In this document: positions 1 through 42,058 of the stretch, in pieces
How positions within the stretch are numbered: position 1 is the stretch's first letter
How the letters are laid out: the number at the start of each line of letters is the position of its first letter
IMG/VR virus record: IMGVR_UViG_3300020419_000030
Location: 1 to 42,058 of that record
DNA from: a virus
Reading direction: 5' to 3' (one strand)
DNA length: 42,058 bases
Program-made: the position numbers and the translations under genes
The notes under the pieces: generated by a model
Told to the model about the DNA's origin: nothing
Database searches by the model: none
The model's input: only the letters and a program-made list of their open reading frames with translations

Positions 1-2
1 GT

Positions 3-488
3 AAAGCAAAGAGGCAAAACCCATATGACTATAGAACTCCTGAGGAGATTGCTACAGAGAAGGCTGAAAAGATCCGTTACGAAAAGATTAAAGGGGATCG
101 TTGGTGGATCAGAAGAATGGCTGATAGAAACTTTCCTTCTTGGAGAAGTAAGATGATCCAAGAGGCTAAGGCAAGTAAGTTTGTTGGTGAAGTTGGTGAC
201 AAGCTTTCAGATCTAGAGGCAGTTTGTGTAAATCTTACCAGCTTTGCAACTTACTGGGGTCATACGAACATTTACACTTTTAAGGATGAGCATGGGAACT
301 TCTTTATCTACAAAGGTAGTGTAGATCTTGCAATTGATTGGACTAAGGCTCGTAAGGGTCACCGTGTAACTCTTGATGGTAAAATTAAGGAACATAAGCG
401 TTATAACCCTAAGAACTTCGATGTTCTTTCTATTAAGCAAACAAGGTTAGAGCGAGTTAAAATTAAAGAAATTAAGGGAGCTGAGTAA
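3..488 (+). CDS. Early protein, 5'-truncated by the window edge; possible OB-fold nucleic-acid binder
   Basis: The frame is open from position 3 with no stop, and the residues before the first ATG (117) look like real protein (basic, with YDYRTPEEIATEK and GDRWWIRRM), so the true start probably lies outside the window. About 161 residues are visible. The C-terminal half has the pattern FKDEHGNFFIYKG, then RKGHRVTLDGKIKEHKRY, then LSIKQTRLERV. This resembles small OB-fold-like domains that some phage and bacterial DNA-metabolism proteins carry (from memory, not searched). It overlaps the next gene by one base (TAATG), so the two are translationally coupled. Function is not established; a DNA- or RNA-binding early protein is the best guess. 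Confidence 0.7.
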   Translation, partial: KAKRQNPYDYRTPEEIATEKAEKIRYEKIKGDRWWIRRMADRNFPSWRSKMIQEAKASKFVGEVGDKLSDLEAVCVNLTSFATYWGHTNIYTFKDEHGNFFIYKGSVDLAIDWTKARKGHRVTLDGKIKEHKRYNPKNFDVLSIKQTRLERVKIKEIKGAE

Positions 489-658
489 TGGCTAAATTAA
501 CTGAAGATCAAATGATTAAAATCATCAGAGCAAACACTATAGAAACTTGTACCGAACAACAGAAAACCCAAATCTATCTTTTTGGTTTTGGTGCAGAGTA
601 CATGAGACAACCTGATGATACGAAAGGTACGTTGCAAACTTATGAGGAGACAGAGTAA
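488..658 (+). CDS. Small early hypothetical protein (56 aa)
   Basis: The ATG at 488 overlaps the previous stop codon (TAATG), and its own TAA overlaps the integrase ATG at 658 in the same way. This tight coupling on both sides is the main evidence that it is real. The product starts MAKLTEDQMIKII and ends TYEETE. It is acidic, with no membrane segment or known motif. No function can be assigned; the position suggests an early or lysogeny-related accessory protein. Confidence 0.7.
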   Translation: MAKLTEDQMIKIIRANTIETCTEQQKTQIYLFGFGAEYMRQPDDTKGTLQTYEETE

Positions 659-1482
659 TGGATACATTTAAGAAATTCTTTATATCATATGCCGATGAAC
701 TTTGGGTTGGTCGGCATAGAGACCAAACCGTAAATAAGCTTATGATGTTTGCTCATTATAAGAGATACGGTGATAAGCTTTTAACTGACTTTACTGCTAC
801 TGAGATAGCTGACTTTCTTTCCTTTATTAAGGAGAATAGAAAGCTATCTGAAAGTACCGTTAATAGGTATAAAGCTGCCATTAAGTCTGTCTTCACTCAT
901 GCTATGGATCTTGAGATTATAACCCAAGCTCCTAAGATTAAAATGAAGACTGAAAATACCGGAAGACCTAGGTCATTCACTGATGATGAATTACTTCAGA
1001 TTAAGTCATTTTTTGATAGATCTAAGGAGCCTCGTATAAGCCTTTTAGTGACACTTTCAGAACAAACTGGAATGAGATTGGGTGAGATACAAGAGATAGG
1101 CTCCACGGCTCTTATTTCGCCTTGTAAACAGTGGTTAAAGCTGAAGAATACCAAGAACGGTGACGACAGAGATATTGCCCTGACAGACGTGACTAGAGAC
1201 TGTGTTGAAAAGGTTGGAGTTGTTAAAGATTGGTTTTCTCATAAAGTCTTTTACCAACTATGGGATGAATGCCGACACCGTGTGGCACGAGGCGACAGAA
1301 ACTTTGTATTCCATGTACTAAGACATACTTGTGCATCTAAGTTAGCTAATCAATTTCAAGTTAATACTCTAGTGATTGCCGATATGTTGGGTCATCGTTC
1401 CATTAAAACTACTCAGAAGTATGTTCATGTGAATAGCGAGACCAAAAAGTCTGTTGCAGAGTTAATGAGTAAAGGAGCTTAG
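658..1482 (+). CDS. int: Tyrosine recombinase / phage integrase
   Basis: A 274-aa site-specific recombinase expected to catalyse attP x attB integration. The N-terminal part (about 1-95) looks like a SAM-like core-binding domain (LSESTVNRYKAAIKSVFTHA). The catalytic domain keeps the full set: R140 in TGMRLGEI, lysine in the beta-hairpin near 163-166 (LKNTKNGDDRDIAL), H219 and R222 in HVLRHT, H246 in MLGHRSIKTTQ, and the nucleophile Y255 in QKYVH. Length is normal for a compact phage integrase and nothing is missing, so it is probably active. Its likely substrate is the tRNA-Tyr-derived site at 41096-41139. If the genome is circular before integration, int and attP are only about 1.6 kb apart. 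Confidence 0.96.
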   Translation: MDTFKKFFISYADELWVGRHRDQTVNKLMMFAHYKRYGDKLLTDFTATEIADFLSFIKENRKLSESTVNRYKAAIKSVFTHAMDLEIITQAPKIKMKTENTGRPRSFTDDELLQIKSFFDRSKEPRISLLVTLSEQTGMRLGEIQEIGSTALISPCKQWLKLKNTKNGDDRDIALTDVTRDCVEKVGVVKDWFSHKVFYQLWDECRHRVARGDRNFVFHVLRHTCASKLANQFQVNTLVIADMLGHRSIKTTQKYVHVNSETKKSVAELMSKGA

Positions 1483-1484
1483 TT

Positions 1485-1790
1485 ATGGACGGATCAATGG
1501 AAACATCATTTTATGCTCAACCTACTAAAGTTAGGAGAGCTAAAGTATTTAAGATGCCTAATCTAAAAGAGGCACTTTGTACGACCAAAAGAAAACCCTC
1601 AGCTAAGACTTGGAAAACCTCTAAGAGGTTCCAAGTTTACTTTGGTAGTGCAACCCATCCTCTAGGTGGTTTGCGAATCATTTGGGCAGTAGTCGGTCTC
1701 AAATGGGTAAGGATATGCCATCCCATTTGTGGTGTTAGACATAAAATTAAACTTCAAGAATGGCAGAAACTCGACATAAAGGAGATATAG
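1485..1790 (+). CDS. Hypothetical protein (101 aa), basic
   Basis: It begins three bases after the integrase stop and ends three bases before the next start, so it fits the operon. The product is basic (RRAKVFKMPNLKEAL, TTKRKPSAKTWKTSKRF) with a short hydrophobic stretch (GGLRIIWAVVGLKW) around residues 60-75 and two cysteines in RICHPICG. A second in-frame ATG at 1497 is an alternative start. I do not recognise the family. Proximity to int would suit an excisionase-like or regulatory role, but nothing in the sequence shows that. Confidence 0.6.
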   Translation: MDGSMETSFYAQPTKVRRAKVFKMPNLKEALCTTKRKPSAKTWKTSKRFQVYFGSATHPLGGLRIIWAVVGLKWVRICHPICGVRHKIKLQEWQKLDIKEI

Positions 1791-1792
1791 TA

Positions 1793-2005
1793 ATGATAAT
1801 CAATATCAAAAACATTGGACGACCTAAGAAGAGTTATGATTTAATATCTAAGAAAGTCTTTTTAGAAAGAAAAGTGTGGGAAGATTTAAGTCTTCTTGCC
1901 CATAAGCACTCCAAACTCTCATCAAGACAAGTCAGTATGGCGAGTTTAATTCGCATTGCAGTAGACGGATTATTGTCTACCTACAACAGTGGAAGGAGTG
2001 CATAG
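1793..2005 (+). CDS. Small ribbon-helix-helix-like DNA-binding protein (70 aa)
   Basis: The ATG at 1793 is chosen over an upstream in-frame ATG at 1760 because GGAGATA lies just upstream and the previous gene stops at 1790. The core, KVFLERKVWEDLSLLAHKHSK followed by SMASLIRIAVDGLL, has the strand-helix-helix layout of CopG/Arc/MetJ-type repressors: a beta strand with alternating polar residues, then two helices, the second beginning with serine and ending in an aliphatic run. Such proteins bind operators as dimers. Its place between integrase and the RNA polymerase makes it a candidate lysogeny or early-gene regulator. The fold is inferred from pattern only. Confidence 0.65.
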   Translation: MIINIKNIGRPKKSYDLISKKVFLERKVWEDLSLLAHKHSKLSSRQVSMASLIRIAVDGLLSTYNSGRSA

Positions 2006-2007
2006 CA

Positions 2008-2601
2008 ATGAATAATATTAAACAAGTGATGTTCACTAATAGCAAATCATCAAACAAAGATGTCCGTGAGCAATTTGCAAAGATAGCTACGGATGGAAAC
2101 TCTTGCAAAGTATTTAACTTTGACGACATTATTCGTAAACCTGAGAAGAAAACTATTAATGAGATGCATGATTATCTGATAACTCAGTTGACACTTAAGA
2201 ATGCCGACATGGAGCTTGAGGTTTACAAAGCTCGTCAGGAAAGAAGGACGAATAAGCTGCAGAGATACTTCAACTCAGGTGACAAAAGGTATTACTTTGC
2301 TCGGTTAATGGTAAAGGCAAAAGGAACAGACCGTTTCTACACAATAAAGGATATTGTAAACTCTCTTTACACAAATCGTCAGACAGTAGTGACCATTATC
2401 AAGGAAACTCATGCAGAAGGTTGGATTGACATTGTTAAACACAAGAACCGTACCATGTGTAGAGCATCTGACGTATTGTGGGAGGCTCATAGAGAGTACT
2501 CCATATGGAGAAAGGCACTGTCTCAGAAATTAACAGTTCCATCTATGTTAAAGTTAGTTCAATTTGAGGATTTAATGTCAAATGAATTGACAGAAGATTA
2601 G
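2008..2601 (+). CDS. Winged-helix-like early regulator (197 aa)
   Basis: It starts three bases after the preceding stop, with GGAG upstream. The central part (about 105-155: RFYTIKDIVNSLYTNRQTVV, then a helix ending EGWIDIVKHKNRT) reads like a winged helix-turn-helix: a sensing helix, a recognition helix starting TNRQTV, then a two-strand wing. The N-terminal 100 residues are charged and helical, perhaps for dimerisation. It is the last gene before the polymerase promoter and inverted repeat at 2635-2701, so that repeat could be its operator. Repressor, activator or replication-initiation functions are all possible. Confidence 0.65.
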   Translation: MNNIKQVMFTNSKSSNKDVREQFAKIATDGNSCKVFNFDDIIRKPEKKTINEMHDYLITQLTLKNADMELEVYKARQERRTNKLQRYFNSGDKRYYFARLMVKAKGTDRFYTIKDIVNSLYTNRQTVVTIIKETHAEGWIDIVKHKNRTMCRASDVLWEAHREYSIWRKALSQKLTVPSMLKLVQFEDLMSNELTED

Positions 2602-2634
2602 AGGTATCTGTCAACTTTACACCCCTTATGAAAC

Positions 2635-2701
2635 ACTCCCTAATTTAGTATAAAGAACTTGTGTCCACCCTTTAGAGAACTGGGTGATAAAATTAGGGAG
2701 T
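2635..2701 (+). promoter_or_regulatory. Nested inverted repeats enclosing the promoter and covering the RNA polymerase RBS
   Basis: A perfect 12-bp inverted repeat has its left arm at 2635-2646 (ACTCCCTAATTT) and right arm at 2690-2701 (AAATTAGGGAGT). The right arm contains AGGGAG (2695-2700), the ribosome binding site for the TTG start at 2708. Inside it, CACCC (2666-2670) can pair with GGGTG (2682-2686). The phage promoter lies between the arms, so transcripts entering from upstream carry both arms while transcripts starting near 2675 lack the left arm and CACCC. This would hide the RBS only in read-through RNA. It could instead be a protein operator. Confidence 0.7.
2657..2677 (+). promoter_or_regulatory. 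Phage RNA polymerase promoter P1 (upstream of the RNA polymerase gene)
   Basis: It holds the 14-base core ACTTGTGTCCACCC shared by five intergenic sites, followed by TTTAGAGAA. The G at 2675 is the invariant G of the set and a reasonable +1 by analogy with T7 promoters. Position directly before the polymerase gene implies autogenous amplification. Confidence 0.8.
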
Positions 2702-2707
2702 AGCATT

Positions 2708-5176
2708 TTGAACATACTAAATGAATTAACTCGTGAGAGACAGATGGTGACCGAAGGTCGTGATAGGTTTCTTAAGAGACAAGAGAAATTAACCACTACA
2801 ACTTCTATACAAAATAACCCTCAGAAACTTATGTCTGAGGTTCAAGAGCTTGTAGCTGAGGAATTAAAGAAAACTATAGATAGCCAAAGTAAACTTAAGG
2901 GAAGAGCATTCTCTTGGTATCAGGACTTGAAGGAAGTTGATGTCGATATAATCGCTTACTCAGGTCTTACGACTATGTTTGATTCTGTAGGTAGGTCTAT
3001 GACACTGACAAGAACTATCACGGCAGTTGGACATAAAGTTGAGATGGAGATCTTTAGAGCAAGGCTTAAAGAATATAATAGTCGTCTAGCTAAGAGGATT
3101 GAGGAGAAGGTTGTTAAAGACCACTCTAGTGATCGTTATCGAGTTAAAGCTGCTCGGTCTATAGCCTTCAAAAGTGGATTTAAGATAGATAAATGGGAAG
3201 ATAAGAGGAAGGTTATTGTCGGCACACCTATCGTGAATGCAATTCTTAAGGTGTCTAACATCTTCGACATTTGGGAAGACACTCGGAAGAATAAAACAGT
3301 GAGGAAGATAGGGATTTTACCTGAGGCAAGTGACCGTCTAGCAGACTTAGACTTTGAGGCATCTTGGAGAGAGCCAATGTTTGCTCCTATGATCGTTGAG
3401 CCTAAGGGATGGGATACCTTTGATAGTGGTTGCTATATGGATCAGGCATTAGCAGAACAAGTGAAGTTAGTTAAGGGATATGTATCGCCTCAACATCGTA
3501 AAGCTATTGAAAGAGGGTTTAGGAACGATACGATAAGACCGGCTATAGATGCCATTAATGCAGTTCAAAGAACTAAGTTAAAGCTTAACCCTATCATTGT
3601 AGAGGCAGTTGAGTGGTGTTGGTCTGAGGATAAGGAGATACATAACTTTCCTTTGAAAAACCACCTTAAATACCCACCTAAAGTAGACAACTTCGATGAG
3701 CTGAACGATGATCAGAAGAAGGGTCTTAGGATTAGAAACAGAAAGATTACGATTAAAAACAGAGAGATCGATGGCACAAGAGCCGTAATGCTCCAAGATC
3801 TGAAAGTTGCTAAAGACTTAATGCAATACGAAAACTTCTACCTTCCTCATAACTTTGATCACCGAGGAAGGATATATCCAATACCTCACTTTTGCCACCA
3901 TAGGGATGATCATATTAGAGCTATGTTTGAGCTAGGTGAATCAAAACCAGTAGACCAAGAGAGCTTTTATTGGATCGCCATTCAAGTTGCAAACACCGGA
4001 GACTTCGACAAGGTTTCCAAGAAATCTCTTAAAGAAAGAGTAGACTGGGTTCTTGAGAATGACACGAAGATCATTGAGACTGGGTTAGACTACAAGAAGT
4101 CTTTTGAGTTTTGGTCTAAGGCTGATAAACCCTTTGCATTCTTAGCTGCTTGTGTTGCCTATACAAAATACCTTGTAGAAGGTGAAGGTAGTTTATCAGG
4201 GTTACCTATTAATCTAGATGGATCTAACAGTGGAATACAACATTACTCAGCGTCATCACTTCAAGAGGGTGACGGAGCTTTAGTAAACTTAATACCCTCA
4301 GATAAACCTCAGGACATTTATCAAGCAGTAGCTGATAAAGTTAAACACTCCTTAGATAGATCAGATGATGCCCTAGCCGAAGACTGGTTAAAGTTTGGTA
4401 TTAGTAGAAAGCTAGTTAAAAGAAATGTAATGACATTCGGATATTCTAGTGAGGTTTATGGTTTTAAAGAGCAAATCATGGAAGACACAATGAAACCTCT
4501 CAGGGATGATGTACTGAGTGGTCGCCTAGAAGAACATCCCTTTGGTGAGGATGAGGGTTTTAAAGCGAGTAACTTTTTAGCAAAGCAAAACTGGAGTGCA
4601 GTCAACCAAGTTATAACCGGAGCCTCTGAGGGAATGAAGTTCTTTAAGACGCTATCTCGGTTATTAGCACATGAAAACAAACACACTAGATGGGTAACTC
4701 CTATGGGGTTTCCGGTTGTCCAGTCTTACACGAAGTTTACCACTAAGGAGATTAAAGTTTATCTTTATGATAGGACTTTGCAGAAGAATGTTAGAACTCA
4801 GATTTCATTAAGAGATAAGCCACTGAGGAAAGTTGATAAGACAAAAAGTGCCTCAGCTATATCACCGAATGTGATCCACTCTATGGATGCCTCACACTTA
4901 CTTAAAACAGTGATAGAGGGTTTATACAATAACATCAGGTCTTTCTTTTTAATTCATGATAGCTTTGCCACAACACCGACAGATACAGCTAAACTTTCAA
5001 AGTTAATAAGAAAAGCCTTTGTAGAAATGTATACAAATTACTGTCTTTACACTGAAGTATTGAAGGAAAATAAAGAACAATTTACAGACATAGATAAAGT
5101 TAAGCTCCCTGAGATCCCATCTAAGGGTGGTCTTGACTTAGAGGCAATCAAGGATAGTCGATACTGTTTCTGCTAA
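2708..5176 (+). CDS. T7-type single-subunit DNA-directed RNA polymerase
   Basis: The product (822 aa from TTG at 2708) transcribes phage middle and late genes from phage-specific promoters. Recognisable sites: D504 in DGSNSGIQH (motif A, T7 D537 region), R567, K571 and Y579 in RKLVKRNVMTFGY (motif B; T7 R627, K631, Y639), and H750-D751 in LIHDSF (motif C; T7 H811-D812). The motif B and C spacing follows T7 with a constant offset of about 60 residues. The end is YCFC rather than T7's FAFA. TTG is preferred because AGGGAG sits 7 nt upstream and the protein then begins MNILNELTRERQ, like T7; GTG at 2684 is the alternative. Its RBS lies in the inverted repeat described separately. Confidence 0.97.
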   Translation: MNILNELTRERQMVTEGRDRFLKRQEKLTTTTSIQNNPQKLMSEVQELVAEELKKTIDSQSKLKGRAFSWYQDLKEVDVDIIAYSGLTTMFDSVGRSMTLTRTITAVGHKVEMEIFRARLKEYNSRLAKRIEEKVVKDHSSDRYRVKAARSIAFKSGFKIDKWEDKRKVIVGTPIVNAILKVSNIFDIWEDTRKNKTVRKIGILPEASDRLADLDFEASWREPMFAPMIVEPKGWDTFDSGCYMDQALAEQVKLVKGYVSPQHRKAIERGFRNDTIRPAIDAINAVQRTKLKLNPIIVEAVEWCWSEDKEIHNFPLKNHLKYPPKVDNFDELNDDQKKGLRIRNRKITIKNREIDGTRAVMLQDLKVAKDLMQYENFYLPHNFDHRGRIYPIPHFCHHRDDHIRAMFELGESKPVDQESFYWIAIQVANTGDFDKVSKKSLKERVDWVLENDTKIIETGLDYKKSFEFWSKADKPFAFLAACVAYTKYLVEGEGSLSGLPINLDGSNSGIQHYSASSLQEGDGALVNLIPSDKPQDIYQAVADKVKHSLDRSDDALAEDWLKFGISRKLVKRNVMTFGYSSEVYGFKEQIMEDTMKPLRDDVLSGRLEEHPFGEDEGFKASNFLAKQNWSAVNQVITGASEGMKFFKTLSRLLAHENKHTRWVTPMGFPVVQSYTKFTTKEIKVYLYDRTLQKNVRTQISLRDKPLRKVDKTKSASAISPNVIHSMDASHLLKTVIEGLYNNIRSFFLIHDSFATTPTDTAKLSKLIRKAFVEMYTNYCLYTEVLKENKEQFTDIDKVKLPEIPSKGGLDLEAIKDSRYCFC

Positions 5177-5197
5177 ACTTGTGTCCACCCATTAGAG
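5177..5197 (+). promoter_or_regulatory. Phage RNA polymerase promoter P2 (replication operon)
   Basis: The ACTTGTGTCCACCC core begins directly after the polymerase stop codon and is followed by ATTAGAGAA; the presumed +1 is G5195. It would drive the 55-aa gene, SSB, endonuclease and the whole DNA metabolism operon. No terminator is seen between the polymerase gene and this promoter. Confidence 0.8.
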
Positions 5198-5226
5198 AAA
5201 CAAAACCAATTTAAAAAGGAAATTAA

Positions 5227-5394
5227 ATGCACCCTAGAGAAAAGGTCTTGGGGTTAGCTCGTCTATTGTTCGAGAAGGGATATTCACTCCCTGAAGAACT
5301 AGTAGAAAAAGCTGACGTGTACGGAGTTGATGTAACTGACTTTCAAATACAACAACAACCAAAAGAGCCAATATTAGAAAAGGAGAATAATTAA
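5227..5394 (+). CDS. Small hypothetical protein (55 aa)
   Basis: This is the first gene after promoter P2. AAAAAGGAAA upstream supplies an RBS for the ATG at 5227, and its TAA overlaps the SSB ATG (TAATG). The product begins MHPREKVLGLARLLFEKGYS and continues with a short acidic helix (LPEELVEKADVYGVDV) and a glutamine-rich tail. No family is recognised. Its place next to SSB suggests an accessory replication role, but that is only positional. Confidence 0.75.
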   Translation: MHPREKVLGLARLLFEKGYSLPEELVEKADVYGVDVTDFQIQQQPKEPILEKENN

Positions 5395-5966
5395 TGGCAG
5401 AACAAAAAAGAACAGCCTTTGTAACACATAAAGGCACAGCTAAGTATCCGTGGTTAAATAAAGCAGATACTCAGTTCGACCCTGAAGGAGTTTATAAAAC
5501 CGAACTTATGGTTCCCTTAGATCAGGCTAAGGCACTAATGGATTCATGCAAAGAAGTCGCCATGAATGAGTTTGGTAAGAAAGGCGATAACGCTAAGATG
5601 CCTTGGAAGACCGATGAGGAAACTGGGATGTTACTGATTAAAGCTAAGTCAAAGTTTCAACCTAAGTTTTACGATACTAAGGGAAACTTGGTCACGAACC
5701 CACCTAACTTATTCGGTGGATCTATCTTAAAGATAGGTGGATTAATCTCACCTTATTCAATGGCTGGGAATACCGGTATTAGTCTGAGGCTTACTAAAGT
5801 TCAGATTATAGAGCCAGTATCTCAAGCCGGAGATGATGGTGGTTTTGACGCTGAGGAAGATGGCTACGTCCACGATAATTCATCGTTTGTAGATGACATC
5901 AGCGAGGATGACCCAGTTGTGAAAGGTAAAAATGACAGTGCTGGTGCATCGTCCTATAACTTCTAA
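5394..5966 (+). CDS. T7 gp2.5-like single-stranded DNA-binding protein
   Basis: A 190-aa protein expected to coat ssDNA at the fork and contact the polymerase and primase-helicase. Residues 1-145 form a beta-rich core (KYPWLNKADTQFDPEGVYK, FQPKFYDTKGNLVTNPP, SILKIGGLISPYSMAGNTGI) of the type seen in phage gp2.5/DUF2815 OB-fold binders. From about 148 the chain becomes strongly acidic (GDDGGFDAEEDGYV, DDISEDDP) and ends in phenylalanine; gp2.5 has a similar acidic tail with terminal Phe used for partner binding. Start ATG overlaps the upstream stop. The order SSB, endonuclease I, primase-helicase matches T7. Confidence 0.88.
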   Translation: MAEQKRTAFVTHKGTAKYPWLNKADTQFDPEGVYKTELMVPLDQAKALMDSCKEVAMNEFGKKGDNAKMPWKTDEETGMLLIKAKSKFQPKFYDTKGNLVTNPPNLFGGSILKIGGLISPYSMAGNTGISLRLTKVQIIEPVSQAGDDGGFDAEEDGYVHDNSSFVDDISEDDPVVKGKNDSAGASSYNF

Positions 5967-6369
5967 GAAAGGAAGTAAGGCAGCGTGGATAAGAGGTTAT
6001 CGTTCAGGACTTGAAAACATAATTGCTGATCAGATAGCTAACGCTAATTTAGAGGTTATTTATGAGAAAGAGAAAATAGCCTTTGAATATCCACCACGAA
6101 AAACAACTTACACCCCTGACTTCAAGCTACCTAAGAAAGGTGGCTTTTTTTATGTCGAAACGAAGGGTCGTTGGCTCCCATCTGATAGGAAGAAACATCT
6201 TATCATTAAAGAGCAACACCCTGAGTTAGACATCAGGTTCGTGTTTAGTAATGCCAATGCCAAAATCTACAAAGGTTCTAAGACATCATATGCAGACTTT
6301 TGTAGTAGGCATGGCTTTGTATTTAGCCACAAGACAATACCTGAGGCGTGGCTTTTAGAGGGGAAATAG
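5932..6369 (+). CDS. Endonuclease I (T7 gp3-like Holliday junction resolvase)
   Basis: A 145-aa junction-resolving nuclease. The active-site pattern of the T7 enzyme is present: E28 in RSGLENIIADQI, D63 in YTPDFKLP, then E76 and K78 in FYVETKG. T7 gp3 cleaves branched DNA and helps degrade host DNA. The ATG at 5932 lies inside the end of the SSB gene (35-nt overlap in another frame) with AAAGG just upstream. Length is close to T7 gp3 (149 aa). Confidence 0.93.
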   Translation: MTVLVHRPITSKKGSKAAWIRGYRSGLENIIADQIANANLEVIYEKEKIAFEYPPRKTTYTPDFKLPKKGGFFYVETKGRWLPSDRKKHLIIKEQHPELDIRFVFSNANAKIYKGSKTSYADFCSRHGFVFSHKTIPEAWLLEGK

Positions 6370-6371
6370 TT

Positions 6372-6539
6372 ATGACGAGACCACGATGTAGAGAGTGTAA
6401 AACCAACTTTGCTGACGCTAAGGAAATGGGTTTATTTTACTGTGCAAAATGTTGGTTAAAGATATTTGCAAATAAGGGAGAGAGAAATGGAATTAATAGA
6501 TCACAAGTCGAAGGAGATAAGAAAAACATCTTGTCCTGA
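6372..6539 (+). CDS. Small zinc-ribbon-like protein (55 aa)
   Basis: The ATG at 6372 follows GAGGGG and is preferred over 6348, which lies within the endonuclease gene. Two CxxC pairs, CRECK near residue 6 and CAKCW near residue 28, suggest one bound zinc. The 3' end overlaps the primase-helicase start by 53 nt in another frame. Function unknown; small zinc ribbons are common in phage replication operons. Confidence 0.65.
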   Translation: MTRPRCRECKTNFADAKEMGLFYCAKCWLKIFANKGERNGINRSQVEGDKKNILS

Positions 6540-8082
6540 TTGTGGATCTTCAGATGCTAGGAGCATTTATGATGACGGACACACGCACTGTTACTCGTGT
6601 AGTAAAACCACGCAACCCAATATCACGAACTCTCTTATCCACTCTGTTCAGGCAAAGAAAGAAACAGTCAAAAAAGATTTACTCAAGGGCGAAGTTAAAG
6701 CACTTAAACACAGAGGACTAACTGAAGAGACTTGTAGAAAGTTTGGCTACCTAACGACAGAACTGGATTTAGAGTTAGCTTGTTATCGAGATGATAAAGG
6801 TAAGGTCGTTGCTCAGAAGGTTAGAGACTGTAACAAGAATTTTAGTATCACTGGTGATGCCAGTAAAATGACGTTATTCGGTTCCCACCTATGGTCTAAC
6901 GGAAAGAAACTTGTCATATGCGAAGGAGAGATTGATTGTATGACAGTTTCCCAAGTTCAAGGTCATCGGTGGGCAACCGTTAGTATTCCAACCGGTGCAG
7001 CTTCTGCGAAGAACGCCATAAAGAAGAATTGGGATTACATTCTCGGTTTCGATGAATGCATTATCATGTTCGATATGGATGATTCAGGTCAAAAAGCAGC
7101 TCACACTGTCGCAGAGTTGTTACCGGTTGGTTTTGCAAAGATAGCTCGACTACCACATAAAGATCCAAATGAATGCCTTATGAAAGGCAAAGCTGATGAA
7201 ATAATTAACGCTATATTTCAGGCTAGATCATTTAGACCTGATGGCATTGTTGGAGCTAAAGACTTAAAGGATGTTATCACGATTGCTGATGAGCTTAGTG
7301 CCGTCACTTACCCTTACCCAAGGTTAAATGACATAACTAGAGGATTAAGAACTTCTGAGCTTGTCACTGTATGTGCCGGAAGTGGCTTAGGTAAAACAAC
7401 CTTCGTCAGAGAGATTGCCTATCACCTACAACAGAACGGTGAAAGCATCGGCATGATCATGCTTGAGGAAAGTAATAAAAGAACTCTACTCGGTTTAGTA
7501 GGCATTCATATGTCTAAGAATATAACTGTAGATCGATCCAAGGCTACTGATGAGGAAATCGGAGTAGCTTTTGGAGATATATTCGACAAGGGAAAACCTG
7601 AGGTTTATCTATATGATCACTTTGGCTCTTCTGATGTCGATGTCATATGTCAAAGAATACAGTTTATGGCTAAAGCTTTAGGTGTTAAATGGGTCATCCT
7701 AGATCATATATCTATATTGATCTCAGGGTTAGCCAACAACGATGAGCGTAAATTAATCGACATGGCTATGACAAAACTAAGAACCCTTGTCCAAGAGATA
7801 GACATAGGTTTAATCTTAGTGTCTCACCTCAGAAGACCTGAGGGAGATAGAGGTCATGAAGATGGAGCTAAGGTTCGCTTAGGTCAATTAAGAGGATCTC
7901 ATGCTATAGCTCAACTGTCAGATATATGTATCTCACTCGAAGTTGATAAAGAAAACTCCGATGGTGACCAAAGATATATATCAGTTCTTAAAAATAGATT
8001 TACCGGTGAAGTCGGATACTCAGGGTCAATTCAATATAACCGTGACACTGGACGGCTTTTACCTGATGAGAGTTTTGTATGA
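6487..8082 (+). CDS. Bifunctional DNA primase-helicase (T7 gp4-like)
   Basis: The 531-aa product should unwind DNA 5'-3' as a hexamer and make primers. In order: an N-terminal zinc-binding domain (CPDCGSSDARSIYDDGHTHC then YSC), a TOPRIM primase domain (VICEGEIDCMTVSQ and IIMFDMDDSGQKAA), and a RecA-like helicase with Walker A CAGSGLGKTTF and the downstream LDHISIL and LVSHLRRP motifs. ATG 6487 is chosen because AAGGGAG is 5 nt upstream; the in-frame TTG at 6466 has no RBS. Two stretches of this gene, 6883-6899 and 7008-7035, recur joined together in the transglycosylase gene at 20720-20764. Confidence 0.96.
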   Translation: MELIDHKSKEIRKTSCPDCGSSDARSIYDDGHTHCYSCSKTTQPNITNSLIHSVQAKKETVKKDLLKGEVKALKHRGLTEETCRKFGYLTTELDLELACYRDDKGKVVAQKVRDCNKNFSITGDASKMTLFGSHLWSNGKKLVICEGEIDCMTVSQVQGHRWATVSIPTGAASAKNAIKKNWDYILGFDECIIMFDMDDSGQKAAHTVAELLPVGFAKIARLPHKDPNECLMKGKADEIINAIFQARSFRPDGIVGAKDLKDVITIADELSAVTYPYPRLNDITRGLRTSELVTVCAGSGLGKTTFVREIAYHLQQNGESIGMIMLEESNKRTLLGLVGIHMSKNITVDRSKATDEEIGVAFGDIFDKGKPEVYLYDHFGSSDVDVICQRIQFMAKALGVKWVILDHISILISGLANNDERKLIDMAMTKLRTLVQEIDIGLILVSHLRRPEGDRGHEDGAKVRLGQLRGSHAIAQLSDICISLEVDKENSDGDQRYISVLKNRFTGEVGYSGSIQYNRDTGRLLPDESFV

Positions 8083-8100
8083 TGGAAATAAGGAGTTCAC

Positions 8101-9258
8101 ATGACTAAAGATTTATTTGATAAAACAATAGATTATAGGAAAAAGAGTTGGAAAGATGAGTGGGTTAATATGCCTGAGTATAATAATGTAAACGAGCCTG
8201 ACCCAAAAATAACTGCTACTTTTAAATTTAGAAACGAAGAAGACTACTTACACTTTAAAAATGTGGTTGCTAAGAGCTTATATAATAGTGAAAAAGTTTT
8301 TGATGGGTCTCAGAAAGTTGACGCTAAACAAGCATGGTATCCTTTGAAAAAAAAACAAAGTAACTACTACTACACTTGCTCAGAAAACCTACAGCCACGA
8401 TTTCCAGTTTACATAGTAAGTAAAGGTCGTTGGAAAAGGAACCCAACTGCCACAACTCTTAAGACATTAGGTGTTCCTTTTTATATGATTGTAGAAGAAG
8501 AGGAATATTTAAACTATTTGCCTTTAGCTGATGAAGAAAAGCTTTTGATTTTACCTAAAGAATATAAGAAAGATTATGATACATTTTGGAAAGATGGAGA
8601 CAAGAGAACTGGAGCTGGTTGTGCTAGAAACTTTGCTTGGCAACATTCCATAGATAATGGTTTTGATTGGCATTGGGTTCTTGATGATAACATAGAAAGC
8701 TTTGAACGATTTAACAATAATATGAAAGTTAAATGCTGTTCAGGTTTTCCTTTTTATATATGCGAAGACTTTACTCTGAGGTATGAAAACATCGGTCAAT
8801 CAGGATTTAACTATGCTAACTTTTGTCATAGCCATGAATTAAGGCCGCCCTTTCTAGTAAATTCTAGAATATACAGTTGCATTCTTATTAATAACAAAAT
8901 TCCTTTCAGGTGGAGAGGTCGTTATAACGAAGACACAGACCTTTCTTTAAGAATTATGAAACACGGTCTATGTACCATTCAATTCAATGCCTTTTTACAA
9001 GGTAAAATGTCCACTACTAAAATGAAAGGTGGTAACACTAAAGAGTTCTACGCCAAAGAAGGAACTTATAACAAATCAAAAATGTTAGAGGAGATGCACC
9101 CTGATGTCGCAAAAGTAGTATGGCGATTTAATAGGTGGCATCATCATGTGGATTACAAAGAATTTAAAAGAGATTTATATATTAAGCGTAAACCATCTAT
9201 AGAATTTACTAACAAAATTAATAACTTTGGAATGAAATTACACGAGAGAGCAATTTGA
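8101..9258 (+). CDS. TET-associated-type glycosyltransferase, putative DNA-base hypermodification enzyme
   Basis: A 385-aa protein. Residues about 40-80 match a small N-terminal module (ATFKFRNEEDYLHFKN, ending AWYP) found in phage and bacterial proteins. The rest resembles the GREB1/TET-associated glycosyltransferases (TAGT): RFPVYIVSKGRW, GVPFYMIVEEEEYLNYL, GAGCARNFAWQHSIDNGFDW, the nucleotide-sugar metal site LDDN at 194-197, and a second acidic motif NEDTDLSLR (E277, D280). Family members are predicted to glycosylate hydroxymethylated bases in phage DNA. It sits between primase-helicase and DNA polymerase. No TET oxygenase or hydroxymethyl-nucleotide synthase is visible, so its acceptor is unknown. 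It is more AT-rich by eye than its neighbours, suggesting later acquisition. Confidence 0.8.
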   Translation: MTKDLFDKTIDYRKKSWKDEWVNMPEYNNVNEPDPKITATFKFRNEEDYLHFKNVVAKSLYNSEKVFDGSQKVDAKQAWYPLKKKQSNYYYTCSENLQPRFPVYIVSKGRWKRNPTATTLKTLGVPFYMIVEEEEYLNYLPLADEEKLLILPKEYKKDYDTFWKDGDKRTGAGCARNFAWQHSIDNGFDWHWVLDDNIESFERFNNNMKVKCCSGFPFYICEDFTLRYENIGQSGFNYANFCHSHELRPPFLVNSRIYSCILINNKIPFRWRGRYNEDTDLSLRIMKHGLCTIQFNAFLQGKMSTTKMKGGNTKEFYAKEGTYNKSKMLEEMHPDVAKVVWRFNRWHHHVDYKEFKRDLYIKRKPSIEFTNKINNFGMKLHERAI

Positions 9259-11009
9259 ATTTAGTCTTTGATTTAGAGACTGACGGCTTACTTGACACAT
9301 TAACCAAGATACATTGTATAGCAGTAAAAGACATTAACTCAGGTGAGGTAACTAGCTTTAACCCCAGTCAAATTAAAGAGGGTTTAGAGTTACTATCTAA
9401 AGCTAAGTTTTTAATCGGTCATAACATAATGAACTTTGACCTGATGGCTATTAAGAAACTGTATCCTGACTTTACAGTAAAAGCTCGGATAAGAGATACA
9501 CTTGTATTAAGTCGCTTAATAAAAGCTGACATATACAACGAAGATTTCCTCCACTCAAAGCTCCCTAGAAAACTAAGTGGATCTCACAGCCTAAAGGCTT
9601 GGGGTATTCGCTTAGGTATTCTTAAGGGAGACTTTGGGAGTACTACTGACTGGTCTGATTGGTCTGCTGAAATGCAAGAATATTGTGAGCAAGATGTCGA
9701 AGTCACCCACGAACTTTGGAAGTATTTAGCTCCTGATAAGTGGTCAGAAAATAGCATTATATTCGAGCATCTAATGTCAGATGTTTGTAATAAAATAGGT
9801 AATGTCGGTTGGACATTTGATCAGGGTAAGGCGACTAAGCTTTACTCAAAGTTAGCTCTTGCAAGAGACAACTTACAGAATGAACTTCAGACATTGTTTG
9901 AGCCTTGGGAGATAAAATCAGAGATTGTACCTAAGGTTAATAACTCGAAGTTAGGCTATAAGAAAGGTGTTCCCTTCACTAAAGTTAAAGAGGTTCAGTT
10001 TAACCCAAGCTCAAGAAGGCATATACATATATGTCTATCTAAAAAGTATGCTTGGAAACCTAAGAAGTTTTCCCCCTCAGGTGACGCTCAGATAGATGAA
10101 AAAGTTTTATCTGAGCTACCCTACCCTGAGGCTAAAAAGTTAGCTTATATGTTTCTATTGAATAAAAGGATAGGACAGTTAGCTGAGGGATATCAGGCTT
10201 GGTTAAAGTTAGTCGATAAAGACGGTCAACTAAGGCACTCTATTATCTCATGTGGAACAGTTACTTTAAGAGCTGCTCATCGATATCCAAACTTAGGTCA
10301 GGTTCCTAGTGTCGGATCAGAGTTCGGCAAGGAGTGTCGTGAGCTGTTTACAGTTCCTGAGGGATATTCTTTAGTCGGCTCAGATCTATCAGGTTTAGAG
10401 CTTAGATGTTTAGCTCACTTTCTAGCTTATTGGGATGATGGAGACTACGCCAAGGAAATCTTGGAAGGCGACATCCATACAACCAATCAAAAAGCTGCTG
10501 GTTTACCAACAAGAGATCTAGCTAAGAAGTTTATCTACACCCTTCTTTATGGTGGTGGAGACTTTAAAGTTGGTCAGGTACTTGGTAAAGGAGCAAAGGA
10601 AGGTAAGGATATTAAAGCTAAGTTCTTTAAGGCTCTACCGTCCTTTATGAACCTTAGAAATAAAGTTCAAAGAGAGGCTCAGAAAGGTTACATCAAGGGT
10701 CTCTTAGGTGAGCAAGTTAAGATTAGATCAGCTCATGCCTCGCTAAACACACTACTACAAAACACTGGTTCAACGATCTCCAAGAAATGGGTCTTGCTGA
10801 TCCATCAGGAGATCCATAGGCAAGGCTTAGACGCTGAGATTATAGCTTGGGTTCATGACGAGGTTCAAATCAGATGTAAGAAAGGAATAGAGGAAGATGT
10901 CGGTAATATCACTCGAAGAATGGCGAAAGAGGCTGGGTCTTACTTCAATTTCAAGATCCCCATCGAATCCGAATTTACCATCGGAAACAACTGGTCAGAA
11001 ACTCACTAA
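9255..11009 (+). CDS. DNA polymerase, family A, with 3'-5' exonuclease (T7 gp5-like)
   Basis: The 584-aa replicative polymerase begins at TTG 9255, overlapping the preceding TGA. The N-terminal exonuclease has D6 and E8 in FDLETDG, then IGHNIMNFDL and YCEQDVEVTHEL. Polymerase motifs: A with D377 in GSDLSGLELRCLAHF, B with KKFIYTLLYGGG, and C with H534-D535 in WVHDEVQ. Y428 in motif B occupies the position of E. coli Pol I F762, as in T7, so this is a Tyr762-type enzyme. The family normally uses host thioredoxin for processivity; I cannot judge that here. Confidence 0.96.
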   Translation: MNLVFDLETDGLLDTLTKIHCIAVKDINSGEVTSFNPSQIKEGLELLSKAKFLIGHNIMNFDLMAIKKLYPDFTVKARIRDTLVLSRLIKADIYNEDFLHSKLPRKLSGSHSLKAWGIRLGILKGDFGSTTDWSDWSAEMQEYCEQDVEVTHELWKYLAPDKWSENSIIFEHLMSDVCNKIGNVGWTFDQGKATKLYSKLALARDNLQNELQTLFEPWEIKSEIVPKVNNSKLGYKKGVPFTKVKEVQFNPSSRRHIHICLSKKYAWKPKKFSPSGDAQIDEKVLSELPYPEAKKLAYMFLLNKRIGQLAEGYQAWLKLVDKDGQLRHSIISCGTVTLRAAHRYPNLGQVPSVGSEFGKECRELFTVPEGYSLVGSDLSGLELRCLAHFLAYWDDGDYAKEILEGDIHTTNQKAAGLPTRDLAKKFIYTLLYGGGDFKVGQVLGKGAKEGKDIKAKFFKALPSFMNLRNKVQREAQKGYIKGLLGEQVKIRSAHASLNTLLQNTGSTISKKWVLLIHQEIHRQGLDAEIIAWVHDEVQIRCKKGIEEDVGNITRRMAKEAGSYFNFKIPIESEFTIGNNWSETH

Positions 11010-11268
11010 AGAACAAGAAGATCAACTTGAAGAGAAAACTAAAGAGGCTGTTGAGGGGTTATGTTTCATTATCTATCAGGCTTGGACATACCCCTTCACA
11101 ACTCGATCTAGACTAGCAAGAGAATACGCTGAGTTAGTTGCTATAGCAGCTACTGAGGGTTTGATCACGACAATGTTAGAGGAAGGTAAGTGGGGTAGAT
11201 TTTGGTTAGCTACCGACTTCGGAATTAAATATTTAAAGGAGAACGAGAATTATGAAGGCACTGATTGA
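10897..11268 (+). CDS. Hypothetical protein (123 aa) overlapping the DNA polymerase gene
   Basis: The ATG at 10897 lies 113 nt inside the polymerase gene in another frame, with AGGAAG directly before it; the gene ends overlapping the exonuclease start. The first 35 residues (MSVISLEEWRKRLGL, SRSPSNPNLPSE) are encoded in the overlap, while the unique part is helical (EEKTKEAVEGLCFIIYQAW, LAREYAELVAIAATEGLI). The start may be internal to what is annotated here, but no better start exists past the polymerase stop. Family unknown. The position suggests a replication accessory protein. Confidence 0.7.
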   Translation: MSVISLEEWRKRLGLTSISRSPSNPNLPSETTGQKLTKEQEDQLEEKTKEAVEGLCFIIYQAWTYPFTTRSRLAREYAELVAIAATEGLITTMLEEGKWGRFWLATDFGIKYLKENENYEGTD

Positions 11269-11971
11269 TGGAGATCTTTATCTCTACAGATTACTAGCTG
11301 CCACTGAAGATGAAACTGATTGGGGTGACGATGTTTGGTCTCTAACCAGTGACATCAAGAAGGCTAAGAAAGACTTCAAACACTTAATTAAAAGACTAGC
11401 TGAAGATACAAATTCAGAGTGGGTTACCGTTTGCTTTTCCGATAAGCAAAACTTCAGGAAGAAGGTATCACCTGAGTATAAAGCAGCTAGGAAAAAGATC
11501 CGAAAGCCACTTGGCTATGTTGACATGATTGAGTGGTGCAAGAAGACATTCGCCACCGTCAGGCTCCCTCAGTTAGAGGCTGATGATGTCATGGGTATCT
11601 TTGCGACTAGAGACCCAAAAGAAACTGTCATTATCTCTGACGATAAAGACATGAAGACGATCCCTTGTAATTTATATCGACCTCTGTCTCAGGAGAGAAT
11701 GACGATATCGAAACAAGAGGCTGATAAGAACTTCTTCCTACAGACATTAACCGGAGATGCCACCGATGGCTATAAGGGAATAGCCGGTATTGGAGCTAAG
11801 AAGGCTGAGGCAATTCTCGGTATCCGTCCACATTGGGGAGCTGTTGAACAAGCCTATATCAAACATGGGATGACAAGGGAAGATGCAATAACTCAGGCAA
11901 GGTTAGCTCGTATTTTAAGAGTTGAAGACTGGGATGAAAATAAGAATGAGGTGAAGTTATGGTTGCCCTGA
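11252..11971 (+). CDS. 5'-3' exonuclease, FEN/PIN-like (T7 gp6 role)
   Basis: A 239-aa FEN-family nuclease. The acidic metal sites are recognisable: D7 in MKALIDGDLYLY, QLEADDVMGI near 107-116, IISDDKDMKTIP, and the helix-hairpin-helix region TGDATDGYKGIAGIGAKKAE, which grips duplex DNA. In T7 the equivalent removes RNA primers, degrades host DNA and helps recombination. It is coupled to the genes on both sides by short overlaps. The size is somewhat shorter than T7 gp6 (about 300 aa) but all core motifs are present. Confidence 0.92.
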   Translation: MKALIDGDLYLYRLLAATEDETDWGDDVWSLTSDIKKAKKDFKHLIKRLAEDTNSEWVTVCFSDKQNFRKKVSPEYKAARKKIRKPLGYVDMIEWCKKTFATVRLPQLEADDVMGIFATRDPKETVIISDDKDMKTIPCNLYRPLSQERMTISKQEADKNFFLQTLTGDATDGYKGIAGIGAKKAEAILGIRPHWGAVEQAYIKHGMTREDAITQARLARILRVEDWDENKNEVKLWLP

Positions 11972-12411
11972 AATATAGAGAAATGATCCGTCAAAGGTAT
12001 CAGGAGATAAGAGATAAGAACAATAAATATATCAACCAAAAACATGAGGAAGATATGCACCACGATAATGGAACTGCCAACGAATTAGACGACACATTAC
12101 CCTCAGATGTTGAGCCTATGAAAAATGAAATAGTTCATGAGCCAACTCGAAAGAATGAAATAGTTCACGACATTATCAAGAAACCTAAACACTACGAAAT
12201 CTACACCATAGAACCGGTTAGTTTCATCATGAAGAACGGCTTGGAGTTTTGGCGAGGAAACATCATTAAGTACGCCATGAGGTCAGGGATAAAGAGATAT
12301 GAAGGTCAGACAAAAGACCAGTCTGAGATAACCGATTTAAAGAAGTGTATTCGCTACTGTGAAATGAGAATCAATCAACTAGAAGGAAAAGAACCAAATG
12401 CAACAGACTAA
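11959..12411 (+). CDS. DUF3310-domain protein (T7 gp1.7-like region)
   Basis: A 150-aa protein. The C-terminal half has the DUF3310 pattern: KKPKHYEIYTIEPVSFI, NGLEFWRGNIIKYAMRSG, then DLKKCIRYCEMRI. In T7 this fold belongs to gp1.7, a nucleotide kinase; whether this protein shares that activity is unknown. The N-terminal half is a charged linker containing KNEIVH twice, 10 residues apart, from a near-exact direct repeat (AATGAAATAGTTCA at 12124-12137 and 12154-12167). It overlaps both neighbours. A place beside the ribonucleotide reductase fits nucleotide metabolism. Confidence 0.82.
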   Translation: MVALKYREMIRQRYQEIRDKNNKYINQKHEEDMHHDNGTANELDDTLPSDVEPMKNEIVHEPTRKNEIVHDIIKKPKHYEIYTIEPVSFIMKNGLEFWRGNIIKYAMRSGIKRYEGQTKDQSEITDLKKCIRYCEMRINQLEGKEPNATD

Positions 12412-14335
12412 CAACTACCTACCAACCCTTTATCAGCAATTCATACATCTATCTAGGTACTCTAGATGGTTACCTGATGAGGGTAGAAGAGAGACGTGGA
12501 GCGAGACTGTTGCAAGGTATTTTGACTTCTTTTCGGAACACCTCTTGGAGATGCATGGGTTTAAGCTCCTCCCTAAACTCAAACAGCAACTCCAAGAGGG
12601 AGTATTATCTCAGCAAGTTATGCCAAGCATGAGGTGTCTCATGACATCAGGAGCTGCTCTTAAGAAGGACAACATGGCTGGGTATAATTGCTCTTATGTA
12701 GCAGTGAACCGTCTACAAGCTTTTGATGAGATCCTATATGTTCTCATGAACGGAACCGGAGTTGGGTTTAGTGTCGAAAGACAGAATGTTAACCAACTCC
12801 CTCTTATAGCTGAAAGTTTCTATCCATCAGACATAGTGATTAAGGTTCGAGACAGTAAGCTTGGATGGGCAAAGGCATATAAGGAATTAGTTGGTTTACT
12901 TTATATCGGACAGATCCCTAACTGGGATACAAGTGCCGTTAGACCTGAGGGTTCACCATTGAAGACATTCGGTGGTAGAGCATCAGGAGCTAGACCCTTG
13001 GAGAACCTATTCAACTTTACCGTACAGACAATATCTAATGCTAAGGGTAGAAAGCTAACATCACTAGAGTGTCATGACATCGTCTGTAAGATTGCCGAGG
13101 TTGTGGTTGTTGGTGGTGTCCGTAGAAGTGCATTAATTAGTTTATCGAACTTATCTGACGATAGAATGAGACAAGCTAAAAGTGGTGAGTGGTGGAAGGC
13201 AAACAAGCAACGATCACTTGCTAATAACTCAGCCGTCTATACCGAGACACCTGACATAGGGATATTCATGGAAGAGTGGAAGTCTCTATATGATTCTAAG
13301 TCAGGAGAACGAGGGATCTTTAACCGTGATAGTGCCAATAAGATGGCTCATCGATCAGGTCGAAGGAATGTCGATGGATATGAGTTAGGTTGTAACCCAT
13401 GTTCTGAGATACTCCTAAGAGACAGAGAGGTGTGTAACCTATCCGAGGTTGTCATCAGACCCTATGACACTAGGGAGACACTTCTAGATAAAGTTAGGTT
13501 AGCTACTATTTTAGGTACACTACAGTCAACACTGACAAACTTTAAGTATGTCTCTTCAGACTGGAGTAAGAACTGTGAAGAGGAGCGACTACTCGGAGTT
13601 AGTCTAACCGGTATCATGGATTGCTCACTAACTAATGGTAAGTCACTGGCATCTAAAGAGGGTTTACCTAAGCTCTTGGAAGAGCTGAAGAAGATGGCAA
13701 TAGATACGAATAAAGAATACGCTAAGATGCTAGGGATAAACCAGTCAGTGGCAATCACTTGCATTAAGCCATCAGGAACTGTGTCTCAGCTTGTCGATGC
13801 CTCTTCAGGTATTCATGCAAGGCACAACCCCTATTACATCAGAACAGTTCGAGGTGATAAGAAAGACCCTCTAACTCAGCTTATGATAGACGAGGGATTT
13901 CCAGTTGAGGATGATGTAATGCAACCTGATCATGTGTCAGTCTTTAGCTTTCCAATGAAGGCTGATAAGGGAGCTGTATTTAGGACTGACATGAGTGCCA
14001 TCGAACAGCTTGAGCTATGGTTACTCTATCAGAAACATTGGTGTGAACATAAGCCATCGGTAACAATATCAGTTAAGGAACATGAGTGGTTGGATGTCGG
14101 TGCTTGGGTTTATGAGAACTTCGAGTGGATGTCAGGAGTATCCTTCCTTCCCTTCGATGAACATACCTATCAACAAGCACCCTACCAAGACTGTGACAAG
14201 AGTAGATACGATAAGGTAGCTAAGTCATTACCTATCGACATCGACTGGACTAAGCTTAAGAAGTATGAGGTTGTGGATACAACTACATCCTCACAAGAGT
14301 TAGCTTGTTCAGGTAATAGCTGTGAGTTGGTCTGA
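12398..14335 (+). CDS. nrdJ: Adenosylcobalamin-dependent (class II) ribonucleotide reductase, monomeric
   Basis: The 645-aa enzyme reduces ribonucleoside triphosphates to supply dNTPs for replication, using B12 from the host. The cysteine pattern follows the Lactobacillus leichmannii enzyme: C98 in GYNCSYV and C346 in REVCNLSEV form the active-site pair, C335 in CNPCSEILL is the thiyl-radical residue (C335 to C346 spacing of 11 matches C408 to C419), and C637-C642 in ACSGNSCELV is the C-terminal shuttle pair (spacing 5 as in C731-C736). Other signatures are NGTGVGFSVERQ and KPSGTVSQLVDASSG. All catalytic residues are present. Class II enzymes occur in several marine podovirus groups. Confidence 0.96.
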   Translation: MQQTNNYLPTLYQQFIHLSRYSRWLPDEGRRETWSETVARYFDFFSEHLLEMHGFKLLPKLKQQLQEGVLSQQVMPSMRCLMTSGAALKKDNMAGYNCSYVAVNRLQAFDEILYVLMNGTGVGFSVERQNVNQLPLIAESFYPSDIVIKVRDSKLGWAKAYKELVGLLYIGQIPNWDTSAVRPEGSPLKTFGGRASGARPLENLFNFTVQTISNAKGRKLTSLECHDIVCKIAEVVVVGGVRRSALISLSNLSDDRMRQAKSGEWWKANKQRSLANNSAVYTETPDIGIFMEEWKSLYDSKSGERGIFNRDSANKMAHRSGRRNVDGYELGCNPCSEILLRDREVCNLSEVVIRPYDTRETLLDKVRLATILGTLQSTLTNFKYVSSDWSKNCEEERLLGVSLTGIMDCSLTNGKSLASKEGLPKLLEELKKMAIDTNKEYAKMLGINQSVAITCIKPSGTVSQLVDASSGIHARHNPYYIRTVRGDKKDPLTQLMIDEGFPVEDDVMQPDHVSVFSFPMKADKGAVFRTDMSAIEQLELWLLYQKHWCEHKPSVTISVKEHEWLDVGAWVYENFEWMSGVSFLPFDEHTYQQAPYQDCDKSRYDKVAKSLPIDIDWTKLKKYEVVDTTTSSQELACSGNSCELV

Positions 14336-14541
14336 TGTTTAAAGCTTTTCTATTGATATGTAGATTATCAGATCCGAATGTCTGTCTTATTGTCGAAGAC
14401 ACACAGTCGATATATCCAACCCATAAACAATGTGAGGCAAGACTAGAAGACCTTAAGAATAAAGTAACTCAGGTTATACCTGATAGCTTTGTGGCTAAGA
14501 GTACTTGCCTAGAACTTTATAGTAAAAAGGAGAGACTATGA
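14335..14541 (+). CDS. Small protein with N-terminal hydrophobic segment (68 aa)
   Basis: Its ATG overlaps the reductase stop (TGATG). The N-terminus MFKAFLLICRLSDPNVCLIV is hydrophobic, and three later cysteines occur in HKQCEARL and STCLELY. The layout (short hydrophobic start, VEDTQSIYPTHKQCEARL) recalls a small protein type seen in other marine podoviruses and is roughly similar in plan to the 63-aa product at 39287. It may be secreted or membrane-anchored. Function unknown. Confidence 0.7.
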   Translation: MFKAFLLICRLSDPNVCLIVEDTQSIYPTHKQCEARLEDLKNKVTQVIPDSFVAKSTCLELYSKKERL

Positions 14542-14783
14542 GACCAAGGAAGTTCCCTATTAAGGAACATGAGCAATGCTGTGACTGTGGCATAGACCTA
14601 AAGCCACTGAAGAGGTATCGAGTACGACCAACACGATGTAGTCAATGTGCTAAGGATAGGATACGAGAGGGTCGCCATGCAACATTCAAGATAAACACCA
14701 GTGACTTCAAGCCATCTACCTATTGTCCTGAGGAGCAGTTGTTTATCGATGACCCTAAGGCAAGGTATGACATCTATGGATGA
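14538..14783 (+). CDS. Small zinc-ribbon protein (81 aa)
   Basis: It starts at ATG 14538, overlapping the previous TGA, with AAAGGAG upstream. Two cysteine pairs, CCDCG (14-18) and CSQC (34-37), separated by a basic loop (KPLKRYRVRPTR), form a probable zinc ribbon; the C-terminal half is acidic. Likely a nucleic-acid-binding accessory protein; no specific family is recognised. Confidence 0.7.
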   Translation: MRPRKFPIKEHEQCCDCGIDLKPLKRYRVRPTRCSQCAKDRIREGRHATFKINTSDFKPSTYCPEEQLFIDDPKARYDIYG

Positions 14784-14982
14784 TACCTTTGACAATGGTC
14801 TCAAGGCTCATGAACAAGCAGTGTTAGACGCTAAGTATGAGGAGATGATGGCTATGGTTAAGAAGAAGGACGGTGTTCTCTACAACGACCTTAGGAGACG
14901 TGAACTGCCACTGAATACCAACTGTAAAAGTGTTAGCAACAAGGCTAACTCAGGTTATCTCAAAAGCAGTTCACATAAATAG
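14776..14982 (+). CDS. Small hypothetical protein (68 aa), last gene of the replication operon
   Basis: ATG 14776 overlaps the preceding stop (ATGGATGA); an in-frame ATG at 14767 is equally possible and 14701 is too far upstream. The product is helical and charged at the start (HEQAVLDAKYEEMMAMVKKK) and basic or polar at the end. No recognised domain. It is followed by the non-coding junction to the late genes. Confidence 0.6.
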   Translation: MDDTFDNGLKAHEQAVLDAKYEEMMAMVKKKDGVLYNDLRRRELPLNTNCKSVSNKANSGYLKSSSHK

Positions 14983-15005
14983 AATAAGCATTACACATAG
15001 ATTTA

Positions 15006-15031
15006 TCAAGAGGTCTTACTAAGACCCTTGA
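15006..15031 (+). terminator. Hairpin closing the replication operon
   Basis: TCAAGAGGTCTT and AAGACCCTTGA pair around a 3-nt loop (ACT) with one bulge. It lies 24 nt past the last replication gene and 2 nt before promoter P3. There is no T-run after it, so termination may be weak, or it may be an RNA-processing site. Confidence 0.5.
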
Positions 15032-15032
15032 T

Positions 15033-15053
15033 ACTTGTGTCCACCCTTAGGAG
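15033..15053 (+). promoter_or_regulatory. Phage RNA polymerase promoter P3 (late operon)
   Basis: The ACTTGTGTCCACCC core is followed by TTAGGAGAA; the presumed +1 is G15051. It is the only copy of the motif between 5.2 kb and 41 kb, so it probably drives the entire 26-kb structural and lysis block. Confidence 0.8.
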
Positions 15054-15305
15054 AAAGCACTTGGTGTCGATGTCGGTACTTATGGTAGACTATGGGTTTA
15101 CTTTGGGTTGACTTAAGTGTTTAGTTCCCTTTTTTTAACGACTACAATCTACCCTATACTAATAACTTTCACATAATGACTAATGTCTTAGGTTAGGCTA
15201 TTTGTTTTGGACATCAGATAATACATCTGTTTACCTAGAGTATCCTATGTTATCAAGTACTTAGCTGATTATGTCGTTCAAATTTGGTACCATACCTAGG
15301 AATTG

Positions 15306-15321
15306 AGACCCCCAAGGGTCT
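15306..15321 (+). terminator. Short stem-loop in the late leader
   Basis: AGACCC-CCAA-GGGTCT forms a perfect 6-bp stem with a 4-nt loop, followed by ATTTAATC rather than a clean T-run. It could attenuate or stabilise the late transcript, or process the leader. It is not convincing as a strong terminator. Confidence 0.4.
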
Positions 15322-15356
15322 ATTTAATCAACTAATTTCAAAAAAGAGTTAAAGAC

Positions 15357-15379
15357 TTGTTGTTGTTGTTATTGTTGTT
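15357..15379 (+). repeat. TTG trinucleotide tract in the late leader
   Basis: Four TTG units, TTA, then TTGTTGTT form a short purine-poor tract about 30 nt upstream of the first late gene. In RNA it would be unstructured. It may be slippage-derived. No function is evident. Confidence 0.6.
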
Positions 15380-15408
15380 CCGACCCTTTTAAACAGAGTG
15401 AGAATATT

Positions 15409-16200
15409 ATGGCATTAGAAAGTGCGACCTATATCAATGGATTAGTAACATCTAACCCTACTGCAACCGATGCTTTGGCTCAGGCAGATGACCATTTACG
15501 GTTAATCAAAGCGACTATAAAAGCTACCTTTCCTAACATTACTGGAGCAGTAACAGCTACCCATACGTCCTTAAACCAAGATCCAACGACCCTGATAGAT
15601 AGCAATGGAGCTACAAGAGTAGCAGCTACAACTTCAGGAGCTACAGTAACTGGTAACCTATCGATTTCAGGTAATATATCAGTAACCGGAGATGGCATTG
15701 CCTTAGGTACGGATACCTCAGGAAACTATGTTGCCGGTATAACCGGTGGTACTGGAGTGACCGTAGCGAACTCAGGATCTGAGGGTGCAACTCCTACAGT
15801 ATCTATCGGACAAGCTGTAGCAACTTCCGATACAGTGACTTTTGCTGAAGTCAGATCTACCGGAAACGTGACTGCATACTACTCCGATGAAAGACTGAAA
15901 ACCGACATAAACCCAATTACAGATGCCGTATCTAAAGTAGAAAACTTAAGAGGCTTTTACTTCAAGCCTAACCAAAAGGCATTAGACCTAGGATACGAAG
16001 ATAAAGTCGAGGTGGGTGTATCGGCTCAGGATATCGAAAAGGTTCTTCCTGAGATTATCGCAGAGGCTCCTATCGACCCAACATATATGACAGTCCACTA
16101 TGAGAAAATAGTACCCTTACTTATAGAGGCTATAAAAGAACTCAAGAATGATATAGACCGACTTGAAAGTAAAGGATGCTCTTGTGGCTCTTCAGAGTAG
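15409..16200 (+). CDS. Tail fibre protein with S74 intramolecular chaperone
   Basis: A 263-aa fibre. The N-terminal part (ALESATYINGLVTSNPTATD, DHLRLIKATIKATFPN) is of a kind seen in marine-phage fibres, followed by a beta-rich repeat-like shaft (TGNLSISGNISVTGDG). The C-terminal 105 residues are a peptidase S74 chaperone: SDERLKTDI starts at Ser159, then GVSAQDIEKVLPE, YEKIVPLLIEAIKEL and a coiled coil. In such proteins the chaperone trimerises the fibre and then cleaves itself before the SDERLK serine. The end, GCSCGSSE, is cysteine-rich. It is the first late gene after promoter P3, far from the main fibre array at 33.7-39.1 kb. Confidence 0.9.
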   Translation: MALESATYINGLVTSNPTATDALAQADDHLRLIKATIKATFPNITGAVTATHTSLNQDPTTLIDSNGATRVAATTSGATVTGNLSISGNISVTGDGIALGTDTSGNYVAGITGGTGVTVANSGSEGATPTVSIGQAVATSDTVTFAEVRSTGNVTAYYSDERLKTDINPITDAVSKVENLRGFYFKPNQKALDLGYEDKVEVGVSAQDIEKVLPEIIAEAPIDPTYMTVHYEKIVPLLIEAIKELKNDIDRLESKGCSCGSSE

Positions 16201-16810
16201 TGGTGCGATATCTGTAGATAACATAAGAACTGAGTTTGGTAGAACTGGTCAATTAGCTTTTAATCAGCTCTATAAAGGTGGTGGTATTGTTCCATCGTCA
16301 CTGACTGATACAGTTACAGCCGGTAGTACATCGTCCTCTAGTAACAACAGTGGTAGGGGTGGTGTCGATCAACCATTTGCATTTAATACGAATACCTCTT
16401 TAGTAAAATACTCCCTATGGTCTGACAATGGAGCTGCTAATGTTCAGACAGCGTCTTGGACTGTAGATAAAACAGCTACCTATAACTTCTCATTCACATA
16501 CTACTATGGTGGCTTTGGGAACTCCCATACGGCAACCATCGTGTTAGCTAAAAATGGATCTAATGTTGTTAACCAAGGTTTAGCATCGAATGATTCTAGC
16601 CAGTCTCATAGTGCTACTGTCTCAGCTCAATCCGGTGACACTATATCAATGTCATTCTCAGGATCTAGCTCAGGTTGGTCATCCAATACATTCTCCTTTG
16701 GTGGAGATAGTACTAGCACAAGAGTTGTTACAGTCGGTGTTAACGCCAATGTTCCAACTTCAGGAGCTATAGACTTACAAGACTTTTATTCAGCTACAAA
16801 CTCTATGTAA
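16184..16810 (+). CDS. Virion or tail beta-rich protein (208 aa)
   Basis: The start is taken as GTG 16184, inside the S74 gene's last codons, because AAAGGA sits 7 nt upstream and the product then begins MALQSSGAISVDNIRTEFG. That N-terminal signature is shared by many marine-phage tail proteins. The TTG at 16163 has no RBS. The rest is rich in Ser, Gly, Thr and Asn, with alternating beta-type stretches (TASWTVDKTATYNFSFTYYY, GDTISMSFSGSSSGW) typical of a jelly-roll or fibre domain. Likely a tail or capsid-decoration component. Confidence 0.75.
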   Translation: MALQSSGAISVDNIRTEFGRTGQLAFNQLYKGGGIVPSSLTDTVTAGSTSSSSNNSGRGGVDQPFAFNTNTSLVKYSLWSDNGAANVQTASWTVDKTATYNFSFTYYYGGFGNSHTATIVLAKNGSNVVNQGLASNDSSQSHSATVSAQSGDTISMSFSGSSSGWSSNTFSFGGDSTSTRVVTVGVNANVPTSGAIDLQDFYSATNSM

Positions 16811-16820
16811 GGAACAAGAT

Positions 16821-18437
16821 ATGGCTAACTTCCCAATTAGAGACTTAGGCTCCATAGGAGCTATTACAGACATAAGTCCTTACAACTTACCTATTAACGG
16901 CTTCTCGGAAGCAATTAATGTACGCTTTGACGAGGGGAAAGTCCGTAGGTCACCAATCTTCAGAGAAATAAAAGGATCACTGGGATTTACCCCTCGTTTT
17001 ACATACGGCATAGTTCCTAGTACCGGATACGACAGTGTGATTATGATTTCTGATGCTTGGGCGATAAAAGAATATAACTCAGGCACAGTATCGGACAGAA
17101 GTGGTTCAATTAGTGGCAGTTCAGATCCACGACCTTTTACTGGAACAACTCTGTCCTCTGTAAACTATATAAATAGAAAAGACCGTGTACCGGTATTCAG
17201 AACATCCTCAGGAACTAACTTTGCTGACTTAACAAATTTTCCGGCTAACTATAGATGTACCTCACTAAGATCCTATAATGACTTCTTAGTTGCCCTTAAC
17301 ACAACTGAAGGTTCTAATAACTTCCCTACTAGGGTTAGGTGGTCTAATGTGGCAACTGCAAATGCAGTACCTGACAGTTGGGATGAAACAGATACAACCA
17401 AGTCTGCTGGTTTCAATGACCTCGGTGAGATGTTATCAGGTATCGTGGATGGTCTTCCACTAGGTTCAAACTTTATCATATACTCAAGTGACCAAGTTTG
17501 GCTTATGGAGTTTGTCGGTGGAACATTCATCTTTAACTTTAGAAAGCTATTTACTGACTGTGGTTTAATTAACCAAAATTGTGTCGTTGAAGTAGACGGC
17601 AAACACTACTGCTTTGGTGACTTCGATATTTATGTTCATGATGGAACAACCAAGCAGTCAATCTCAGATGAGAAAGTCAGAAGCTTCGTTTATAACGGCT
17701 TGAACAATACAGCCAAGGAAAGGTTCTTTGTTCAACATAACCCAACATTAAATGAGATATACTTCTGCTACCTATCCGGAGATAGCCTCGTTAGCTTTCC
17801 AAATGCAACAAGGTGTAACAGAGCAGCAGTATTTAATTATCGAAATAACACTTGGTCTTTCATGGACTTACCTAATGTTTCTTCAGCGACTGTAGCAAAC
17901 ATTAACTCAATTAACACATATGCTACGGCAACGAACTTAACTTATGCCTTAGTCGGTGGAACATACTATGCTCAGGAAGACAGTTATGACAGACATACTT
18001 TAATGGTCTGCGAGGATAGCTCCTCAGATGGAATTACCTCAGATAAGTTACTCGCCCTAGATTTATCCGACTTAGGTCGTGTGGCTTTTCAGTTAGATAG
18101 TGAATCAGTAAAACCAGCTAAAGTAGAAAGAATAGGAATTGACTTAGATGAGACAAGAACCCCTCTAAGTGGATACAAAGTAATTAAGAGAATTTACCCT
18201 CAAGCCTCAACAACTCACTCAGGTGATAAAACCCTGACGATAACTTTCGGAGCCTCGGATATACCGAACTCAACTCCGACTTATGAGGGTTCAACAAGTT
18301 TTGATATGTCTACAGACTACAAAATAGATAGTCGAGCTGCCGGAAGGTATCTCAGCTATAAAGTAGAAATATCGGATAACAAGGACTTCGATCTATCAGG
18401 TTTTGATGTAGACATCGAGGCAACTGGGTCAAGGTAA
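16821..18437 (+). CDS. Tail accessory / packaged-DNA stabilisation-type protein (538 aa)
   Basis: The N-terminus (FPIRDLGSIGAITDISPYNL, INVRFDEGKVRRSP) and repeated short beta blocks (GIVDGLPLGSNFIIYSSDQV, CFGDFDIYVHDG, AVFNYRNNTWSFMDLP) match the beta-propeller-like tail accessory proteins related in role to P22 gp10, which close the portal channel and attach fibres. This type is common in HMO-2011- and SU10-like marine podoviruses rather than T7. It is followed by a one-base overlap with the next gene. The family is inferred from pattern and recall. Confidence 0.75.
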   Translation: MANFPIRDLGSIGAITDISPYNLPINGFSEAINVRFDEGKVRRSPIFREIKGSLGFTPRFTYGIVPSTGYDSVIMISDAWAIKEYNSGTVSDRSGSISGSSDPRPFTGTTLSSVNYINRKDRVPVFRTSSGTNFADLTNFPANYRCTSLRSYNDFLVALNTTEGSNNFPTRVRWSNVATANAVPDSWDETDTTKSAGFNDLGEMLSGIVDGLPLGSNFIIYSSDQVWLMEFVGGTFIFNFRKLFTDCGLINQNCVVEVDGKHYCFGDFDIYVHDGTTKQSISDEKVRSFVYNGLNNTAKERFFVQHNPTLNEIYFCYLSGDSLVSFPNATRCNRAAVFNYRNNTWSFMDLPNVSSATVANINSINTYATATNLTYALVGGTYYAQEDSYDRHTLMVCEDSSSDGITSDKLLALDLSDLGRVAFQLDSESVKPAKVERIGIDLDETRTPLSGYKVIKRIYPQASTTHSGDKTLTITFGASDIPNSTPTYEGSTSFDMSTDYKIDSRAAGRYLSYKVEISDNKDFDLSGFDVDIEATGSR

Positions 18438-18715
18438 TGGCAGTTGATGATAAAACCAACGCCACGGTAAACCCTTATATTAGAAGTCAGTTTCCAGTAT
18501 TTGAAGAAGGCATAAGAAGATACTTACAAGAAGAGCTACAAAGAATTGAAACAGCAATAAGACAGCTTACTCAAGCATCAACAGTTGTGACAGATACACC
18601 TCCTGACAGTCCAGTAAAAGGAATGGTCAGGTATGCCGTATCACCGTGGAACCCTTTATCAAATGGGTTCAGTGGTTTAGTCGTCTACAACGGAACGGCA
18701 TGGGTGGCTGTTTAA
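18437..18715 (+). CDS. Small virion protein, coiled coil plus C-terminal fibre-like patch (92 aa)
   Basis: It overlaps the preceding stop by one base (TAATG). Residues 20-48 (VFEEGIRRYLQEELQRIETA) form a probable coiled coil. The end, GMVRYAVSPWNPLSNGFSGL then VVYNGTAWVAV, resembles short beta motifs at tips of phage fibres. Probably a small trimeric tail component next to the stabilisation protein. Exact role unknown. Confidence 0.75.
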   Translation: MAVDDKTNATVNPYIRSQFPVFEEGIRRYLQEELQRIETAIRQLTQASTVVTDTPPDSPVKGMVRYAVSPWNPLSNGFSGLVVYNGTAWVAV

Positions 18716-18733
18716 TTATGGAAGGAAAATAAT

Positions 18734-19783
18734 ATGTGGGGTCAAATAGCCGGTGCTGTCATCGGTGGAGTAATGGCAAACAAAGCTGCTAAGAGAAGTG
18801 CCTCAGCTATGGATAGAGCAACTGAAGCTAACATGGCTGGTTTTAACTTAGCCAAGCCATATTTAGAAAAAGGTTACTCAGGTGGATCAGGAGCTTTGGA
18901 CTATGCCTTAGATAAAGGTGCATATGGTGGTTCGACATACGCTCCTATGACACAAATGTCCAAGGATGCTTATGACTACCTCAATCAATTTGGATTAGGT
19001 CAGAAAGGTAATATTCAAAATTTATTAGCTAATAGCCAAGGGTTCGGAACAAACTATGCAAACTTATATGGACAAACTCAACAAGATAAAATCAAGGCTG
19101 CATCAGATTATGCTCTCGCTAATTCCCCTAGCCTCATTGACGCTGCTATGCGAGACAGTAAAAGACAACTTGATGAAAATACACTCCGTAATATCGACTT
19201 GGCTGCGACTGGTTCAGGAAACACTAACTCCTCTAGAGCTGGGGTTGCAGAAGCGTTGGCTCGTAGGTCTTATGATGATCGTCGTGCCGATGTTACTTCT
19301 AACATCAACGATCAACTAGCAACTAGATATCTAAATCAGGATGCTACTAACTTTAATAATGCAATGGCAGCTAATAACGCCTTAGCTAATACCTATAAAA
19401 ATACATACGGCTTTGGAAGAGACATTGCAAACATGGGAGCCTTATCAGGTGGTGCCTTCCAAAAAGATGCCCAACAAAGACTTAACGAAGAAAGAGATGC
19501 CTTTGTCAGAGACCGTGACTTTAGAATGAAACAATATGGTGATTTCATGGGTAATATAATGGGTCGCTCTCCAACTTCACAATCAGGCATTCAGCCAAAC
19601 TTATATGACCCAGCTATGGCTGGTCTTATGGGTGCTGTCCAAGGTGCTGGTATTGGTGGTAAATGGGGTTCGCCTATTGGTCAGACAAATTGGGGTCAAA
19701 GTGGTAACGCTCAGAACTGGCATAGTACCGGTGGGGTTAACCCTAATTCCGGATACAATAGTATGGGTAGTTGGGGTACTTAA
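18734..19783 (+). CDS. Internal virion / DNA-ejection protein (349 aa)
   Basis: The N-terminus MWGQIAGAVIGGVMANKAAK is a glycine-alanine-rich amphipathic segment of the kind found in ejection proteins such as P22 gp7 and gp16. The middle is helical and rich in Asn, Ala and Arg (RRADVTSNINDQLATRYLNQ). The C-terminus is Gly-Asn-rich and low in complexity. It precedes the transglycosylase and the 1514-aa protein, giving a three-gene ejection cassette analogous to T7 gp14-gp15-gp16. The RBS GGAAGGAAAA lies just upstream. Confidence 0.75.
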   Translation: MWGQIAGAVIGGVMANKAAKRSASAMDRATEANMAGFNLAKPYLEKGYSGGSGALDYALDKGAYGGSTYAPMTQMSKDAYDYLNQFGLGQKGNIQNLLANSQGFGTNYANLYGQTQQDKIKAASDYALANSPSLIDAAMRDSKRQLDENTLRNIDLAATGSGNTNSSRAGVAEALARRSYDDRRADVTSNINDQLATRYLNQDATNFNNAMAANNALANTYKNTYGFGRDIANMGALSGGAFQKDAQQRLNEERDAFVRDRDFRMKQYGDFMGNIMGRSPTSQSGIQPNLYDPAMAGLMGAVQGAGIGGKWGSPIGQTNWGQSGNAQNWHSTGGVNPNSGYNSMGSWGT

Positions 19784-19789
19784 TATAAT

Positions 19790-21535
19790 ATGCAACCATA
19801 CGGCTACTTATCAAACTACAATAATGCCGTAACTCCTTCAATATTAGACCTAGTATTACACAATGAAACTGGTCACTTATCCGAACAAGATAGGTGGAAC
19901 GCTAATAAATCAAGATCAAGAAAAGGTGCTGTTGGTGGCTATCAGTTTATGCCTCAGCATCTTCATGACTTAGGTTATAAGTTACCTTCGTATACAATTC
20001 AGGATGTACTCAACCCTAAAAAGGCTAGAAATATAGCCTCAGATTTTATTAAGGGTTACTCAAATCATTATAACTTCGATAACTTAGCTGACACATTGAT
20101 CGGCTATAACTGGGGAGCGAAAAAAACCAGTGACTGGGTTAAGCGTGGAAGAAACTACGATGAACTACCTGAAGAGACTAAACAATACTTAACAAGGGCG
20201 ATGACTTACATCAATAAAAACCCTGATCAATTTAAGTTAACCAATATTGAGAAAGCTCCACCTTCTGAAGAAACAAGCAACCTTGATGAGGCTAACATGG
20301 TTGATAAATTAAATTTTCAAAAGGAACTAGAAAGAGGAAATGCTATGTATAACTTTAACCCCTATCAAATGAACAAAGCTCAAAGAGCAATTGAGGGTAG
20401 CCGTGGTTACAGATCTCCTCGTTGGGAAGACTTCTACTCTGAGGGATATGAGGGATATGCCTCCCCAGTGTTAGAAAACCCTTATGTCAGAGATGGCTAT
20501 GTAGGTCAATTCGATAATAGAGATGCCAGTGCTTATGATGACGGTACGTTTGCATCCCCCTATACTGGAGCATTAAGTTCTATATCAAACGAAGGTGTAT
20601 TGCCTAAGGGTATACTAGAACATCCTGAGGCTGATATGTTTTACAACTTAGATGTATCAAGACAAAATAAAGAAGACGTAAATAACAATACTAATAATAA
20701 CTTTGAATCAGATAACGAATCCCACCTATGGTCTAAGAAGAACGCCATAAAGAAGAATTGGGATAATGAAAACAACGTAACCACTGAAACTACTGGTAAT
20801 AATAATGTAACCAATATACCTAGTCCAAAGTTAATTAACAGAAGAGACCAACAAGATCTCACTAAAGGCGTTAGATACCCTGAAGATATTGACTTAAATG
20901 AAATGCTTATTCGTATCGGAGGAGCCGGTCAGAAAAACGCCCACTTAGGTGGTAACCGTATGCTTTCTGACGCTACAGCTATGTATGGTAATATCATGGA
21001 CTACAACCGTGGTCAGGCTTTAGCTAAATATAAGACAGACATGGCTAGAGTGAAAGCTACTGCTAAACAAACTAGAGAAGATCAAGATTACTTGGGAACT
21101 ATCGAACAGTCACTTGGTGATATGGATCGTGCCTTAGCCGGATTAGATGGGGGTGGTGTTACTGGTCTATGGGATGGTAATGTCGGAAGTTGGATAGATT
21201 CTATTACTGGCAACCCAAAAGAAACAACAAGGTTATTACTTCAGAAACTAAAAGTTGACGACACTCTACTTCGTATTGCTCAGACTAAGGGTGCAATCTC
21301 TAACAAAGAAATGGACTTATTCATGTCTCCAGCACCTAAAGTTGGATTTCATGATGAGGAAGTTTGGAGAAAATGGATTAACCAAAGAAAGAACGCTCTT
21401 ATGAAAATAAGAAGTAGACTTTTAAACAACCAACAAGTGGTTCCAAATGAAAGGGCGACAACTGGACAAGTAAACTCATTTACTGGTGGTGGTAAGACCT
21501 ATGTGGTTCACGGACAAAACGTAACCAAATTATGA
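19790..21535 (+). CDS. Internal virion protein with lytic transglycosylase domain (581 aa)
   Basis: Residues about 15-145 look like an SLT-type lysozyme-like domain: LDLVLHNETGHLSEQDRW holds the likely catalytic Glu, followed by KGAVGGYQFMPQHLHDLGYK and DTLIGYNWGAKKTSDWVKRG. In ejection proteins this domain opens peptidoglycan during DNA entry (T7 gp16 role). The middle (about 160-340) is Asn-rich and disordered; the C-terminal part is helical. Residues 311-325 are SHLWSKKNAIKKNWD, encoded by a 45-nt piece built from two parts of the primase gene. The gene overlaps the next one by 4 nt (ATGA). Confidence 0.82.
   Translation: MQPYGYLSNYNNAVTPSILDLVLHNETGHLSEQDRWNANKSRSRKGAVGGYQFMPQHLHDLGYKLPSYTIQDVLNPKKARNIASDFIKGYSNHYNFDNLADTLIGYNWGAKKTSDWVKRGRNYDELPEETKQYLTRAMTYINKNPDQFKLTNIEKAPPSEETSNLDEANMVDKLNFQKELERGNAMYNFNPYQMNKAQRAIEGSRGYRSPRWEDFYSEGYEGYASPVLENPYVRDGYVGQFDNRDASAYDDGTFASPYTGALSSISNEGVLPKGILEHPEADMFYNLDVSRQNKEDVNNNTNNNFESDNESHLWSKKNAIKKNWDNENNVTTETTGNNNVTNIPSPKLINRRDQQDLTKGVRYPEDIDLNEMLIRIGGAGQKNAHLGGNRMLSDATAMYGNIMDYNRGQALAKYKTDMARVKATAKQTREDQDYLGTIEQSLGDMDRALAGLDGGGVTGLWDGNVGSWIDSITGNPKETTRLLLQKLKVDDTLLRIAQTKGAISNKEMDLFMSPAPKVGFHDEEVWRKWINQRKNALMKIRSRLLNNQQVVPNERATTGQVNSFTGGGKTYVVHGQNVTKL
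20720..20764 (+). repeat. Primase-gene-derived 45-nt mosaic inside the transglycosylase gene
   Basis: Bases 20720-20736 are identical to 6883-6899 of the primase-helicase gene, and bases 20737-20764 are identical to 7008-7035. The two blocks are 17 and 28 nt, contiguous here but separated by 108 nt in the primase gene. Both copies use the same reading frame, so the same peptides (SHLWS and KNAIKKNWD) are encoded. The insertion sits in an Asn-rich linker where it would be tolerated. Confidence 0.9.
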
Positions 21536-24500
21536 ACTACAAAATAGGGAACAAAACTTACAGCATTCCTGATAACACACCCCAAGCAACAGTCGATAAA
21601 ATAATAAATACGTTAGCACTACAAGAGAAGTGGAGTGAAGGTGGTAGAGACAATGCCTTTCAATATAGTGCAGACCAAGCTCAGAAACTGTATGGTAAAA
21701 GCTTAGAGGCTTTTGGTCGGTTTTCTGGATTTGAAAATGTCGAGAAATATGGAACCGAAATAGCTGAACAGCAAGATAAAGATTTAGCTCAGGGTGGGTA
21801 TAAGCCTCAATATACTAAATCTTTCATGGACACCCTTGACCAAGACGGTGGTTTAGCAGCTATGGGATGGGTTGGTGAAAAGTTAGCTGAAAACTCAGTA
21901 TCAGGAGGTACGGCTATAGTCGGTACTGCAGCTACTGCTTTAGCTGCCTTATTCTCTACTCCGGTAGCAGCAGTTTTAGGTACTGGAACACTAATCGGTA
22001 GTGCCATGCTAGGAACTGGTGAAGTTGCCTTAGAAACAGAAGAGAAAACCGGATCTTATGATGAAGACATAGCACTCGGTGTTGGTTTAGTAATTGGTTT
22101 TCTAGATAAGTTTGGTGCTGGTAAAGTTATACCTAAGGATCAACTAGCCAAAATGACGGTTAAACAAGTTGCGAATGCTCTTCATAAAAAAGGATATGTA
22201 CAAGCATCTAAAGAGTTAGTTAAGACAACTCTTAAAAGAGGAGCTGTTGAGGGTATTACTGAATCTACTCAAGATGCAGCCTCTATGTTAGCCTCTGCTT
22301 ATCAGGGTGGCGAATACACCTCAGATGAAGTTAAAAATAGACTTATAGATTCTGCTGTTATCGGTAAAGTCTATGGTTCAGGAGCTAGTTTAGCTGCTGA
22401 TACTGCTAAGGGTACTGCTAAAGGTATTAATAAGGTATTTAGTGGTGTTAGTGGTGATGGTAAAACGAAACAGACTTCAACTCCTAAAGAAGGAGCTACT
22501 GATTTAGCTATATTACTAAAACAAATAGCTGAGGATAATAACTTCGACCTTCAAGACTTAGACAAAATGTCTCAAAATGGAGCAAGGGTTACTGTTGATA
22601 CTGCTCATAAGCACATCAACAATTATATGAAAAACAGAATAAGTGATTTAAAAACACAGCTTAAAATCACCGATCTAGATGAATTTTCTTTAGTAGAAGA
22701 TAAGATACTTGCAAATATAGGCTTTGAAGAGGCTAGAAACAAAACTAAGAATATTGTCGGAGTTAAAGAGTTTGAATCAGTTGAAAGATTGGTAGGTCAC
22801 CTTCGAGAAGGACAAGAACTTATTAAATTTATGAAGATGTCTAACGAGCTTAGTAAACTTCATAATTCAGGATATCAGAAAGGATTATCAAAAATTACCG
22901 ACAACTTCTCTCCAATTGGTGGGAGTGTTGGTTATGACAAAGGTGCTATCAATACTGAGAAGGTACTACGCCCTATAGCCTCAGGTGGTGCAGCTATAAC
23001 TACTGGGGGTGCATCTTTACTTGGGCAACTTGGTATTGTCGCTGGGGGTCGTGCCATAGACAAATTAAGAGGTGTTAATAAGTCCGTAGTAGATGACTAC
23101 ATTCAGAAAAACAAAGATGGTACACCGATAAAGACTATTAAAGATCCTAGTATTAGACAACAAGCTATTGACGAACAGAAAAGAATAGAGGCTGAAACAT
23201 TAGCCGAAGAGCAGAGATTACTCCAAGAAGAAAACGAAAGAATAGAATTAAATAAACAGCTAGACCAAGATAACGCTCCCCCAGCTCCGAACTCCCCTCA
23301 ATTCACGGTGGAAGATGCCACTGGTTTAAATAAAGATAAAGTTGAACAAGTTTTAACTATATTGGACATGACGGCAACAAACCCAGCTTTAAAAAGAGCT
23401 ATAGCTAGTTACCGTAACTCTGTACGTCAAGGTGGTAGGGTACAAGGTTTAACTGAGTTAATCAGGGCAATGAACGTAGCTATTACACAGAATAATATAG
23501 CTAGAGATAGAGAGCCAAACCAAGCTCTAAATAACTCTTTAAATAACCCTACAAATCAAAATAACCAAGGAACAGCAAATTGGCAAAACAACCCTAACTA
23601 TCAAAGGGGAATTGCTGACAACCAAGCTCTTGCTGATGAGTTAATCCAAGAAGCTGACAATGACACTAATATGCCTAAAGTGGATAAAGCTAAAGTCATG
23701 GCGACTTTATCTACATTAAAAAAGAACTTAGGATCTAACCCAGTAGAAACTGCTCAAAGAGTAATTAAGGATCTTCAGGCTACCCTGAAAGACCCTAACT
23801 CAGCTAAATATGTTATCCCATACTTAGAAAGAGTTGTCGGTCAACAAGGTATGAAGACTGATGTTAATGAAGAAACTATTACTGAAACTGATGAGTACAT
23901 AGAGTTACTAAACCCTTTAACTGCTGCTCCTAAAAGATCTGTTGAAGAAATCGGAAAGATACTTGAGGCACACCAATTAGAAAAGTATGGAAGAAAACTT
24001 GATATTGTAAATAATGAAGAAGACTTCAATTTAGTTAAAGATGAACTTTCTAAACAAATTAAATATCAACTAGACAATGATCCCATTGCCGGTGATTGGT
24101 ATGACCAAGATATTGCAGATACTATAAATACATCTTCTACTGTAATGCCTGAATTAAAAGATCCAAATAATAAAAAATTATTACTTCTTTTAACTGCTCT
24201 TACTTCTATTGGTGAAAAACCTATCACTAACTTTAGGCAAGGTGCATCTCTAGCCTTACATTACTTTGAAACTGGTAATATCGGTGAAAAGTCAGTTATT
24301 GACGGTAAAGAAAGAATTGTTAACCCAACAACTGGAAAGATTTTAGGTTTTAAAGGAGCCTCTAAGGAACCGGCTTTAAGACTATTAGATCATATGGTTA
24401 AAACTATGGGTCTTGAAGGTGCTATGGAGTGGCTACACTCAACCAAAACTAAAAAAGAGATAGATGCTAAAAGAGCAGAAATAGGACTAGGTAAACAAGC

Positions 24501-26076
24501 TAAGATTTTAGGTGGTATGAATGCATCAGTTCCAGCCGTACAAATATTTGGTCAGAAAGTAGCTCCATTCTACTTAAATCTAAATGGTATGAATGATGTA
24601 ACTATAGATTTATGGGCAAGTAGAGGCATAAGAAAAATAACTGGTGGACTTTCCAACCCCTTGTATGGGAAATCTAAAAACGCTAGTATCTTAATTGATA
24701 CGCCAACAGCAGCAGAGTTGCCTACGTTTAAGAGGCTATTTGAGGAGATAGGAAGGCAACTTAATATAACACCTCAATCTGCTCAGGCGTTGCAATGGAA
24801 ATATGATCAAACTTTATTTAATGACTTAGGTGGGAGATTTCAACATGAACAATTCAGTCAAGGAGCAAAAGCCTTCAAAGAAAAAGATACCGTGGCATAT
24901 GAGGGAAGACATGGGTCTACTACTGCAAGGGATGTATCAAGCAGAACTATTGCAGCAGAACAGATCGAATCAAAACCCCCCATCCTTCTCACAGAACTCC
25001 TCGGAAGAGAAAGTGGAAATGATAGCAGACGTAATCCACCCTCGCCCAGTTCTACTGAAATAAATGAGACATTACCTACTGTTGAAAAAGCTTTTGAGGT
25101 AGGTAAAAAAGGCTCACCACACGAGTTTGGAATTTCACCAACTGAGGCTTTAGGAGTAGCGAGTGCTTTAGGATATATCATCCACTTAGCTAAGGATACA
25201 AAGACATTAAGAAAACTTTATGGGCAACCCATACCTAATGATGCTGTTTTATCTGGTTTTGTTAAGCATAGATATAATCCGAAAACTGGTAAAGTTGTAG
25301 ATAAAAGCCTTGTCTTAAGTGGTCGCAAAAGTGATAGAGAGAAACTGAAAAGGCTCACCGGTGACCCTGATGCTATATCTATGAATAGACTGTGGACAAA
25401 ATTCCATGAGGTAGGTCATGCCCTTGCTAGGCAAGATGTAAAGTTTAGTAGTAGCTCGATAACAGACTTAGGATACGGAAGAGAAAATGCTAAACCAAAT
25501 ATCGTACAAACAGCGACTATAGAGGGCGAGTTAGCCTCTTTATTCAACAATATTATGCAAGGAACAAGAGATGGTCATGGTCGTAAAGGTACTGGAGCTA
25601 CTATTGCAAAGGAAATAGTAGAACTTCAACTAAGACCTATTTCATATCAAGGCGATAAATCTAAACTTCTTATTCCAAGATATGGCTCATTCGCAGCCAA
25701 CATACAAACAAAAGTAGCTCTAAAGTTTATAGCCAAGAAATACGGTGCAGATAGTCCTCAGTATTTTGAAGCTGAAAATAACCATAAGAAATGGATAAAA
25801 CAATCTCAAGGATATGAACAATCTACAACCGAATTAGTAGCTGATGCCATTGCAGCGTATATGATTAACCCCCAAGAATTTAAAAGACACGCTCCTAGCA
25901 CGGCTAAATTTATACAAGATAACTTGAACAATAAACCCTCATCCAAGTTTGTTAAATTCTACGGTCACCCATTGGGTACGATATTGGCTATGTTTTTAAC
26001 AGCTCTTGCTCTAGGTGAAGACCAAGAGGAAGAAGAAGGTGCTTTATCAATGGGTCAAGGAGCGTTGAGTGCATGA
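21532..26076 (+). CDS. Giant internal virion protein with HExxH metallopeptidase-like domain (1514 aa)
   Basis: The position after the transglycosylase and the size (T7 gp16 has 1318 aa) fit the largest ejection protein. Residues 125-162 form a hydrophobic Ala/Gly segment, GTAIVGTAATALAALF onward, able to span a membrane. Helical, charged stretches follow (about 540-610). Around 995-1120 (KILGGMNASVPAVQIFGQKV, LWASRGIRKITGG, LNITPQSAQALQWKYDQ) it resembles a domain of large phage polyvalent proteins, perhaps DUF7178. Near the end, KFHEVGHALARQ has HExxH at 1292-1296, and TELVADAIAAYM has E1434 and D1438, the layout of gluzincin-type zinc peptidases. Residues about 1115-1180 have unusual composition and overlap a possible nested frame. 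Confidence 0.85.
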   Translation: MNYKIGNKTYSIPDNTPQATVDKIINTLALQEKWSEGGRDNAFQYSADQAQKLYGKSLEAFGRFSGFENVEKYGTEIAEQQDKDLAQGGYKPQYTKSFMDTLDQDGGLAAMGWVGEKLAENSVSGGTAIVGTAATALAALFSTPVAAVLGTGTLIGSAMLGTGEVALETEEKTGSYDEDIALGVGLVIGFLDKFGAGKVIPKDQLAKMTVKQVANALHKKGYVQASKELVKTTLKRGAVEGITESTQDAASMLASAYQGGEYTSDEVKNRLIDSAVIGKVYGSGASLAADTAKGTAKGINKVFSGVSGDGKTKQTSTPKEGATDLAILLKQIAEDNNFDLQDLDKMSQNGARVTVDTAHKHINNYMKNRISDLKTQLKITDLDEFSLVEDKILANIGFEEARNKTKNIVGVKEFESVERLVGHLREGQELIKFMKMSNELSKLHNSGYQKGLSKITDNFSPIGGSVGYDKGAINTEKVLRPIASGGAAITTGGASLLGQLGIVAGGRAIDKLRGVNKSVVDDYIQKNKDGTPIKTIKDPSIRQQAIDEQKRIEAETLAEEQRLLQEENERIELNKQLDQDNAPPAPNSPQFTVEDATGLNKDKVEQVLTILDMTATNPALKRAIASYRNSVRQGGRVQGLTELIRAMNVAITQNNIARDREPNQALNNSLNNPTNQNNQGTANWQNNPNYQRGIADNQALADELIQEADNDTNMPKVDKAKVMATLSTLKKNLGSNPVETAQRVIKDLQATLKDPNSAKYVIPYLERVVGQQGMKTDVNEETITETDEYIELLNPLTAAPKRSVEEIGKILEAHQLEKYGRKLDIVNNEEDFNLVKDELSKQIKYQLDNDPIAGDWYDQDIADTINTSSTVMPELKDPNNKKLLLLLTALTSIGEKPITNFRQGASLALHYFETGNIGEKSVIDGKERIVNPTTGKILGFKGASKEPALRLLDHMVKTMGLEGAMEWLHSTKTKKEIDAKRAEIGLGKQAKILGGMNASVPAVQIFGQKVAPFYLNLNGMNDVTIDLWASRGIRKITGGLSNPLYGKSKNASILIDTPTAAELPTFKRLFEEIGRQLNITPQSAQALQWKYDQTLFNDLGGRFQHEQFSQGAKAFKEKDTVAYEGRHGSTTARDVSSRTIAAEQIESKPPILLTELLGRESGNDSRRNPPSPSSTEINETLPTVEKAFEVGKKGSPHEFGISPTEALGVASALGYIIHLAKDTKTLRKLYGQPIPNDAVLSGFVKHRYNPKTGKVVDKSLVLSGRKSDREKLKRLTGDPDAISMNRLWTKFHEVGHALARQDVKFSSSSITDLGYGRENAKPNIVQTATIEGELASLFNNIMQGTRDGHGRKGTGATIAKEIVELQLRPISYQGDKSKLLIPRYGSFAANIQTKVALKFIAKKYGADSPQYFEAENNHKKWIKQSQGYEQSTTELVADAIAAYMINPQEFKRHAPSTAKFIQDNLNNKPSSKFVKFYGHPLGTILAMFLTALALGEDQEEEEGALSMGQGALSA
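24845..25063 (+). CDS. Possible nested gene in an alternative frame (72 aa)
   Basis: ATG 24845 follows GGGAG with an 8-nt spacer, inside the 1514-aa gene in the +1 frame. The product reads MNNSVKEQKPSKKKIPWHMR, then EDMGLLLQGMYQAELLQQN and ends HPRPVLLK. Over the same bases the main frame gives a low-complexity linker (SSRTIAAEQIESKPPILLTE, NPPSPSSTEINE). The stretch is richer in C than its surroundings. It may be a true overprinted gene, a relic of a gene fused into the large frame, or chance. Confidence 0.25.
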   Translation: MNNSVKEQKPSKKKIPWHMREDMGLLLQGMYQAELLQQNRSNQNPPSFSQNSSEEKVEMIADVIHPRPVLLK

Positions 26077-26564
26077 CGGCTCAGAGAAAGCAAAGACCTA
26101 AGTCTCCATCTAAGACAAGGTTTCCTCAGAAGGCTCCTAAAAGAAATTACTTTAGCACTTTGATGGATACCGAAGAAGGAAGAGCCTTAAGAAAAGAGTG
26201 GTCTAATAAACCGAAAAAGAATAGTGGTCGTCCAAGAGGGGTTCCTGACGGCTACAGAAAAGAGCAAATAGAACCCATAAGAGCAAAAAATAAAAAGGAA
26301 GCAGAAAGGCTAGTCGAGATTATGGCTGATAAATACAATATCGAAAACGAATATGCAAAAACAGCACTCAAAACTGCCGTTGAAGTTATGACTACAGTGG
26401 GAGAAACAAGAGAGCGTTTAAGTGCAGCTCGTTTAGTACTAGATTTTACGAAACAGAAACCAGCATCTAAGAACGAGGTAACAATGCATAAAGCTGAAGA
26501 GTTTTTAGCCACGTTAGCTCAGTCTGAAGAAGACGATGGATCGAAAACTACGGATAATCCGTAA
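26073..26564 (+). CDS. Terminase small subunit (putative)
   Basis: A 163-aa protein directly before the large terminase, overlapping it by 29 nt, and overlapping the upstream stop by 4 nt (ATGA). The N-terminus is very basic (RKQRPKSPSKTRFPQKAPKR, NKPKKNSGRPRG), suited to DNA binding. The central part is helical (KEAERLVEIMADKYN, EYAKTALKTAVEVMTTVGE), as in oligomeric TerS proteins, and the tail is acidic. Assignment rests mainly on position and size. TerS would recognise the packaging site and regulate TerL. Confidence 0.75.
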   Translation: MTAQRKQRPKSPSKTRFPQKAPKRNYFSTLMDTEEGRALRKEWSNKPKKNSGRPRGVPDGYRKEQIEPIRAKNKKEAERLVEIMADKYNIENEYAKTALKTAVEVMTTVGETRERLSAARLVLDFTKQKPASKNEVTMHKAEEFLATLAQSEEDDGSKTTDNP

Positions 26565-28107
26565 ACGCCTTAAAGATGAATTTCCTTTTTATTCTAAATC
26601 TGCTCTAAAAATAAGAACTAAGTCAGGTGAAATTGCTCCACTTGCCTTAAACCCAGCTCAAGAAATCTTACAAAAAGCTGTTGATGGTCAAAAGTCTACA
26701 GAAGGTAAGGTTAGAGTTATCATTCTAAAGGCTAGGCAACAAGGTCTATCAACATATGTTGGTGGATACTTATACTTCTCAGTAAGTCAGAATAAAGCAA
26801 GAAAAGCTATGGTGATTACCCACCATGCAGATAGTACAAGAGCCTTATTCGACATGACTAAGAGATTTCATGAGAATTGCCCTGAGATATTAAAACCACA
26901 TACGAAGTATTCTAGTAGAAGAGAGTTATCTTTTGATGTTTTAGATAGTTCGTTTGTTGTTGCAACTGCTGGTGGTGATTCAGTTGGTAGAGGTGAAACT
27001 CTAACACACTGTCATGCCTCGGAGTTAGCCTTTTGGAACAAATCTTCAGCAGAAGATATATGGAACGGTCTAGTTCAAGCAGTTCCTAATGAACCTAATA
27101 CAGCTATATTCATTGAATCAACAGCTAACGGTGTATCAGGTGTATTCTATGACTTATGGAAAGGTGCAGTAGAGGGTAGAAACGGTTATGTTCCGGTTTT
27201 TATTCCTTGGTTTACCGATCCTACTTATAGAGAAACTGTATCTAAGAAATTTAAAAGAACCCCTGAAGAAAGGGAGTTAGCTAAGAAATTTAAGCTCGAT
27301 AATGAACAACTTATGTTTAGAAGGCGTAAGATTGCTCAAAATGGCATTGATTTATTTAGACAAGAGTATCCGGCAGAGCCTGAAGAGGCTTTCCTGACTA
27401 CTGGTCGTCCAGTGTTTAACCCTTCACAACTTCAAAAGTTATTACCTTTAACGAAAGATGTAAAAGAAAGACTTGCTTTAGAAGGTGAGGAATGGGTCAA
27501 CCACTCAAGAGGTGAGTTAACGACTTATTTAAAACACGACAACGGAGAACGGTATGTCATCGGAGCAGATGTTTCTATGGGAATCAGATCCGGAGATTAC
27601 TCCGTGGCAACAGTTCTCGATAGTAAAAAAAGACAAGTTGCGACATGGAGAGGTCATGTCCACCCTGACTACTTCGCTACAATACTCTTTCAATTGGGAA
27701 CCTATTACAACGAAGCCTTTATCTGTGTTGAAAATAACTCCCACGGAATATTAACTTGTACTAGGTTAGGAAAAGATCTTGCCTACCCTAATTTTTATAC
27801 TGAAATACAACATGACAAAATCACTGACCGTGAGACTGTCAAATTAGGTTTTACAACAACAGTAAAAACTAAGCCTCTTATTATTGACCAATTAAGAGCG
27901 TCAATGAGAGAGGAAGAGTTAGAACTCAATGACAAAACAACTTTAAGAGAGATGCTTACATATATCGTCACTGAAAGTGGTGCTATGGAGGCTGAACATG
28001 GTTGCTTTGATGACTGTGTAATGTCGTTGGCTTTAGCTAATTATGTTCACGAAGGAGCATGGGAACCAGTGGAAAGTAAAGATCAATTTTATGTGGAAAT
28101 GATTTAA
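26536..28107 (+). CDS. terL: Terminase large subunit (packaging ATPase-nuclease)
   Basis: The 523-aa motor has an N-terminal ATPase with Walker A-like KARQQGLSTY (65-74), a coupling region (VITHHADSTRALFDM) and the ETLTHCHASELAFW segment expected near Walker B. IFIESTANGVSGVFYDLW follows. The C-terminal RNase H-like nuclease contains IGADVSMGIRSGDYSVATVL and FDDCVMSLALANY, supplying acidic metal ligands. This resembles terminases of P22/SU10-like phages more than T7 gp19. The start overlaps the small subunit. Confidence 0.93.
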   Translation: MDRKLRIIRKRLKDEFPFYSKSALKIRTKSGEIAPLALNPAQEILQKAVDGQKSTEGKVRVIILKARQQGLSTYVGGYLYFSVSQNKARKAMVITHHADSTRALFDMTKRFHENCPEILKPHTKYSSRRELSFDVLDSSFVVATAGGDSVGRGETLTHCHASELAFWNKSSAEDIWNGLVQAVPNEPNTAIFIESTANGVSGVFYDLWKGAVEGRNGYVPVFIPWFTDPTYRETVSKKFKRTPEERELAKKFKLDNEQLMFRRRKIAQNGIDLFRQEYPAEPEEAFLTTGRPVFNPSQLQKLLPLTKDVKERLALEGEEWVNHSRGELTTYLKHDNGERYVIGADVSMGIRSGDYSVATVLDSKKRQVATWRGHVHPDYFATILFQLGTYYNEAFICVENNSHGILTCTRLGKDLAYPNFYTEIQHDKITDRETVKLGFTTTVKTKPLIIDQLRASMREEELELNDKTTLREMLTYIVTESGAMEAEHGCFDDCVMSLALANYVHEGAWEPVESKDQFYVEMI

Positions 28108-28109
28108 TT

Positions 28110-30146
28110 ATGGCAGATAAAAAAGACTACAAAGCAATGGAAGATGGAGACATCATCCGTGTTGTAGAGAATAACATAAGAACAGCAGTAGGTTACTACG
28201 ACAGTGAGCTTTCACGAGAGCGAAAGAAAGTTACCGAGTACTACAATGCAACTCTTCCAAGGCCAGCTCATGACGGAAACTCAAAGTTTGTATCTCAAGA
28301 TGTATACAATAGTGTTGAGGCATTAAAAGCTGGATTACTGGAGACCTTTTCTGCTGGTAATAACATAGTGAAGTTTGCTCCTCAAAATGCTGACGATGTA
28401 GAAACGGCTGAGGTATGTTCTAAGTATACGGACTATGTCATGTTTAGACAGAATGATGTAAACGCTGTAATGAACTCAGTTATCCACGATGGATTAACAG
28501 CAAGAGTTGGTGTAGCTAAGATATTTTGGGATGACCGTGAAGAGATTATTGAAGAGGAATTTACTGATGTAACCCAAGATGAACTCGATATGTTGATTGC
28601 TCAAGATGATGTTGAGCTAGGAGAAAGTGAAACAAATGCTGTCGGCTTAATCTCCGGTACTATTCTTGTTACAAGAGATGCAAGTCAGGTGCAGATAGAG
28701 GCACTCGCTCCTGAAGAGTTCTTAATTGAGCCACAAGCTAAATCTTTAGATGAAGTTAACTTTGTATGTCATAGAACTAGAAAAACTCTATCTGAGTTAA
28801 GGGAAATGGGTTACTCAGAAGACAAGCTGAAAGATATAGGAAGTGACCACGAAGATGTCGAATTAGAAACTGACCCTGAGATATTAGCTCGATTTGAATC
28901 TATAGGTGCTAGTAGAGGCTTTGATAGCAAAGGCTACCAAGATCAAGTCCGAGATATTATGGTTCACGAATGCTATGTGAATTTAGATAAAGAAGGAACT
29001 GGGATAGCTTATCTTTATAAGGTATGCAAAGCTGGTAATATTCTTTTAGAGTGTACCGAAGTTGATAGAAAGCCTTTTGTTGTCTTTAGTCCAATTCCGA
29101 TACCTCATTCATTTTATGGATCTAACTTCGCCTCTAAAATCATAGCTACACAAAATGCTAGAACGATTTTAACAAGGTCTATTTTAGACCATGCAGTAGT
29201 AACAAATAACCCTAGATACATGGTTGTTAAGGGTGGTCTAACTAACCCAAGAGAATTAATAGATAATAGAGTTGGTGGCTTAGTTAATGTAAGTAGACCT
29301 GATGCTATTGCACCGATGCCTCAGTCTCCTCTAAACCCATTTATATTCCAAACTTTACAGATGTTAGATGAGGATAAGGAAGACGCTACTGGAGTATCAA
29401 AGTTATCACAAGGTTTAAATAAAGACGCTATAAGCAAACAAAATTCTGCTGCTATGGTAGAGCAATTAGCTACTATGTCTCAGCAAAGGCAAAAGATTAT
29501 AGCTAGAAACTTTGCTAACCAATTTATGAAACCTCTATTCCATGAAGTTTACAGACTTGTAGTTGAAAATGAGCAATACGATAAGGTAGTGGATATTGCC
29601 GGTTCTTTTGTCCAAATCAACCCAAGTGACTGGAAAGAAAAAAGAGATGTCATGGTTGAGCTAAAGTTAGGATATGGAGAACAAGAAAGAGATGCCATGA
29701 AGTTTATGCAACTCCATACTTTATTCTCACAAGATCCAAATTTACAACCTATGTATCAACTTCCAAATCGATACAATATGATGAAAGAGGCTCTACAAAA
29801 ACAAGGAATATTAAATGTCGAGGAGTTCTTAACTCCACCTGAGCAATTACAACCACCTGAACCTTCTCAGCAAGAGCAGATGCAAGTTCAAATGGCTCAG
29901 AAACAATTAGAATTACAAGAAAGACAAACTCAGGTTGCAGAAATGAAGACCCAAATGGAAGCTGAGTTAGGCAAGATGAAACTTGAACTGGATAAAATGA
30001 AAGCTGAAAGTTCTCATGCCATAGCGTCTGACAACCAAGACCTTAAAGAAGAGCAACTAGCTCATAAGAAGAAGGTTGATGACGCTGAATTAGAGATTGC
30101 GAGAAACGCTGACGATGTCAGAGCAATCGCATCACCAACTGGCTAA
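28110..30146 (+). CDS. Portal protein (P22/SU10-like, 678 aa)
   Basis: It starts three bases after the terminase stop. The N-terminal half shows the portal pattern (GYYDSELSRERKKVTEYYN, VSQDVYNSVEALKAGLLETF, GLTARVGVAKIFWDD), then IEPQAKSLDEVNFVCHRTRK and PIPIPHSFYGSNFASKI. The C-terminal 130 residues, rich in Gln, Glu and Lys (LELQERQTQVAEMKTQMEAE), form a long helix or coiled coil, like the barrel or crown of P22-type portals. At 678 aa it is longer than T7 gp8 (536). Twelve copies would form the DNA gate at the capsid vertex. Confidence 0.92.
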   Translation: MADKKDYKAMEDGDIIRVVENNIRTAVGYYDSELSRERKKVTEYYNATLPRPAHDGNSKFVSQDVYNSVEALKAGLLETFSAGNNIVKFAPQNADDVETAEVCSKYTDYVMFRQNDVNAVMNSVIHDGLTARVGVAKIFWDDREEIIEEEFTDVTQDELDMLIAQDDVELGESETNAVGLISGTILVTRDASQVQIEALAPEEFLIEPQAKSLDEVNFVCHRTRKTLSELREMGYSEDKLKDIGSDHEDVELETDPEILARFESIGASRGFDSKGYQDQVRDIMVHECYVNLDKEGTGIAYLYKVCKAGNILLECTEVDRKPFVVFSPIPIPHSFYGSNFASKIIATQNARTILTRSILDHAVVTNNPRYMVVKGGLTNPRELIDNRVGGLVNVSRPDAIAPMPQSPLNPFIFQTLQMLDEDKEDATGVSKLSQGLNKDAISKQNSAAMVEQLATMSQQRQKIIARNFANQFMKPLFHEVYRLVVENEQYDKVVDIAGSFVQINPSDWKEKRDVMVELKLGYGEQERDAMKFMQLHTLFSQDPNLQPMYQLPNRYNMMKEALQKQGILNVEEFLTPPEQLQPPEPSQQEQMQVQMAQKQLELQERQTQVAEMKTQMEAELGKMKLELDKMKAESSHAIASDNQDLKEEQLAHKKKVDDAELEIARNADDVRAIASPTG

Positions 30147-30164
30147 ATCAATAAAGGAGAGATT

Positions 30165-30437
30165 ATGTCACAGAAAGAACAAGACCTAATAGCGTTAGGT
30201 GTTGATGCCGACAACCTATTGAAAAATGAAACCTTTAATAAGGTTCTAAATAGAATGGTTGACGGTTCATTCGCTACCTTCACCTCAACTAAGCCTGATG
30301 AGAAGGAAAAAAGAGAAAAAGCTTATGATCACTACCGAGCTTTAGTGGACATTATTAGCACCCTCAAACAAGACATCCAAGTTAAGGATGAGATTGAGGC
30401 TAAAAACAAAGATTTAAACAGTTCAAAAGAGGAATAA
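30165..30437 (+). CDS. Small protein between portal and scaffold (90 aa)
   Basis: AAAGGAGAG lies upstream of ATG 30165, and the gene abuts the scaffold start without a gap. The product is charged and helical (KEKREKAYDHYRALVDIIST, LKQDIQVKDEIEAKNKDL) with no cysteine and no membrane segment. Small accessory proteins are often found here in marine podoviruses, perhaps assisting capsid assembly. Function not known. Confidence 0.75.
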   Translation: MSQKEQDLIALGVDADNLLKNETFNKVLNRMVDGSFATFTSTKPDEKEKREKAYDHYRALVDIISTLKQDIQVKDEIEAKNKDLNSSKEE

Positions 30438-31475
30438 ATGGAAACTCAAACACAATCCGAAAATAATACCAAACCGAATTTAGCACCATTGTCTGCTGAC
30501 GATGCTGCTGATGCTATTCTCTCACGATGGGAAGAGGACGCTGAAAAGCCATCCGAGCCTGAGGCAGAGGATAAACCTGAAGTCGAAACTGAAGAGACTA
30601 GTGACGACACTCAGGTAGAGACAGAAGAAAGTGATGAAGTCACTGAAGAACCTGAAGACCCTGAAGAAGAAACTGAAGAAACCGAAGAGGAAGATGATGA
30701 AACTGATGAAGAAGATCAAAAAGAAATTCTTGATGATGATGCAGAAGTTGAAGTCATTGTTGACGGTGAAACAGTTCAGGCATCTGTTAAGGATCTTAAG
30801 AGACTTTATGGTCAGGAAGCTAGTCTCACTCGTAAGTCTCAAGAAGTGGCAAAACAACGTAAAGATGCTGATGATGCTATTTCTAAGTCTAATGTCGTTC
30901 TTCAGAAGATGTTGGAGAACGCTGAGAAAAGGTTTAAGCCTTATAAAGATGTGGATATGCTCGTTGCATCAAAAGCCATGTCAGCAGAAGACTTCGCCCA
31001 ACTCAGAAAAGAAGCTAAAGAAGCCGAAGAAGACTACAAATTCTTAAATGAAGAGGCTGATGCTTTCTATAAGGAGATCAGTAATCAGAATAATTTAAGA
31101 ATGCAAGAAGCTGCTAAAGAATGTGTGAGTACATTACAAGCGACTGTTCCTGATTGGAATAATAACTTGTATAACGATATCCGTTCTTATGCCATATCCC
31201 AAGGTTTAGCCGAAAATGAGGTTAACCAATATGTTGATCCTAATGTGATCAAGATATTAAATAAAGCTAGACTTTATGATAAGGGTAAAAAAGTAGCGAC
31301 TGTTAAGAAGAAGAAGGTCAATTCGGTGAAGACCCTTAAAAGTAAAAAGGCTCCTTCTAATGCTAACTCTATGAAATCTCAAAGAATTAAAGAGGCTAGT
31401 GTTGCTTTAGCTAAATCTCAATCAAAAGACTTAGATGATATATCTGATGTTCTATTAAAGCGTTGGGAAGCTTAA
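30438..31475 (+). CDS. Capsid scaffolding protein (345 aa)
   Basis: Residues 30-110 are extremely acidic (Glu/Asp runs), the middle is helical (TRKSQEVAKQRKDADDAISK, LRKEAKEAEEDYKFLNEEAD), and the end is basic (KKVATVKKKKVNSVK). This composition and the place between portal and capsid fit a scaffold. A short motif occurs at both ends: ADDAADAILSRWEED near residues 20-34 and DDISDVLLKRWEA at the very C-terminus. The C-terminal basic helix would bind the capsid protein; the N-terminal copy could contact a second site or the portal. Confidence 0.85.
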   Translation: METQTQSENNTKPNLAPLSADDAADAILSRWEEDAEKPSEPEAEDKPEVETEETSDDTQVETEESDEVTEEPEDPEEETEETEEEDDETDEEDQKEILDDDAEVEVIVDGETVQASVKDLKRLYGQEASLTRKSQEVAKQRKDADDAISKSNVVLQKMLENAEKRFKPYKDVDMLVASKAMSAEDFAQLRKEAKEAEEDYKFLNEEADAFYKEISNQNNLRMQEAAKECVSTLQATVPDWNNNLYNDIRSYAISQGLAENEVNQYVDPNVIKILNKARLYDKGKKVATVKKKKVNSVKTLKSKKAPSNANSMKSQRIKEASVALAKSQSKDLDDISDVLLKRWEA

Positions 31476-31508
31476 TTTTAACCATCGTAACTAGAAAAGG
31501 AAAATAAG

Positions 31509-32396
31509 ATGGCTGTCTATACGTCATATAATCAAATTGGACTGAAGGAAGATGTGTCGGATATTATTTCTAATATCACTCCGGCAGATACTCCATTTAC
31601 CACTATGATTAAAACCGAAAAATGCTCTGCTAGAGTGTATGAGTATCAAGAAGATACACTTGCTTCAGCAGCAGATAATAAAAAGGTCGAGGGTGCTGCA
31701 TTCTCTGCCGGAACTCAGTCTCCGACTACAATGAGAACTGGGAATACTCAAATCCTTGCTAAAACCTTTGAAGTATCAGCAACAGCCGATGTTGTCGCTA
31801 CTTATGGTAGAGCTAAGGAAACTGCTTACCAACTTGGTAAGACACTAAAAGAAATCAAGCGTGACTTAGAATATGCTTATGTAGGACACGACAATGCAGC
31901 AGTTACTGGTAACAGTTCTACTGCAAGAGAGATGGCATCAGCTACTCAGTTGATCTCATCGTCTACAGACGCTGGTTCTAACTCTACTGATGCTCTAACT
32001 GAGGCTAAATTCTTAGTTGAAGCTCAGGCTTGTTTCACTGCTGGATCTGATCCGAGTGTTTTCATGATCAAACCAGCCGATGCTACAATTGTAGCTGGGT
32101 TCACTGGAGCCTCAGGTAGATACAGAAACTTCAATGACGACACAAGAACTCTTGTTAACGTGGTTGATCTTTATGTGTCTCCATTTGGCGAGTACAAGAT
32201 TGTGCTAAACCGGCACCAATTGACTACTCATGGGTTCCTACTAGACCCAACTATGTTTAGATCTATGGTTCTAAGACCGTTTGCAAGAACTCTCTTAGGA
32301 AAGACATCAGACGGTGATACTCATGCCGTGGTAGGTGAATATGGACTTAAGCATATGAACTTTGCCGATAGTGGCATGATCACTGGCTTATCATAA
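31509..32396 (+). CDS. Major capsid protein (SU10-type, DUF5309-like)
   Basis: The 295-aa product begins MAVYTSYNQIGLKEDVSDII and contains NITPADTPFTTMI, EYQEDTLASAADNKKVEGAA, EVSATADVVATYGRAKETAYQ and LKEIKRDLEYAYVGHD. This is the pattern of the SU10 major-head family, an HK97-fold capsid protein, and differs from T7 gp10. The RBS AAAAGGAAAA precedes ATG 31509. A large hairpin follows the stop codon. Confidence 0.92.
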   Translation: MAVYTSYNQIGLKEDVSDIISNITPADTPFTTMIKTEKCSARVYEYQEDTLASAADNKKVEGAAFSAGTQSPTTMRTGNTQILAKTFEVSATADVVATYGRAKETAYQLGKTLKEIKRDLEYAYVGHDNAAVTGNSSTAREMASATQLISSSTDAGSNSTDALTEAKFLVEAQACFTAGSDPSVFMIKPADATIVAGFTGASGRYRNFNDDTRTLVNVVDLYVSPFGEYKIVLNRHQLTTHGFLLDPTMFRSMVLRPFARTLLGKTSDGDTHAVVGEYGLKHMNFADSGMITGLS

Positions 32397-32410
32397 GCCT
32401 AACCTAATTG

Positions 32411-32452
32411 TATAAGGGTAGTGAATTTTGCTCTCCTTATCACTCCCTTATA
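32411..32452 (+). terminator. Large hairpin after the capsid gene
   Basis: TATAAGGG-T-AGTGA pairs with TCACT-CCCTTATA, giving 13 bp with one bulged T and a 15-nt loop. It starts 15 nt after the capsid stop. There is no T-run, so it may be a pause or RNase III-type processing and stability element more than a strong terminator. T7 has its main terminator in the equivalent place. Confidence 0.6.
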
Positions 32453-32475
32453 CATACTAACAAAAAGAAGAAGTT

Positions 32476-32724
32476 ATGTGGTTTCGCATTTTTGAATATT
32501 ACGAAGATATGCACAGACGACCAGTGAAGTATCTAAGTGGCACTCAAAAACCAAAACCTAAAACTAAGAGAAGATATTATTATCCTCATCCGTTTTATAA
32601 GGCGAAGACATCCCTTCTTCTTAAATTATCTAGCTTTGTAGGGCGATTTTCTAATTATTTATATAAATCCTATCTAAAGGCTCATGATTCAAAGAAAGAG
32701 AGAAAGATTAATGAAATACGATAA
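32476..32724 (+). CDS. Small basic protein (82 aa)
   Basis: It lies after the capsid hairpin with AAGAAGAAG upstream of ATG 32476. The sequence is rich in Lys, Arg and Tyr (KPKPKTKRRYYYPHPFYKAK) with a mildly hydrophobic stretch (TSLLLKLSSFVGRFSNYLYK). It overlaps the next gene by 14 nt. Nothing is recognised; it could be a DNA-binding or membrane-associated protein. Confidence 0.55.
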   Translation: MWFRIFEYYEDMHRRPVKYLSGTQKPKPKTKRRYYYPHPFYKAKTSLLLKLSSFVGRFSNYLYKSYLKAHDSKKERKINEIR

Positions 32725-33037
32725 AGACCGTCAAGGCAATAAGATCATCAATGTCGATACATCTCTAAAAAGTGATGTCGGTGAATTATTACAAAAGAAT
32801 ACTCAGGAAGTACCTCAGTCATTTCTAGATGACCTAAAACACCAAAGAAACGAAAGCACTAAGAAAAGAGAGGGAAACTTTATGCGAGTTGCCTCTATCC
32901 CTACAGTTGTTATCGAGAAGTGGCGTAGAGAGGGTTTTGATATTTACTCCGATAAAAACATCACCGGACAAGAGATTGTCAAAAGACTAAAGAGCGAAAA
33001 CCTAGACGCTTTCCTAACTACCGATAAGAGGATTTAA
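32711..33037 (+). CDS. Conserved virion-associated hypothetical protein (108 aa)
   Basis: ATG 32711 is chosen over 32684, which lies further inside the preceding gene, because the product then begins MKYDKDRQGNKIINVDTSL and GAGAG lies upstream. The C-terminal half (RVASIPTVVIEKWRREGFDI, EIVKRLKSENLDAFLTT) recalls a small conserved phage protein often encoded just after the capsid gene (from memory). It overlaps the adaptor start by one base (TAATG). Function unknown, probably structural or assembly-related. Confidence 0.75.
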   Translation: MKYDKDRQGNKIINVDTSLKSDVGELLQKNTQEVPQSFLDDLKHQRNESTKKREGNFMRVASIPTVVIEKWRREGFDIYSDKNITGQEIVKRLKSENLDAFLTTDKRI

Positions 33038-33678
33038 TGAATTACGGAACTCTAAAAACTCATTTCAATAACTTGTTAAATAGAAGTGACATTACCACAG
33101 ATTTAACAGAGAAGTTCATTGATATGGGTCAAGGTCGTGTTCAGAGACAGTTAAGAACACCAATGCAAGAAAAGCTACAAACTTACACGATCTCAGGACA
33201 AACTGCTTATTTAACCTTACCTATAGATTTTATTGAGACTATAAGCATTCACTACGGTAATAATGAGCTAAGTCGAGTTCCAATGTCTAAATTTAGATCT
33301 TTGAATGCCGGTAATTACTCAGGTAACCCAACTAATTATACAAGACAGCAAGAGAAGATTTACCTCTTCCCTCAGCCGTCTTCAGGAACTTTCAATATCT
33401 ACTACTATGCCGAGTTTGATACGATGTCTAGTGATAGCGATGAGAACACCTTAGCTAAAGTAGCTCCTGATTTATTGATTTACTCAGCTTTAACCTACGC
33501 TGCTGATTATTATTTAGATGAAAGAAATGAGTTATTTGAAACTAAATTCAATCAATTCATGCTTGAGGTTCAGGAACAAGCTAATGATCAAGAGACTAAT
33601 GGTGGCGTTCAGGCAATCCAACCATCCATGACATACACAGATTATCAGGATAGCTACTCAAGTAGTTCAACCACATAA
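33037..33678 (+). CDS. Head-tail adaptor protein (213 aa)
   Basis: The product starts MNYGTLKTHFNNLLNRSD and contains EKFIDMGQGRVQRQLRTPMQE, YLTLPIDFIETISIHY, QQEKIYLFPQP and a helical segment SALTYAADYYLDERNELFE. This matches the adaptor or gatekeeper proteins of SU10/HMO-2011-like podoviruses, functionally comparable to T7 gp11 or P22 gp4, which form a ring under the portal. The serine-rich tail is probably flexible. Confidence 0.8.
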   Translation: MNYGTLKTHFNNLLNRSDITTDLTEKFIDMGQGRVQRQLRTPMQEKLQTYTISGQTAYLTLPIDFIETISIHYGNNELSRVPMSKFRSLNAGNYSGNPTNYTRQQEKIYLFPQPSSGTFNIYYYAEFDTMSSDSDENTLAKVAPDLLIYSALTYAADYYLDERNELFETKFNQFMLEVQEQANDQETNGGVQAIQPSMTYTDYQDSYSSSSTT

Positions 33679-33687
33679 GGAATAAGA

Positions 33688-34563
33688 ATGGCATCAACTT
33701 CGTTTTTTAAAACTTCAGGAACTAGTGCAAGTGTTCAGTCTACAATCGGAACGGCAGTTACTGATGCTCAAACGGCTAAGACACAAGCTGAAACAGCAGC
33801 TACCTCAGCTCAATCTTCAGCATCGGCAGCTTCTACCTCAGCTAATAACGCCAGTGCCTCAGCTACTACATCGAATAATAATTTAAGTGCTGCTCAAACT
33901 GCTCAAACTGGAGCCGAAACTGCGAAGACTGCTGCTGAAACAGCGTTAGCCTCGGCTACTACTCAAGCTACTAATAGTGGTAACTCAGCTACAGCAAGTG
34001 CCTCAAGTGCCACTGCCTCGGCAGCTTCTGCTGTAACGTCATCTAATTATGCTATTAAAGTGGATGCTGTAGTTCCAAGTACATCAGATTATTCTGCTAA
34101 AGCTTGGGCGATTAACACCGTTGTTGATTCCTCAGGTGGAGGCTCAAGTAAATCTTGGGCAACAAAGGCAAGTTCCCCTGATGGCACAGAACACTCAGCT
34201 AAAACTTATGCAGTAAGTGGCTCAACATTAAATGCCGGATCAGCAAAGAACTGGGCATTAGGTGGTGGTGATAGCTTTGCCACGTCAACAACAATAGGGA
34301 ATACCGGTGAAAGGTCAGCTAAATACTATGCAGAACAAGCTGCCTCTTCAGCGTCAAGTGCCTCAGGAAGTTTAACAGCGTTTCAAGCTATATATTTAGG
34401 GTCAGGTAGCTCAGATCCATCATCAGGGCATACAAGTGGTGACATATTTTTTAATACAAATGTTAACAAACTTAAATACTACAACGGCAGTGCTTGGATT
34501 GCTATCGAGGCTGCAACTGGAGTGACCCAAGGACAAGCTCTAGCATTTAGCATCGCATTATAG
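33688..34563 (+). CDS. Ala/Ser/Thr-rich tail fibre protein (291 aa)
   Basis: Residues 15-115 are a low-complexity Ala/Ser/Thr heptad-like region (TAKTQAETAATSAQSSASAA) that would form a long trimeric coiled-coil shaft. The C-terminal part has YSAKAWAINTVVD and HSAKTYAVSGSTLNAGSAKN, then AIYLGSGSSDPSS and YYNGSAWIAIE, typical of marine-phage fibre N-terminal or connector modules. It opens the fibre array and is a candidate backbone for the smaller modules downstream. Confidence 0.8.
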   Translation: MASTSFFKTSGTSASVQSTIGTAVTDAQTAKTQAETAATSAQSSASAASTSANNASASATTSNNNLSAAQTAQTGAETAKTAAETALASATTQATNSGNSATASASSATASAASAVTSSNYAIKVDAVVPSTSDYSAKAWAINTVVDSSGGGSSKSWATKASSPDGTEHSAKTYAVSGSTLNAGSAKNWALGGGDSFATSTTIGNTGERSAKYYAEQAASSASSASGSLTAFQAIYLGSGSSDPSSGHTSGDIFFNTNVNKLKYYNGSAWIAIEAATGVTQGQALAFSIAL

Positions 34564-34575
34564 AAGGAAAATAAG

Positions 34576-34911
34576 ATGGCTCAAAACTTTAGGCAATACA
34601 AATTCAGAAACATAGGAACAGCAGCTCAAGATGCTCCTGATGGTTCTAATTTTAGTACGAATGATACTGTGATAGGTTTGCATTTATGTAATGTTCATGC
34701 AAATCAAATACAAGCCTCAGTATATGTTACTAATGGTGGGAACAACTACTACATCATTAAAAATGTTAATATACCTAGTGGATCTAGTCTACAAGTTCTA
34801 GACGGTGGAGCCAAGATGAATGTCGTGTCAGGTGACCGTTTATACATAATATCGAATACAGCAAGTTCACTGGACGCTTTTGTTTCAGTTGTTCAAGAAA
34901 TATCAACTTAG
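34576..34911 (+). CDS. Small structural protein of the fibre locus (111 aa)
   Basis: A compact beta-rich protein (DTVIGLHLCNVHANQIQASV, YIIKNVNIPSGSSLQVLDG, GDRLYIISNTASSLDAFV) of a kind found in many marine phage virions. The pattern suggests a beta-sandwich that may decorate the tail or capsid. It sits between two fibre genes, with AGAAGGAAAA as the RBS. Confidence 0.75.
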   Translation: MAQNFRQYKFRNIGTAAQDAPDGSNFSTNDTVIGLHLCNVHANQIQASVYVTNGGNNYYIIKNVNIPSGSSLQVLDGGAKMNVVSGDRLYIISNTASSLDAFVSVVQEIST

Positions 34912-34921
34912 GGAACACTAA

Positions 34922-35800
34922 ATGGCATATATAGGGAATAAACCTCGATCTAACTTTACAAGTCTTCTAAAACAAGACTTTAGTAATCAAAGTGGCACAA
35001 GTCTTACCCTTTCTCATGCAGTAGCTAATGTTAATGACATTGCATTGTACATAAACAATGTGAGGCAAGAGCCAACAGAAGCCTATTCTGTAAACGGAAC
35101 AGCAGTTACACTAACTGGTAGTGTCTCAAACTCAGATGATATTTATGTCATATATTTAGCACGAGCAATTCAAACGACTGTTCCTCCAGATGGTAGTGTT
35201 TCAACTGCAAAGTTAGCTGATAGTTCTGTAACTAATGCAAAGATAGCAAACACCACTATAGACCTTACATCAAAGGTAACTAATGTATTGCCAGTTGCTA
35301 ATGGTGGAAGTGGGGTAAGTACAAAAGATGCTTTTTGTTATACTTTCTTAAGTAATGGTAGCACAATGTATATGGACGGTGGAAACTGGGATACTTTCGT
35401 AAATAGTGTTACCAATGCTCATGCTTCAACACCTTACTCAAATAATAGTTTTCAGCCAGATGGCATAGGAAGTAACTTTGACGTTGCTACTGGAATATTT
35501 ACTTGTTCTGTTGCTGGTAGATATTATGTTCATACTCATACAACTTTATATTACCCAAGTTCTGTATCTTCAAGTTATATCGCTTTGGCTTATAGAGCAA
35601 GTTCAAGTGATAGTTGGAACTATGGAGTAAGTGGATATTCTTTATACTACAGCAATGATGCAGCATGGTTAAATGGAGAAGTATCTGGAATATTTGATTT
35701 AGCTGTAGGCAATCAACTATGTGTTTATGGATATTCTCTTAATGCTGGTTCAACAAGTGTTCAGATGAACAATCATAATTTTATGGGGTATATGATATAA
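34922..35800 (+). CDS. Tail fibre with adaptor N-terminus and C1q-like tip (292 aa)
   Basis: N-terminal residues 1-85 (MAYIGNKPRSNFTSLLKQDF, ALYINNVRQEPTEAYSVNGT, DDIYVIYLAR) form a short virion-attachment module related to that in the 154-aa protein at 36576. A linker (DGSVSTAKLADSSVTNAKI) follows. Residues 145-292 (NNSFQPDGIGSNFDVATGIF, SVAGRYYVHTHTTLYY, VGNQLCVYG, HNFMGYMI) have the layout of a C1q/TNF-like trimeric jelly roll, a common receptor-binding tip. The next ATG overlaps its TAA. Confidence 0.8.
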   Translation: MAYIGNKPRSNFTSLLKQDFSNQSGTSLTLSHAVANVNDIALYINNVRQEPTEAYSVNGTAVTLTGSVSNSDDIYVIYLARAIQTTVPPDGSVSTAKLADSSVTNAKIANTTIDLTSKVTNVLPVANGGSGVSTKDAFCYTFLSNGSTMYMDGGNWDTFVNSVTNAHASTPYSNNSFQPDGIGSNFDVATGIFTCSVAGRYYVHTHTTLYYPSSVSSSYIALAYRASSSDSWNYGVSGYSLYYSNDAAWLNGEVSGIFDLAVGNQLCVYGYSLNAGSTSVQMNNHNFMGYMI

Positions 35801-36360
35801 TGGCATTAAGTAAGATAAAATCAGCTTCAATAGATTCAGTAGGAACTATAGTATCTTCTAACTTACCTAGTAAATCTATATTACAAGTCGTTACAACTTC
35901 ACCTACATTAAATGGTGTATCAGTTGCTAACAGTTATGCAGTTCACACAAGTGGAACAACATGGACTAGTTATGTTGCTAATGGTTATTATGTAGATATA
36001 ACTCCATCGGCTACAAGCAGTAAAATATTAATCCTAGCAAATCACCCATCATATAATAACACATCAGGTCATACTGTATTTTTTGTGTTCAAAAGAAGTA
36101 TAGATGGTGGCACATATTCAGACCCTACTAACTTTGATTCAAGTCAAACATACGATGCTCAAGGATTTACGAGGGCAAATGTTGGTGGCGATTGGGATTA
36201 TACCACTTATCAAGGATTAGATTCTCCTAATACAACTTCAGCTATTCGTTATGGTTTACATATGAAAACAAGTAGTGGAACTGGTATTGCTGGTTGGTCA
36301 AATTCAAGTTTTGCTAACCATAACATATCAATGATTACAGCTATGGAGATTAAGGGTTAA
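35800..36360 (+). CDS. Small fibre-tip module, paralogue set A (186 aa)
   Basis: It starts MALSKIKSASIDSVGTIVSS. Shared features with the products at 37539 and 38599: a central D/TITPSxTSSK strand (here VDITPSATSSKILILANH), an LDSPNTTSAIRYG segment, and an ending MITAMEIKG. The three are 160-190 aa and diverge between these anchors, as expected for receptor-binding modules. TAATG overlap links it to both neighbours. Confidence 0.78.
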   Translation: MALSKIKSASIDSVGTIVSSNLPSKSILQVVTTSPTLNGVSVANSYAVHTSGTTWTSYVANGYYVDITPSATSSKILILANHPSYNNTSGHTVFFVFKRSIDGGTYSDPTNFDSSQTYDAQGFTRANVGGDWDYTTYQGLDSPNTTSAIRYGLHMKTSSGTGIAGWSNSSFANHNISMITAMEIKG

Positions 36361-36572
36361 TGAAAAAAGAAGATATTGAATTATTGAAATTAAGAGATGA
36401 TAGAAATGCTTTATTAAGAGGCTCTGATTGGGTTGTAATTAAAGCATTAGAAAACAGTTCAACTGTAACATCAGCATGGAAAACATATAGACAAGAATTA
36501 AGAGATATAACCAAAACATTTAAGTCAATGAGTGATAAAGACTTTAAATTTCCAACAAAACCAACGGAGTAA
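36360..36572 (+). CDS. Tail-fibre assembly chaperone-like protein (70 aa)
   Basis: The pattern LRDDRNALLRGSDWVVIKAL, then WKTYRQELRDI resembles phage tail-assembly-chaperone-type proteins (PF16778-like: R-N-xLL-x-SDW ... W-x-x-YRQxLRD). Such proteins help fold or attach fibres and are found beside fibre genes. It overlaps the previous stop by one base. AT-rich. Confidence 0.75.
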   Translation: MKKEDIELLKLRDDRNALLRGSDWVVIKALENSSTVTSAWKTYRQELRDITKTFKSMSDKDFKFPTKPTE

Positions 36573-36575
36573 ACT

Positions 36576-37040
36576 ATGCCCTATATAGGCACTGAGCCGG
36601 TTCATGGTGAGTACATAAAGCTCGATGCGATAAGCGTTTCGGCAACTACCACCTTCAACTTAACTAAAGGAAGTGCAGCTTTTGCTCCGGCAACTACTGA
36701 GCAATGCATTGTTAGCGTGAACGGTGTAATTCAAAACCCTAATACTAGTTTTGGTATAGTAGGGTCTACAATAGTATTTACAGATCCCCTTAATGCCAGT
36801 GATGTCATTGACTTCATAGTCGTCATGGGTGGTGATGCTATTAACACTGGAACACCTTCAGAGGGAGCTGTTCAAGCCTCTCACCTATCGAGTAATATAT
36901 ACCGTGATGGTATAAGAGTTAACCCCTCAGCGTTAACGACCAATACCACAATTGCCTCATCAGATAGAGCTTTTGTAGCTGGTGATTTCAGCGTTGGGAA
37001 CTTCACATTAACAGTAAATGGAGTATTAACAGTTGTCTAA
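36576..37040 (+). CDS. Fibre attachment module protein (154 aa)
   Basis: It begins MPYIGTEPVHGEYIKLDAIS. The region CIVSVNGVIQNPNTSFGIVG, TIVFTDPLNASDVIDFIVVM is the same type of attachment domain as the N-terminus of the 34922 fibre (both have a P-x-E/T-x-Y/F, G-T/S-x-V, S/A-D-D/V-I series). It lacks a tip domain and ends ATLTVNG-type beta repeats, so it may be a connector on which downstream modules assemble. Confidence 0.75.
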   Translation: MPYIGTEPVHGEYIKLDAISVSATTTFNLTKGSAAFAPATTEQCIVSVNGVIQNPNTSFGIVGSTIVFTDPLNASDVIDFIVVMGGDAINTGTPSEGAVQASHLSSNIYRDGIRVNPSALTTNTTIASSDRAFVAGDFSVGNFTLTVNGVLTVV

Positions 37041-37542
37041 AATATATGTAGATCAAATAGAGCCAAAGACAAGTGGTGGTAATATTAGTATTACTAATGC
37101 TAGTTTAGTAACTCCAGATATGCCCATTATTAAATTAAATGCTTCTGGCGATCAAGGAAGTTTAACTGGTAGTACATGGCATAATATAGCATTACAAACT
37201 GCTACTATAGATACTCATGGTTTAAAAGACGGAGATGGATTTACTGTAACAGCCGATACTGCTGGTTATTGGGTAATACAAGCCCATTTCAGAATAAACA
37301 ATTATGGTTCTTGGCGACAAATTGTTCAGCTTACTAAAAATGGTGTTGCTGGTATGCAAATGGAAATAGCAGCTTACTCTGATAGTGGTTCAGAAAACAA
37401 ATCTAGTATTTTATACAATATGCAACAGTTAGTTGCTGGAGATACAATGACAATAAAATTTTATCATGCAACTAACGGAACATTAACAAGTCATCACGCT
37501 AATGATGGTGTGTTTTTAATGGGCTGGAGGTTAAGACCATGA
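37033..37542 (+). CDS. Small fibre-tip module, C1q-like set B (169 aa)
   Basis: The start is TTG 37033, overlapping the previous gene; GGAG lies about 10 nt upstream. N-terminal peptide MSKIYVDQIEPKTSGGNISI is of the same kind as those at 37539 and 38039. The body (GDGFTVTADTAGYWVIQAHF, RQIVQLTKNGVAGMQ, LVAGDTMTIKFYHATNG, FLMGWRL) has a C1q/TNF-like layout. Probably a trimeric receptor-binding tip. Confidence 0.75.
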   Translation: MSKIYVDQIEPKTSGGNISITNASLVTPDMPIIKLNASGDQGSLTGSTWHNIALQTATIDTHGLKDGDGFTVTADTAGYWVIQAHFRINNYGSWRQIVQLTKNGVAGMQMEIAAYSDSGSENKSSILYNMQQLVAGDTMTIKFYHATNGTLTSHHANDGVFLMGWRLRP

Positions 37543-38039
37543 GTGGAATAATACAAGCAACGAATGTTCAAACGGACAATATTAAGAACACAAGTGGTAC
37601 TGCTTACCACTTTATTAAACAAGTTGTCCAACCAGCAAAACTTTCAAACACTGGTTCAAGTACAAATACAACTCCTACTGGTAATGCTACATGGAGTGAT
37701 ACTGGTTTAACAGCCACAATAACACCTAGTTCAACTTCAAGTAAGGTACTAATCTTCTGTAATGGTTTATTTCATATGAGAAGAAATGAAGAAATTAGAT
37801 ATAGATTTATGAGAGGTACTACAGCTATTTTGACAATGTGTGGTTATGAAGAAACAGGAGATGGCTTTCACACAATGACTGCACCATCTGGATATATGGA
37901 TTCTCCAAACACTACGAGTGCAACAACATATAAACTACAGTTTTATGCACAAGGAGAATACGCCTCAATGAGATTTAACTATAGTGGCACTTCTTCACTT
38001 GGCGAAGCATCAATAACTTTATTAGAGGTGGCTGGGTAA
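37539..38039 (+). CDS. Small fibre-tip module, paralogue set A (166 aa)
   Basis: Begins MSGIIQATNVQTDNIKNTSG. Set A anchors are present: LTATITPSSTSSKVLIFCNG, MDSPNTTSATTYKLQFYAQG and ASITLLEVAG. ATGA overlap with the gene before and TAATG overlap with the gene after. Likely a fibre tip; divergence from its two paralogues is concentrated between the anchors. Confidence 0.78.
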   Translation: MSGIIQATNVQTDNIKNTSGTAYHFIKQVVQPAKLSNTGSSTNTTPTGNATWSDTGLTATITPSSTSSKVLIFCNGLFHMRRNEEIRYRFMRGTTAILTMCGYEETGDGFHTMTAPSGYMDSPNTTSATTYKLQFYAQGEYASMRFNYSGTSSLGEASITLLEVAG

Positions 38040-38590
38040 TGACAAGTATAATAAAAGTAAACAATATTCAAAGTAGTTCTGGTAATGCCGCTATGGGTAT
38101 TGAGAGTTCTGGAAGTGTGAAAACATTTAAAAGACCACAAGTTCATCTTATGAATAATCAAACACCTAATACTTATACTGTAGCAAATAATGATTTTTCT
38201 AATGGTGGAAATCTTGCTTTACTCACCAATTCAACAGCAGTTGATTTCACATACGATGCTCATGGTGCGATGACACCAACTCATGCTGGACTATATTATA
38301 TCTATGGAAAAACATATCTCTATTTTAATTCTACTTCTGGAAGTGCCACTCTTTCTGCTTATAAAGGTGGTACTGGTTCTGCTCCTTATGACAGTCAAGG
38401 TACATACTTTGCAAATTTAGAAACATTTGAATGGGATGGAACTCCATCAAGTGGAAGAATAGATAAAGAATTGTGTGGCTTTCATGTGGAATATATTACT
38501 GCTGGGCAAAGAATTCATTTAAAAGTAACTAGTGGCGACTATTATTTAAGTAGTCATTATCATGCTTGTGGAATGATTAAGTTAGATTAG
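38039..38590 (+). CDS. Small fibre-tip module, C1q-like set B (183 aa)
   Basis: The N-terminus MTSIIKVNNIQSSSGNAAMG resembles that of the previous two genes. The body (VDFTYDAHGAMTPTHAGLYY, IYGKTYLYFNSTSGSA, FHVEYITAGQRIHLKVTSGD) follows the C1q/TNF-like scheme. The segment YYLSSHYHACGMIKLD closes the last strand. Strongly AT-rich. Probably a receptor-binding tip. Confidence 0.76.
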   Translation: MTSIIKVNNIQSSSGNAAMGIESSGSVKTFKRPQVHLMNNQTPNTYTVANNDFSNGGNLALLTNSTAVDFTYDAHGAMTPTHAGLYYIYGKTYLYFNSTSGSATLSAYKGGTGSAPYDSQGTYFANLETFEWDGTPSSGRIDKELCGFHVEYITAGQRIHLKVTSGDYYLSSHYHACGMIKLD

Positions 38591-38598
38591 GAAAAATT

Positions 38599-39093
38599 AT
38601 GGGATTAACAAAATTAAATTCATTAAGTATGCCTACTGGTAGTGTAGTGCAAGTAAAGCAAACTGTTTTAAATACGACAGCTTCTTTTACAACAGTTAAT
38701 TCTTTTACAGATATAACTGGTATGTCTGTAGCTATAACACCATCATCTTCATCAAATAAAGTTTTTTGTTCGGTTACCCTTCATGGTGTGAACGTAAATT
38801 CAAATACTTATTTAAGATTATTAAGAGGGTCAACTGCTATTGGAACTGGAGCTTCATCTAGTAGTAGGTCATCAGTTAATTCAAGCAATTTATTTTTAGT
38901 CGGTACAAATAACATGGTCGAAACCCATTTTGAGTTTCTTGATAGTCCATCAACAACAAGTGCAACAACATATAAAGTGCAATATATAACTGATACTGCT
39001 TCATTATTAGTAAATAGAACTTCTGGAGATGGAGATGCTTTATATACTGGTCGTACATCTTCAACAATAACAGTTATGGAGATTAAAGGCTGA
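38599..39093 (+). CDS. Small fibre-tip module, paralogue set A (164 aa)
   Basis: Begins MGLTKLNSLSMPTGSVVQVK. Set A anchors: MSVAITPSSSSNKVFCSVTL, LDSPSTTSATTYKVQYITDT and STITVMEIKG. It is the last member of the fibre array; the following lysis region begins with a TGATG overlap. Confidence 0.78.
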   Translation: MGLTKLNSLSMPTGSVVQVKQTVLNTTASFTTVNSFTDITGMSVAITPSSSSNKVFCSVTLHGVNVNSNTYLRLLRGSTAIGTGASSSSRSSVNSSNLFLVGTNNMVETHFEFLDSPSTTSATTYKVQYITDTASLLVNRTSGDGDALYTGRTSSTITVMEIKG

Positions 39094-39287
39094 TGAAGAT
39101 GTCCATGAAACCTGAACTTCAAGTACAAATGGAACTAGATGCCCATGAAAAAGAGTGTGCCTTGAGATACGAACAAGTGAATGAAAAGTTAGCTCAACTA
39201 GATAAACGACTATGGAGATTAGAGGCAATGCTAATGGCAAGTACAATTACTGTTATAGCATTGATGATATCCATAATAATGAAGTGA
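39093..39287 (+). CDS. Small coiled-coil plus membrane-anchor protein, XhlA/holin-accessory-like (64 aa)
   Basis: Residues 8-45 are charged and helical (LDAHEKECALRYEQVNEKLA, QLDKRLWRLEAML); 47-63 form a single membrane segment (MASTITVIALMISIIM). This N-in coiled coil plus C-terminal anchor layout matches XhlA-type accessory lysis proteins. Coupled to neighbours by overlaps at both ends. The role in lysis is inferred from architecture and position. Confidence 0.75.
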   Translation: MKMSMKPELQVQMELDAHEKECALRYEQVNEKLAQLDKRLWRLEAMLMASTITVIALMISIIMK

Positions 39288-39478
39288 TGTTTGTTTTTGC
39301 CTTAGTAACTTTGCTAGGCACTCAAGTTATATCCACTGAATATTTCAATGATATTAACCGATGCCTATACTTTGCTGAACGCTTAAATAAACAACCACCA
39401 ATACCAACTAAAATAGATAAGGAGAGAGCAACCGTAAGGATTACAGCTTACTGTAAACCTACTAAATTAAGGAAATAA
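39287..39478 (+). CDS. Small secreted or membrane protein (63 aa)
   Basis: ATG 39287 overlaps the preceding stop (TGATG) and gives MFVFALVTLLGTQVISTEYF, a hydrophobic start resembling a signal segment; the upstream ATG at 39212 would place it inside the previous gene. Two cysteines (NRCLYFAERL, TAYCKP) could form a disulphide. Layout resembles the 68-aa product at 14335. Function unknown. Confidence 0.7.
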   Translation: MFVFALVTLLGTQVISTEYFNDINRCLYFAERLNKQPPIPTKIDKERATVRITAYCKPTKLRK

Positions 39479-39481
39479 TGA

Positions 39482-39925
39482 ATGTTAGCTGAATTAGCTG
39501 CTGCAAATGCTGCCTTTAGTGTTATTAAAAGTTTCGTTTCAAACGGAAAAGAATTAGCTAGTTGTGGCAAACAGATCTCCGACTTTGTCTTCGCAAAGGA
39601 ACAAATAGAGAAGAAAGCTAGTAAGAAAAAAGCTAAGGGTTTAGGTGGGTCAGATTTAGAAGAGTTTATGGCTTTGGAGAAAATTAAAGAACAAGAGAAA
39701 CAACTTAAAGAGATTATGATCTACGCTGGTAGAGCTGGTTTATGGCAAGATTGGCAGAGATTTCAAGCTGAGGCTCGTAAGTCTAGACGCTATGCAGAAA
39801 AGATGGCTCAAAAGCAAAGGGAAGAAATGCTAGAGATAGCCGGTTGGATTTTTGGAGCTGTGGTATTCATCGGTGTGACTATAGGCGTAGTCTATGGTTT
39901 AGCAAAATGGGTAGGTAAGATATAG
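39482..39925 (+). CDS. Conserved marine-podovirus protein with C-terminal membrane segment (147 aa)
   Basis: The sequence (NAAFSVIKSFVSNGKELASC, GLGGSDLEEFMALEKIKEQE, MIYAGRAGLWQDWQRFQAEA) recalls a protein found near the lysis genes of many marine T7-like phages (from memory). Residues 120-145 (AGWIFGAVVFIGVTIGVVYG) form a transmembrane helix; the rest is highly charged and helical. It may be a membrane-bound lysis or virion accessory protein. Function has not been established to my knowledge. Confidence 0.8.
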   Translation: MLAELAAANAAFSVIKSFVSNGKELASCGKQISDFVFAKEQIEKKASKKKAKGLGGSDLEEFMALEKIKEQEKQLKEIMIYAGRAGLWQDWQRFQAEARKSRRYAEKMAQKQREEMLEIAGWIFGAVVFIGVTIGVVYGLAKWVGKI

Positions 39926-40200
39926 ATGTTTTAACAATTAAGACATCCTCAAGGCTCAAGATAATCATCCCACTAAATGGAAAACCACTACGATTATTAA
40001 CTGCCGATACAATTGAAGCTCTTAACAAGAAACTCAATAACCCAATTCGTAAACAAGAAAAACGAAATGAATACCTTAAGAAAAGGAAACTCCAAGAAAA
40101 GGTTAAATACCTTGAATTACAACAAAAGCTAGAAAGAGAGAAAGAAAACAATGGATCTAGAAAGAGTAAAAAGTCAAATAAAGCATCACGAAGGGTATAG
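39925..40200 (+). pseudogene. 91-codon coding frame without a usable start (one base out of frame with ATG)
   Basis: From 39925 the frame reads DVLTIKTSSRLKIIIPLNGK, then PLRLLTADTIEALNKKLNNP, a basic helical stretch (RKQEKRNEYLKKRKLQEKVK) and a stop at 40198. It looks like real protein but has no ATG, GTG or TTG. An ATG at 39926 follows the preceding stop, yet runs ATG-TTT-TAA. One extra T in the TTTT run (39929-39932) would join that ATG to the long frame. It may be a frameshifted gene, a sequence error, or start at ATT 39937. It overlaps the lysozyme gene by 50 nt. Confidence 0.65.
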
Positions 40201-40594
40201 GGATACTGTATATAAGGACAGCCTCGGCTATAGGACGATAGGCTACGGACATTTATGCCTTCCTGAAGATCAGTATAAGGATGATGTCGCCTACCCTCAT
40301 GATGTCCTAGAGAAACAATTTGAAGACGACTTCGATGTCTGTGTTATTGATGTACAGCATAATATAAGTTTCTTTCAAGATCTTCCACCGGCAGCTCAAG
40401 AAGCCTTGGTTAATCTTAGCTATAATATGGGCATAAAACGGCTCCTACAGTTCAAGAAAACTCTAAAGCACCTGAGAGAAGGTAGCTTTGTTAAAGCCTC
40501 TGAGGAGCTTTTAGATAGCCGTTATGCGAGGCAAGTAGGTAAAAGAAGTAATGAAGTAGCTGATATGATTGCTAGTTGCGAGGTTCCGGCATGA
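40151..40594 (+). CDS. Endolysin, T4-type lysozyme (GH24)
   Basis: The 147-aa muramidase carries the T4 lysozyme catalytic set: E14 in HHEGYRD, D23 in YKDSLGY and T29 in RTIGYGH. The second lobe has LPPAAQEALVNLSYNMGIKR and RYARQVGKRSNEVADMI. No signal peptide is present, so export needs a holin, likely the next gene. It would cleave host peptidoglycan at the end of infection. Coupled to the holin by ATGA. Confidence 0.95.
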   Translation: MDLERVKSQIKHHEGYRDTVYKDSLGYRTIGYGHLCLPEDQYKDDVAYPHDVLEKQFEDDFDVCVIDVQHNISFFQDLPPAAQEALVNLSYNMGIKRLLQFKKTLKHLREGSFVKASEELLDSRYARQVGKRSNEVADMIASCEVPA

Positions 40595-40959
40595 TGCCCT
40601 TAATATCTGCTGTTTCCTCTATAGCCTCTACATGGCTAGAGGGAAGGCAAAAGAAAGCCGTAGCTAAACAAAAGCTAGAAGTAGCTAAAGTAAATGCTCA
40701 GGTAAAGAAAGTGGAGCAAGATGGTTCATGGGAAGAAAAAGCCATGAGTGCATCAGATTCAAGCTGGAAGGATGAGGCATGGACGGTATGCTTTATTGCC
40801 TTAATTTTTGCTTGTTTCATTCCTCAACTTCAACCGTTTATCTCAGATGGCTTTAAGTTTCTAAGAGAAGACTGTCCTGATTGGCTTAGTTATGGAATAT
40901 TAGCCTCTATAGCTGCCTCTTTTGGTCTAAAATCAATAGCTAAACTAAAAAATAAATAA
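40591..40959 (+). CDS. Holin-like membrane protein (122 aa)
   Basis: ATG 40591 overlaps the lysozyme TGA, with GAGG 7 nt upstream; TTG 40576 is less likely. After an amphipathic N-terminus (PLISAVSSIASTWLEGR) and a charged helix, two hydrophobic segments, VCFIALIFACFIPQLQPFI (about 70-88) and LSYGILASIAASFGLKSI (about 101-118), cross the membrane. This resembles GTA_holin_3TM-type proteins. Next to lysozyme and right before the late terminator, it probably releases the endolysin. Confidence 0.85.
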   Translation: MMPLISAVSSIASTWLEGRQKKAVAKQKLEVAKVNAQVKKVEQDGSWEEKAMSASDSSWKDEAWTVCFIALIFACFIPQLQPFISDGFKFLREDCPDWLSYGILASIAASFGLKSIAKLKNK

Positions 40960-40968
40960 ATTGGCTCA

Positions 40969-41004
40969 AACACTGATCAGGCTTAGGTTTGATCGGTGTT
41001 TTTT
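40969..41004 (+). terminator. Strong intrinsic terminator of the late operon
   Basis: AACACTGATCA pairs with TGATCGGTGTT (11 bp, one T-G wobble) around a 10-nt loop, followed by a run of six T (40999-41004). It lies 10 nt after the holin stop and just before promoter P4. Confidence 0.9.
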
Positions 41005-41006
41005 CG

Positions 41007-41027
41007 ACTTGTGTCCACCCTTAGGAC
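41007..41027 (+). promoter_or_regulatory. Phage RNA polymerase promoter P4 (left of attP)
   Basis: The core ACTTGTGTCCACCC is followed by TTAGGACAC; the presumed +1 is G41025. It sits directly after the late terminator and reads into the tRNA remnant and early genes. Confidence 0.75.
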
Positions 41028-41095
41028 ACTTAGGTCTTGCAATTTGTGAATTAATGATTAATTTAATAAGTGTGAACTGCTTTTTATGGTTAACA

Positions 41096-41139
41096 ACAGA
41101 TTTACAGTCTGCTGCCTTTAACCACTCGGCCACCCCACC
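41096..41139 (-). tRNA. 5' half of tRNA-Tyr (anticodon GUA), truncated; probable attP core
   Basis: Read on the minus strand, the sequence starts with acceptor GGTGGGG, then TG, D-arm GCCGAGTGGTTAAAGGC, and anticodon arm GCAGA-CTGTAAA-TCTGT with GTA at 41105-41103. This is the 5' part of a class II tRNA-Tyr. After the anticodon arm no T-arm or matching acceptor strand exists, so it is not a functional tRNA. A tRNA fragment in a phage with an intact tyrosine integrase is the classic mark of attP. Recombination would restore a complete host tRNA-Tyr using the phage copy of the 5' half. Confidence 0.85.
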
Positions 41140-41207
41140 TAAGTTTTCTTAAGCTTTACTAAGGGGTCTTTTAAAACAAAAAGTTAGTTCTCGCAATAAA
41201 AAAGTGG

Positions 41208-41228
41208 ACTTGTGTCCACCCATTAGAA
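41208..41228 (+). promoter_or_regulatory. Phage RNA polymerase promoter P5 (right-end early genes)
   Basis: The core ACTTGTGTCCACCC is followed by ATTAGAAGA; the presumed +1 is G41226. The upstream GTGG makes a local palindrome, GTGGAC-TTGT-GTCCAC (41204-41219), unlike the other copies. The RBS (GAGGAG) of the 89-aa gene begins about 3-4 nt after the +1, so the leader is very short. Confidence 0.78.
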
Positions 41229-41240
41229 GAGGAGAACAAA

Positions 41241-41510
41241 ATGAAGAAGAATGGTTATCAGAATTTGGAAAGAACTATGAAAGGTGCTTTTCAACATAAG
41301 GAAACTGGTGTTTCTGCATTAATCAAAAAATTCACTGGTGTTGCTAAGATACAAGTATGCCATGCAGACGGTACTCATTGGGATACTGTTTACTGCAACA
41401 ATCTTGGTTACAACGTGCATGGGATCATGCTTGGGATGATTAAATGTTGCAATGATGGAAAATCCAAATATGCACCACAATTTGACGACAACAAAAGATA
41501 TTGGAGATAA
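41241..41510 (+). CDS. Early hypothetical protein (89 aa)
   Basis: First gene after promoter P5, with AGAGGAG as the RBS. The product starts MKKNGYQNLERTMKGAFQHK and contains AKIQVCHADGTHWDTVYCNN and MIKCCNDGKSKYAP; four cysteines are present, but no standard zinc pattern. The position resembles that of small host-takeover proteins at T7-like genome ends. Unrecognised. Confidence 0.7.
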   Translation: MKKNGYQNLERTMKGAFQHKETGVSALIKKFTGVAKIQVCHADGTHWDTVYCNNLGYNVHGIMLGMIKCCNDGKSKYAPQFDDNKRYWR

Positions 41511-41512
41511 TA

Positions 41513-42058
41513 ATGCTTACATTGACACAAAATATAGATAATGCACTTGAGTTAAGTTCATTTTCTTTTTTTACTTCTAAGGCTTCACAAAAACTTGCTT
41601 TAAGTTACCTTAATCGTGCTTATGAATGTGCTAGAAAAACAATGGTGCATAAAGGCTCAACACCTCAAGAAAGATGGTTAGAATCATATGACTTGCCTTT
41701 TGACCTATGTCATGTCAGAGAAAAGCACAGACCAATACTGCAACATTTATCAATAGATTGTGATTTAGTCTTTAAGTTGGTTGAATACAGAAAGCAATTC
41801 AAAGACTTTGATATTGTAAAACCAACAAAAAAAGATGACTTAGCAACAACAATGAAAATTATTAATGATACTGTTGGATATACAAAAGAATATCCTTCAG
41901 AATCACAAAGAAATCTTGAACATTATTTTGGTAAAGATTTGTGGAAAAGAGTTACATATACATGGCATTTTGTAACTAATTCTCATGGCACAAGATTTAT
42001 AAGGGTTTTTTGGTTTCTTGATGGAAAGCTTACTAAATTATCTGAATTATTATTATTA
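41513..42058 (+). CDS. Early hypothetical protein, 3'-truncated by the window end (182 codons visible)
   Basis: The ATG at 41513 comes two bases after the preceding stop, and the frame stays open through the last base. The product starts MLTLTQNIDNALELSSFSFF and includes ASQKLALSYLNRAYECARKT, FDLCHVREKHRPILQHLSID and FGKDLWKRVTYTWHFVTNS. It reads as a soluble helical-beta protein with no known motif. The frame does not continue into the gene at the left end of the window if the ends are simply joined, so bases are missing or the ends are not adjacent. Confidence 0.75.
   Translation, partial: MLTLTQNIDNALELSSFSFFTSKASQKLALSYLNRAYECARKTMVHKGSTPQERWLESYDLPFDLCHVREKHRPILQHLSIDCDLVFKLVEYRKQFKDFDIVKPTKKDDLATTMKIINDTVGYTKEYPSESQRNLEHYFGKDLWKRVTYTWHFVTNSHGTRFIRVFWFLDGKLTKLSELLLL

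Follow-up and report, generated by a model that had tools for sequence, protein, structure and literature searches.

How does a temperate T7-like phage keep a strong, self-amplifying RNA polymerase silent? The question is raised by a 42,058-nt stretch of DNA (the window), an entire IMG/VR virus record of a T7-like phage, in which the two arms of an inverted repeat flank the phage promoter of the polymerase gene and one arm covers the ribosome-binding site (RBS) of that gene. The preliminary description of this locus proposed that the RBS is hidden only in transcripts arriving from upstream. The present analysis bears on that proposal, and the features concerned are collected in Table 1.

The polymerase locus and its promoter

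The virus is a marine one of bacteria and is probably able to lie dormant. Known phages such as Bordetella phage BB8, LUZ100, and pelagiphage HTVC031P encode polymerases that share only ca. 30% identity with its own. Metagenomic relatives were found from 99.6% DNA identity (L002) downward; L002, being near-identical to the window, is uninformative on conservation.

Table 1. Features of the polymerase locus of the window, in order of position.
Feature	Position	Strand	Basis and remarks
Tyrosine integrase	658..1482	+	PF00589 (2.7e-17), phrog_1; marks a temperate lifestyle
MarR-like winged-helix regulator	2008..2601	+	MarR_2 profile, AlphaFold, PDB fold matches; directly 5' of the polymerase region
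Outer left arm (anti-RBS), ACTCCCTAATTT	2635..2646	+	5' of the phage promoter start site; predicted RBS opening energy falls from ca. 10 to 1.7 kcal/mol when the arm is removed
Phage promoter, ACTTGTGTCCACCCTTTAGAGAA	2657..2679	+	First of five copies; repetition and conserved positions; putative start site A2674/G2675
Inner left arm, CACCC	2666..2670	+	Part of the promoter box; pairing not beyond chance
Inner right arm, GGGTG	2682..2686	+	Present in most L126-clade members; missing from L133, L294, and L134
Outer right arm, AAATTAGGGAGT	2690..2701	+	Covers the RBS AGGGAG
Shine-Dalgarno AGGGAG of the polymerase gene	2695..2700	+	Sequence; 7 nt before TTG 2708
T7-like single-subunit RNA polymerase	2708..5176	+	PF00940 (3.8e-92); start TTG 2708, by relatives

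The start of the polymerase gene was placed at TTG 2708 because relatives align and begin there, several of them with an in-frame stop just upstream. GTG 2684, which had been entertained as the real start, was ruled out by the alignment of relatives. Regarding the regulator gene, the MarR_2 profile matched 10 of the 11 members of its family (best 4.7e-5); the AlphaFold model was a winged helix (pLDDT 79), and the PDB folds that matched it best were those of two MarR-family proteins, NadR and PefR. An inverted repeat, TTGACAGA-N12-TCTGTCAA, is located at the end of this gene (2587-2614) and is either a possible operator or a chance occurrence.

The box ACTTGTGTCCACCC occurs five times in the window, always in the forward orientation (2657, 5177, 15033, 41007, and 41208), compared to 0.18 copies expected (at most 2 mismatches). 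Relatives carry the same box 5' of the polymerase gene, just 3' of it, and ca. 9 kb further on. Judged by its repetition and position, the box is a real phage promoter, and its placement between the left and right arms, as originally described, was upheld by the five copies and by the positions conserved in relatives. By T7-family geometry, phage transcripts would begin at A2674 or G2675. A start four bases past CCACC gave leaders of 21-45 nt in the window and 26 relatives, and the start base was a purine in nearly all of them. With such a start, CACCC and everything upstream of it should therefore be missing from phage-made RNA; the earlier statement that RNA started at G2675 lacks both left arms is consistent with this putative start, which falls 3' of both. 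When the 14-base promoter box was used as a search probe, it mostly returned chance matches, but one match led to L037.

A scan for host promoters yielded promoter-like sites that were no more numerous than in shuffles. No intrinsic terminator was found between 400 and 2800, and Rfam gave no credible family match in 2001-3000. An attachment site at the repeat was considered and rejected, as there was no tRNA match in 2001-3000; a tRNA-like stretch, which scored 29.8 bits against Rfam tRNA and was not called as a tRNA by ARAGORN, is instead located at 41068-41139 on the minus strand, flanked by the phage promoters at 41007 and 41208, and is a candidate attachment site. An invertible promoter was also set aside: the copy in L002 and all relatives have a single orientation, and 43 bp would be very short. 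Elsewhere in the window, a 33-nt repeat (94% identical) is present at 7003-7035, in the primase-helicase ORF, and at 20732-20764, in ORF 19790-21535; both copies are coding.

Predicted masking of the ribosome-binding site

The outer arms form a perfect 12-bp inverted repeat with 43 nt separating them, and the right arm covers AGGGAG exactly as first reported. No other perfect repeat of at least 11 bp (loop at most 80) was present in the 42-kb window. Shuffled genomes contained a mean of 0.3 perfect repeats of at least 12 bp, and shuffling of the intergenic stretch produced one of at least 12 bp in 12 of 20,000 trials. The repeat is unusual at its spot; somewhere in a genome, chance could yield one. 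Fold z-scores were -3.3 for 2635-2701, -2.9 for 2630-2710, and -0.6 for 2602-2720. The 119-nt stretch 2602-2720, whose folding was proposed at the outset as a check, was as a whole not unusually stable; the hairpin itself was.

The predicted cost of opening the RBS was 10.1 kcal/mol for RNA from 2602, 1.7 kcal/mol for RNA from 2647, and 2.8 kcal/mol for RNA from 2674, and the predicted gap between the long and the promoter RNA held at 25 and 15° C. In the longer transcript, the RBS is predicted to sit in a stable helix. The proposed masking in read-through RNA and open RBS in promoter RNA were both reproduced by these predictions (ca. 10 vs. 1-3 kcal/mol). Among genes of the window and its relatives, none of the 97 controls reached the predicted opening energy of this RBS, about 10 kcal/mol (10.3); the 99th percentile of the controls was 7.8.

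RNA from 2647, in which the outer arm is gone and the inner pair retained, had lost the masking; in the model, the outer arm by itself gives the effect, and the inner pair adds nothing. The nested CACCC/GGGTG pair exists as described, but the role assigned to it was not supported: its left half is plain promoter sequence, and its pairing was no greater than in shuffled leaders (combined p = 0.30); polymerase leaders are simply G-rich. At the phage promoters other than that of the polymerase (P2/P3), there was mostly no masking effect. A marked one was seen only at the 41208 copy, before ORF 41241-41510, where RBS masking was 5.0 kcal/mol in the long RNA vs. 0.6 kcal/mol (p = 0.04; 41208-41256).

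A six-codon ORF (ATG AAA CAC TCC CTA ATT TAG, 2628-2648) spans the left arm, and a ribosome translating it could open the hairpin. This ORF is without a Shine-Dalgarno sequence, and neither L295 nor L145 showed a counterpart. The left-arm region and polymerase codons 3-5 also share a 9-bp complementarity (ATTTAGTAT, 2643-2651, and ATACTAAAT, 2714-2722).

Anti-RBS arms among the relatives

In the tree, the sister group of the window consists of L134 and the L126 clade, and L295 lies outside those. The sister clade (L126, L129-L134, L290-L307; polymerase 64-69% identical) has kept the promoter and, in most members, the regulator gene; it is without the outer arm, and its RBS is open. The next-nearest relative, L295, has arms CACTACTTTTC/GGGGAGTAGTG over its own RBS. 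In a neighbouring clade, most members have an arm of their own, and the sequences differ, yet each pairs with the RBS. Arms over the RBS were found in L145 (ATCGCTCC/GGAGTGAT), L136 (ATCCCCT/AGGGGAT), L127 (TCTCCT/AGGAGA), L142 (CTCTTCT/AGAGGAG), L354 (9 bp, AACACACTC/GAGTGTGTT), L356 (10 bp, CCCCCTGAAT/GTTCAGGGGG), and L358 (12 bp with G-U pairs, TTCTTCCTGAAT/GTTCAGGGAGAG). Between L356 and L358, one RBS pair is changed from C-G to U-A, a compensatory change in a promoter-to-RBS sequence that is otherwise nearly identical. The arm was lost in L357, and no near arm was found in L128 or L343. Conservation of the pairing is thus partial: the sister clade has no outer arm, L295 and the majority of the neighbouring clade have pairing arms of changed sequence, and one compensatory change was seen.

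A search for window-like arms together with the promoter returned only L002 and L295; the four other matches lay in unrelated DNA that had neither a polymerase nor an integrase match. When the arm was treated as a trait on the tree, with the labels being our own assignment, 5 changes were required, compared to 9.3 for shuffled labels. The simplest history would be one gain before the 20-row clade, followed by several losses. In L037/L128, AACACTCC is complementary over 8 bp to GGAGTGTT, which covers the RBS, but is located ca. 150 nt from the RBS, too distant for inclusion in the tests described below.

For the shuffle test, only the sequence 5' of the promoter was shuffled, and the p-values of the groups were combined. 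We placed the RBS and start sites by visual inspection and devised the family tests only after the data had been seen. The combined p was 0.0038 for 14 groups with 60 nt upstream; the addition of six groups (70 nt upstream; 20 groups in all) brought it to 0.0013, or 0.0034 without the window. The clade of L142, L136, L354, L356, L128, L127, and L145 alone gave p = 0.00026, compared to 0.54 for the sister clade. Control genes were calibrated in this test (6% below 0.1). Across 14 relative groups, masking of polymerase genes in the long RNA exceeded that of control genes (p = 0.0016). A stricter test requiring an ungapped helix gave p = 0.013, and p = 0.13 over the 13 groups without the window. 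T7-like phages at large had no masking trend, and those bearing an integrase were not enriched over those free of one; masking as a general feature of integrase-bearing T7-like phages was accordingly rejected. These comparisons are fair evidence that masking is a trait of part of the window's lineage, not of the family as a whole.

Competing explanations and known systems

We lean slightly toward a translational switch that acts on the phage RNA polymerase gene and depends on where transcription starts. Host polymerase would transcribe from upstream, through the integrase and regulator genes, and its RNA would include the arm at 2635-2646. That arm would pair with 2690-2701 and hide the RBS, and little polymerase would therefore be made. 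The phage polymerase would start RNA at ca. 2674, without the left arm; because that arm is absent, the RBS would be open, and the first polymerase molecules would give rise to a freely translated message for more polymerase. The outer stem likely lowers the translation of read-through RNA in vivo; that the arrangement was selected as a switch has an even chance or a shade better. The analysis established the sequence layout, the promoter family, the start codon, the predicted energies, and the recurrence in relatives of anti-RBS arms of differing sequence, with one compensatory change; the transcription start, the actual folding, the effect on translation, the threshold, the feedback, and the role in lysogeny are what we infer.

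A repeat that arose by chance between genes, in AT-rich sequence beside a G-rich RBS and a C-rich promoter, would account for the absence of the outer arm in the sister clade. It would also fit the rate at which perfect 12-bp repeats are expected per genome (0.3) and the masking conferred by the C-rich flank even in shuffles (null mean, 6.1 kcal/mol). However, only 12 of the 20,000 shuffles at this spot yielded such a repeat, and the RBS is more masked than those of 97/97 control genes; the arms also recur in relatives, with a compensatory change. Chance is a possible but unlikely explanation. An RNase III site precedes the T7 polymerase gene, and a 12-bp stem with a 4-5-bp stem comes close in size to the RNAs that RNase III cuts. 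The hairpin might be such a processing site, or another element of RNA stability, with RBS masking as a by-product, but the stem is 6-10 bp in most relatives, short for the enzyme, and cutting within the right arm would harm the RBS; we consider this very improbable.

The arms could instead be DNA operators, bound by the MarR-like protein at sites flanking the phage promoter for repression in the lysogen. The gene for that protein is directly upstream, the arms sit on either side of the promoter, and for Pasto and LUZ100 it has been hypothesized that MarR binds sites flanking the pre-polymerase promoter (PMC10134795). However, neither arm is palindromic, and the window holds no other close copy (best, 2 mismatches); sites within 3 mismatches numbered 47, compared to 61 expected. 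No such repeat is found in relatives with homologous regulators, and the arms of other relatives have no sequence in common, yet in every case they pair with the RBS, with G-U pairs among the contacts. In sequence, the arms do not look like MarR sites, and the operator explanation is improbable, although MarR repression could act jointly with the RNA lock.

The polymerase gene is homologous to T7 gene 1, whose first transcripts are likewise made by host polymerase. T7 itself is strictly lytic, and its gene 1 is not immediately preceded by a phage promoter. The arrangement in LUZ100 and Pasto is closer, with an integrase gene and a MarR-like gene upstream and a phage promoter (phi1) directly 5' of the polymerase gene (PMC10134795). 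In LUZ100, that promoter was mapped by ONT-cappable-seq, read-through followed by positive feedback was proposed at the level of transcription only, and the authors ask how the polymerase first gets activated (PMC10134795). Their model is transcriptional, and the text makes no mention of RBS masking (the words "hairpin" and "ribosome" are absent) (PMC10134795). In LUZ100, the one case backed by an isolate, CTCTCTGA, located ca. 35-40 nt upstream of the phi1 start, pairs over 8 bp with TCAGAGAG, which covers the RBS (masking p of ca. 0.007 when 100 nt of upstream sequence was included; a single case, found after the hypothesis).

The preliminary description knew of no described case with this arrangement; phage T4 provides several. 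RBS-masking hairpins are formed only in the early transcripts of T4 genes e, soc, 49, I-TevI, and segB and of Aeh1 mobE (PMC3014915, PMC2988022), and the effect in gene e is about 100-fold (PMC3014915). As in the gene e type, upstream RNA of the window would fold an anti-RBS stem, and RNA from the gene's own promoter would be without the 5' strand and be translated (PMC3014915, PMC2988022). The T4 late promoter depends on late factors of T4, and transcription from it is not driven by the product of the gene it serves. In the window, unlike in T4, the product is a polymerase that would use the inner promoter, and the positive loop would therefore close. The sequences are unrelated, the window belongs to a T7-like phage, and its masking is a predicted one. 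In the literature, no description was found of an RBS lock on a polymerase that transcribes its own gene, and a T4-type lock on a polymerase that amplifies itself, in temperate T7-like phages, would seem to be new.

We advance only tentatively, at somewhat less than an even chance, the generalization that some temperate T7-like phages lock the polymerase RBS in every host-made transcript and leave only self-made transcripts unlocked. If it is true, a translational gate would be set on an autocatalytic transcription loop, with a threshold for leaving lysogeny, and the arm sequences would evolve quickly yet keep tracking the RBS. Such a lock would be a simple answer to how temperate T7-like phages silence a strong, self-amplifying polymerase, and it would also explain the RBS-complementary sequence that lies between the regulator and polymerase genes in some of these phages.
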